From NCBI RefSeq assembly GCF_949628265.1, contig NC_088790.1, positions 21,704,545 to 21,768,544 of the forward strand: a stretch of DNA of 64,000 nucleotides, given 5' to 3'. The stretch is from Cloeon dipterum (taxonomy: Eukaryota > Arthropoda > Insecta > Ephemeroptera > Baetidae). The notes beneath the pieces are model-generated. The model saw only the letters and a program-made list of their open reading frames with translations. It did not search any database and was not told the DNA's origin. Below, piece after piece: positions 1 to 64,000 of the stretch (the first letter of the stretch is position 1; every line of letters starts with the position of its first letter). The position numbers and the translations under genes were made by a program.

Positions 1-39
1 AAATATGTTTTCTTCACGTGTTTGTAACTGTTTTTGCAG

Positions 40-123
40 CCGATGGTGATTCGGCGGGAGGGCATGCCAATGGAGCACTCGAACCTGATGCTGCACATGC
101 ACCACCACCAGAAGCAGAGCTGA
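40..123 (+). CDS. 3'-terminal coding exon of an unrecognised gene (partial)
   Basis: A T-rich tract ending in tttttgcag at 31-39 is a good splice acceptor. The exon then reads in frame as a short Met- and His-rich tail (PMVIRREGMPMEHSN, then LMLHMHHHQKQS) and stops at TGA 121-123. A GC-rich 3' UTR follows and AATAAA lies at 778-783. Only 27 residues are visible, so the family cannot be named; a cytoplasmic tail of a membrane protein would fit but this is a guess. The upstream exons lie outside the window. Confidence 0.6.
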   Translation, partial: PMVIRREGMPMEHSNLMLHMHHHQKQS

Positions 124-777
124 GGCCGGCCCCCCTTGCCGCTTCCAGTGCCGCCCCCGAGCCAAGTGCACCCTAACCTCAGCCTCTGGCTGCGGCACAC
201 CTTCAACCTGTAGGTTAAGACTCTGAATTGCTCTGATTTTCGTTCACTGCCAGGACCATCTCTGCAATTTTCGACTGCTCTGCCTTTTCAAGTCTTACTA
301 ATTGATGTGATTTTTCCTATGTCGATGGATGGGTTTGAACTATCTGTGATCCCTAGCCAGTCCTAAGGACTGTGTCTGCGTGGGATAGCTTTTTTGTTAG
401 TTACTACAATCTGATTGGAACAGGTAACAGCCCCGTTGCAGCTATTCAATGGTTCGCACCAGAAGCAGTCAAGCAGAGGTGGTTGTTTTATGATAATAAT
501 TGTGTACTAGGATGGTTGATTCCTTTGATAAGACTTTGTGCAATCCAAGCATTGAAAGCAGTAGGTGTTTAAGGTGTAAAAATGTTCAACTGGATGTGCG
601 TGCCGATGTTTATACTCTCGGACAACTCTTTAAATAGTTGATCTTGTTACAGATTTTTTGTTTTTCTCCTCTTTGTGTAATCAAAACCACGTATGTCAAT
701 GTATGATGACGCTCTTTCCGGTTATTATTTTTTGTACCAGAGATTTTCTTATAGATTGTTCTTTGGATGTGATCCAA

Positions 778-783
778 AATAAA
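778..783 (+). terminator. Poly(A) signal of the left-edge gene
   Basis: AATAAA sits about 655 nt after the stop at 121-123, giving a plausible 3' UTR of 124 to about 800. A second AATAAA at 1278-1283 could serve as a distal site. Confidence 0.5.
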
Positions 784-3079
784 ATAATTCATTTTCCATT
801 TCACTTTGAATTTAATGAGTCTGTTTTCGACCAAACAAAAATCCCTGTAAGTGTTTTTGGTGTTGATTTTCCTTATTGTTTTTCGACGAAATTTGCGTGT
901 CGAGGCAACACCAACGCAGGAACGAGACTCGGTGCTGCACCCTAGTGAAAGGGTGGGGGGTGCGGCGTCGCTGAGTGGGCCGACTGAGTAGGGGTTGGGA
1001 TTTTACCAGTCAAGGGCCTCTCGCATTCATCAGTCCTCCACAGCAACCTCTCGCGAATGTGCGTGTCGTCTACTTCTGCTCGCACTTGTCTTTCAAGGTA
1101 CAAAGCATGACTCCTATTTTTTGGTTGGTGTTTTTGCTATAAATTCGAATGCACGGAATTTGCGATTTTTGACTGGCATAGATGATGTATTTTAAGACCT
1201 GTCGTAAAGATAACCCACGACGTCGGTGCGCTCTGTATAAACTTCGGTCTTTGAACGTTTGCTCTCTTTCGCGGAAAAATAAACCTGGTGGCCTCTCATC
1301 TCTTTATGCGAGTCAATTTCGACCACTTTTATCTATGTGTGCGGACGAGGACACACGGCGGTGTAGTGGGTGGACGGACACGGTTTTTGATGGATGAGGT
1401 CTCTGCTTTCACGCCAGCGTATTTAGCTGCTGAGACCTGAAAGACTGAGTGGCCTAATCTCTGTAATGAATGTCGGCCAGCTTTTTATTTTGCAACTCGA
1501 CTAAACTCGCAGCGTGACAGATTGATTACCCTTTCGCTATATTCATCATGTTTTTAATTTCATATTTTCTTCGTATTATCATTCATCGCATTTTTTACAG
1601 CTCAATGGCGCGTTGTTTTTGACATTTTTACTAACAAATATTAGTAAGAAGTTCAAAGTAAAAAGTATTTGAGAAATTTCTCAATTAATATTTTTTGATT
1701 TCGTTTAATGTTAAATGGCCAGGTGAGGCACATAAAACAATTTGCAGCACGTCTTCGTTCTCTACCTTTTAAAGATTCAAATCAAGGTAAACACGCACGC
1801 AAAGTTACCAAACTAGAATGGAAAGAGAAAAAGCCGCATTGAACGGAATTAATGATTATATTTACACTTCTAAAACACTCAACGCCAGGCATTCCCCTTT
1901 TTTTCGTGGAAATACCTTTATTCACTTTGCTCTCGAAAACTTTCAGAACGAAATGTCAAAGGCTTACGTTTGTTGACTGAAAAAAAAAATCGAATGGTAG
2001 TGGCAGCTGCAAATTTTTTTTAACTCCTGGCCTGCTCTGGCAATGCTGTTCTCGACACTCAGAAAGCGTCATTGTGCAAATACATGGAAGCTGTGAAAAT
2101 ATCCCGCACCTTGAAGCGCTGCACGTGCCGAGAAACTTAAAAAACCTTCTAAGTACATGGGAGAAGATGAAAGTACATATATGTATGTTTAGTTAAAGAT
2201 CTCATTTGCGAACTTACCACCAAAAATTTCGTTTGTTAAATTTATGAGATAAACATTTGTTTCAGTCAGTTAATATGATAAAAGAGTTTTAAAATTTATG
2301 TGGCGGCGTTGTTAACAAAAATGGCTTGTTTGAAACGGGTTTGAGCTCGACTAAAACGATATTTTAGAAGTCCCAAACGAGATGTTTTCAGAGAGAATCT
2401 CCTCAAATAGTCTTTTTTATCAGTCAAGAACCGTAGCACGTGTATTTTCACTTTGTCCATTTTTCTTATAGTTTTTGGCGTAAAGAAAGAGTGCCCAATT
2501 CAAATAATTCAGATTGTTTCATTTATAAACTTTTCTTTTTCAATGACACAAATCCCATTTTATTTTCCAAGCTCTACATAATAAAGTCGCCAACGGATTT
2601 CATAGGTCGGTGGGATGATTAAAACTGGCTGTCAAATATTTTAGTCACTGCTTTAATACAAAACTATATAATAATATCCCTTGTCCGGTAATAAATTTAA
2701 TAAATTTTAACGTAAGAGTAAAAATAATTTATATAGCATTTCAATTTTTGTGTTTCTAATAAGGTTTTGAGCGTTTTAAAATGAGCCAAAAATTTGTGTT
2801 ATTTCGTGCCTGGACAAAATTGGGACGAACAGTGCAACATTAGACATATCTGTAAGGCCTGCACTGTTGTTCAAAGTTGTACAACAACTTACGTTAGTTT
2901 TTATTTTCAATCACTTTAAAGAGAAAACAAAAATCAAATCCGTTAAGATTCGCTTATAAACATTGCAATAATCATTTGATTACTCCGATTTAAACTTATT
3001 TTAAAAGCATGTTCTCTTAGTATAGTAGATTCTTGTTTGAAGATGTTAATGGAAGCATATGTACTTGAGGTTGTCATAT

Positions 3080-3211
3080 TTTTTTCTGAGTAAATTCAAA
3101 GCAACTCTCTGGGCGTATGTATAGCGAGCTGTTTATTTTACCGTGTTTCTACAGAATTATTTGCTCAACTAACAGTCTTGATTTAGAGGCTATTATTAGA
3201 GTTTGTTAATA
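3080..3211 (+). repeat. Dispersed repeat, copy 1
   Basis: The block around 3121-3172 (GCGAGCTGTTTATTTT, then CCG, TTTCTAC and GCTCAAC) recurs in the same order at 6247-6298. Weaker similarity extends on both sides, down to a shared GAGTTTGTTA stretch. Divergence is roughly 15-20% in the core by eye. It may be an old non-autonomous element; no terminal repeats were identified. Confidence 0.5.
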
Positions 3212-6209
3212 CATTTCCATTAATTTATTTTACATTACCATGACAATGTATGTTTACGTATTATTATAATTTGTATTTCACTGTTTACAAAGACGTCCTT
3301 TAAAGGTTACCAAAAATTTATTCCAATAGTGTTCACTTTAATTCAACGAATAATCTTACTTGATGCAAATGAATTTAATCAAAGAGAAACTACGCTGCAC
3401 ATGTTCTCGTTACCAGCAATTCATGGCTGCCTAAGTGACAACGACAACACGCGTCGATTCTGTTCCGTCCGTAAATTATTCCCGTCCAAATCTGATTATT
3501 TCTCCAGCATAATGCTGACTGAACGCGAACTTTTCCAGCTGTCATTTATCATTTTCTCGCTTCGTGTTTTGGCAGGAGGCTCGCGCGCGCCTTCCACGCC
3601 GTGAGGATCGCACTCGAAAACGCGAGTGCCGCTAGCTCGACCCCATATAATGCAAAATGTGTTCGACGGCGCCGTTTCCATTGACAGGCTGCGTGAATTA
3701 CAAAATTAATGGTCCCAAGTAATGCGTTCGCTGACAGCTCCGGTTGCCGGATTCTAGTCACCGTGTCACGGACGCTAAGATCTATGAAGGAGAACAAGAA
3801 GTTGAAAGCTTTTAAATGTGCCTGTTTTTTCATACGCATTCTTTTCCTGGAAAATTATCATCACTGTGATAAAAAAATAGTCGAAAATATTTTAATGCAG
3901 CTATATTTATTTAAATATCCGTTTTGGTAACTGAGTCTTTTTCCTTTCTTTTCGGTCAGTTCATTTATTGACAGAGCCCAGAATATATTTTTTGGGTCAG
4001 TATTTTTTCACTTGATTTGTAATTTAAATGGTTAAAGTCTCAACCTGGGATTAATTTAAGGTGAACTTTTTGGCGGCACTTTGAAGTTTGAAACGCTTTT
4101 GACATTCAACTGTCGGTAACTACCAATAATTTCATTTTGACAAATTTCGCTCAAAAATTTGTCTTAACAGATTATTTTATCTACAAAATGGCAAAAATGT
4201 TTACCGTTAAAATGCATAAAGAGATGGCATAATTTCTTCCAAAGTTCTTCTAAATTTAAACTTGTTTCCTATTTTTCTTTTTAATCATTCTCAACCGATC
4301 AGATTCGGCAACCCCGGCGCGTTGATCGCTGATGCATATTTCGAAATTCACTCAGAGAGGAAGCGTGCTCTTCGTCCCTATCTATCAACTGCCTTTGAAT
4401 TGGAGCTTCAAATGTGAACAAAAAAGGCAAAAGCTAATGAAACGTAAAAGTGTCTCTTAAAAGGGGCAAAGATGAGTATTTTTTCGAAAAAGCTCACCAT
4501 TATAACCTCTTTTGAGGTGATTGATCTTTGGTGTATTTTATTCAAAGCACAGGCTACCAATTGTAGCTCCTTGGAAAATAAGTTTGGGATTTGTGATGAA
4601 AAAATACATGGGTTTGGTTTCTGCTGTAAAATCCCATTTTCATGGTTTGAATTTTGTCAAAATTTTGTTATTTTCAAAATTATAGGTTTATAATTAAATT
4701 AAGATGTGATATGACAAATTTATACCAAAATCTTTGCAAGTTTTCCTAGTTCTGCAGAGGTCAACAACTAATTAATAGCTTATCTGATTAAAAATTCAAC
4801 CGAAACCATTTATTTTAGATCAATTAATAACGAATTTAATTGAGAAAATTCGCAATGAAACGATACGGCACAAAATGGTTGTGGTTTCACTCAAATTTTT
4901 TTTTATATTTTGCTTTCGACATTAAAACCCTCTAAAACAGATTTTTTTCTAAATTTCACGAAACTTGTAATAAAAGCTACTTTTTACTGCTTGTCTCCTA
5001 ATTTCATATTATGATCGAAATTTTTTATCATAGCACAGAGCAGCCTCTTATAAAAATTTGCAAGGGAAAATTCACAGAAATGTTATTTCTGGCATTGTTT
5101 ACCAACCAATTTAGTTCTTTGGCTAAAAATTATCCAGGTAACGTAGGACCTAAGATAAACAAAATAAAAAAGTTTCCGTATACAAATTGAAAAATTTTGC
5201 ATCAACTCGTCACTTTTAATATCTCTGAGCACGTTCATAAACTTTTTTATTCGTGCATGGCGCATAATTATTTTGAATAAAAAATCCTAATTATGGTTGT
5301 TCCTGGAATAAAGGACCTCCAGCAGCGCTGAAATTATGCCTCCCTTGAGCATGATCCGCTCGCACACACAAACAAAAAGCGGCAGAGAGGATGGTAGCCA
5401 CCGGCTGCATGAATCGCCGTCATGTTTCATTTTTGCCTCCCGCGAGCCAGCAAACTTTTTCACCCTTCCATTCATTTCATTATGCATGGCCAGCGTGAAA
5501 TAGGAGGCAAGGCAGCTCACTAAAGGCAAACGAGCTGCAGGTGTGATAAAAATTGGAACGCGTGACTCGGGCTACAACACGCGATAATCATAATAATAAC
5601 AACAAAGAATAATCTGTTAAGTCTAGAACCCCCGCTGTTGTTGCCGCAAAGTTGATTTGGCGCCCTTAATTTCACGGCGTACCGCTGCGTGCTAACTCGG
5701 AATCTCATTGGCACATTTCGCAACAACTGCTTCAAAGCCTACCTAGAAGTCGATTTCAGCAATCGTCATTTTCATTAGCATGCGCACCCCTTTGTAGAAA
5801 CTTAAATTGCTCTTGTTTCCACTTACAAGTTAAGTCAAGTTATAAAGCACTATTGCATTTCATCAGAGTTTTATTGAGTAACTTGGAATTAAAAGAAATA
5901 TTTATTCTGTTAATTTGCAGGGTTGGAAGTTGAAATTTATCTGTATTTGTTCTTTTTCTCTGCAATTTTCAGCTTTAAAGTTTTTTCTCCTTTGGCGAAA
6001 AAAATGTAGCAATTGACGGTATTTTCATTAGATTAACGACATTTAATTTTAAAGAAAGCTTTTTTTGTTTATTGTCTTTTTATACAATCATGTTTAGGAG
6101 CTCTAACGATTTCGGACGCTTAAATCATTTTTTAATGAAGAGGATGAAGAGGAAAATCACATCATGTTTCCTTTGTTTTATTTTCACGATTTATTAGGTA
6201 ACTCAATAT

Positions 6210-6360
6210 TTATTTTAGTAGAAATTAAAAGCAGCTTACTCGGTATAAAGCGAGCTGTTTATTTTCCCGCATTTCTACCAAAATTTCCTGCTCAACGAGT
6301 TTCGGTTGTTGGTTGCGTAAGCTATAATGGAACATGGGTTACAATCTGAGTTTGTTATTA
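6210..6360 (+). repeat. Dispersed repeat, copy 2
   Basis: Direct-orientation partner of the repeat at about 3080-3211, sharing GCGAGCTGTTTATTTT and the downstream CCG, TTTCTAC and GCTCAAC blocks. Spacing inside the core is nearly the same in both copies, which argues against chance AT-rich similarity. Confidence 0.5.
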
Positions 6361-9300
6361 TCTCTATACAATAATTTAACATCAACGTGTTTTAAAAAGC
6401 AACATAGTGAATTATTACGCCCTCCTTTTTGATTCCGACTTTTAATTTCAACTGAAAAATTATGACATCCTCGCGTGTTTCTACCTTGAATGGAATCTAC
6501 AAACTATTTTAAAATAGTGATTAAAATTTAAAATTACGATTTCCGCTGGAATTATATCAGCATGAAATAAGTAAATCAATATAGTAGCAATAAATCTGCA
6601 ATTGAGTGAAATAGTACTATAAATAAATGATGAAGTGTAGGTTTGATTAATGTCCTGAAAGAAAATTTAGTGATTCATTGAGATTTTCATCAGCATTTTT
6701 TTAATTCACAAATAATTTTTACGAGAAAAAAGTTGTACCCAGACCCAGAGCGCTTACTGGGTTGATTGATAGATATTCTCAAGTCGATTATTTTTTCAAA
6801 TTTAATTCAGTATTTCTTTGAAGGCAGCACTCGATAATTCGTTCATGGAAGAAAAGTAGAGCTGCAGTTGGCAGCCGGAGCTGGTACATGCATAAATAAA
6901 AAACGGTGACTTTTTAAACGAGGAATGTCCGATTTTTCTTCCATTGATTCAGGATTACCGTCGTTTATGCGAATTTTTTTTTCATTAAGGAGATGGTGTC
7001 ATTAATCATTATGTATTCAAGGAGAGTGCTATATTTGTTTATTCTTCATATTTTTGCACCGCTATACTCCAATACTTTACTGTAATTATAATTATCTTTA
7101 CACAATATCCTTCCATTTGATGAGAAAAAGCTTTCTTACTCCTCTCGGGGCTGCTGGATCGAATCAAATTTTCCAAGCCCTAGTTTCCGGGGAACGCGTC
7201 AGCGTGTTGAATTTTGCTGACAAACGACAACGCGCGAGGCTTTCTAATTTCACGCGCATTTTCCGCTCTCCTCGTGCGCCTACCTACATTATTTATAATT
7301 TTCCCTTTTTTGCCATCTGCTCTCCCAGGTGCCGGGCTGTCTGCTGGAAATTAATTAAAACGGTCCTGCCGAGTAATTTGTCAAGATTTGTGCAACCTTC
7401 CCATTAATACCTCCCACCTCTGGCTCGGCTGATACGCGGGGAAAGAAGATCGCGAGAATGGTATTACGAGCAATGCTTTCAGTCTAATTAAGCGGTGCCG
7501 CTTTCCGCCTCCCACCGTCGCAGCAACGGTGAATTTGCATTTTCTTTGGGCAAAGTGTAACGAGGAGGGGAAAATCCGAAGAAAGTCATAGTCAAACGGG
7601 ATTCTCGGGAAATAGGATTCGACTGAAAAGCGAAATTAAGATAGACTCGCGAATGGTGGTATAACAAGGTATAACAGACAGACAGAGAGACAAGCAGCCG
7701 TCAGAGCCTGTCAAAATCAGAGGTAGGCAACGCGCAGGGCATGTGGGCGTTGCGGCTTGCATAGCCTTGTTAAACTAATGAAGACAAGCCTTTGCTGCGT
7801 ATCGATACACTGATAAATAATAATATGTGAACGGGGAATTGAAACCATTCCATAAATTGAAATTGAAAATGAAATGCAACCTACATCTAACAATCAGTGA
7901 AATTCTGTTTGTCCTTTAAAGCTTTTATGAAAGCAAGCTCTTATGATAAATTTACGATCTGATTGAATTTTTCTCAAATAAATCTAAGTTTACACCTTCA
8001 TTTTTTAATTTCCCAGAATAGTAAGTAGAACTGTATTAAGATCTTATAAATTTTTACAATGACAAAAATTGAGCAGTAATGATAGTCACTTCAGACAAAT
8101 TCGAGCAATTATTTCCACCCATCAACAAGATATTTTTGTGATTTTCTCGTTCACAATAAAATATTTTGATTAAAGAGAGTCTTCCTCTATGATAAATCAT
8201 CACGATTAAACGGCCACTTGTAAATTTCGATTAATCCTTCAGAGCTCCATAGATTGGTTACACAATCGAATTAAAAATGACTTAGCGATCGTTGAAAAGT
8301 GCAGATTAAGTAGATTCAATCGAACATCCTTAAGCAACCTAGGTGTTTTCATACTAGTTTAGGAAGTGTCGGCACTGCAAAATTGCTTCTATAGCACCTT
8401 AATGGACAAGCATATAGTGCGTTTAGACTAATTCTATATTTTCTGGAGTGTATTTGGATTTTCCGAAATGCAAAGTGTTTGGAACTAAAGGGATGAAGAC
8501 TTGGTAACAAAAACAATATGAAAATTGTTGTAATTGATATTGAATTTGTCACAGAATTCACATATTTAGAAATAACTCTCCAACCCTCAGGTATCGCTTT
8601 TTCCAAACATGTTGCTCACCTGGACATTCTTAAGGTTAAAATATCTTCCAAAACACTCTTTGAGTACCGCTTTAAAATTGTTTGACCTTTAGCTATTGCA
8701 TTAATTGCAAGCTGCGTGATAGAAACGATCTGGCCATTTTAGAGTCTGGCCTGATCTCGTAAAATTAGAATCAATTAAATCTAGATATTTGAAGAAGCAC
8801 TCAGCCTGTCTAAGTACGTAAAATCAAGACGAGCCTCGTATACGAGCTTTTAGATACAGACCTTTTCGCTGTGGAATTGAATCAGAGATTCTCCTTGCCA
8901 AATATAGAGAGCAATGCTATTTAAGCGTATTTCCATCTGCGATTGATCGTCTTAAACCAGCGTTTTGAAAATGTTATCGAGCACAATTATTCGCTATCGT
9001 CTTACGGCGCGAGAGTTTGACGTTTTCAAGCAGAGAAATGACACTTCTACAATGAAAGTGTGCACAGGTTGGGAAAGGTGGAAGGCGAGTGCCACCGGTA
9101 TTAAATACCAGCTATTTAAGATCTCACCGATTTGGCCCGAATTTTACGCCACACCCGCAATTATCGACCAAAACTGGAAGTCAACGCTCTGTGATAACAA
9201 ACACATATTTACAAGATACGCTTGTCACGGTTTCCATTATATCTGGTGTAAAACAAAAATTACCATTTTAAATTGACAACGGACTGTGTTTGCAAATTTT

Positions 9301-9479
9301 ATGATTATTATCATTTCCTAAATTGTGAAAAAGAGATATTAGCTACTAGCAAGATAAAGCCTAATTAATGACACTTAGTTGTACCCTATTCAGTGTTTAA
9401 TAAATAATTTCATATCGCAAAGAAGAATCATTTGTCATCATCTCAAAACATTTTCCACTATCACGTAGGTTTCCGACTG

Positions 9480-12041
9480 ATGAATTGGAGCTCAGAGACG
9501 CAAGACGAACCGTTTGGAAACAATGGTACAGAAGCAGCAGGTTCAATTTTCTCAATGCACTCAACGCTTTTCCTCAAATCCGTCGGCCTTGGCCTCATGG
9601 TGGCGCTCACCATTGGTGGTAAATGGAATTTTTAACGATTTGTCCCGAATTGTATATCTTTACAACAGCATATTGTATAATACACAGATATGAGCGAGTG
9701 TGTTGCGTGGCGAGCACACTGATCGATACAATTTTATGATACGACTTTGTCGCTCACATGAAGCTGTCTTGATTAAAGGGGATTGATTATGCGACGTCAA
9801 CATATTTAATTAATCATAAATGATATCTCTGATATCTCAATAAATGCGCTACTCTGTTAATTAAAAAAGATTCATAAAAGCGCTTAAATTTTTAAAACAG
9901 TTCATGTGGCAAGAATTAATTTTAATCTCAGAAAAAGGAAAGAAAGAAAGAAACACGCAGGTGATTTTATGAAGTTTCAATTGTCAAATGATTTATCTCT
10001 GCGCGGATTTACTAAGGGTGGATTAGTGAAATTTTGGGAGCAAAATATTAAGTATTGATGAGGCCTGTGGGGCCGAAACAGCCGCTGTACATCACGAGAG
10101 CGTGTTATTTACTATTTTTTATCTCTCAACATTTCCCTAATAGCAATCCTTTTTCATATTGATAGCAAATTCTCGCAGAGCTAAATAATTCTTAATTTTG
10201 ATTTCTTTATTCCAAGTTTTCAAAGTTGATCAAATTCCTTGTAAATCATTTTATCCAAAACCTGACAACTCGGCAATTCAGGCAACCTTTTGGTGATGAT
10301 CGCCGTTCTGGCGACTCCCTGCGGCGGCATGCTGCACCGCTCGCCGACGCACCTGCTCATCGCCAACCTGGCGGCCGCCGACCTGCTCCTGGGGGTGGTG
10401 GTGCTACCCCTTTCAGCCGCCCGCGAGCTGGCCGGCGGTGAATGGCCTTTCGGCCGGCGCCTCTGCGCTGTGTGGGCGGCGGCGGACGTGCTTTGCTGCA
10501 CCGCCTCCATCCTCTCCCTGTGTGGGATTTCCGTCGACAGGTTCGTCGGCGTCACCAGACCACTCGCCTACTCGGGAATAATTACCAAGGTATTTTTTTA
10601 CTTGAGTTTTCTCTTTTCACCACACGAAATTGTGTTTTATTTTACAGTGAAAAAAACTATGGTATTTATTTATATCAAGATATTTTCTGTAACTTTATTT
10701 GCTATTTTTTTATATTATTAATTTTGCTATTTCACATATATATTTGTGTACTTCAATTGAAATTAATATTTGGGATTCGTCGTTAGTAACTCTCTCTAAT
10801 TTGTGAACTTTGTACATTTCGAAATAAATTAAAAATACACACTCTTCGTAAAATTACAGAGAAGGGCCACTTGGATGATCTTGTCAATTTGGGCGCTGGC
10901 CCTCGCCATCAGCATTGGTCCTCCTCTGGGCTGGAAGGATGCGAGTCAGGGTGACGAGTGTGGAGTCAACAAACAGCTGGACTACGTCATCTTCTCTGTG
11001 CTTGGATCGTTCTATTTGCCGATGCTAGTCATTGTGATACTTTATTTCCAAGTGAGTATTCACGATCAAAATATTTTTTTAATTGAAGTAAGCTGCGTTT
11101 GTTTTATTAATTGATGTGCGAGCACAACCTTAATTCTAATTCAATTTATTTTGGTTAAATATCCAGTTTTAAGACCTGAAACCTGTACGAATTATCTATT
11201 CGCCCTTGTAAATAATTTGTTTCGACATGTTATGTATCTGCAAATATATTTATTTGCTCTTAGGTGTACCGAGCAGTTGCGAAAAGGTCGAGCGAAATAG
11301 AGAGCGGCAAGAACGTGTGTGGCGACGTCTTCCTCAGGGTGCACTATGCCAACGGGCTGATGAGCCGGCAGCGTCCTCTGCTCACCAGAGCCTCGACCAG
11401 AGCGGCCATTCTCTGCACGTCCAAGTTCACCAGGCAGAAAAAGGCGGCTCAAACGCTGGCTATTGTTGTTGGCGGCTTTCTAGTGTGCTGGCTTCCCTTC
11501 TTCATCATACTTCCGATTGGTAAGAGTGCTTTCAAGAGTGCTTGGCATATTAAAAGGCGCCTCTCTTCACACCTCGCGTGCACTTGTCAGCCAGGAGTTT
11601 TTACTGTTCCAAAATTAATATTTAATAAAAATAGATGTGGTCCTCATTTTTTGGCTGGCCGAGAGGAAAAATTTGAGTTTAATTAAGTTTTTTACTTCCT
11701 TTATTTTAATAAAAACCAAATATTAATCAAATTTCTAGAACAAAACAACACTTTTTTTCATTTTTTAGCCAAACAGAAGTTTTTTAGTTTCACTTATATT
11801 TTATTCTCGTGTGTCCGTAGATTCTGCTTGTTCTTCGTGCGGATTGAGTGGAGCGCCGTTCACCTTTGCCTTCTGGCTCGGCTACTTCAACAGTTGCATC
11901 AATCCTTTCATTTACGCGTGTTCATCTTATGAGCTGCGCAGAGCTTTCAGGTCGGTTCTCTGCGGCAGAACGAGAGGCCTGAAAAGGAGCACCGCCAACA
12001 GCAGTCCCGCGGCGTCCATTCCTTTGAACCACTTCATATAA
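9480..12041 (+). CDS. Alpha1-adrenergic-type biogenic amine GPCR
   Basis: Rhodopsin-class receptor, 371 aa. Exons: 9480-9618, 10282-10589, 10860-11051, 11264-11519, 11821-12041; all junctions keep frame. Visible class A landmarks: GN in TM1 (N48), D80 in TM2, C108 and C183 for the extracellular disulfide, D115 in TM3 (amine-binding Asp), D132-R133-F134 in place of DRY, W160 in TM4, S195 and S199 four and eight residues before P203 in TM5 (positions that bind catechol or phenol hydroxyls), CWLPFF in TM6 (C288-F293) and NPFIY (N326-Y330) in TM7. [25 protein letters not shown] and [12 protein letters not shown] are closer to vertebrate alpha1-adrenergic receptors than to the usual wording of insect OAMB. 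The third loop is short. An acceptor at 9468 suggests a spliced 5' UTR. The ligand (octopamine, norepinephrine or other) is inferred, not shown. Confidence 0.88.
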
Positions 12042-12096
12042 ACTCGCCTTTACTGTCAAGTAAAAATTTCATTACAGCTGTTCCATGTACGTGTCT

Positions 12097-12102
12097 AATA
12101 AA
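12097..12102 (+). terminator. Poly(A) signal of the GPCR gene
   Basis: AATAAA 55 nt after the stop at 12041. Confidence 0.7.
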
Positions 12103-12749
12103 ACGAGAGTATTTTTCAAACATCTTGGCATATTTAATTTGAAATTACGTTCCTTTAAAATTAAAAACTTGTAGATTTGTCTTGTCTGGAGTTCAGTGTT
12201 CTACATTTTTTGGTTCGGCAAATTTCGTAATCTAATCTACGTGGATCTTTGAAAAATAAAATCCGGTTTTTAAAATTGGAAAAAATTCTAAAATAAAAAC
12301 AAGTTTTGTTCATTTTTTGTGTTCAATGTTTGTTATGAGTTATGATAAATCAATCTGTTGATCATTTATTATGTTCCAAAAATATTTCTAATGACAATTT
12401 TTTCCATAAAAAATATTCCTAACAACAGATCCTGTGGATTGCCTGGAAATACCTATTCAATCTAAATAAGGGTTTGAATTTTGCGCTTTTGTCATTTTTT
12501 GAAATAATTTTTTACCTGTCCTCTGGAAAAGGATAACTAAATCCGCAAAATAAAAAAAAAACGTAATTGCACATAAATGAACAAAAATCTCTTTGATAAG
12601 CATACAAATATGGACCCTCTCCTTTTTTCTCTAACTGCGCAAACAACGCTTTTAATCAGTACAGTGCCGGTTTAATATTTCAAAACCATTTCAACTGGAG
12701 CTGCGGCGAGGATGGGACAATTCCATTTTCAAATGGGGTTCATACACGC

Positions 12750-13122
12750 ATTTGCAAATGCGAGTGGGTTGCCGTGTTGAATAATTCACGTGCCCTTTCG
12801 CACCCACGCCTACGCGAGAAATTGTGGGGCAGCACCGGCCGCCGGCGAGGGTTGCTGGTGTCTGGTGTCGGCGGCAGAGGCCGTCCTCCGCGCCGGAGGG
12901 GTGTCGGTGGCAGGAAAAAGCCGATTAGGGCGCGCGCCGGACGACGACAGCCGCCGGCAGGCAGGGCTCACTTTTGATTCCATTAGTGCTGCGCCGGGGA
13001 GACCATGCCGCTGTTTTAGCCCATCCTAACGCAACTTGGAGGATTTGCGGCGAAATGCGGCCTGTGCACGATTCGACCATGTTGCTAAGCATGTGAGGGA
13101 CAACGTTGCGCCGGAGACAACG
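12750..13122 (+). promoter_or_regulatory. GC/CpG-rich 5' region of the chloride channel gene
   Basis: A sharp rise in G+C with many CpG and CCG-type triplets immediately precedes the signal-peptide exon at 13123, against AT-rich flanks. It probably holds the promoter and 5' UTR. No TATA box was convincing. Short open frames on both strands here have no recognisable domains. The preceding 12103-12750 is AT-rich DNA in which I see no gene. Confidence 0.4.
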
Positions 13123-16100
13123 ATGCACCACCGCATTCTGCTGCTGCTCTTCTTCCTGCTCGCCATGCTCATCTCTACCAACACGCAGTGAGTTGAATTT
13201 GCGAAATTGCCGACTGTCTCCACTCCACCGGCGGGAAGTTAAAAAAGGCTGGAAAATATAGAGAAAATTTGGGAAGCAGAACTGAATGGCACATGAAGGG
13301 TTTGAGCACGAGGCACATTTTTAGTTTTTTTTTTTATTCAAAAAAGTTATATATATCTATGGGTTTTTAGCTTTTAATGTAAATTAAGCATGGAACAGAC
13401 TACATTTTAGGCTTCGCAGCTTTCAATAGAGGCAAATTTTCTCCAAGGACAAGTTTGAATACATTTTTAAAAAGGCCAACACCTCCACAAATTTCTTTAA
13501 AATTGTATGACCCATTCAATCAGCTTGGCTCATGCCATTCATTAAACCTAATCCTGGAAATTATTTATTTTTGGAAAGTCGTTTATGTTCATGGTTCTTA
13601 ATTTTGACTCGTGATTGCATATATGACAAATTCTTCAAAAAAACATCATTTAAGAAATAGCTCCGCCGTTCCATTGAAAATTTTGGGCTCTGATTTCAAA
13701 TTCAATCCTGCAGCTGTGCATTGTAGGCTTGAGAAAACAATTAATTTAATATGTGTTTGATATAAAAATGGGCTCAGCCAATAGCGGTAGAGGCAAAAAG
13801 ACATTTTTTAGACATAGGAAATTTTTCATGTTGTTTCTACCGCGATTGGTTGATCCGAATTTTTACTTCCAAATCATCAAATAAGGTTTTTTATGTCCAG
13901 ATTGCTCAGCAGCAGGATTGAATCTGAAATCGCAGTGCTGTAATTGCCTCTATTTCCGAAATAGACGGTGGTACCACCTACAGATTGCAACGAAATTCCA
14001 AAATTTCCAATTTTTTTCAAATATAAGAAACATCTTGCTAAGCTGAACACTTTTCCCTTGAGAGTACGATTTTTTTTAATTTTTCGAACCTCTCGATAAA
14101 AATGTAGTTTTTTTTATTTTGCTTTAATTTCATCACAACTGCCGTTCTTTCCAGGCATTATCAAGGAGAGTCAGATTTGCGACAACCGAAACCAGCGTGA
14201 TGGGAAACACGGTGGTAATAATATAATTTTCTGCACTTGCACGGCTTTTGCTTCGAGCCGTGAAAACTATTTGGCCAAAACGAGACACCCGTCAATTTTC
14301 GGCCTCTGCGAAACGAGCAAAGCTAAAGAAATTAAGAAGCTATCGCGTGATCTGAGATTCAGAGCCTCTTGGATGAAATAAAAGGGCAAAAGCCGTTTGT
14401 CAGGCAGCGAACACACACGCGTCCATTACGCACATACATGGACGCGATGCAGTCGCGAAGCCGCAGAAATCTCTTCTTAGCCTAAATGAGGAAGTTACAA
14501 AATGCGATTGTTTGAATAAATTGAGCCGACCCGGCGCGCGCTGGCTTTTTGGGTCAACGCTGAAAAAATCTGGAAGAGCACGCGGATTAACGCGAGGGGT
14601 GTCCGTCGCCAGTTTCAAATTACAAACGCGGCCGGAAAGGAACGGACTGGCTGTTAGAGGAACCTAAACGCGGGGCAATCCGATTATAGGCGCGCAGCCA
14701 AATCCACTTAATTTGCCTGCCACTCGGCCGCGCCTTGACCCAATTGCTGCGCGGACAAAATTTGAAATTGCCAGAATTTCTGCGTCCGGTGGTGGTGGTG
14801 GTGGCGTCTGCGGCTGTCGAGCAGTGAAGCCCAGAAAGACATGGATGTGCCTCGGGGTCGTGATATATGTCAAGCGATCGTTTTGCTTAATGCAGCCTTT
14901 CAAGCAAACACGACTCTGACTCTGTGTCTTATTGTCCCGAGAAATGAAAATAAGTAAATGTTCGCTGCTGGGGAAAAATAACTCACGTTCATATACAAGG
15001 CTTTGATCCGCAAATCGCATTAAATTCGCGCCGGGTCGAGTGGAGACAGTTTCTGCTTCTCGTTAATCTCGCTGGATGTGATTTGACCGCTCAAATGCAA
15101 CGATTGGTCAATGCAATGCAAGTTTGCTAACTTGGTAAACGCCGAGGCTTTATTTAGTTAGACTCGCCCGCTTGGCAAATGTGTCGCGCCAGTTGCATAA
15201 CCGTGCTTCTTTTGGAAACACACACACACTCACACACGTCAACGGCGATTCTTCTGGTCTCTTCACTCAAGTGCACAAAGACAAGTAATTGTATGTGACA
15301 CAAATCTCGCATTGTACAATTCTCGAGTTAAATGTGCCGAAACGATTACTTACAAGTTCAATTAGGACTGTACAGTGTGCTGCAACAAAATAAAAATAGC
15401 CGTGCTAATTTCGCACGTTCCAACTAGAAATGAGATGGAAATAATTATTATTTATTATATTAATACACTTGTCATCTTGTTTGTGTCCATTATTTGTTTG
15501 TGATCGATGCAATTGTGACTTATTTTCAGATGCTCTGTTTTAGAACAGCTCTCTTTGTCCGCGTGTATACCGCAGCTAACCTACGTACATGACACGGTAG
15601 CAGGCTTGGGAACAATGGTTGCCCTTTTGAATTTTGCATGTGTAGAAATAGAGTTCGGAAACAATTGGTTACGTTCCTTACATTGTCCAACCGCATGAGG
15701 GAATTGTTGAGAGAAACGTGAGATGGCATTTGAGATTGTGCAAAAATCACTCCGTAATTTCATATATTTATGCATTCAAAATAGATACATATTTGTGGAA
15801 GCAAAAATGGGTAAAACATGACAGCCAAAGATTTGCCTTAAAAATTGTATCAACAGCGTATTTATTTCAGCACATCAAATAGGATTCATTCCGCATCTCG
15901 AATGCACAGCATCAGAGTTTAATCTGAAATCAGAGTAGAGGCGCTTGAAAATTCTAAACTTCAAACAGGGCTTTTTCGATCAGCCAAATAATTATAAAAA
16001 AAATTGGAAAGGGTACCTTTAAATTTGAAACAGTATTTTCTTACCCATTGATGGATTTTAAACCAAAAACTGATTAATTTTAAGATATTTGTGAAATTTA

Positions 16101-19100
16101 AAAAATGACTATGGACTTCTTCAAGAAAGATCTTAAATGCCAAATATTATCAGGATTTGACAAAATACGCCCAATATTGTAAATTAATAACTTGCAAACT
16201 CCAATCCTATAAGACTAACTAAGCTAATATTTTGGGGAGTTTCGCTTCCTTATCATGAAAGCGTATATACATGCTTGTTGCGTAAAAAAATATTTTTATA
16301 TTAGAACGACTAGTAAGGAAAGCGGAGTTCCTTTTTCAGACGTTGTGTTCAATCTAAAATGCCATTCAGAGTAATTTTACAGAAAATGCTGCTGTTAATT
16401 TTGAGTAATTTTCTCTCCAATAAAAAAACCTCATCATTTTAATAATTTTTATTTATCGTTCAAAAATTTTCAAATGAAAATAATTACGAGAGTTGGATTT
16501 TATTTTAATTTTTCATCTTTTTTGCACAGATTTTCTCCAGGAAACCATAGTTCCTTATAGAATAGCATGATTTTTTCACAGACCTCTGTTTTATTTTGCC
16601 TTTTTGGCGCATTTTGCACGATTTTTATTCCCAAGCCTGGGCGGTAGAGTTGAACGCGCTAATCTGTTTGCTGCAGGGAGTGTGAGCCGGCGGAGTGCGA
16701 GGCTGCGGCGGCGGCTGCGGCGGCCGTCGTGGCCGCCGAGGAGGAGGAGGCGCTGAGGGAGGCGGCGCTGCGGCACCCGCGGCGCCGCGCCTCGGCCAAG
16801 CGGACGCGGCAGAGCAACAAGGCACGGCGCTACCAGCACCGACTGGCTGAGTGCCCCGGCGAATGCATCGGCGCCGACGGCGTCGCGTTCAACGCCACCG
16901 AGCGGCGGCTGACGCTGCTGCTGCTGGGCAACGTGCTGAACACGGCGCAGCGGGACAAGTTGCGAAAGTGCTCGGTCGGCCGGCGGCTGGACGGTGCCGA
17001 GGCCGTCGAGCTGCTCGGCGCCGCCCTCGAGACCGAGACGCTGTCGCAGCCGACGCAGTACGTGGTGCACGTCAGCGCCCACCAGTGGCTGCAGGCCGAC
17101 CCTGAACACGTCGCTAAGGCCGTCGTCGGCGTCGTCGATAAGATGGCCGAATATCTCGGCTCCGTCAGCATCTACGGCAGCGATCGCGGCGAGACGCCGC
17201 GTTCCGGCGCCTCTGCCCAGGCCGTCCGCACCATCGTCTTCGAGCAATGCAGGAACAAGCCGAGGCGCTGCTTACCCCTCGAAGACCTTCAGGTAAAACA
17301 TGTCCAAACGGTAAATATCTTCAGGCTGATCCACATTTTTTTTTACCAAAAACATAACATTGAATTTAAAAAGGTAATTTGTAGCGATCCTTAAGCTATT
17401 TCTTGTAGCCGGTACAGTGGTCGAAATTTTTCAATTTAATGCATAACAATCTTAACGTGTTAGAAAGCGTTGAAAAAGTGGATATTATTTAATTGACTTT
17501 AAAACAGTTTTTGTTCAATTTAACATTTCATTACATTTGGTTCATCAATTATCTCATTTAATGAAATGGATTATAAATTATTTAAGTTCATTGTTCAGGA
17601 AGTGTTTATTTTTAGGCACGTTTGTTAAGTTATCTTAAAAAGTGTTCTTCCGACATTTTTCTGAAAAAAAAACACCTAGTTTCAAATTTAAATTTGCAAT
17701 GAGTAAAAGATTTTTGTTTAATTTTCCCTAATGACCTTTAAGTCAGCTTTTTGAGTCTAAAATTATATTTTTGGACCCTTCCAGACATAAAAAAATTTAA
17801 AACCACACCATATTATTAAAATTAACTGCAAAAAATCATCATATTTGTACAAAATCTTGATTTAAAAGTCATTTCTAATACTGTTTCCATTTTAAATCCA
17901 TACATGCCTCCATAATCAATCAAATGAAAAAATATTTCATGATCTTAGCTTTCACAGTTTAAAAGTGCACGAATCCAATGATTTCGTTAATAACTAACAA
18001 AAAGCAACCTTTTAAAGTTATTAAATTGATTTTTCAATGGTTACCCCCATAGGCAATTAATAAGGAATATTTATAATACTAAAAAGTATAAAAGTTGTAA
18101 AATGAAAAATAATCCACTCTCGCATTGTATTCGGCCCCCGCAGGCTTCACCTTGAATTTTCCTCAAAATTCTTACCACTGCATTAGCTGCATAGAATTTA
18201 GAATCAGCGATCGTTGGAAACATCCACCTGCACTCATCTCGGAGTACAAAAGAAAAGAGAAACGATCACCAACGAAATTGAAAACTCCGCAACTTGATTC
18301 CCCCTGCGGTAGAAAGTTCCTCTTTTTCAAGTCAAATCCTCTCGACCATCTTAGAAATTTTTGGACGCTGGTATTTTTTGGCATCAAGAGGATCGTTAAA
18401 AATAATCCAAATTACGCCGATTCCTTACTCAGAGTTGAATTTTTTCTTGACTTTAAATGTTTGTAAAATAATATGACCTGTTTGGAGAAATAAAAACGAA
18501 TTGAATTGATTATTTTTTTAACTTCGTTTAGGGATGTCTCCCAAAGTGGTGTTAGTGATTAAAATACTAAAATGTATAGCGTCATTATTTTATAATGACG
18601 TTAAAGAAATGGCTCTTGACTCTTTCGTTTAAATCTAAATAAAAAAATGAGACAGATCCTTCTATTCTAATTTCTAAAAAATCAGTTAAATTTGTGTTGA
18701 AGACTTTCAATGAACAGCGTAGAACTTTCATTTTTTATCTCTCCATAACGATTCGATATATAGATCAGTATAAAAGTAATAATTAATATTCAGCATTTTG
18801 TTTAATATCTTCAAAGAGTCACGCCGTTGTACCCAACCAAAAAGAATGATGAGGATGAGTAAAATCGTGGGTTGGAACGTTGCAGTTTCCGCTGACGGTG
18901 CTGCACAAACTGCAGCTGAACCCGAGCCTGCTGGACGAGTACAACACCCGGTTCGTCGACCTGAAGGCGATCGAGACGCTGAGCACGGCCGTGTTCGCGC
19001 CGCCGACGCCGCCGCCGCCGCGGCCGCTCCCTTTGCACAAGCAACTCGACAAGCTGGTGCACATGATGTGCGAGCGCGAGCGCGGTCGCAACCGGTTCAT

Positions 19101-22100
19101 CGAGATGCAGGACCTGCAGGTCAAGCGGCCGCAGGAGCCCGCTGCCAGTCTGTGAGTGACCCTGATGACCCTGACCAAGGGTCAACAAAGCTATATGATT
19201 ATACACGCGTACAGCATCTATGCAAATTGTAGCGCTATAAATTAGGCCAAGAGTCGTCGTGCGATGTCTGATCATTGCGCTTCTTTAACGCTTTCCTTAT
19301 TGCTGGTGTTGTTTCAGTGGCGAGCCTGGAATGCCACCTGAGACTAGTTTGTCCTTGGGCGACATTCTCCCCCTCAACCCCAAGCACTACGACAAAAATC
19401 GCGCACCAAAAATGGCTGGGCAGCCGACCATAGTTTACTTTCACGTCACGGTTCTCTCGCTTGACTCAATCAATGAAGAATCAATGGTACGTTCCATGTT
19501 CAAATTTAAATCAAACACGTTAGGAGCTGTAAAAATGAAAAAAAAATGTTAATTATGGCTCATCGCAGTGTTTTTTCAAAATAAATACATTTCACAAAGT
19601 ATCAACGAGAATTAAACTTTTGCTGAAATATAAATTAATTTATTAAAATCGATAGATGTTGAATTATAAGTTTGTTTTCCGTTTTAATTTTTTGTGTAGT
19701 AGAGTTTTAGTTGGATTTTAAACCTCATCTGAAAGCCGAAAATGAATTTTAAGTCGAAATTTCGATTTAGTAATTTTCCTATACACATTGAAGTAAAATA
19801 TCTGATTAAAAACATTATCCTTATATTTTTAAATATAAATTTCAACCACCTCACGAGCACTCTATAATGAATGGTCTGATTAAAAAAAACATGAGGTCAT
19901 GTTCCATTGCGACTCAATTGGAAAAATCACAGCTCTTTAAGACAAAATTATTTTCCTGATTATATTTTCAAATTTTTCTGTATTATTGTGATAATGTGTT
20001 CATCGCTCATATATATGATAATGCTTTTAATACAAAATAAATCCCCCATTAATGTTAACTAATTTTAGCCTAGAAAACCAAGAAAATGACTTACCATGCA
20101 AATCAATATCCCAAATATCAAAGTTTTAGAAAGTCTTAAACAAATATCTTGGGAACCCATCAAAACATTTTTTGTGCGGGGATGAGTTTTGGCAAACATT
20201 ACAAATATTTTGAGAACATCCTGACGTTTTTACAGACCTATGTGGCGGACATTTTCTTGGCACAAAGTTGGCGTGACCCTCGCTTGCGCCTGCCAGAGAA
20301 CATGAAGGAGGAGTATCGGATACTCGACGTTGATTGGCTGCACGAGATCTGGCGACCTGACTGCTTTTTCAAGAACGCCAAGAAGGTCACGTTCCACGAG
20401 ATGAGCATTCCGAACCACTACCTTTGGCTCTACCACGACAAAACCCTGCTCTACATGTCCAAGTACTGATCCGACAAAAACAAAACTATTCTTAATAACT
20501 GTAATTATATGTATTTCCGATAAGGTTGACGCTGGTGTTGTCTTGCGCAATGAAGTTTGAGTCGTACCCGCACGACACGCAGACCTGCTCGATGATGATC
20601 GAAAGTCGTAAGTATCTAAATGGTTTGTGCGGGGGGAGTTCTTTCGGAATGGAAATTAGCACTTGTGCGGCTGCTTTTTCCTGACCTTTTTACAGACAGC
20701 TCTCTGATACTAAAAAAAAGAGGACGCTTACGTTACTTATAAATAATTACTGTCTGCACCGATATGGTTTAGAATTGTTATCCGAAAATCAAGAAAATAA
20801 ATTTCTACCAAATCAAAGCGGTTGTAGACTGGAAATACATAAATTGAAGACTATCTGCTTAAAATATGTCATTGTGTTGATTATGTGTGGACAGTAGAAA
20901 GTGAAACACCTTACTTAAAGACCTAAATATATATTTTTTCTGAAAAATCAGGGATGAATAAATAAGTTTGGGACAGGTCTGTGAGATATTGACGCAAAAT
21001 TTCCACCATCTAAACCAAATTGTTTTTGGAAGATTAAGTTTTAATTTTCGAATTCAAGATTTGTAAAGAAGCAAATCTTTAAAGCTTTCAATTCCAAACA
21101 ATTATCACCAAACATCTCAAAAAGTTACTCTGAAATTAGGGGAAGATCCTTTGCAACATCTTTAAGATGTTTTTTTTTAATATTGTGCTTCTGCTATTTT
21201 AGCGGGTCTCTCAAAATCTTTTAGTTACTTTAAGACGAGTTGAATGGTGCACCAAAAAAATACTCATGTATTTTTTGCAATTTTCACCTGCAAAAGTCAA
21301 GTTTGTAGAGTTCTTTCTTTTAAACGCCAAAAAACTGCAAAAAAACTTGTCTTTTTGCATCCCGAGAAACTGAAGTGTGCACCTAACTTCCCCTGAAACC
21401 CTTCAATTGTCTCTAAAAATTGAATTTTTGTCCGTTTTTAAGTAGGTAAAAGCGAAATTTTTAAGTTTAAATAGAGTAATTGTTTTCCCATGACTAGTTT
21501 TGGTGATTTGGCCAATGAAGACGCGGCCATTTTTACCCTCGACCTTTTCCGTGGACGAAATCAGGCCATGTGCTCGCGGCCGTTTAGTTATGCAAGGCTA
21601 AAAGAGCCTAAACGGCGCTCTCTGCCTTAATACGATTTAGCGCGCTGCTGCGGAGCTCCGGACGGCTGGGTGGCCGGCCATCCGTTACGTACGTGCAACT
21701 GCTGGCAAACACACACGCTGGTCATCTCGTGCACTGCCGGATTACGAAGCCGCACAGTGCGCCGCGTCCGGCAAATCATATACACACATGCCGTTTTACA
21801 TACGCTCCTGTTAGTAATTATCTGCCGCGGCCGCTGCCTCGTCCCGCGAATCAATCACTTCCCCATTCACTAAAACCACTTCTGCGGCGCGTGCAGCCGC
21901 ACACGTTTCGAGCTATCTTTGATTTCTGTGGTAAATAATTAGCACAGCTTACCGGCGTTGCACTCCAAGGGAGTTGCAGAGTCCATTGCTAATTAGGTTT
22001 ATATTTTCCTTGGGCTTTTAAATGTGGTTGTAGGAACTCTTTTAAGGGGTTTTATGGATTAATAAAAGGACAAAAAATATTAAAAATACTCAAAATTATC

Positions 22101-24120
22101 CTTAATGACTTTGGACCTAGACAGATGATGTTCAACCAATCCTGCTTGACGAGAAGAATCGAAACGTGGTATTTATTTCTTAAATTGGACCACAAGCAGC
22201 TCTAAAAATGTATCAACATGTCCCTAAAACTCGCAAAAAATAATTTTTTTCATAGTTAGACTGTGATTTTTTTCGAAATGTGCTAGAACTTTTCAAAGTG
22301 ACAATAATTCGCCATTATTATCGCATTTAAAACCACGAATAAAATAAACAATTCTTAAAAATATTGCCATCATCTAGTATAGGAGGGAATTTTGAAACAT
22401 TTCAGTGTCGCACACGACGCACGACCTGGTGTTTGTGTGGAACGTCACCGACCCGCTGGTGGTGAACGACCTGATCGAATTGCCGCAACTAGACATCGCC
22501 AGCAACAAAACCATCGACTGCACCATCGAGTACTCGACTGGAAACTTCACTTGTCTCGCCGTCACGTTCAGCCTGCGCCGCCGCATCGGCTACCACCTTT
22601 TCCACACCTACATTCCTTCGGCGTTGATCGTGGTCATGTCATGGATTTCGTTCTGGATCAAGCCAGAGGCCATTCCTGCCAGGGTAACTCTCGGAGTGAC
22701 GTCGCTCCTTACTCTAGGTAACGATACGTTTATCTCTATCGTCTTTTGGTGAAAATAAATACTCTTACGTTGCTATGATTCTATGTTCGGAAAATTTGAA
22801 ATGCTTCGTATTTTAATGTTATTGTAAAACAGAAACGGACTTCATCCTTATTGTTTGAAAACTCATTTATTTTTCTTTTACGACATGAAGATTTTGCCGA
22901 CATTTTAACGAAGTTTAATAAATAATTTTTGTTATTTCAATTGGAAGTGTTCTGATCAAATTTTCCAAATTTTCATTTCAATAGTTTAGAGTTATACAAT
23001 CAGCACGGGCTCCCTGTCAAGCAGGAAGTCTACCTCAGTTTTTTGCAGGCGTCTTTCTTAGTCACTTAATGAGATAAATACATTATTTGTTATAGTAAAT
23101 TAGAAAACTGGTCGACAAATAATTAAATTCAAGAGCAGTGTTTAAATTTTTTTAAACAAGAGTATTGTTCTAAATAAGCTTTTATTCCTAATTTTTTTAA
23201 CCATACTTCCCTACTAGCTGTCTCACTGCCTTCAAAGCACTAGCTAAATTTAAGTTGGTCACATTAATTAAGACTATTATACAAAATATTTTAAATTATA
23301 ACTTTCCAGTTGGTTTTATTTGTTATTTTTAACAGTAAATATTTTAAGCACAATGGTGAGATACAAAGCACGTTCCAATTATTTTTGCAGCGACGCAGAA
23401 CACACAGTCCCAGCAGTCACTGCCACCGGTTTCGTACGTGAAGGCCATAGACATTTGGATGTCGTCGTGTTCTGTTTTCGTGTTCCTCTCGCTAATGGAG
23501 TTCGCCGTGGTCAACAACTACATGGGCCCTGTTGCGACCAAACAGATGAAGGGCTACTCGGACGAGGACATTCGATCGGCTGTAGACGAGTTTAAGGTTA
23601 ATTCTTTGATAAATACATCCATCCTTTGACAAGATTTGAAGTTTAAAATGTCCCCACAGAGAAAAATTGCATGATATTTATTTTATTGGCAAATATTTGT
23701 TGTATAGTTGGCCTTTTCAATTAAAATTAATTATTGTTCTATTCACCTACTCCAAAAATATTTATTGGGATATTTGAACAAAGAAAGCTTCACGATTAAA
23801 AAAGTTTTTTTAATTTTATTGAGCTCACACAAAAAACCAACAAGAGATTTATTTCCATGGGCAATATGTTTAATTTTTAATCCAATTGACAGTATTTTAA
23901 ATATTCGATATTGTAGGAGTTGGAGCCCCGTTGGAACTCGTCGTCTGTGCGGAACCGAGGCGGCAGCCCTGTGGCGTCGCGGGTGACCGCGACGCAGCCG
24001 CAGTACGACACCTTTTGCCAGGGCAAGCAGACCGCCATCTGCATAGACAAGTTCTCGCGCTTCTTCTTCCCCTTTTCCTTCTTCGTCCTAAACATCGTCT
24101 ACTGGACCACTTTTCTGTAA
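13123..24120 (+). CDS. Cys-loop ligand-gated chloride channel, pHCl-like, with long N-terminal extension
   Basis: 715 aa from nine exons: 13123-13187, 16677-17292, 18886-19151, 19318-19486, 20236-20462, 20525-20607, 22406-22717, 23391-23596, 23917-24120; all phases agree. Exon 1 encodes a hydrophobic signal peptide. Residues 22 to about 370 form an extension with an Ala/Glu-rich start, a basic segment and several Cys. The channel domain follows: Cys-loop C455-C469 (13 residues between), second pair C514-C525 typical of Gly/Glu/His-type anion channels, M1 about 538-557, then PAR (566-568) before M2, the anion-selectivity signature, M3 with FVFLSLMEF, a short M3-M4 loop and M4 at the C terminus. 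VATKQMKGYSDED after M3 is what makes me think of insect pHCl; HisCl or orphan insect LGICs are alternatives. The donor of exon 8 (gttaat) is weak. The gating ligand cannot be told from sequence. Confidence 0.85.
13688..13935. repeat. Fold-back (inverted-repeat) element in intron 1
   Basis: Arm 13688-13716 (CTCTGATTTCAAATTCAATC, then CTGCAG) pairs with 13907-13935 (reverse complement of CAGCAGGATTGAATCTGAAA and following bases). A second, inner pair is CAGCCAATAGCGGTAGAGGC near 13774 against TTTCTACCGCGATTGGTTGA near 13834. The whole would fold into a long imperfect hairpin with a loop near 13795-13833, like a MITE. Target-site duplications were not resolved. Confidence 0.5.
14150..15360. other. 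GC-richer block inside intron 1 (possible regulatory DNA)
   Basis: Within the 3.5-kb first intron (13188-16676), this block has markedly higher G+C than its flanks, a GGT run near 14790 and a CA-rich tract near 15220-15235. Open frames on both strands lack domain similarity and start context. It may be an enhancer region or a relic; function is unproven. Confidence 0.3.
15905..15955 (+). repeat. Second partial copy of the fold-back arm
   Basis: AATGCACAGC followed by TAATCTGAAATCAGAG and then GAAAATTC matches, in order, the reverse complement of the left arm of the element at 13688-13935 and its flank. This suggests a dispersed repeat family in this intron. Confidence 0.4.
20608..22405. other. 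Intron 6 of the channel gene with a GC-rich island at about 21490-21960
   Basis: Most of this intron is AT-rich. The segment 21490-21960 is GC-rich, with GCGGCCGC-like words and several CpGs. It has no coding signature and no splice-compatible frame that would extend the channel, so it is a candidate conserved non-coding element. Confidence 0.3.
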
Positions 24121-24558
24121 AAGGCACAACGACAGCTGCATGGAAGAGACACTATTTCTTGCAATGCGTGGCGGCCGGGAATTCTGGCCAAATTTTGAAG
24201 GAAAACGAAATGAATGATCAGACGTGGCGAGGCAACTCAGGAATGAAGCTGTGAAATTGCCTTTTGTTACTAATTTTCTTCTTCTTTTCCCGGGATAAAG
24301 AAATTGTTGGCATTTTTCCGCCCGCGCGCGTGAAGGAAACGCGCTGCCAGCTTTCCTGATCGCCGCAGGGCGTCTTTTGAATTTAAATTTATTATCGAGG
24401 TGTGAATTTCGTGCGTAGACAAGGTTTTAAATTACTACACACAGTAGTTTGGGCAAAAGCGTGTTAATTTTAAAATGTAATTTGAATTTATGTAAATGTC
24501 ACGTAAGGTTTAGGGCAGTGCATGCACGTATGTTAGACCATTAAAATCGCAGATATTC

Positions 24559-24564
24559 AATAAA
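24559..24564 (+). terminator. Poly(A) signal of the chloride channel gene
   Basis: AATAAA about 440 nt after the stop at 24120. It lies about 240 bp from the opposing poly(A) signal of the MFS gene, so the two genes end tail to tail. Confidence 0.6.
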
Positions 24565-24805
24565 GTCAAAGGATTTTATTGTTGAAAACAATCAGATTCA
24601 GTCTGATATTGAATTGGTAGGATTTATTTGAGGTTAACTTCATGCATAACAATGTATATATACATACTTTTAGAACAAGCGAAGATGAAATCGGAACAAT
24701 ACCGTTGTTATTATTGTCAGTGTAAACTCGACCTGCTTAAAAAAGGTAATGAAGCTGAACATGGCTTTGTATATAAGTTTTATATTAAGTCGAAGCCATT
24801 TAATT

Positions 24806-24811
24806 TTTATT
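24806..24811 (-). terminator. Poly(A) signal of the MFS transporter gene
   Basis: TTTATT on the + strand (AATAAA on the transcribed sense) 74 nt beyond the stop codon at 24885. Confidence 0.6.
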
Positions 24812-24884
24812 TATATTATGAGAATGAGCGAACGAGCATGCAAAAGTGTTTTTAATCTGTAATATGAATGACGCTTAAGTTAAT

Positions 24885-27800
24885 TTAATTTTGAGGCATT
24901 TGAGGCTCGTAATCATATTGCTGCTGCTGCTGATGCTGTGGCTGCTGCTGCTGTGGCTGCTGATTCTGTGGCTGCTGATACTGTGGCTGCTGGTTCGCGC
25001 CAAAGGAGAGGTCGTTTTCAGAGTGGCCCTCTTGCATCCTCGAGTAGTACCTGACGTGATGCCGCATCAAACCAGAGTCCTCATTCTCGACATTGGCGTG
25101 TTTTCCAGAAAAGAGGGAGGTCAGGTAGCCCATGACTCCGTTTGAAGCTAAAATGCTTGAGTAAGGAGACAATATTGGGATAAATCGCAGTATTTCTTAC
25201 GCGACTGGCATTTAATTGTTGTGCCAGTGAGATAGATGGCGACGAAAATCAAGACTGAGAGTGTCGTGAGGAAGAATCCAATGGCCATGAAACTGGAAGG
25301 GCCCATCATTTCAAACGCCTAAAATTTTAAAACCATTAGGATACGCGTTGATACTTGGAAAGTAGAATTTTAGCTTACGTGTCCAACAATGACGGGCATC
25401 AGCATTTCACCTGAAGCTGCTGTCACAACGAGAATGGAAGTGATGGTAGCTGACGGGAAAATGAAAATTAAAAAAAAAAAGATCAAGCGGTTGGTTAAGG
25501 GCTGTGAAATTTGTACAGGGTTTGGAAAAATATCAACTGTGTCTGGTGTATTTTAGACGGTTATTCTCTTAATGATTTCAACGGTTTTTAATGCTTCAAA
25601 TACCTTAAAAATCAATTCATTCAATAATTTTAGAGCGCCTTTGTTACATTCAGAAAAACAATGGAATAGATAAAAATATACATTTTTAATTGTCAGGTTT
25701 AATACATGGGAAGAAACAATTAATTATAGTTGTCTAGATTTTTAACCACAAAGTGATCAGTTTTTTAAAATTAAAAAGCCGAGTTATTTGAGGAATAAAA
25801 CAATCGTTGAAATGTTTTCTTTGCTGGATCCATGATCCCAGCAATAAAAATTTGATTGAAAAATAAAAAAAAACTTGCAATGAAACCGTATTTTGTACTG
25901 GAGAAAATATAAAAAAAATACTTGAAGGCTGACAACTGGACTTAAAATTCGTTTTCAGACCATTATCTCCTCTAAAGGATTTCAAATGACAAAAAATTGC
26001 TTGATTCGTGCCCATTTAATGGTTGGAAGCTCAGAAAAAATTGTCAATTACATTTAATTCACAAAACTCACGAGTTAGAGGAATGTAGAATTCTGCGAGA
26101 GAAATCGCGGTCGGGTAAATGCTGCTGAGGAAGAGACCAAAAGTGGCAGTGCCGATATAGAGCACAGAATTGCTGTGCCGCACACACGTCATCAATGTCA
26201 TCGCGACCACGCAACCCATCTGTTCAATACATAGGTCAGCAATAAAATGAAGTCGTTACAGAACTAACGAAATTTCTGGGTCATTGACCGGTTCTGGAAA
26301 AGCCAAATCGCAACTCACGACGTTTGTTAAGAGCATGAAGAGGGGCACCATCCTCGTGGCCAGCCATATCGAGATGAGTCGGCCAAAAGCGAAGAAACCC
26401 CAAAAACAGGCATTCAGGTAGGCAGCTTTTGGCACGCTCAGACTTTTTACAGCGTACGAGTAAACATAGCCGCCATACGATGACTTAAAAATAGCATTAA
26501 AATTAAGGGTTTCAATTAAAAATTACGAAGGTTAATTTCCTGTACCTGGAGTCCATCGTATAGAAAGAGCAAAGAAGATGTTAATGAGGTGATCATGGTC
26601 ACCTGGAAAGGAGTGACGAAAGCGTCTGCTTGCTGCTGAAGCTCAGTAGCAAAGGGGTTTAGCTGAAATTTGGATTATGATTTTTGAAATTAATGACTAT
26701 TAATCGTCAACCTTTTTAAGATCTCTGCTATCAAATTCGTACGAATCCTCAGCTGGCCTAATCGCAGCCGACTTTTCCCTCCACACCAATGAGCCAATCA
26801 TGATTATCACAGGAATCTGGAATTTATAATGTCTATTTATCCAACGTTTCTAGGAGTGTTGATAATTTATACTTGTAAAACAGCCATTATCCAGAAAGCG
26901 TACTGGATTTTAGAGACGGCCATCTCGGTTTTTTCTACGACAGTATTGTTTGTAATCGAAATGGACGAGGTTATGTTGTGCGTCATTTCTGCGAAAACAA
27001 ATTATTTCTGTGTCTGCAAATCACCCTTAACGTCATCCACCTTGTAAATACGAGGCGTGCATGTCCGCATGGTGATATAAATGGTGACTGTGTTGGTCGA
27101 TTTTCTTTCCAGTGCAGCCGTGACTCATCAAGAACGGCATCGAGATCAACGGTGAGAGGAAAGCGCCAAGTCCGTAAAAGAAGTGCAGCGCCTGTCCAGA
27201 ATTTGCATTAATAATTTTTTTTTGCTCCAAAGTCGAAATGTTTCAAACTTGGAGGAAGGGAGCGACATTTTTGTTGTAGAGTCTGATCATAGACAGATTG
27301 GCCACCGTGTCGATGGTGCCCATGAAGAAGCCCATGATGCCAAGGACCAGGGCCAGACTGGACAGACTGTCGCACTGCGCGATGACGGACAGCGTACACG
27401 CAAGCATGATGCAAGCGAGCAGAAGCATGGGATGCGCACCGAACCTGGAAATTGATTTGGAGTAGTAACCAATTGTTTGCAAAAATATGTTTAATTAAAT
27501 TTGGCCAAAGGGATAGCTACAGATTTGTCTTCAAACGCGTAATTTTACAGCTATAGCTGCAACGACTTCAGTCGAATTTGGCTGAGCATTTTTGCTGGTG
27601 GCTGGCGCAGCTGAAAAATTAACAGCCAGATGTGCCGGAGTCAATTTTTTTCTCTCCGCAGTACTTTTCGATTTTTCGACTTATCGACTGGCGGCCAACA
27701 ACGCAAAATTAGCCGTTTGGCGTGGCGTAGCGCAGAAGCTGGCTAAAACCTCTACTGAAAATGCACTGGATCCAAGTATTTTCTGTGCTGACTTTTAGGT

Positions 27801-30800
27801 AATACAGCTCTATCTTTGTCCTAAGGACATTGTTTTGTAAAACTAAATTTAAAACTGACTTGTTGTAAAAACTTCTTTTAATGTTTTCTGCCAACAGGTT
27901 TTGGCTTCATATTTAAGTCCTTTTTAATTATAAAACTGAACAACCGACCTCAAGTGTCGACATTTTAATAAAAACAATCAAATTCATTTTCAAATTTTTG
28001 TTTTATAATTAAAAAACCAGACGATATAGCGAAAAATTAAAAAGGAATCTGAACAGCCTTCGGAATATGCGCGGTTTTGCCAAACACGATTCACTGTTAT
28101 TAATGCTACAGCAGTGCCAAGAATAAAAAAATATATGGATTTTTCAAGAAAGACCCTTCAGTTGTTTTTCTCTTAAAATACTTTCCATTAACCAAAATTT
28201 AGAAAGATTTCTATGAAAATGACGAATAACCGTTTAAATTAGATATTTGAAACATTTGCTCTCGTTCAAAGCTCCATAAATCACAGACATTGTAGAAAAA
28301 ACAATATTTCCTGCCAGTCTACATGGACTCCATGAGATCACCACTTGTAAAAATCCGAGAATCCAGCCATGGTCTGTATTAGGAAATATCAAAAATCGAA
28401 AGAAAGACCGACATGACATGAATTGAAATCTTTAATTTCTTTCCAATAATTTTCGCTCCCAATTTTTCTTTCCAAATGAATTTTATAATGAGGCGAATGA
28501 CTAGAATTCGTAATAAGTGGAGAGTTTGGAAGAAAAGTAAAACGGTCTGATAATTGTCTGGTTAGGAATAAGTTAGTCTCAATAATTTGTTCCAGCTTGT
28601 TAGTTCCAAGCAGCTATGCCATATAAGACTGGATTTCAGCACCACTCCATTCAGGTTTATTTTGTTCTAGCGTTATCGTTGCCAGTGTGTTTATTAGCAA
28701 CAAGAAGAGTGAGATTAGAACACTGCAGCAAATCGTTATAGCGTTCGAGATGCAACATCGCGGGCGGGTGGGCGAACGGGCGGCCCTGTCGGCACGCGCG
28801 TGTGGATCTGGCCGGAGAGCAAAGAGAGCGAGAGATTTTCCGCCACTGCGTTGGCCTTGAATATTTTGGCTGGCCGCCAAAAAAGCGTCTTAAAGCTCGC
28901 GCCGGCGATTCCCCGCAATAAAGGCCTTATCTCGGGGCGGGCACCCTGCCAGGGGGTAGTGGGAAAGGGGTGAGACCTCTGGGCCAGCATCCCACCGCTC
29001 GCCGAGCCCAGAAGAGTGAACAGACTCTGCGAGAAGAAGGCCCAGCTCATGGTGCTGAAGAGGTCGGGGTTGGATGTTTTGCACCCTGCAACATTCCGCC
29101 GGGTTAATTAATCACCCTCAAGCAGAGAAATCGAGAGTAATAGCTAAAATAAATGAAGATTAATTGCGAAAGAAAATTACAATTATATCTAATAGACAGA
29201 TGAAGATGTTTCTTTTTGTATTTCTAGTGCGGAAATGATTAAAAAAATATTTTACATGGAGCTGAACATAACTTACAAGTATGTTTAAAAAGTACATTTC
29301 ATTTCACAAAATTAAATATAAATTTCTGTCACTGTTCTATTTTCTGTCTATTATTTCAGCTTTTTTTTATCAATTATTTTAATATGATTGTACTTTGGTA
29401 ATTTGAAATTTGGGATTCTTGACGATTTGATTTGTTTAAAAACAAGTAAAATAACATTGTTGTTCTCCCTCCAATAAATCGAATTAAATAAATATTACTT
29501 TATTTAACTGAAAATTAACCGTGTAGAAAAATAAAAACTTGGTCTGTACCCTCAGCAATTCCAAAAATGGAACAGACCGACAAAACATCGTCTCTGTCCC
29601 TCAGTCATGCTATGAAAAAATGCAATAAAGTTTGCAGTCCATATAGATCATTTTTTACTTTTTTGTCTCGAGAGATTTTAATTCAAATACCTCTGAAGTC
29701 GAAATAATAATAAAAAAGTACTAACAATCAGTTAATTTTTTTTGTATTAAAAAGAAATGGTACAGCAATGTACTTAAATATAAGTCCAAAAAGATAAAAA
29801 GACCGAAACAAAAAACATCATTGCGGCATCAGCGGATTGAGCATACGCACAATTATTTAAGTGAAACACAAAAATCAGAATTATTCGTTCCGCTGTGGGC
29901 AAAAATCATTAGATTTGCAGCGAATAAAAAACCAAACACAAACTCGACCCGAGAATCATATTTCAGTTCACCAATTCGAGTCCCCACGCCCGACGCGACG
30001 ATAAATATTGTGGCAACGGAATTGCGGCAGTGCCAAAATCGTGCACTTTTTTCCTTCCCTCTCCCGCCATGATGTGGAATTGAGCGGAGGGCGCGTAGTA
30101 GTCAATTAATTGAATTGGCAAGGATAATTCAGTTGCCGCCCGACATCACTGAATCTAATAAAACTGCCAATTCGATACTTTCTCACCGAGGTCCATGAGG
30201 GTTGGTCCCAGAAGAGCGACGCACATTCCGAAAGACCAGAAGACGAAGCAATATGTGACGGTCTCGTGACGATGCTGCTCGAACAGACTGCGGAACCGAC
30301 TCGAACCCCCTTGCTGTTCTCCTGCCAACGTCGCTCTTTCGTCTGGAAAATTTGAAAAAAAAGTTCTCAACGTTTACGCTTCCAGAAAACAAAGCAAAGT
30401 AGGAAATTTCAGTTCTTATCTAAAGCCATTATTTCATAGAGTTTCAATTGAAAGTTCATATCCTTAGAAAACTAAATTTTTAGAACGTGATTCGTTTGAT
30501 CTGAGAAACTTGCTTTGCGTGCCAACCTATTTTAATTTTTGACTTCTTATGTATACACAATTACAAATCAATACTAAACGAGAGTGTGACTTATTTACGC
30601 AAATAAAACTCCTTAAACCTATTTTTCCAACGTGCACGTTTTAAAATTTTTCTTTCATCAATTTCACTAAAAAAACAATTAAAATTTAAAAAAAACTAAT
30701 CTCTCCTCACAGTTGTTTCACTTGATCCGCTAAATTTTCTGTTTCTCCATTATTAAAAAATATACAGTTTGAGATAGATAACTAAAATTTTCGAAAAATT

Positions 30801-32353
30801 CCAATGATTTAAAATTGAAAATGAAGAATCGCATATTTTTACATGAAATCAAGCGGTGGAAGCGCACAATTAATTTAATTAGTTGCGGTCATTATTATTG
30901 GTTGTCATTAGGTGAACATCCATTAAAAGTCGGTGTCTCTATCTAGATGAATTATCGAACACAATGAGAGAGAGAGAGCGAGCGGTGTGCTGTTGAAAAC
31001 GTTTCAATTGCGAGCGTACACACTATTCTGCATTATACTGAACACACGTTTAAATGCAGCAGACACAAAAGGAGCAACAGATACAAATCAATATTTAGCG
31101 TGAAATCCACGGGGGTGGATTGTGTTTTGTTAATGGGGTTGCGATCGTTCCCGCTGATATCAGGGGAAATACTGGAAAGCTGTCTCGTGGTGTTGTGACT
31201 GTTTTAACTAAAATATAACAAACATTGCACTTTCTCTCACGGCTAAATGGTTGATTCTGAATCATTTTGATTGAAAAACTTAAAAAAATGCTGCTTTCAT
31301 TTATATACAAAATTGTTGGAAAGTTAATTAATATTGTCTTAAAAATGACTGATAAAATAGTTTCAGATTTCAGAAAAGTGGAATATAGTTTCGTCCATAA
31401 GGTGTTAGAGTCTCAAATAATTATTGATATTTAAAAATTTCTGTTTTTTCTATAAGAGATGCATTACGGACCTATATAAACAAAAAGCTAGTAATAAATG
31501 CTCCTAAAAATAAAAATTACATGTATTTGTTTTCAATTATTGTTTGGCAGGTTATGTCAGGTGCCTACTTTAAGATGTAAACTTTTTATGAACAGCGTAA
31601 AGAATTTGTTGCTACACTAGTTGAAAACCTTCTGTTACACATTGACAACATTTTTTATTTTTTGGATGAGTGGGTCAGAAAGAATAGTTTTTGGCCAAGC
31701 TGACAGGCTGACACGGAAAATAGGTAGTCGAAAATTTCATCTTTTTACATTTAGAATAAAAAAATTATGAACTAATGACTTGTCATGATGTTGTTTATTT
31801 TCATGCAAATCCGCGGAGCTTTTTAAAGGTCTGATTCAAATTTTAAAAATTGTGCTCAAAATTGGCTGAACGGTCTTAACAAGAAAGATTGTTTGGGTGA
31901 CAAAAAAACGCTCTTTAAACAGTTTTGGCAGTATTTTTTTTTAAATCCGCTGTAACGTTATAAGATAACACAAAAAAATAAAAATAAATTATTCTCTCTT
32001 TTAATAACTACGTGTTAAATCTAGTCTCAAGCAAATTAACCTTTACAATGTTACACCGCTGTTAATTTTTGTTGAAAAATTAGTCTCTGAATATGATGAG
32101 ATGAGGAATTATATTTTTTTTACAAAGAAACGTTTACAAATAAATTTAGTCAAGGTTATAAATAAAATAAATTGTCTCGACCATTTTTTTTTAATTTACA
32201 GCCCTGAATCAATATAAGAATCGATTTTGCACCTGTTTGAGGGTAGTTGTACTGCTCTTGCAAGTTCTGCACAGGCTGCTGGGGCGCATCCTGTGGGTAC
32301 GAAGGGTAATTCTCCCCGTGGAAGCTGGTTTCGCCGAAGCCAGGGTTGTCCAT
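24885..32353 (-). CDS. MFSD4-like major facilitator superfamily transporter
   Basis: 611 aa from thirteen exons, transcription order: 32353-32233, 30342-30187, 29085-28977, 27444-27249, 27191-27041, 26988-26873, 26816-26712, 26662-26546, 26483-26319, 26219-26072, 25449-25379, 25318-25201, 25147-24885. Frames agree at every junction. TM1 carries FGMCVALLGPTLMDLG, then MSWAFFSQSL, an Asp-containing helix (GTIDTVANLSM), ALHFFYGLGAFLSPLI, an outside loop with NIT and NNT glycosylation sites (about residues 249-258), YGGYVYSYAV and SLAEFY. These match the MFSD4A/MFSD4B (NaGLT1-like) branch, proposed sugar or solute transporters. The N-terminal 90 residues and the C-terminal tail are soluble; the tail ends in a Gln/Pro-rich run. 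The donor of exon 3 (gtctca) is weak. Introns 1 (1.9 kb) and 3 (1.5 kb) are the long ones; the latter holds a GC-rich stretch next to exon 3. Confidence 0.88.
27545..27760. repeat. Degenerate GGCTGGC-type repetitive DNA in an intron
   Basis: Lies in intron 3 of the MFS gene. Words such as GGTGGCTGGCGCAGCTG, CTGGCGGCCAAC, TTGGCGTGGCGTAGCGCAG and AAGCTGGCTAAA recur with irregular spacing. A similar mixture occurs at 53790-53960, suggesting a degenerate dispersed repeat. The open frame across it is not a convincing gene. Confidence 0.35.
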
Positions 32354-32730
32354 GGCGCGTTGCTGACTAAACACTGCTGGCGCGTTTCCGCCTGGGCCGG
32401 CGTCGCATTCGAGACTGGCTGGTGGCTGGCTGCAACTCAGTGTCGCGCGCGCGGGGTTGGTGCCGGGGGTGGGCGCGGGGTGCGCAGCGAGCGGAGCCGC
32501 ACTGTCTCCCTTTCTCTCCGTCAGAACGATTTCTTCCAGCAGGTTTTGTTGCGGGTGCGGCCGACCGACGGCGAGACAACAGAATTACGGAGCCGGCGAC
32601 ACTTTCAAGGGAACCCAGACTATGGGGCTGCGCGCACGGAAAAACCAAGAAAAGCGACGGCAAGACAAATGAGAGACGTAGCACTGTTGTGCGTGCATTG
32701 TGTGCACGCTCGTGGTTGGTATAATTATTT
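32354..32730 (-). promoter_or_regulatory. GC-rich 5' region of the MFS transporter gene
   Basis: CpG- and GC-rich block directly upstream (on the minus strand) of the ATG at 32353-32351, contrasting with AT-rich DNA beyond 32730. Probably the 5' UTR and promoter; several long open frames in it are composition artefacts. The DNA from 32731 to 33511 is AT-rich with no gene visible. Confidence 0.4.
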
Positions 32731-33511
32731 AGATGGTCTCCCTGAGAGCGAAAATTTTTTCCTGGGCCAATTTCTTTTCGGCAGCAAAAATTTATATATT
32801 ATGCCAGCATTGTTTTTCGTCAAAGCCTGGTGGCGGCTACAGCTAGCCTACGATTTAAAGCATAATAATTAATTTATTCAGTAAGGCAACTATAAAGTGG
32901 TATTATTATTTTTAATACTATTGGGTTTGATCTAAAAACTTCAAATTTTCCTTACTTTATTCCAATTGTCATGTTTCTTTTTTAATATTTTCCTTGCATT
33001 GCAACTAACAATAAACAAATATTTACTGTCCACACTTTGAAATAATGATCTGATTGAATAAAAATATATTTTTCGTACGATGCAAAGAGCAAATAGTTTT
33101 TATTTATGTGATGAAAAGATATGGGAATGCAAAAACGTAATACTCTGCGACCGCTTCACGAATTGGAACGTAAAGCGAACGTTGCTGAGTATCTTATAGA
33201 TTTGTGGCCATAGTGCAGAGACTGCAGAAATATAATTTTATATAAACAAGTAAAATCTCTTTCAAACCTTTTAAGGATATTCTGCCAAACTGTAGAAACA
33301 GGAAAAATATTTACTGTTCATACACACGGATTTGAAAACAGAGTGGACGGCTCACAGTGAAATTATATTTCGTAAAGACATAACAATAATGTTATTACTC
33401 ATGTCGGCCCCACAGTTAATTAAGATACTTTCATTTCAAAAATTATTCATCCAGTTTATCTGAGCTGGGTAATTTAGAGAAATGCAGAATTGGCGAATTT
33501 ATCAATTTGTC

Positions 33512-33517
33512 TTTATT
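33512..33517 (-). terminator. Poly(A) signal of the caspase-NACHT-ankyrin gene
   Basis: TTTATT on + (AATAAA in sense) 232 nt beyond the stop at 33749; the first good signal after the stop. Confidence 0.5.
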
Positions 33518-33748
33518 TATTTCAAAACAATTTAAAATTTCAAACTAAAAACATCATTTTGAGGTCTATATGCACACACAAAATTTAAATACAACTCATG
33601 TTACGCCAAAAATTAAAATTAATAGCTAAATGTCAAATATAAAAAGTAAAAATTATTCCAAACAGCACCAAAAACATGTTAATCATCTTCTTCCTGTGTC
33701 AATATAATTCGAATAATTCAATCACGGGTGACAAAAACAATATGTACA

Positions 33749-36700
33749 TTACGCACCAGTCCTAAACTTTAATTTTTGATTCATTATGCGGCTAACAAGG
33801 CGATTCCTGATTTCTTCGTTGCTTATGTTATCAACGAACGACTCCGGCGTTTTTCCATTGAAGGATGGCGCAAGCAGGTCCAAATGTTGGAAATCTAAGA
33901 AATAATCGACTATATCGTCAATGCCCCACTGTGTGGCTCTAGTAATCGGACTAAACTCGCTCTCGTCTTTACAATTGATGTCAGCGCCCTTTTCTTCCAC
34001 TAGTCTCCGAACGAGCGCCAAGTTCCTTTTCTGCACAGCGGCCACCAAGGCAATGCTCGCTTCTTCTGCTTGCGTCTGTGCGTCCATGAGTTGGAACAAT
34101 GCCTCGATGCTTTCAGATTTTCCTGCCATGATTGCCGCCGTCAACGGAGACCTGCTGAAGGCTTTGTCGAGGTAGGAATGGGTCGGATTGGCTCCCATTT
34201 GTACAAGATCGCGCAGGAGATCGATTTTTCCGCCTCTGGCAGCGCCAGTGAGCGCTCCATCCAGTTGCCTCTGGTATCCGTCGGAAGGAGCTGCTCCCAA
34301 AATCATCTCCAGCTCCTTCCTCAGGCCCATTTCCGCGGCTTTGCAGGCAAGGATGTAGTGCTCGGGGTGGATCAAGCCAAAAGTTGGAGTCACATCCGCG
34401 CCGCGCGTAAGCAGATATTCGAATACAGCCGTGTGGCCACCCTCAAGTGCCATCTGCACTGGTCTCTCACTGCGAAAACTCCTCGCGTCGATGTCTACAT
34501 CCTTCTGGAGGAGTAAGATTCTCACCACCCCCAGATGCCCGTTTTGAGCAGCGCAGTGCAGGGGAGTGTGATTAAAAGGGTAACAGGTTATGGATGGCTG
34601 TGCACCCTTTTTCAACAGCAGTTCGACTAAAAGCAAATCACCGTTTTCCGCGGCGATGTGCAAGGCACTGCCTTTGTCCGACACTAGATTCACGTCTGCC
34701 CCTTTATCGATGAGATGCACAATGCACTGGATAAACGGGTTCAATTCTCCATCACTTGGGGAAGCGATTGTCATCTCCCTCGGTCGAGGATGAAATGGTG
34801 CGTCTCTGTTGATATTTTCTTTCTCGAAGAGCTGGCACTTAGGAACTCGTCCGTGGGAATTTTCGTACCACTCGGGTGACCTCTGTGCTAGCACGATGAT
34901 CGGAGTCTGCCCATTCATCAGGTCCAAATCAACGGAAAATCCCCTTTCCAGGAAAAGTTTCAATACGTCGATTATTTTTTTCTTGTGATTTATCGCACGT
35001 GCTAAAGCGATCCACATTGCATGCTTTCTCATTTCGACCGTGTATGGAAAGTTCAAAAGATAATCTAAGCAGCCGATGTGAGCGTTCATGGCCGCTTTGT
35101 CCAGAGCAGTCAGTTTCCCTACAGGCTTATCCTTTTCCAGGTGTTGCTCCTTGCTTTCCGCATAAATATTAGCATCGTGCTGTTTTAAAATTTCTAGCGC
35201 CTCCAACCGACCATTGGCTGCTGCGTAATGAAATGGAGTTTCGCCATATGTGTCTTCTGCATTGACATCTACTTTTTGCGCAAGTAGAAAATTGATGCAG
35301 TCAATACTATTGTGGGCGGCAGCTGTGTGCAAAGGTGTGTTTTTATATTTTGACGTCCAAAATTTTAAGTCAGCACCGTTTTTGTGTAAAATTTCTAAAG
35401 ATTCAAGTTGGTTTAACATACAGGCACCGTGCATAGCAGTCAATCCATTGACACAGAGGTGGCTTTCATTCACCGCGCTTGGTATATTCGCTAGAAGTAT
35501 TCGCAATAAATCAGTTTTCCCGTGCACTGCAGCGTGATATAATGGAGAAAATTCGTATCTGTCTTTCTTCACATCTAAATTTTCACCCATCAAATATAGC
35601 ACCATCTCAGAGTGGCCACCGATTGAAGCTATCTCAAGAGCTCGCTTCCTCATTGCTAGTCTCTGCTCGCTAGCTGTGTTTTCGATCAAAATCTTTAGGC
35701 ACTCCAAATTTCCTCGTTTAGCAGCGTGATCCAGTGGTATTCTGTGATGTTTATCCTCCTTGGTTATTAGATGGGGATGAGTTTCAACTATTATTTTGGC
35801 AATTTTACACAAATTTCTTTTCGCTGCTAAATGTAAAATCGTGCTGTCTTCCTCGGTACGGCAATTTTTTGGTTCGAGTAAATCAAGCTGGGCTCCCAAC
35901 TCGAGCAAATGCAAAGCAATAGTTTCATTGGAGAAGCAAGCGGCGTACAAAGGGTAGTACTTGTAAGTATCGTTTCTAAATTCGTATTCGAATGGAGTGT
36001 TCAATAGGGTGCTTATGTCTCCAAAATTCTCCTTAAGTTTCGACTCGAAGAAGAGTTTGAACAGGTTTTCGTGGCCCTCTTTGCAAATGTACGACATCAA
36101 ATCAATCTTGCGCTGCTGCAATGATTTGGTCGTGATCATTTCTAGTTTGGTAGCTTCAATCTTTTGCGCCATAGCATCCCCTAAAAAGAAGCTGTTTATG
36201 AACGACCGCACTTGATCGAATTTTCGTTGCAGCAATAAGTCACTCAGTTGAACATTGTCTATGTACTGGCACAATGGCTCGTTCGATTTAATTAAATTGT
36301 GTCCACATTTTGAGAGGAACAAGAGGCTTAGAAGAAACTCCGCGTACGACTGATGTTCAAATGTGACAGACTCGAGTTTCTTTTCTTCATTAATTGAAAA
36401 TCTGACAATCCCAATGTGGTTGATATGGTGCTGGTATCTTAGTAATTCTCTTGAAACCTTCTCATCGTTAAAGAAGTACGCCGCCACGGTTAGTTCAATC
36501 AAAAGATCCATATTCTCCAATAATGATGATTCGTAATTCTTATGTGACCTGTTCGTTCCACTGTAGTCTTCCAAATAAATATCAATCTTGCTCAAGACAA
36601 AGTGGTAATACAGAGAATTGAGGCCACCGTCGAATGTATGCACTTCATCGCCGATTTCTGCTATCAACTTGAGCTGCATTGGCGTTCCTGTGAAGTCGCC

Positions 36701-39353
36701 TTTGCCATTGCCATTGAACTTATCCAGCAGAGCGGCGCACTCCTCGTCGTCCTTGTACAAAAATATTTTCAAGAGCTTAATTTGCTCCTCTCGGGTCAGC
36801 GGACATAGATCTAATATTCCGAGCAAGTTAATCTTGTCTCTTATGCTTTGTTCTCCATGAATCCTAGTCGTAATCCAGAGGGGCAGGTACGCCTCGTTCA
36901 CCTGACGCAGAAGCTCAGATGCTATCTTTTCGTACTCGGGGCAGATTTCATCAAAGCCATCGCCGAGTAGAAAAACATTTCGCTCACTAATTTTGGTTTT
37001 TAATGCTTTGCACCGCTCAGAGTCTTTTTCCAAAACTACTTCTAGGAATTCGATATAGGAATCTGGCCTCGGCTTGAACTCTCCGTTTGAATCAATTTTA
37101 AGTTGACGGAAGTAGTCACTGTATTTTTTGAATGAGAAATCTATGACGAGAAATGTGTCTGGTAGTGTTTCTCGGAGCTTTTTTGCTAGCTCGTGCGTCG
37201 CCGCAGATTTGCCCATTCCAGTTCCTGATCTTAGCAACCACGAGCGGATTGCAGATCGATCATTTGGTTTCATTGCCACATCATTCATATTCGTCGCCAA
37301 TTCCTCGAACGAAATTGACGTTTCGGCTTCCTCCGACATGAATTTAGGCACTATGTACGCATTTCTGCAAGGCTGAAAGTCGAGAAGATGGCTCAATGTG
37401 CTTACAACCTGGAATTGAATTTCGCCACCCGGCTCCTCGTGCCGGCGCAACAGTTTCACTATCGCCTCTTGCAAGCTGAGTCCGCTCTTCAATTCTGGGT
37501 TCTGCAGCTCGTTTATCAATCCACTCACGATGTTGTCTTTCTCGGATTTGGCCACTCCGAAAAATGTGAAAATTCCTCCATGATTGTTCCCTTCCACAGT
37601 AAAATTGGCTGGAGTCTTTATAAAAAAGAATGAAGAAATTGTGTGTTCGGTTTTTTCAAATGCATTTTAGGGTTTACTTACAACTCCAATTAAAGGACCG
37701 TCACCTCTGCAGCCGCCGTCCATGAAGAAGAACAGCTTGGGCTTTCCAGCCAGATCTTTGGACTCTGTTCCGATGAAAGAATGCGTTATCTCATTCACAG
37801 AAACTTTTGCGTCGTCCGCAGTGGCGATAGTCAATCCGAGCTCAGCGTTATTAAGCAACCTCGCCAAAACGCAAATAGCAATTGCGCCATCCTCTTTCAG
37901 CCCTGAATTATGCACAGAAGTCACTGCAATTTGGAAATTTAAGAATTGAAATATATTTTCATAAAGTCAATGACATACCTTCTTTTAGGATTTTGGTCAA
38001 GCGTGACGCGCTATATATTCTTGTTTCAAAGTCCAAAAATTGGAAACTAGTCTGCATTTCCTTCGCTACAGAAGCGTGATTTTTATCGTAGAATATCAGA
38101 GCGCGCCCTCTTCTGAACGGAAGAAGTTTAGTGGATTTCCAAGTGTAGAAATGATATCGATCCATATTGATCAACTGATCAGGAGCAGTTTTCGAAAAGG
38201 CGTCCGATTTTTCTTTCAACGGAAAACTAAAAATAAATAAGTGGTTTAGATTTAAATTTTGTACTTAATAGTATATTGTACCCCAATACCTTGATACAGT
38301 AAATTCATTATGTTTGGAGTACTGAAGCTGTGGTGTTTGCCCAATTGCTCTGTCTATGGTAGTACTTTCGCAAATACGCCTTTTCACCCTTGTCAGGAAT
38401 ACAATCAAATCCAAGTCCTTGCTCATGGAGTCGAGCTCTGTGCAAAGTGCCGTCACCAGCCAGGTGCCCGCCGCATTCCTCTGCGCTCTCACAGCTTTTT
38501 GCATTTAATCGCATAAGTTGATTTGAATTGTTTGATAAATTTTATTTAATATAAAGCACCTTCAACTGTTGAGTAGAAAATCACAAAATTTTCACAATTC
38601 GGCCCGATGGAAAACCACATCGATTTATTTTGCACAGGATTTTTGTCGAGTGTTTCCTTGGTTGCTGGCAGGCGAATTTCTCCACTGACGCCTCTACATG
38701 GCTGAAAAATATTTTATAAAAGGATTTAATTATATTTTTCTTCTTTTTTTCTCACTCCGAAAAAAATTAGCTTTATGCTGTCCTGCAGCTGAGGAATCCC
38801 CTTGAGTCCATTCCAGACGTCATCAGTGTGGTACTCCTCGAACGGCTGGCTGGGGTCTTTTGGTTCTATCGCTGGATGGTCCGTGAAGATAGTGCCACCT
38901 GAGGCGCCGTGCGACAGGATGATTAGGATGAACATATCCGGCGTCTCAACATCTTTTGCAGATAAAAAGTTACTATCCTTATGAATAAATTGCTTTTAAT
39001 TTTTCATACCTTCGCCATTTTCGGCGAACAGTGAAAATAACTTTCCATCGGTATTTCTTAAACGGCTCAAAATCTCTTCCTTGGTCTTAGACTTTAAATC
39101 TTTGAAATGGCAGTTTCTTCTCGTGAAGGTATCTCGGAGCTTTGAGACGTCTGCTTGGTTTCCTGCTCTCGAATCGTCAGTATTTTCAAACTCGTGGTGA
39201 ATGACTAACACCCATACTCTACGGTAAAAAGTTAAATGCAAATTAAAAAAAATCAGATATGAAAATCAATATCATTATTATAAATAACCTTGCTGGTTTA
39301 TCCTGTTTGGTCGGCAAATATCCAAACGTTTTATCGATATCCTCCTCGTTCAT
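33749..39353 (-). CDS. Tandem caspase-like / NACHT NTPase / ankyrin-repeat protein
   Basis: 1724 aa in eight exons: 39353-39289, 39218-39010, 38952-38756, 38701-38560, 38494-38290, 38226-37979, 37923-37682, 37615-33749; phases agree. Caspase domain 1 (about 20-275): VWVLVIHHEFEN start strand, catalytic H106 in LSHG, C159 in FFGPCRG (in place of QACRG), then a p10-like part (GTWLVTALC, LTRV). Domain 2 (about 310-515): RALIFYDKNH, C427 in GGCRG, but A376-R377 where SHG should be, then GGIFTFFG and VVSTLSHLLDF as a p10-like part. NACHT: Walker A SGTGMGKS (K572), Walker B LLGDGFDE (D655, E659), LWITTR, TPMQLKLIAE (about 749-758), FEHQSYAEF. About 19 ankyrin repeats follow from about residue 985 to near the C terminus. 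Domains 2 to the end lie partly and NACHT-ANK wholly in the last exon. Likely an intracellular STAND sensor joined to a protease. The start is uncertain: the first exon opens at 39374 in frame, so an upstream coding exon may exist. Confidence 0.82.
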
Positions 39354-40029
39354 TTTTTGCTCCTTAGCATCTCTCTGGAAATGAATGATCAAAGCTATCG
39401 TTATATAATACGTATGATATGTAAGACTAACAATTGAAATTTTCATCCAAGTGTTAATTTGAGAGGGAGTTATTAGTTTCAATCGTTAATTTATTCAAAT
39501 TAATTCACGATCCTGATGCAAAAAATTACCGAATATAAAATGCAAACCTGCTAAAAGTAATTTTTATTCTATTACTATGGCCCTTTCAAATTTTGGTAGA
39601 AGTGGGCCGATTTGTCATTTTGAGGAGAACTGTACCATTTGGACGATATCAAAAAAGAGAACGATTGGAACAATTTAAATGGTTTAAAAATTTCTAATCA
39701 TGCCTGAATCTTTTACCCTTTTTCATAAATTTATTACTTCTTGCATTTTATCACAAAAACGAACGTAACGCGAATATTTTCCTTGTTGTAAAGATGCTTA
39801 AAAAATATTAGCCGGAAAATGAAAACTGTTAAATATAATATACTAAAAAATTAAGCCAGTTTTGTGTGTTCTTTATTAACAGGCCTAAAAAATTCTATAA
39901 ACCTTCTTTAGCGTGAAAGCTGATACAAAATTTATAAGGGACTGAAAAATTCCTACACAAAAGTAACACACAACGAAAAAATATCTAAGCGCAGGAAGTA
40001 AAATCATCAAGCATCTAATCATTCATGCA

Positions 40030-40400
40030 ATCAGTATTAGTCGAGACACTTTTCGGCTTGATATGCCTTAACGCGCGCCTGCCGAGAAGAAAGGTCACGT
40101 GATTGCCCTCGCTCTCGAAAGGGCGAAGAGAAGAGGAGAGCGCCACGAAACGCATGTCGGTGGCCACGCTGATTGTGAGATCGGGTGTCCGAGTGTCCCA
40201 GGTCCGGGATGCGGTGGCCCGTTGCCGCGCGGCTCAATGTCTTTGTGCCGGCATAAGGAGAGTAAAGCTCTCATCCTTACGCCGGCATTGTCACGGCGTA
40301 AGCACACAGGGAGGCTATCCGTAGGAGCGCGTTGGGGCAGATCAGGCCGAAGAGTGTTACGACGCAGTTCATTATCACTTACCAAAACGAGAGGCTACGA
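40030..40400. other. GC-rich island, transposon fragment or promoter
   Basis: A sharply bounded GC- and CpG-rich block in AT-rich DNA. It contains the hairpin listed separately and a CACGTG word. Overlapping open frames on both strands lack recognisable domains. It is either a fragment of a mobile element or the promoter of the caspase-NACHT gene, whose start lies about 680 bp away on the minus strand. Confidence 0.35.
40247..40286. repeat. Strong hairpin within the GC-rich island
   Basis: GCCGGCATAAGGAGAG pairs with CTCTCATCCTTACGCCGGC across a short loop near 40263-40266, with one mismatch and one bulge. It could be a structured RNA element or an end of a mobile element; no T-tract terminator or RNA family was recognised. 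Confidence 0.45.
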
Positions 40401-40996
40401 AATGATAGTTTTTTGTCAAGCTCAAGCAATTGTTGAATTTCACTTGTAAAAAGATTCTCCCACGATGGAGGTAGATCTGATAGACTTTATTGCAACGATT
40501 ACAACATAGACTTTTCTTCTGATGAGCCTGACCTTGCGATTTGCCTCCACTGGCGTGAATTTCATGACGTCATCTCGAGCAGTCTGACTCAACAGCTCCG
40601 GACACGCCTCACTGGGGACTAGGGCTTATCATGCGCTCCATCAACATCAATGACTTGCGGTTGATCATTAGCATAAATATTAAAGCAGGAAAACTTTGTA
40701 TAAATAGCAACAATTATTTTGTATATAAAGTAAAGTAAGCTTTGCACAGAAGCTCTTATGTTAATGTACTCTTGGATAGTCAAGTGCATCAGCGATTTAA
40801 CAAGGCAAACCCTAATTTTGCATTTACCACTTGTTTCTGGGAGCAAAACATAATATTGCTCCTAAAATCGAGTAGGCATAGGTTCAAGAGTAATTTGTCC
40901 AACGCTCTCAAAAGCTAAGCTACTGTAAATTTGAAGCAAAATAAAAGTCAGATAAATACTGGTTAGATTAATAGTTTTTTTAAGCTGGATGAATTA

Positions 40997-41002
40997 TTTA
41001 TT
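40997..41002 (-). terminator. Poly(A) signal of Polybromo
   Basis: TTTATT on + (AATAAA in sense) about 107 nt after the stop at 41109. Confidence 0.6.
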
Positions 41003-41108
41003 GTTACTTGATTAAATAATACAGTACAAACCAAATTTTAAGTAATGAAAACACAGAACAAGCTATAGACGAATATCAGCTATCTATCGTTAGCTGAGCT
41101 ATTAAACT

Positions 41109-44100
41109 TCAAGCATTCTTAGCGAGATTCAAAGAGTCCCTCATAAGGTAATCTCGGAGAGCCCACAAAGCGTTGGTCACATTTCCATGGTTGCCAACGC
41201 CGTTGTTGAGCCAGTGTGCAGGCAGGCGAGTAGGGTCAACCATTGTGGTCTCGGGGGTGGCCTTCAAACTCTTCTCCCAGTTGGAGATGTGTCTGCTATC
41301 AGAGTTGATGCCCTCAATGTATCTGAAAAGGTTGTTTACAAATTTAATTATTAAACAGAAGGATATGACTTTATGTGATAAATATTTTTTCAATATGCAA
41401 GTAGAATGATTGTGAAAGTGTTTGTTCGAACCTGATGTACGCTTCAGAGTGGAGCAGGCGCTGGGGTCGTGGCGGAATGGCCACAAACATAGGCTCCAAT
41501 TGACGCACAGGGGCAGCGGCTTGCACTGCATTCAAGTTGGCATTTGGTGACACAGCAGCTGAAATTCAAACGAGAAAGTTAGCCGCTTTTTGAGTGCAAA
41601 TTCTGTTAATTTTAGTTAAAAAAACATTCTATTATGGTTAAATTGAAAAAAATCACTCACAAGCCAATTGCAGACCAGCTGGCACAGTTGGAGCTGTGTT
41701 TTGAGCCAAAGGAGCTTTTGCGTTTGCAGCCGCAGCTTTTTTAGCAGAAGGTTGGAAATTCCTGGTCACAAACAAGCATAAATCATTGATTAGTGGTTAG
41801 AAAAAAACATGCAGGCGCTTAAGGCACTAAAGGCAGAAAAACCAAAGAGCGATCACATTTTTTAAATCGAAATTAATTACTTTCATCATAGAGTGATTGC
41901 AGCGGAACAGTTGGTTTTGACGAACTATACACGAAGTTCCTAGAATTTGGGAAATGTTGGCCTCGATGTGAAAACAATGGTGGTAAAATCGCAGCAGATC
42001 ATTTTAAATAGAATGCTATTTCTAAAGATGTACCTTGATCGTTCTCCAGGAGGTACAACTCGGCCGGAAGCCTTCAGGATGTGCTGCTCCTTGCAGTGCC
42101 GAGCGAGACGCATGATGCTCGGGAATGGCGGCACCGTTTTCTTCTGCCTGATGCAACCCTTCCATTTGCATTGGTATTCAGTATCTGAAAGAACACCAAT
42201 TTTTTTTAACTAAATGAGGATATATTTAAGTAAGTTTATAAAACAATGGCAAATTGATGGTAAAAATTGTAATTTTCAAATAATTTTAGTTTTTGAAAAA
42301 ATAAAACAATTTCTGTAAAAATCCCTACAAAATTAAAATTCGTATTGAAAAAAACCTTTGAAATAATATATTTTTAATTTCTTACCAGGTTTACTGACAA
42401 AATGTTTTTGAATGTGTCCATCAGGCTCGCCGACTGAGTGCTCAATGAGGTCGTTCAGCTCCTCAAACTGGTAGTCGCAGTTGCTCCAGAGGCACTCATA
42501 GATCAAGTCCTGGTGCGGCGTCTCGCCGGGTCCCAAGGCCTCAAGCGCCATCCTGGCCGTCGTCTCCTCGTTGAGGCGCGCAGCACGTTCCTCGTAGCTT
42601 TGCTTCTCTGACGCTGACAAACTTCGCCACTCGTTGCCGACGATACGGCTGATCTCGCCAAAACTTGAATCAGGGAAGCGGATTGCCACGTTCTTGCGCA
42701 CGTCACTGGAGTACAGAATGTAGCCTGTCACCAGCTTCTTGCCAGTTCCCTTCTGCAAAGGTTTTGACTTCTTTGATTAAATTAGACGGTGTAAGAAAAT
42801 CGATGGTGAAAAATTCAAATTCTTAATTTCAAAAGAGATGGACAGCAAGGCCGTAAATTTTAAAACGGTAAAACAAAATAAATGTTGGGACCATTTCTAG
42901 CAAAATATTTTTGGTTAAATTTAGATGGTTACCCCTAATTTTCCTCACTATGTTCAGCCTAGTTGAATGCGACAGAAGGAAATTAATTTAGTAAGCTGAG
43001 TTAACACTAGATTTCAGATAACAATGAGACCACTGTGTTGTTTCAGGATATTATATGGTGGCAACGCAAATGTTACTAAGTCCCCCTCCAAAAACAAAGC
43101 ATACTAGTGAGTAATATGATGAGTTTCCTAGTCTGAATGTTTTTATAGGTTCTGAAATTGTATTTTTTAAATTTGAAACTTGGCTAGTGGGAAATCAACA
43201 CGGTAAAAGGATGTTGAAACAATATTTCGGTCAAAACTGCAATTTCTCTAACATCTAACTAGCATCACGAATTTTCGTTTTTTCCAGGATATTTAAAAAT
43301 ATTTTACAACACCGGAAGAGGAAAATATTAAGGTTGAAAATTTGGAGCAACGGACAACCCGTACTTACGTACTTACTCTAACTTTATTTACAATAAGTTA
43401 TTTAAAAAAATGCATCAATTCAATACTTTATTTTGGTGATTGTCTAGTTCAAAATATAAAATGGAATAAGGTTTAAATTTCAACTCAATTTTGAAATATT
43501 CTTCAGCAAGAGGTACCTTACCTTTTTAATAGTAGAAACTGGAGTCTGCATCAATGGCGACGGCGTGGGAGTGTCACCGGAGCCGACTGACGGCGGGGCG
43601 TCCATCGAGTCCTCCATCATGAGGGAAACGTCAGCGTCCCTGCTGGCGACTGGGGACGAGTCCTGCTTGAAAATGGAGGGAGGCAATTATTTATGTGCGG
43701 ATTAAAAGTGGCAAAGCGGCAAAGGCAGCTTCAGCACTTTGCAGTGAGAAGCGAGTGCAGAACAAGGAGCAAGAGAGTGCGAGAACATAAAAATACACAC
43801 CCTTTCAAACGTGTTAAACAATCCCTTTGAATCTTTTTGCACACCATCGCTGCCAACCTAAAATTAAAAATTAAAATGCAAAATAAAAAAGGGTCACGAT
43901 GCATGTCGGTTAAATGCGCAGCGCATCATTAGTGAAAACGAAATCACACTCAGGTTTCCAGGCAGGCAGCTTACTTTGGCCGGATTGATGAGGCGACGGA
44001 AGAAGTAGATTTCGTCCTCGACAACGTCTCCTGAGTGGCTGTACTTCTTGATGCCGTCGCGGGTCAGCTTGTTGAGTTGCTTCTTGCTGTCGTCAAAGCT

Positions 44101-47100
44101 CGACTCGCACACGTAAACGTCTGTCTCGCTGACCTCTGTAGGCCGACCTGCTCGTGGATTAAACGTAAGGAAGAGTGGAGGAGAAAAAACGAGATTAACA
44201 TACAGGAAATGTATTCTCCGTGTTCCAGCACTGCGCATCTTCCAGTGATTGATGCCAGCGGGTAAACTTCTTCCACTTGGTTCAAAAACAGTTCCTGCTT
44301 GTAGAAAAGTCTGCCTGGCGTGTTTGGCACCTCAGATGGAGAAACAAAGATAGGGCCTTTGAAAAACTCTTCTCGGCTGCAACAGAAAATGAACAAATAA
44401 AGAATTTGGGAAAAATTTCAAAATTCAAATTTTATTCAGAAATTTTATGATATTATATGGCTTTGAAATTTCTCACTTATTAAAAAAGAGATTTACCTTT
44501 TGGTGACCCAAATCGAGTCCACCTGCACCACAATTTGCTTGCCAGTGTTGTTCTTGACATAAACACAGTCACCAGTTTTGATTGTGCCACAGCTTTGCAC
44601 CTTGTATTGTTCATAGTAGGTGAATCCCTCAATGGGCTGCTCCAAATTCAACTCCACGTTGGGCTACATGAATGAAATTTGTTCAAGACTCAGTTTGAGG
44701 CAAAGCATTTGGTAAATACCGGAATCTCCTTTTCTGGAAGCCTCTCCATCTCATCCAGCTCGGCAATTTCCTCCTTGTGCTTTTCAACGCGATCTCTAAA
44801 CACAGACATGACTCTTTTTGGCTCCAAGGGCTCCTCTCGAGTGACAAGCTTGATGTGCTCAGGGAGCGTGCAGGGCCACAACTGGTACAAATGCAGTAAT
44901 ACATCATGAACTATTTTTAAATTTCAGAGTGGTTAGTCACCTTTATCTTTTTGAAACTTCTGGCCTTAGAGGCGTATCTTGATTCGCAAACGTAAACATC
45001 CTTTTCAGGGAAAGACTCTGGTTTTAAACGCAGGTAGTCCCTAACGCTGAGGACCAAGCACATTCCAGTGACTTGGCTCATTGGAAAAGCTGCTCTGACG
45101 TCGCTTTTGAAGACTTCCTAGACACAATTAAAACAAACTGAAGTTAAATACTGAAGGAGGAAAACCCCATTTGAAACTTTATGATGGCATTACTACTAGA
45201 AAAGGTATTTTTTTGCAGAAATTTTCAACTTTGGCTTAAAATTCCAAGCTAAACCAATTTCTAAATTGTTGATAAAACATGTTCAACTGTCCCTTCAAAT
45301 ATTGATATGGACCCTGTAGCGCAGGCGTTCGTAACTCATTTTCAAATTTGAAGAAGAACTGGCCTTGCTTATGTTACAATAATTCAAGAAATTTTGGAAA
45401 ATATTCCACACATTGACTCCCATCAAAACTGACCTTTTCAAGGAATTTCCGAGTTGTCAGATGGTAAGTTTCATTAGGCCTGTAGAAATAGTTGCCGTAG
45501 AGCATCTGCTGATTGTCCTGGTTGGTCCAGAGACGCTCGACCAGTATGATGTGCGGCTCCAGTCCCCTCTCCTTGGGCTCCAGGTAGACGAAATCTCCCA
45601 CCCTGAAGGTTTGCTGGTTGAAACTCATCTCGTTTCCAGCGCTCTCCAATTCGCCCATCAACGGCTGCTTAGGCTCAGTTTCCTCCTCAGGCAACTCCTT
45701 CATTGCCTTTTCTTGCCTCAGCGCGTCCAGGTTGCCAGCCAAATCTTGCGCAGAGTACCGCAGAGCTGGTGAGTGCAGCAAATCCCCGCCTCGGCACAAC
45801 TCATCTCTGCAAAATTATGAACGGGTTTAGAAATAGAGTTAAATGAGTGCGGAAACACAATATACCTCTGTTTGATGAAGAAGACTTGCATTTCGATGGC
45901 GTCCTCAAACACCTGCGAGTCTGATCGCGACAGTCTGCGAGCTCGGTCCAAGCAGGCGAACATGTCTTCCTGGAAGGAATCCAAGCGCCGGTAGAATCCG
46001 CGGTCAAGACGCCTCTTTATCAGGTCGAGAGACAATGCGCGGACCCTGAAATGTTTATAAAATAAATAGTAGTTAATAAGAGGTTATTGAGGTTATTAAA
46101 TAATAAATTTCTCTAGAAAAAATTGAAATGGAAAATGAGCATAAATCAGAAAAGCTGAGCTGCAATACTTAAATTTTACTTTAAATAATTAAAATCAAAA
46201 GCAACTCACTTGTTTCCTTCGACATCATCATGTTCAGGAAGTTCTGCCATTGAGTCAGAGAAGCAACGGCTTTCCTCATCCTGGTGATTGTACGTGGCCG
46301 TAAAAAGAGAGGTCAGCAGCTCCTGTACCGCAAGAGGGACGTCAGGGAGCGACTCCTCGTCCTCCCTCAACTGCAATTTAGTCTGTAGTGCCACTCGCTG
46401 CAGCATCAATGCATCTTTGTAAATTTGCGAGTCGGGCTCATTGTATTTGAAGGCGTTGTCGAACATGAGCACAAAGTCAGACACCATGTCGTCTAGACTC
46501 AGGTAGGAGGTCGATCTCAGTTTTGAAGAGATTTTCTCTAGGTCAATCGGTCTCTTGATAACCTCATAGTAATCTGGATATTCCTGTAGAAAAGTTTTAA
46601 AATCAATTTTAGAAGCTACAGAGTGTGCTAGGACGCGATTGGCGCCACTTTTCATTTCCTAAGGAAAAATACCAAAAAATGAAAGTACTTACTACTTTAG
46701 AAGGAAGTTTGTTGAAAATGACGGAGAGTTGTCTTCCTTTTGGGTCTTTGTGGTCACGAATAGTATCAAATAGAGTTCTGAGTTTTTGGTAGAGATTGTT
46801 CTGCTGCTGTTGTCTTTTGTTCTTGCCACTGTGAATTATAATATACGTTATGTAATGAACAGCACAACATGATTTCGGCCACCGTAGAAGCCTTCATAAG
46901 ATACAAGGAATTTTCTTGTATATTTTTCAAAGCTTTATATCAAAGAAATAACCTTGGGTACATAATTATGTGAATTCAATTTTTTTGTAGAATATTCTTT
47001 GACAATTTGCTCTAATTTTCATTTGGAACAAATAAAAATAAAACTACAATAATTCTTCCAACGCATAAAATTGAAACTGATCAAAATCTACTCTTTAACA

Positions 47101-50100
47101 TACCTTGAAGTTCGTACAGCAAGTCGAGTTGGCGTGTTCAAAGCGTGAGCCAGCAGTCGTTCTAACTTGTTAGCATCTTCATAGATCACTGATCCTTCCT
47201 CATTATATTGGCGACAGTTAGTAAACATCAGCTGATGAATGGCAAAACAATTTAAGCACAACTGTTGCAAAGCTATTTAACTTTTTAAACCTTGAAATCT
47301 GACACAAGTTGATCCTCGTTTAGGTACTTGTCTGCCTTGATATTTGACTCGATGGTCAGCATGTCTATTGGGTGTTCGATGACTTGGTAGTAGTCAGGGT
47401 ATAGCTTCTTGCTCGGCTTTTCCATGAACATGAGGATCGGCTGTCGGCCGTCGTCGCGGTACTCAACCAAAGACCTATATATCTGCAAATACCGCTTCCT
47501 CCTGAGGACCTCCTCAGGCTTTCCCTTGGGTTTGTTCAGCGAGCCAGGTGGACGGCCGCGTCGGGCTGGTGCCTGAGGAGTTGAAGGGGCCGAGTCGTCA
47601 CCATCCTCATCTTCCTCACTCTCGCTCTCCTGATTCACACGTTTCAGATTAGCTCGACATTGGTTTTTGGTAGCTACCACGCGTACCTGATCATACTCAA
47701 GCAGTTCCTGCACCTTGGTCTGCATGAGTTTCTGTAGTTTTACTGCATCCTATGGGTCAGAAGACATTCAGTGAGTTACTGCTTAATCAATACATTAAAC
47801 TTACCTTGTAGATTTTCGAGTCAGGGCGGTTGTACTTTTTGGCATTCTCAAACATGATGTTCAAGTCCCCTGCGATTTCACTTACTGTGCCGTAATGACC
47901 TCGCTAAAATTTTTAAATTTTCAAAATTGTTAGAATATTTAAAATAGAGTTAATGTTAAATCTAAAAATTTAGATTATTATTAAAAACAAATTTGTTTAA
48001 AAAATTCAAAAATTAACTAATGATGAATTTCCACTTATATTCCGTCTAACAAGGAAACTTGAGATTCAGTGATTTCGTTTTTTTTGCGAAATTATTGAAA
48101 TCATTAATATCCAACGAGTTAGGAGATGTCACCAGGGGAAAATTTTTATTTGATGGAATGTCCGAGCTATGAAGCTCCAAAAGATAAAACTATGAAAAAC
48201 TTACCAAGCTTAGAACTAACCCTTGTGGAAAATTTTTAATTTAATACTGAACGTTAAAAATGACTAACCGATTGATTTGTCTCATTGAACAGTGTCTTTG
48301 GACCAAATTTCAGCCAAATCAAGCAAAACTGCATTTTTTAAATCAATTTTAAAGTTTGGAATTTTCTCTTAAATTTTCAAAAAATCGAAAGAGATGTCGG
48401 ATCAAAAACATCACATCAGGAAAGGCTGCATGAATTCAATGGATTTGCGAACAGCTAACACGTTTAATCCTCAGAGTTTCCTTGTAAGAAGCGTTACTTA
48501 AATATTAAGATCTAAATTGCTTGTTCTAAAAGAATTATAATATGAATAGTTTAATTAGCATCTGTCTTATTCTCTCCTGTCATTCATAGCACAGCTCAAT
48601 TACCTTAATTTTCGTCCTGATTTGGTACATGGAAATAGGATTCTTGATCTCCTTGTAGTAGTCGGCGTAATACCTCTTGGACGGCAACTTTCTAAACGGA
48701 TCGCTCAGCTGGTAGCCCTGGTTGTTGGTATAGGAGCGGACTGTTTCATACAAGGTCCACAGTGTGCCGTTCTCCTCATCATCCTCGTTGCCACCCTCAT
48801 CGTCATCCTCCTCTTCAGACTCATCCTCCTCCATGGCCTCCTCATCCTCCTCTTCTTCGTCATCTTCGTACTTGAGGGCCGAGGTGATTGCCGACATGGA
48901 CTGGTTGCCTCTCAGGCGCTTGCTGCGGATCCGCTCGCTGCTCTTGCCTGTGGTACTCCTTCCTGACTCAATTTCAACCTTCTTGGACGTGATGACTTTT
49001 TTCAGGTTCTTGGCGTCCTTGTAAATCGTGGAGCCCGGCTCATTGAAGGACATGGCGTTCCTCACCATCAGAAGGAGGTCTCGTTCCATGTCGTTCAGCG
49101 ATGAGTACTGGTTGCTCTGGATTTTCGTGGCGATCATTTTCAGGTCGATTGGCGAGTCAATCACTTCATAGTACTCAGGGTATGCCTAGAGTTTGGAGAT
49201 AAGGACTTTTGAGCAGGGTTCACACCGGGATTTGTGAAGCAGGTTGAAAACTACAGGTTAGATTGACCTGAGGTTTTACACACCAAAGAATTCCTGTAGA
49301 TTTCAAATAATTGCCTGTTTTTCAACAAGCACAAAGAAAAAAAGTTAAAACAGTTAATAGATCAGGTTGCGGTGTAAGAATTATTCCTCTCAGATGTTGT
49401 AATACTCAGAGAGCAAATTTAGCCTAAGCAGAACTAATAATTCCATTCAATTACTCAACTATTTCTGATCTCTTAGAGATACAAGATGAAAATAAAAAGG
49501 TAAATTTATCTGTGATTAAAAGTTACTTTGATAAATGCAACGTTAGTTTCTGTAACTCGTGGTTTTTTTTAATTAAAAAAATTATTACTTAATTATGGGT
49601 CTAAAGATGGTGATAATTAAAGCACCTGCAGGAATATCTAAGGTTGTTTGCAACCTGCCTGGAAGGAAAGACGGAGTTGCAATTTTGAACTAAAATACCA
49701 AACCAAGTTGTAAGCGGAGCGCAAAAACAAAAGGCTAGTGTGACCTCAACCTTGTTGCCACTCAAAATACAAAATAAATTCAGAATTGCAATTCCGACAG
49801 TGAGTAGCATCACTCTAGAAGACGGTAAAACTGCAGATTATCCAATGTTTGTAGCCCAAATAATGTATTCAAGCGGACAAATTCAAAATTTTGCAACATG
49901 CTAAAAATAAAAAAGCGGAGGGAAATTAGGATAATTATTACATGTGTCTTTTGGGCCCGTGCAGGCCTCTCCAGTTTTCTCTTCGCCTTAGCTTTCTGTA
50001 AGCATTATTGCACGGAGTCCTTTTTAATGCAAAATTTGGGCGGCTTTTACAACGGCTAAAAACGAGTCAACTAACCTTTCTCGATGGCAGCAGTTGGAAA

Positions 50101-51072
50101 GCTGGGTGCAAATCTCTCCCCTCAGAATCCTGGGCCATCATGATCGTGGAGAAGAGCTCTTCATACACGTTGTTATCATCTTCCTGAGCCGTGGAGCTGC
50201 ATTCGGAAGCTCCTTCATCGGCATCATCACGCCTAGCTTCGGCTGCAGCAGCAGCTCTCCTCGCCTGAACAAATAATCATCATCAGCATACAATCAAGCA
50301 GATAGAGCATGCACCAAAAAGGGAAATAAATATAGCAACAAAGACACTGTATAGAAGGAGACAAACCACCCGCCAGAACATACCAGTCTGCCAACCTTGA
50401 GAATTATTTTGCCCTTCTGCTCTGAACCTCCATCGCCATCTGCAGAACTTGATTCAGTGTCGGTCAGTCGGTTTCTGGTCAACTCATACAAGTCCCAAAG
50501 CTCACAGGCATCTTTATATTCTTGGCTGGTTTTCTAAAGTTGAAAAAATTATTTTTTATTTAGCTTGTCAAACTATGAAACAAAATTATTTACCTTATAA
50601 AAGGCCTTTGCATTGCCAATCATCAGTTCTATGTCTGCAGTGAGCTGCTCAATATCTTCGTACTCATCGGTTCTTAACTTTTGCTGAACTCTCAGTAAAT
50701 CAATGGGGTTTGTAACAACCTATTAAAAAGAGGATCAATACTTTAAGTCTATCATTATCATAATTAGTATTTTTACTTCATAGTAAGCAGGCTCTTGTCT
50801 GCGCTTTGGAGCTCTGATGAAAGCATCGCACAAGAGGCCTCCGTCCTCTTTCTTAAAATTTCTGATGGTATCATACAGCTGCTGACAAATATCAACCTGG
50901 AATATTGGAACCTTTCAATATTTAAATACGAATTTAAAAATTGAACTTTTACAGGATCAACGCGTCGTCTTTTGCGAACCGGCTCGAGCACAACAGGCTC
51001 TGGGTCGCTCATTATTTCGTCTTCCGGCTCACGGCTACTAGCCGCTGAAGATGCTCTTCGTCTTTTACTCAT
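41109..51072 (-). CDS. polybromo: Polybromo (BAF180), PBAP chromatin-remodelling subunit
   Basis: 1678 aa from 25 exons: 51072-50953, 50896-50777, 50719-50594, 50533-50396, 50264-50076, 49185-48604, 47903-47805, 47749-47291, 47231-47104, 46828-46693, 46583-46210, 46045-45866, 45806-45434, 45117-44941, 44881-44720, 44663-44497, 44376-44204, 44147-43975, 43857-43801, 43665-43522, 42752-42386, 42184-42034, 41761-41661, 41558-41432, 41322-41109. All phases agree. Six bromodomains (about 41-135, 200-300, 360-465, 520-640, 660-785, 785-905), several with the PDYY or PIDL helix start and acetyl-lysine Asn; the sixth is divergent. Two BAH domains follow (about 945-1070, 1140-1290), an HMG box (about 1362-1425) and two C2H2-like fingers (about 1445-1525). 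The order matches PBRM1/Polybromo, the acetyl-histone reader of the PBAP/PBAF SWI/SNF complex in the nucleus. Acidic linkers and a basic N terminus (SKRRR, RKRRR) are visible. Confidence 0.95.
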
Positions 51073-51269
51073 GCCTACTTGTAAAATAAATAAGAAAATA
51101 TTACATTACATCACATTTGAAAACACAACTTGTGCAAATTACACAAAAAAAGAGACGAAGAAAGGAAAAAATACGGGCTGTTTTGCAGTACTACGTAAGC
51201 ATGTGTGTAAAAAACCTTTGCAAATCTATTACTGTGAAGGTAAATAAATATTTGGGGAAATAACTTTAC

Positions 51270-51830
51270 CGGCTCATGCAAAGGAACGGCGAGAAGACAA
51301 AAATCCACAAATTTCGCTGCAGCTGCAAACGAAATCAAAACAAATCAGCCAAAGGCAGTCAAAGGTGCTGCTGTGTTGGGCCCCAAACAACTCAAGCAAG
51401 CGCAAAAATGTCGATTAGCTATTGGCTGTGCGCATGCGTTGTTTACAACGGACGGAGCACCATGATTGGCCAAAAAGAGTGTAGGCCGTGGCCATCTCAA
51501 AAGTAGTACTGAAAGAAATAATTTTTATTTAGCTTCAGACTGCCTTTTCGTAATAATAAACTTAAATTTTTGTTTATTAAATTTCATTATATAATAAAAT
51601 ACATATATTATGCGTTAAAATAAATTGGTCTTGCTTTTTATTTATCGGCAATATATTTCTAAGCGCAGGCTAGCCCCATTCAAAGGTGTTCCTGGAAATC
51701 ATATGGTTTGACAACAACAACTGGCCGTCACGCCCAGGTCACGCCGTAGAGCCGCGAGAGCCGTCGCCGTCACCATAGCACCAAAATTTGATTACAGCCC
51801 TGTTTGCACTGGTTTCCAGGTAAAATATCT
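51270..51830. promoter_or_regulatory. Bidirectional promoter between Polybromo and frataxin
   Basis: The two starts face away from each other (51072 minus, 52003 plus). TGCGCATGCG at 51429-51438 is an NRF1-like palindrome, and CCAAT on the minus strand lies at 51425-51421 and 51469-51465. A donor at 51269 with an acceptor just upstream of the Polybromo ATG suggests a spliced Polybromo 5' UTR. For frataxin, a CCAG/GTAAAA donor near 51819 and the acceptor at 52000 suggest the same. Confidence 0.5.
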
Positions 51831-52002
51831 TCCTAACATAATGGCCATCATTTCACTGTGAGCGGCTATTTTATCATCGTTTTGGAATCTCAATATTAAT
51901 CAGCTGAGATGAGATGATTTTTGTTCAAATTTTTAACAAAATGATAGAATTGGGTTGATTTTGATTTATTAATTTATTTGTTCTTTTTTTGTGTTTATAG
52001 AG

Positions 52003-52663
52003 ATGCTTCTGAGATGCGTTTCAAGGTTGACAAGGCCTGCCATTAATGCAGCAGCTTTGAGATTGAATTATTCAGCTTCAAGTCGAACTGCATTCTTTTC
52101 AACTGCTTGCTTGCACCAACCAAACAGGCCCAGGCAATCGACATCCTACAAAAGACTGATTCACAATAGTTACGACAGGACCAAGTATGTTTATAAATAA
52201 TTGTGTTTGTCTTGATTAAAATATAACACTTTTTGCAGACCTCTTGATCTACCAACCTATGATCACATTTGTAGTGAGACACTAGAATCATTGACTGAGT
52301 TTTTTGAACAAGCAGTAGAAGACTGTTCTCATTTGAAAGACGCAGACGTGACATATGGGGTAAAATTAAATACATTGAATTGAAGAAGCAGCAGCTTAAC
52401 AACTAATCACCCCCAAACAGGATGGCGTTTTGAGCATTCACTTTGGTTCGCCTTATGGAAGTTACGTCATAAACAGGCAAAGACCCAATCTGCAAATTTG
52501 GCTCTCTTCTCCAACGAGTGGTCCGAAGAGGTACGACTTCATTGACGGCCGCTGGATTTACAAGCACGACGGAGTCTGCCTGCATGACCTTTTGGCGCAA
52601 GAGACCTCTGAAATCCTCAAAACTCCCATAGACCTCTCTACATGCGCTTTCTACAAGATTTAA
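52003..52663 (+). CDS. fh: Frataxin, mitochondrial iron-sulfur cluster assembly factor
   Basis: 181 aa from exons 52003-52184, 52239-52359 and 52421-52663. The N terminus is rich in Arg, Ser and Ala with few acids, typical of a mitochondrial presequence (about 1-60). The mature part starts with an acidic helix (SETLESLTEFFEQAVED) and continues with the frataxin sheet: DGVLSIHFG, YVINRQRPNLQIWLSSP, SGPKRYD and WIYKHDG, then the C-terminal helix (LHDLLAQETSEIL). The acidic ridge and the conserved Trp/Gln surface are those that in the family contact iron and the NFS1-ISCU complex. Length is near that of fly frataxin. The ATG lies two bases after a splice acceptor. Head to head with Polybromo and very close to the next gene. 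Confidence 0.95.
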
Positions 52664-52675
52664 AAAAATCCTAAT

Positions 52676-52681
52676 AATAAA
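52676..52681 (+). terminator. Poly(A) signal of frataxin
   Basis: AATAAA 13 nt after the frataxin stop and only 38 nt before the next gene's ATG at 52719, so cleavage would fall just upstream of that start codon. Confidence 0.65.
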
Positions 52682-52718
52682 ATAGTCAAACCAGTTTAAA
52701 TAATAATACCAAGTCAAT

Positions 52719-55700
52719 ATGGAGTTAATGGAAGACGGCAACCTGATGGACCGGGTGCAGATTCTCTTGCAGAGGGACCTAGGCTACTACGAAGAGCACC
52801 AAACAGTTCTGCAAGAGAATCTGTGCCTCGGTGCCGTGGGGGGTCCGTTCGACTTTCCTCGCTACGCATCCTTTGCTGCTGTTAAACTCGTCAAATGGTG
52901 GGAGGAAGAGTTCTACTCCTGCTTTCACCACCCATCCGGTCTAATGGAGCCTCCGGAGAAGCAGGAGCAACCCAAGGAGGAAGTGTCCGTGAAAAAGCTG
53001 CCAGCCAGCGAGTTTGTCGAGATGGTGCAGCAGTCGGCTGAAAAGCTGCTGGAGCACCTGCACACCCTTAGTCAGGAGTCACTCGATCACGCCGACCTGG
53101 CTGTCCTCACGGCTACCCTGGGCGCTGCGTCCTTGTGCAAAAACGCCCTTTGGTGTTTTAACGAGCAGCTGAGGAAGGAGCAGAAAAGGTGAACTGTTTT
53201 GTCTTGGCACAGTAAAATAAAAATTTAAAATCAAGCACAAGTAACACCATTAGTTGTTATTTTCCTATTTGATCTTACACAGATAAATCACTTATGACTT
53301 TTTGTAAAATTCCACACATATTTTGCAAAAATATAGTTCAATTTCTGCAATATCTCTTACCCAAAGATAACTGAATTTTTACTTTGATAGTGATTTAATT
53401 TTTAACCAGCAAGAAAGGATTTGATTGTTAAATTCAATTAAATAATAGATGACATGAGAAAATTAGAAGGATATCCCGCCTATCCAAACCCATCCCTCCG
53501 AAGGATAGTATATTTTGTCGCTGTTTCACTACTCTTTGTCCGCTGCTAGAGGGAGGGCAAAGGCTCAAAAAGGTTAATTTGGTTTGTTGGGAATAATCGG
53601 AGATAATATTTGTGATCTGCTTAATTTACAGAGACTCACTAAACCAATTTAAACTAGAGACACAAAAATCAATTTTGATGGTATTTTTTAATGCTCTCTT
53701 GTCATATATGCTAAAAAAAGCAATTTTATTCTACTGAACGGAATATCAAAATAACAATGGAACCGAAAGTTTTCATAAAATAGTAGGGGTCTCAGCCGCA
53801 TAATTTTGAGATGGCGGCTGGCTGCCTGGTAGCCAAATTTTAGTTAGGCGGCGGCTTGCGTGGAAACGGCTGGCGTATAGCTGGAGCAGCTTAGCCAAAG
53901 TCACGGTGGCTGGCGGCTTTTACCACGTGACCCAAAGTTAGTCGGCTGGGGCGGCTTAGAGACGACCTCTAAAAATATAGCTGAGCGATTGTGATTCAAT
54001 CCATTCACTTGGCAAAAAAATGCTAAATATATAAAACTTTGATACAAAATAAACATATTAACGTTTTTCAATAAAATATTAACAAATAAAAGAAAAAGAG
54101 GAGTTGAGCTGGTTCTTGGAGAAATTAGTTTTGTGCAGAATAGTTTTTGTTTTTTTAAATGGCATAAATTTCTTGAAATTCCAATGTGCATTCCCCAGGG
54201 GACTGCCCCGCTTTACTTCTTGCATATTTCTACTCGCAGCACGTTCCTGAAAAACAAGGCCTGCGCGCTGTCCTAGTAGTAATTTATTTAGACAACTCGC
54301 TTAGGGAGAGCTTAGTTGAGCAACAGCTCTTCTTAGAAACAGGATATTCGCAATATTAATTGCAAATTGCTTTTCTTTCAAAGTATTTGAAGCTGTCAAG
54401 CTTGATAAGGGTTCTGCACCTGCAGACACGTGTTAAATAAATTAACACGAGATATTAATTTAATTAACACCTCAATATCAGCTTGCATGGATGATAATTA
54501 ATTTTCACGGAATTCTCGAGCTGGTTAACAAACTGTAAACTATTCAATCTCATATTTAGTTATGTTCTAATAATTCATCTAGCTAGCGGAAAAATTGCGC
54601 ATAGCACAGCAACAAAACGCGAACTTCCTTGTTGCAAAGAAATGACAACAATCTATTTAACAATAAAACTTAGGTATTTCTTGCGCGATGCGCAAATTTC
54701 TCCGCTACCAGGACGTATTATAGAAATTCTTGTCGCAATTAATGCTTTTACATTTTCGGCATTTTCCTATATAATTCGAGTTAATAGATAATTGGCTTCT
54801 CTTTCACCTAGTGCACTGAAAATTATACCACTCTTATAGTTCACATAATTTAATATTTTTTACCGAAAAAAACTGCATTTTCTTTGCTAATTATTCGAAT
54901 ATTCAAAGCTTGAGCTTGCATCAACCGTCGAGATTGATGCAGGAGATGGTGGAGGCCCTGGCAGAACGTCTGCTCGACCTGCACTGCCGCCTGTTGGCGC
55001 TCTACGTGCTGCAGGACGCCGACTCCCTGAACTGGGAAAGTCAGCATGCGTTTTTCGAGGGTCAAAGGGGCTCGTTCACCATCCAAATGTGGTGGTTCTA
55101 CATGCAAGGCAATTTAGACCGCTGAAAAAGCTCGTTGCAGATTTATTCATTCTGATAATATTTGGTTAGGCGCGAGGGAAGATCTGTGGAACACAGTCCC
55201 GCCCAAAACTGCACAGAGGGTGCTGGCAGGAATGCTGAACGAGTCGCTCACCATTCTTACTGCGAGATACAGTCAGGTGAATAAAATCATCTGACTGCTA
55301 ACCCTTTGGACGAGGAATTTACAAATTTAGTGCATTTGTAAATTGTGCTTTTTGTGATTTTGATTTGTTTTAAACATTTGAATTATTTTTATAATTCCCT
55401 TTTCCACATTGTATGGGAAAACATTCAATCAACTTTGATTAACGTTCGTTTTTACAATTTAATATTTATTTACTCGTGTAGAGAAGAAAATTAAAATAAA
55501 AGGAGTATTTTCCCTAGAAAACTACAGAATAAAAAATAAATTTTGAAAAAAGAGATGATAAAATCATCGGTACCATACAACAGGTCTCTAGAAATTCCCC
55601 TTTTTAATCCTTTTAATTTTTTGTAACCTTTTCAATTTTTTTTTTGGAAATGCAAAATTTCACTCTAAAATTACTGTTTGTCTCTTTAAAAATTCTTTTT

Positions 55701-58700
55701 GAATAGGCTAAGCCAAGCTTGGCTCGGAGTCCCTTGGTTGTGACTGACATTGGCAACATTTTGGTGTGCGTGCGCCACTTGTTGCCCTCAATCTGCACCA
55801 GCGGCAACGAACTGCTGGGCCTCGCGGGGCCGGGCAGCAACAAAGCGGCCCGCGACGTGCACGCCAAATGCCACGACCTTTTGTGCACCCTTCTTTTGCG
55901 AGGCTGCCCCCTGGCGACCCTCTACAAAGTGAGACGAGACGTGTCTTTTGTTTCCGTTTCGCTCCAAACTTTTTGCTTTATTTGTTTTCCAGGTTTTTCG
56001 CAAGGGAGCCGATGCGGCTCCGCTCTTCAGTGCGCGTCCCCTGGCTCCGGCCACGTGGTTCGTTCTGGTCGCGCCGAAACTTTTTCCAGGAGACCCACCT
56101 AGAGGAGACATGAATTCTTTAAGCGACAGGAATGCCGTCGCTGTCGAGCTGTCCGTCCTCAGTGCTCAGCCGGAGGCTAACTGGCCCCTGCTTGTAAAGG
56201 TGATCAACCGTCAGAGCCGGCATAGCAGTGATGTTTCACAACCCAATACACATATCAGATTTTATTTTTATTTCAAGCCAAATTTTTAAAATGAGGCTTT
56301 CTACCTTCGACTGTTAACTTGCACTAATTATCCTGGAAGTGTGCTTCATACATTTATATGTATTTCTTTAGAAAAATAGCGAGTAATTATTTCTTAAATT
56401 AACTGTCCAATCCTTCAAAACCTAGACATATTTTTGCTCCAAAAATGCAAACGTTTGGCTCACATAGGAAATTGTTAGGAAAAAATTTAAATTTCCGGAT
56501 TAATTTTTCAGCACCAGTGTGTTTTGACGATATACCAGTGGAGTTTACCTTTTTCTACCTATAGTAATAATTTTTGTATATTTCATCACAAATTTATTTA
56601 TTCGAGAAAATAAAACCTTCAATAAATATGTTTTTAATTAAATTAAGAGTCTCAAAAGTACGCTTGAAATATGCATAAGCACTTAAAACCATCTAAATTG
56701 AATAAAAAACGTCTCAATCATAATATTTGTCCCAAAAACACACATAAAAATACTAGAGCAACAAGAAATGTAATAATAGGTACAGTTAATATCAAAAAGC
56801 ACATTTCCGCTTAATTGTGCAGGTGCTGCTGATGAGAAATTGCGTTGCCACGACGATTTTGCTGAGTCACCTGCTGCGAACGGACCTGCAGCACCAAGAT
56901 TTGACCCTGGCAAGCATTGAAAGTTGCGGTGGATTCCTGTGCGGAGCAACCGCCGGCTGTTGGGTGGAGGGCTCGCAGCTCACTCCCAGCCAAGTACTCT
57001 CCGCCCTCGTGCAGATAATAGTGATCATTTGCGGTGATCCCGAAGGAGGAGGCATGAGGGCTCTTCACGCTGCCCTCTCGCCCCTTTTGCAACAGGTAGG
57101 CGTTTTTGAGCGATGTGTGTGCATTTTAGGAAACAGATTTTGAGCAACCTATATTTTTTCCTGAAAATGTTACTGCGTTGCATAAAATTGTTGTTTCGTG
57201 TCTTACCTCAATGTCACGCAATTTATCTGATGTATTTAGATAGTAGATCATTTGTGCAAAGAATCAATCTTATTGTTCAACTGATTTCATAAAATAATGT
57301 ATTTTTTGAACATTTTCGATACTACTGTAAAATTGTTTACCCTCTCTTTGTCTGATTTGCTCAAATATCTCTTTGGAGTAAAACGCGGTAAAATAAGGAA
57401 AGACTAAAAATTGACGTCTTTTTGGTATAATTTTTACTACGCAATAAATAACACTTGTGCATTTTTGCTCATTGCACGGACGCTGGTTGGAAATGATTTA
57501 TTTTTAAATATAAATATGAGGTTATATTTGGAGAGGCTTTATTTTGGTTGGGTAATAATTCAAGACACACATTTGACAGTGGGCAATCTATTTTCTTTAC
57601 CAAGCAATTTGCTAACTGTATGCCCACTCTCATTTATAAGGACGGCATGGATTGGAGTTGTCTAGACAAACGACAAATGTGGGCCGAGCAGCGTCGCCCG
57701 GCCTGGCTGTCAGCCCTCATTTGTTTGGTGAAGGACTCTCTCGGTCCCTCAACCGTCTCCTGGGCCACTTCGGTAGACAACATTCTTCAAGGTTTGCGAT
57801 TTCCACCCGCCTCTAAAACCTCAGCAAGAAATTTCTGATTGTGAGCACAGGTCTGCACCAATTGGGCGATACTATTCCCGTGGGGGTCGCCCTGGTGGCC
57901 AAACTGCTCGACGACATCCTGCCAGCCGACGTGAATCCCTTCGGAGGGCACACCCTGATGCAGCTACTCGGCGCCGCAATCTACGCGGAACTGATAAAGG
58001 AAGGCTCTGACGCCGCGCTGACCCTGGCCGAGGAGTGGTGCGGCCTGAACACTGACCTGTTCAAGGAAGACGTGGCCGTTGTGGTGGGTGCCGCCCAGGA
58101 GAGGGCCGCTGAGCTGGAGGAAGACCTGGCCGAACAGGACTCAGGGGCAGAGGTCATCGAGGAACTGCCTCAGATGGCTGAGGTGTTCGTCAGCCGCCTG
58201 CTGCTCACCTCCACTGGTAGAACTTCTGTTAAGGTCAGTTTAAAAATTAACTTAATATGCGTCTCTGTTAAAATGAGATTTTGTAGACTGTTAAAATTTT
58301 TTCTAACATATATTTGGAAATCACTCTCATCCAATTTTGGATTATATTATCCATATTATCATTTGGGTGCGAGACCTTTTGTTATTATTTTTCTATGTTT
58401 TGCTCTTTAAAGTGAAAAGGTTTTTAATTTTTTATTTTCATTATTAACTGTGTACAAATAGATAAGTTTGGCTAAAAATTGAAGTATAAAATTAAGGTTG
58501 ACGTTGGATTTTTCAGACTTTTGGTCTGTTGACAATTTTTTTAGTAGAGGGCCACTGATGACTTTATTTCATGTTTACTAATTTTTTGAATCTGATAAAA
58601 AGTGACATCTTTACACCAATTAAAATCGACTTTTGTGGTCAAAGACAACCGAGTCAATAGCTGAAATTCAGACAAAAAATATAATATTTACTTTAAAAAT

Positions 58701-60149
58701 GAATTTTACCCTCAAGTTGTTTGTATTTTACACAAGGCAAAATTTAAACAGTTTAAATAATTTTTTCTAACCCTACAAGTTAATTATAACTGTAATGGGA
58801 TGAAGATTCGAAGAAAATCGACATGTTTATGAAGTCTCCAGCAGTTTTTTTAAAATTTATTTTCTTGTTTGGACCAAAATAATATAATAATAAAAACTGA
58901 GGAAAAAAGTATTTGTCTCCACAAATATTAAATTGCACCCTGATTGATACCGGTTCTCTTTGTTACTAAAAAATCATTTCATTGCCAAAAAATCGACAGT
59001 TTTGGAAAATATGAATAAAATTAAGAATGTTGTTGTACACTTTCGGTGTCTAATAAATATTCTTATCTATCTATAAAATACAAAGTTAAGACGAATCTTA
59101 AAATTACCTACGAAATATGTAATTGAAAAAACCCAACACGGTCTGGAAATTTTGATGCGAATGTCTAAATCCCAAAATAACATTCCTGTAATTAAGTTCA
59201 TTTTGGTAATTTATTTAAAAACCTTATAGCAATTTTCAAATAATGGCGTATGGCCAAAAATTAGCGCTAATTGAGTTTATTGCTATCCCCAAATTAATTT
59301 TAGAGCTCAAAAGGAAATTGATGCAGGTGAAAATTTATCTTTTATAGCACTAAGCTAAAAAACAAATTTAAATTGAGTATTTCGTTATATTTAAATTAGA
59401 GCAGACAGACACATTATTTTCTACCTGTCCTTACGAGTACCGAGTATGCAACGCGCTTGACTGCCGCATCCAGCCGGTTGCATACTCAGCTCAAACTGTT
59501 GCAGATCGTATTCAAGTTCATCCAGCACAACGTGGCGTGGCTGATGGGGCAGCTCGGCGTCCAGGAGTCCCGGGCGTCGGCACCACCTGTTCACGTGCCG
59601 GCCGCCCGGCCCGCTCCGCCTCCGCTGCTGCACGCCATGTTCCACATTGGCGGCTCCAGGGTGTTTGACGAGGCAAGTAAATTGGCTAGTTTATCGGAAG
59701 ACGCGCTGTCACAATAACTGACAACGATGATGCGCGGCTGTTTGAGGGAGCCCTTAAAATATAACCTAATGGGAGACAGGGATCACGTTTTTATTTTCCA
59801 ACCTCGTGCGTTGATTGAGGTAATGCGATCCTTTTTGCTCGATTTTTACTCTACGCATATCCTGCTGAAAATGTAGAAATCGATGCGTCGGCGGTAAACG
59901 AGCTTTTCTGTTCCACTGCAAATCGAATGCCGCGATAAAAGACTCTTTTTGATCTCGTTTCAGCTTCTAACTGGGGCCTGGCAGCTCAACTGGGTCTCCC
60001 TGCTGCATACCGAGCTGGGCATCTCCAAAACCCAAATGACGCAGCAGCTGACGAGAAGGGCCGAGTTTCGAGAGCCACACTTTTTGAACGATCACGACGC
60101 AAAAGTGGTCGCTACCCTTTCCATGATCTTCGGCGTTGATCCCATCTGA
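52719..60149 (+). CDS. KIAA0825-like protein of unknown biochemical function
   Basis: 820 aa from ten exons: 52719-53188, 54909-55108, 55170-55276, 55707-55928, 55993-56199, 56823-57095, 57605-57791, 57851-58233, 59445-59672, 59964-60149. The helical protein contains LYVLQDADS, GSFTIQMWWFY, DLWNTVPPK and GNILVCVRHLLPSIC, which match the conserved core of vertebrate KIAA0825 (linked to polydactyly; molecular role unknown). It is shorter than the vertebrate protein, mainly at the N terminus. No enzymatic motif, signal peptide or clear membrane helix is seen. Two introns use GC donors (after 55108 and 59672); without them the conserved frame is lost. An in-frame TAA just upstream supports the ATG at 52719. 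Starts of exon 7 (57605 or 57641) and exon 9 (59445 or 59486) are uncertain but in phase either way. Introns 53189-54908 and 58234-59444 are AT-rich without a nested gene. Confidence 0.75.
53790..53960. repeat. Degenerate GGCTGGC-type repetitive DNA
   Basis: Inside intron 1 of the KIAA0825-like gene. Words GGCGGCTGGCTG, TTAGGCGGCGGCTTGCG, ACGGCTGGCG, TAGCTGGAGCAGCTTAGCC and GGTGGCTGGCGGC recur irregularly. Composition and words resemble 27545-27760. Confidence 0.4.
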
Positions 60150-60329
60150 TTGTGCTTTTTAGCAGGCTTTTCGACCTTCCGGCCTTTCTGCTAGAGTGCG
60201 GGTGAAATGTAAATTTTGCTCGCAGCTAATGGAGGGTCACCTTTTTAGATTTTAAATTGCATTGCGAGCTCGTGCTTTGCGAGACCACAGGAGGGTTTTC
60301 TGTGAGTCCTAGTGGGCTGTTTTAGATCG

Positions 60330-60335
60330 AATAAA
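60330..60335 (+). terminator. Poly(A) signal of the KIAA0825-like gene
   Basis: AATAAA about 180 nt after the stop at 60149. Confidence 0.65.
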
Positions 60336-62340
60336 GACATCACAAAAAGTGATTAGTAAAAAATCGACGTTTTTCTCTTGGCGTCCACAATAATTCAAAA
60401 AAGGCAAGAATTTCATCAGTGCACGGCAAAGGCGCAGATGTAATTACAACCCTTTTGGGAGAAGCGAAATTCTTTCATTGGCCTGTTTTCCGCCCGCAGC
60501 GAGAAAACTTTTGCATGAGCCACAGCGCCTGTACATACGCATTATGCAAAGCAATTCGAGAGAGACACGATTTTTCCTGCTCCTCCTAATGCTCTTAATT
60601 TATTCGTCGCCGGCTCGTCAGTGCCCAAATTAAAATACGCCTCTCGAGCACACCTGCTTTCCCCTGCGGTGCAAAACCTTGTAATTCGTGCAGTTAATGG
60701 CAGCCGTGGGAGCTTTTTTGCAAGCCAAATTCGGTGCAAAAAAACGCGCATCTCCCCTCGATGTACTCAGACAGGTGGGGCCAGAACCTAGACGCACTTC
60801 AGCTAAGGTGGTTGCGTTTCTTTTCTCCCTTTTATATCCTCTCAATATAATGTCAGCGGGAGAGGAAATCTAATAAAACCCCGGCGCTGTGCGTTTATTT
60901 GCGCCGGACTCTTTCTCTCTTCCCATCATCATCAGCTTTGTTTTACGGCTCTTAAGAGCTCTGCTGAATGGCGAAAATATATATATCCCGAAGAAATACA
61001 AGGGCGTTTCCTCTGTTTTCTTTTTCACTGCACGTTCGCACAGCACGCTCTGCTGATTTCATCTTTTTTCTACAGATACCGTATCCTCCATGCGGAAAAA
61101 CAATGTATCACTAATGTTTTCCATTTGTGTTTTTTTTAACTTGCTCCCACATTGGCTATAGGTTTAGGTTTGTTGTAAAAAAGTTCTGAAAGGCAATTAA
61201 ATGACAATATTTTCGTCTTTTAAACTCATGTTTCAATTTGCTTCAGGCAGGTATTATTGATTGACCGGGGCTGTAATTTGTTAGAAACACAAGTGGAGAA
61301 TGGAGAGGCGTTTGTTTTTGTACAATGACATGCGTTGCTTTGGTATTTTTTACTAACGGTCAGGATAAATCAGAAAATACGATAACTCAAATGATTGCTA
61401 ATCGGCAAAAAGCGTGACAATGAATTCGTTTAGAGCAAGTTTGCTGAGAGTTGGGGATTACTAGAAATATATTCCAAAAGTGAAAAAGATAAAAATATTT
61501 GCATGTGTTTAAAACTCAACCTTGAAAAAGTTTTTCTGCGAAGTTTATTTTTCTGATATATTTAAAAACGGAAAGCCGATATTTTTGTTATGCCTTTTAT
61601 ATTAGTTTATTCATCAATTGTATTTGACACGCAATCATTAAATTGTTAGTTTTTTTAGTTAAATTGATAATGATGCGGCATATATGGAAAAAAGAACGCC
61701 TTTTACCATGGGAAAAAAATTCCAGAGGTGCAGTGGAAAGAGTCACAATTTTATGCGCACGAATGAAATTTCTACCTGAAGATGAAAGAGTTTGCTCTCT
61801 TTTCCTAATTTTCTCTTTTGCTTCCCTTCTCGGCCAGCAGCGCTTTGACCCAGACGATTTTCAGTGTGATTAAAGAGCACACACTTGCGAGCATCATGAT
61901 GGTCTGACAAAATGTTGGGTTTTCCCTCAGTGGTCTGCTACAAATTTGCTAGATTTGAGAGCGGAGCTGCAAATTTTTGCTTTGCATGTGAATTACACAA
62001 ATTTCCTTTATTTTAATTAGATGAGTGTTGACCTTGCCTCGTTTGACATTGAGTAATGTGCGTGCTGGCGTTTTAAGCGAATGGCTTCTGCAGAGAGCGC
62101 ATACTTAAAATAATATAAGCTTGTAGAGAGCCCTGTGAGCGCACGCCGTGATAATGAATACCACTTACAATTAGTTAGTTTGTCCCAAATAAATAGGGAT
62201 AATTGGAATTTGCCAAGCAACTTGAACTGTACACATTGAAACGTATTAATTAGAAAATTATTAGTTGCTTCTCTTCTTTCACCAACAAAGGCAAACCTAA
62301 ATTTGAGTATAAAAAACGTTCAAAAATTAGTGCTTTGCGC
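60336..62340. other. Intergenic region without a supported gene
   Basis: Mixed composition: GC-richer at about 60420-61050 and again near 61790-62160, AT-rich between. Open frames are short, mostly from non-ATG starts, and lack domains. Nothing was recognised as an RNA gene or mobile element. Confidence 0.5.
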
Positions 62341-62410
62341 GGGTACAAATTTTCAACCCAAACCCGCACCGAACCCGCTTATTTCGTACCGCATCCAAAC
62401 CGCACCCATG
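62341..62410. repeat. Degenerate CCCAAACC/CCCGCACC short-period tract
   Basis: Repeated words CAACCCAAACCCGCACC, GAACCCGC, GCATCCAAACCGCACCC border the satellite. On the minus strand this reads as a GGGTTT/GGGTTCGG-like cryptic simple repeat. Confidence 0.45.
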
Positions 62411-62424
62411 TCTTTTTTCAAAAT

Positions 62425-64000
62425 TTCATTTTTAGGTGCAACGGGAGGGGTCATTTTTTAGGTGCAACGGGAGGGGTCATTTTTTAGGTGCAACGGGAGG
62501 GGTCATTTTTTAGGTGCAACGGGAGGGGTCATTTTTTTAGGTGCAACGGGAGGGGTCATTTTATGGGTGCAACGGGAGGGGTCATTTTTTAGGTGCAACG
62601 GGAGGGGTCATTTTTTGGATGCAACGGGAGGGGTCATTTTTTTAGGTGCAACGGGAGGGGTCATTTTTTAGGTGCAACGGGAGGGGTCATTTTATGGGTG
62701 CAACGGGAGGGGTCATTTTTTAGGTGCAACGGGAGGGGTCATTTTTTGGTGCAACGGGAGGGGTCATTTTTTAGGTGCAACGGGAGGGGTCATTTTTTGG
62801 ATGCAACGGGAGGGGTCATTTTTTAGGTGCAACGGGAGGGGTCATTTTTTGGATGCAACGGGAGGGGTCATTTTTTAGGTGCAACGGGAGGGGTCATTTT
62901 TTAGGTGCAACGGGAGGGGTCATTTTTTGGATGCAACGGGAGGGGTCATTTTTTAGGTGCAACGGGAGGGGTCATTTTTTGGATGCAACGGGAGGGGTCA
63001 TTTTTTGGATGCAACGGGAGGGGTCATTTTTTAGGTGCAACGGGAGGGGTCATTTTTTGGATGCAACGGGAGGGGTCATTTTTTAGGTGCAACGGGAGGG
63101 GTCATTTTTTGGATGCAACGGGAGGGGTCATTTTTTGGATGCAACGGGAGGGGTCATTTTTTGGATGCAACGGGAGGGGTCATTTTTTAGGTGCAACGGG
63201 AGGGGTCATTTTTTGGATGCAACGGGAGGGGTCATTTTTTAGGTGCAACGGGAGGGGTCATTTTTTGGATGCAACGGGAGGGGTCATTTTTTAGGTGCAA
63301 CGGGAGGGGTCATTTTTTGGATGCAACGGGAGGGGTCATTTTTTAGGTGCAACGGGAGGGGTCATTTTTTAGGTGCAACGGGAGGGGTCATTTTTTAGAT
63401 GCAACGGGAGGGGTCATTTTTTTAGGTGCAACGGGAGGGGTCATTTTTTAGGTGCAACGGGAGGGGTCATTTTTTGGATGCAACGGGAGGGGTCATTTTT
63501 TAGGTGCAACGGGAGGGGTCATTTTTTAGGTGCAACGGGAGGGGTCATTTTTTGGATGCAACGGGAGGGGTCATTTTTTTGGTGCAACGGGAGGGGTCAT
63601 TTTTTGGATGCAACGGGAGGGGTCATTTTTTGGATGCAACGGGAGGGGTCATTTTTTTAGGTGCAACGGGAGGGGTCATTTTTTGGATGCAACGGGAGGG
63701 GTCATTTTTTTAGGTGCAACGGGAGGGGTCATTTTTTGGATGCAACGGGAGGGGTCATTTTTTAGGTGCAACGGGAGGGGTCATTTTTTAGGTGCAACGG
63801 GAGGGGTCATTTTTTGGATGCAACGGGAGGGGTCATTTTTTAGGTGCAACGGGAGGGGTCATTTTTTGGATGCAACGGGAGGGGTCATTTTTTAGGTGCA
63901 ACGGGAGGGGTCATTTTTTGGATGCAACGGGAGGGGTCATTTTTTAGGTGCAACGGGAGGGGTCATTTTTTGGATGCAACGGGAGGGGTCATTTTTTAGG
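62425..64000 (+). repeat. Satellite: about 60 tandem copies of a 26-bp unit
   Basis: Unit GTGCAACGGGAGGGGTCATT followed by TTTTAG, nearly invariant in its GCAACGGGAGGGGTCATT core. Copies differ in the junction: six Ts then AGGTGC (type A) or six Ts then GGATGC (type B); rarer forms have seven Ts or TTATGGG. A and B often alternate. The array continues past the window edge. Because 26 is not a multiple of 3, translation cycles through all frames with a 26-residue (78-bp) period, giving spurious long open frames. It is non-coding DNA. Confidence 0.95.

Follow-up and report, generated by a model that had tools for sequence, protein, structure and literature searches.

Structure of the gene and its protein

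The window, i. e. the whole stretch of 64,000 nucleotides that was analysed, carries on its minus strand a gene of eight exons (39353-33749) that encodes 1,724 amino acids with zero internal stops. All seven introns are of the GT-AG type and measure 54-70 nt each, and five of the seven intron positions are common, by alignment column and phase, to 18-22 of the 22 genes that were compared within the family to which the gene belongs. Hexamers of the AATAAA/ATTAAA type are present in introns 2, 3 and 4. From the N- to the C-terminus, the protein consists of a caspase, a caspase-like domain, a NACHT and ankyrins:

33749..39353, minus strand: whole coding region; gene model of eight exons, 1,724 aa
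39289..39353, minus strand: exon A, short N-terminus; start codon putative
39010..39218, minus strand: exon B, part of the first caspase domain
38756..38952, minus strand: exon C, part of the first caspase domain
38560..38701, minus strand: exon D, part of the first caspase domain
38290..38494, minus strand: exon E, part of the first caspase domain
38290..39218, minus strand: first caspase domain, aa 24-263 (exons B-E); Pfam PF00656, PDB caspases, His106 and Cys159
37979..38226, minus strand: exon F, part of the linker/second caspase-like domain
37682..37923, minus strand: exon G, part of the linker/second caspase-like domain
37364..38226, minus strand: linker and second caspase-like domain (predicted pseudocaspase), about aa 302-520 (exons F, G and the start of H, 37615-37364); PF00656, PDB profile
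33749..37615, minus strand: exon H, 3,867 nt; one unbroken frame with the p10-like pseudocaspase end, NACHT and ankyrins
36044..37363, minus strand: NACHT NTPase and following region, about aa 521-960; family alignment, PDB profile match
from 37225, minus strand: Walker A motif GTGMGKS, in NACHT
from 36961, minus strand: DGFDE, in NACHT
33962..35851, minus strand: ankyrin array, 13 clear repeats, aa 1025-1654; Pfam and repeat scan
33516..33521, minus strand: poly(A)-signal-like hexamer, beginning 228 nt past the stop codon

This re-derived model agrees with the first-pass annotation in coordinates, strand and motifs as well as in the single stop-free frame that runs through the exon chain. That the four parts lie on one chain is near certain, and a chance origin of the architecture is excluded because the paralogs carry the same module. 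The frame of exon A is open upstream as far as an acceptor-like AG just before 39374, and Pfam found no death-fold domain in this N-terminus of the window protein. An Rfam search of the window returned zero families at gathering scores.

An active-looking caspase next to a pseudocaspase

The profile search that had been proposed for this protein succeeded in part: Pfam returned Peptidase_C14 in two stretches (E 2e-24) and five ankyrin families above their cut-offs, but missed NACHT. The first domain alone matches Peptidase_C14 (PF00656) with an E value of 1.5e-19 over positions 3-225 of the 233 of the profile (p20 and p10), the family was found in 10/10 aligned first-domain rows, and the best match among PDB structures is animal caspase-3. 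The residues that we take to be the catalytic histidine and cysteine (His106 and Cys159 in the window gene) are present in all 22 genes, as is a serine or threonine ahead of the conserved W block, and the presumed S1 arginine of p20 is found in 21 of them. Thus, the first caspase is predicted to be active. Its catalysis or its specificity for aspartate may nevertheless deviate from that of ordinary caspases, since the active site reads PCRG or SCRG (GPCRG, APCRG or GSCRG) instead of QACRG and the presumed S1 arginine of p10 occurs in only 9/22 genes, including the window gene, which has both S1 arginines.

The second domain is also predicted to adopt the caspase fold. Alone, it matches PF00656 with an E value of 1.9e-5 (24.9 bits, cut-off 21.4), its profile finds a caspase large subunit in the PDB (E 2.5e-11) with caspase-8 chains among the matches, and Pfam detects C14 at E<=0.1 in 5/11 aligned rows. 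However, the catalytic histidine is present in 0/22 genes and the cysteine in 1/22, the window gene being the one, in a degenerate stretch in which the column placement is approximate. Judged by its residues, it is a pseudocaspase throughout the 22-gene comparison, and the two caspase-fold domains announced by the first-pass annotation are both caspase-like without forming a pair of proteases. The dN/dS of the pseudocaspase ranges from 0.12 to 0.47 across 14 paralog pairs. Since the catalytic residues are gone and purifying selection acts on the domain, it seems to be retained for some role other than catalysis. A profile-profile comparison of the first with the second caspase domain gave no match; an origin by internal duplication was rejected on this ground, and recent duplication is therefore no argument for a pairing of the two.

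NACHT and ankyrin repeats

Pfam did not detect NACHT in the window protein (zero families for its row). The same region is recognized as PF05729 in 17/18 aligned family rows, the window row being the single miss, and both the GK of the P-loop and the DGFDE motif are invariant in all 18. The family profile matched 18 PDB sequences at E<=0.01, and all of them are animal NLRs (NAIP, NLRP3, NLRC4 and chains named NACHT-LRR-PYD). The alignment and the profile thus resolve the identity of the domain as the NACHT-type NTPase that had been proposed. The N-terminal effector position that belongs to the NLR definition is filled by a caspase in place of CARD or PYD. Because the protein has ankyrins and no LRR (no LRR family in the window protein at E<=1 with Pfam), its sequence is best described as NLR-like rather than as a prototypical NLR.

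A simple scan found 13 clear ankyrin repeats (score >=34), so that the earlier count of about 19 was not reproduced. Three additional matches (aa 255, 788 and 938) score 21-23 and do not stand out from shuffled sequences, which gave a mean of 1.1 and a maximum of 3 matches in 50 shuffles; further weaker repeats may exist.

A large tandem family

The gene belongs to an extensive tandem family, which comprises about 90 of the 106 NACHT matches in the genome: Among the matches listed, at least 90 of them are preceded on the same strand by a match to the first caspase at a distance of 1.3-4.4 kb (150 of 154 matches listed, 137 of 228 candidates scored), as compared to a mean of 0.3 and a maximum of 7 in a rotation control; the other 16 are without such a match among those listed. 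We fetched 22 NACHT loci and found the double-caspase module with the common intron positions in 21 of them. These loci are a non-random sample, as nine were picked because a caspase match lies near them, L037 and L038 because they are close to the window gene, and 11 from the NACHT list; among the 13 that were not picked via a neighbouring caspase match, the module is present in 12. The family alignments do not include L032, the one locus in which no module aligned (last-round score 172, whereas the remaining 22 rows score 1,660-2,238). Of the 22 rows with the module, 18 are in alignment A1, which omits L025, L030, L031 and L037, in which exon H was broken or read uncleanly, and A2 (11/22 rows) and A3 (10/22 rows) were hand-picked for diversity. 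The paralog models were built automatically, and their N-terminal tails and some very small exons cannot be relied on; the model of L025 combines exons from two adjacent caspase copies, and those of L021, L027 and L038 run through one short intron.

The family also bears on the idea that a caspase gene and a NACHT-ankyrin gene had been mis-joined in the exon chain. The intronic hexamers mentioned above could be taken as the end of a first gene, but exon H alone links the pseudocaspase end with NACHT and ankyrins, the introns are short and conserved in position and phase, and caspase and NACHT are associated throughout the genome. We have therefore rejected this reading, which is barely credible.

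Selection on the different parts of the protein

Between the window gene and its nearest paralog, L037, dN/dS is 0.10 for the first caspase and 0.12 for the pseudocaspase, with saturated dS (1.45 and 1.34); alignment columns that the window gene lacks were left out of all these comparisons. Both caspase domains are under purifying selection, and dN/dS of the first reaches 0.54 in the pair L018-L034. That the locus is a dead relic or an assembly artefact might be suspected from L037, the frame of which is broken inside NACHT. However, the window gene is open over all 1,724 codons, and together with the low dN/dS this led us to reject the pseudogene, which is just as hard to believe as a mis-joined gene pair.

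The same selection argues against the possibility that the first caspase is a scaffold or has a changed specificity and is no ordinary Asp-specific protease. The replaced QACRG string and the p10 arginine found in a minority of genes would fit this possibility, but it is quite unlikely given the invariant histidine, cysteine and serine/threonine, the nearly invariant p20 arginine and the two S1 arginines of the window gene.

The ankyrin part (taken as exon H beyond aa 500) evolves faster than the rest: In pairs that share loci and are thus not independent, its dN/dS is higher than the values for NACHT and the pseudocaspase in 12/12 cases and higher than the value for the first caspase in 11/12, the exception being L021-L038 (0.33 versus 0.36). 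Within the repeat register, positions 1, 2, 3 and 11, which were picked after the table had been seen and which we take to be the usual binding-surface positions, have a pN of 0.21-0.32, about equal to pS, as compared to a pN of 0.12 at core positions; position 7, a structural one, also reaches 0.21 (pS 0.35). The changes thus appear to fall mostly on presumed binding positions. A concave-surface pattern is described for the ankyrins of fungal NLRs in the available text of PMC4986451.

Discussion

We propose, with a probability of roughly 60%, that the gene belongs to a tandemly expanded set of one-chain NLR-type sensors that would switch on their own protease by oligomerisation. The ankyrin repeats would read a ligand and the NACHT would oligomerise using ATP binding, whereas the protease that is usually recruited via adaptors would be built in at the N-terminus as a tandem of catalytic caspase and pseudocaspase. 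In the resting state, the caspase would be held inactive. Ligand binding would cause NACHT assembly, and in the resulting cluster the catalytic domain would be completed by a caspase-fold partner: (i) This could be its own pseudocaspase, just as c-FLIP-L completes procaspase-8. (ii) Alternatively, it could be the catalytic domain of an adjacent protomer. The activated protease may then cut itself or local substrates and elicit cell death or an inflammatory-type response. The architecture agrees with the earlier suggestion that it would let NACHT oligomerisation bring protease domains together. Since the first domain keeps its histidine and cysteine in 22/22 genes, the second has lost them and both are under purifying selection, it is tempting to speculate that they form a covalent caspase-8/c-FLIP-like pair. 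The relatives, about 90 or more in number and with faster-evolving ankyrin surfaces, would make up a repertoire. We are evenly divided on the more specific idea of an insect repertoire of one-molecule inflammasomes in which the built-in pseudocaspase licenses or restrains the caspase and the ankyrins diversify for ligands.

The same protein might also serve a non-immune role, be it in developmental cell death, in the recognition of self or of mates, in the control of symbionts or in an internal genetic conflict, with ankyrins that bind host proteins. Fungal NLR-like genes are tied to non-self recognition beyond pathogen defence, as stated in the accessible part of PMC4986451. A tandem expansion to about 90 or more copies and ankyrins that change fastest where they presumably bind are typically seen in receptors engaged in a conflict, be it immune or of another kind, and we regard a non-immune role as rather unlikely.

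The proposed one-chain sensor resembles several known systems. The animal NLRs NAIP, NLRC4 and NLRP3 have the same kind of NACHT, C-terminal sensor repeats and an N-terminal effector side, but leucine-rich repeats instead of ankyrins, and they recruit by CARD or PYD what is built in here. In the Apaf-1/Dark apoptosome with caspase-9/Dronc, a STAND NTPase likewise drives caspase clustering, but with NB-ARC and WD40 and with separate chains linked by CARDs. A six-frame search of the genome, which may miss split exons, found only one CARD match, and this fits a design without CARD adaptors; a search for gasdermin, run without a positive control, gave no match. According to the available text of PMC11121540 and PMC4819448, c-FLIP-L and caspase-8 form an active heterodimer. 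The insect protein is similar in that a catalytic caspase lies beside a pseudocaspase, the profile of which matches caspase-8 chains; it differs in being covalent, in the order active-then-pseudo and in that no DED was found, and the pairing itself is what we infer. Bacterial and fungal STAND/NLR proteins such as metacaspase-STAND and PNP_UDP-NACHT-ANK also fuse an enzymatic effector to a STAND NTPase and repeats (accessible part of PMC4986451), but the insect family has an animal-type caspase (p20 and p10), introns and an extra pseudocaspase. Finally, the amphioxus TNFR-caspase and LRR-caspase proteins join an animal receptor part straight to a caspase; the available text of PMC2575513 mentions neither NACHT nor a pseudocaspase for these shortcut proteins.

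As caspase-STAND proteins exist in bacteria (PMC4986451 and PMC8195603, in their accessible parts), a recent horizontal transfer of such a gene was considered. It is very improbable: The gene has seven introns, its first caspase is nearest to animal caspase-3 and its NACHT matches only animal NLRs among solved structures, and when bacterial and archaeal genomes were searched with the NACHT profile, a bacterial origin gained no support, with at least one confirmed case among 589 pattern matches. This one is 27% identical, and no caspase was seen by eye in its ORF.

NACHT is absent in Drosophila according to the accessible part of PMC2575513, and the available text of a 2024 survey (PMC11508797) describes arthropod NLRs without N-terminal effector domain and does not count arthropods among the phyla in which an inflammasome is possible. 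Our literature search found no description of an insect caspase-pseudocaspase-NACHT-ankyrin family. The 106 NACHT matches, at least 90 of them with an upstream caspase match among those listed, contradict the published arthropod picture at least in this insect. They suggest that the gene and its about 90 relatives provide an animal with an extensive array of danger sensors, each of them a single molecule; if true, this would be an adaptor-free NLR system in a phylum held by that survey, in its available text, to lack effector-bearing NLRs. Sensing and protease execution in one animal molecule, as well as the role of a pseudocaspase that is fixed to its partner, thereby become testable.

The telomere repeat is absent from the 240 bases at each of two contig ends. 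A search of the genome for odorant-binding proteins gave one match and is uninformative for genes with many small exons. The genome contains 94 Chitin_bind_4 matches and five matches to the odorant-receptor family 7tm_6, as expected for the arthropod that had been suggested from the sequence and, more narrowly, for an insect.

The fused gene and its domains

The gene studied in the window can be read in one frame of 1,724 amino acids from a putative start codon, and its seven introns are short (54-70 nt) and have GT-AG borders in all seven cases:

39353-33749, minus strand: caspase–caspase-like–NACHT–ankyrin gene, exons A to H
37615-33749, minus strand: exon H (3,867 nt), encoding the final part of the second caspase-like domain, the NACHT region and the ankyrins

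Since the end of the pseudocaspase, the NACHT region and the ankyrins all lie within exon H, no splicing is needed for this part of the fusion; the G-H intron would lead to a stop codon if it were read through. A hexamer resembling a poly(A) signal begins 228 nt past the stop codon, and further such hexamers are found inside introns 2, 3 and 4.

In Pfam, the protein matches Peptidase_C14 in two stretches as well as ankyrin families, and its ankyrin array has 13 clear repeats. The first caspase domain matches the PDB entries 3sir (named 'Caspase'; an insect enzyme) and caspase-3 (phmmer). The corresponding family profile matches caspase-3 (E 6.6e-15), and that of the second domain an ancestral effector caspase (E 2.5e-11) and also caspase-8. 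All 18 PDB matches of the NACHT family profile at E<=0.01 are NLRs.

A large family in the Cloeon genome

The genome measures 190 Mb, with five contigs of 33-43 Mb (PMC7250882 gives 180 Mb for Cloeon), and its 94 Chitin_bind_4 and 5 7tm_6 (insect odorant receptor) matches indicate an insect. PF05729 matches it at 101 places, and the window's own NACHT region gave 95 matches as a query. The resulting set of 106 NACHT matches comprises the 101 PF05729 places, the window and four places new from the second query, and part of them may be fragments or NTPases from other families; 49 lie on contig C4 and 34 on C2. The surrounding open frames have a median of 1,234 and a maximum of 2,699 amino acids. 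In at least 90 of the 106, the same strand has a first-caspase match (E<=0.1) beginning 1.3-4.4 kb upstream; in 1,000 rotations of the caspase positions, such associations averaged 0.3 and numbered at most 7. As 150 of the 154 first-caspase matches were listed and 137 of the 228 candidates scored, 90 is likely a lower bound. For the first-caspase matches at G000:C3:8346194-8618904 and G000:C1:20967493-20968127, the next 7 kb in the 3' direction contain no NACHT match; these are perhaps caspase-only relatives or members with a diverged NACHT.

We sampled 22 loci, nine picked for an adjacent caspase match and 13 not. A custom splice-aware alignment placed both caspase domains in 21 of them, including 12 of the 13 loci not picked for a caspase, and in 17 of these 21 the exon that completes the second caspase could be read cleanly on into the NACHT region. 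Among the 22 genes compared (the window gene and the 21 loci), five of the seven window introns share column and phase in 18, 19, 20, 22 and 22 genes; another lies two columns from a position common to 16 genes, with equal phase, and the last is common to six genes, the window counted.

L032 (G000:C5:24459000-24468999), possibly an uncoupled sensor, has a NACHT region in a 1,214-aa open frame without the caspase module in the custom alignment. L025 (G000:C1:41632500-41642499) has two consecutive copies of the first-caspase exons ahead of a single NACHT and more matches just upstream: either part of the gene has been duplicated or another gene lies next to it. L026, L028, L029 and L031 are each modelled with one long intron (about 1.3-2.5 kb) inside the second caspase or shortly ahead of it; at this place, introns of most other genes measure roughly 50-110 nt.

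A putatively active caspase and a pseudocaspase

The first domain has the catalytic His and Cys in all 22 genes. Of its S1 arginines, the one in p20 is present in 21 genes and the one in p10 in nine, among them the window gene. The second domain has the His at the aligned place in none of the 22 and the Cys only in the window gene. Around the first-domain active site, 19 genes have GPCRG, L021 and L038 GSCRG and L019 APCRG; QACRG is found in none of the 22, and a separate caspase of the same genome (L001) has it. The profiles of the two domains do not match each other, so that a recent duplication is an unlikely source of the pair.

Caspases act as dimers. Clustering of the NACHT regions is expected to concentrate the N-terminal caspases locally. 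The pseudocaspase could serve in cis as the second half for the catalytic domain, similar to c-FLIP-L with caspase-8 (PMC11121540, PMC4819448); alternatively, it might lock a resting state. The sole CARD match in the genome (G000:C3:11478003-11478242) is a candidate for a part of the ordinary apoptosome pathway.

Text searches of open-access PMC papers, which leave out most subscription papers and preprints, turned up no account of an arthropod protein that joins caspase, NACHT and ankyrins, and the main text of the Cloeon paper PMC7250882 contains neither 'NACHT' nor 'caspase'. Published statements closest to the subject are that the NLRs of arthropods have no effector domain at the N-terminus (PMC11508797), that Drosophila has no NACHT and amphioxus has TNFR-caspase and LRR-caspase proteins (PMC2575513), and that bacteria have STAND proteins with a metacaspase (PMC4986451). 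The cnidarian NACHT partners named in the excerpt include CARD, death domain and TIR, with the caspase protease not among them (PMC8260672), and the legend of a sponge NLR gene chart has CASc among its domain abbreviations (PMC12909245).

Selection on caspases and ankyrins

The closest paralog of the window gene is L037 (G000:C5:9162700-9170699; NACHT identity 70-75%). Its frame is broken within the NACHT region, the exon H reading frame stopping after 208 aa, due to either decay of the copy or a sequence error. Between the two genes, dN/dS is 0.10 for the first and 0.12 for the second caspase, at saturated dS (1.45 and 1.34, respectively). Over 14 pairs, which overlap in loci and are thus not independent, the values are 0.10-0.54 and 0.12-0.47. 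In the 12 pairs with a readable exon H, the part after residue 500 of this exon, mostly ankyrins, reaches 0.33-0.85: it exceeds the NACHT region and the second caspase in all 12 pairs and the first caspase in 11 (exception: L021-L038).

ANK repeats of fungal NLRs are under positive selection, chiefly at the concave surface (PMC4986451). In five pairs without a common locus, pN at ankyrin positions 1, 2, 3 and 11 is 0.27, 0.32, 0.21 and 0.32, about equal to pS; pN and pS are 0.21 and 0.35 at position 7, and 0.12 and 0.27 at the core positions as we set them.
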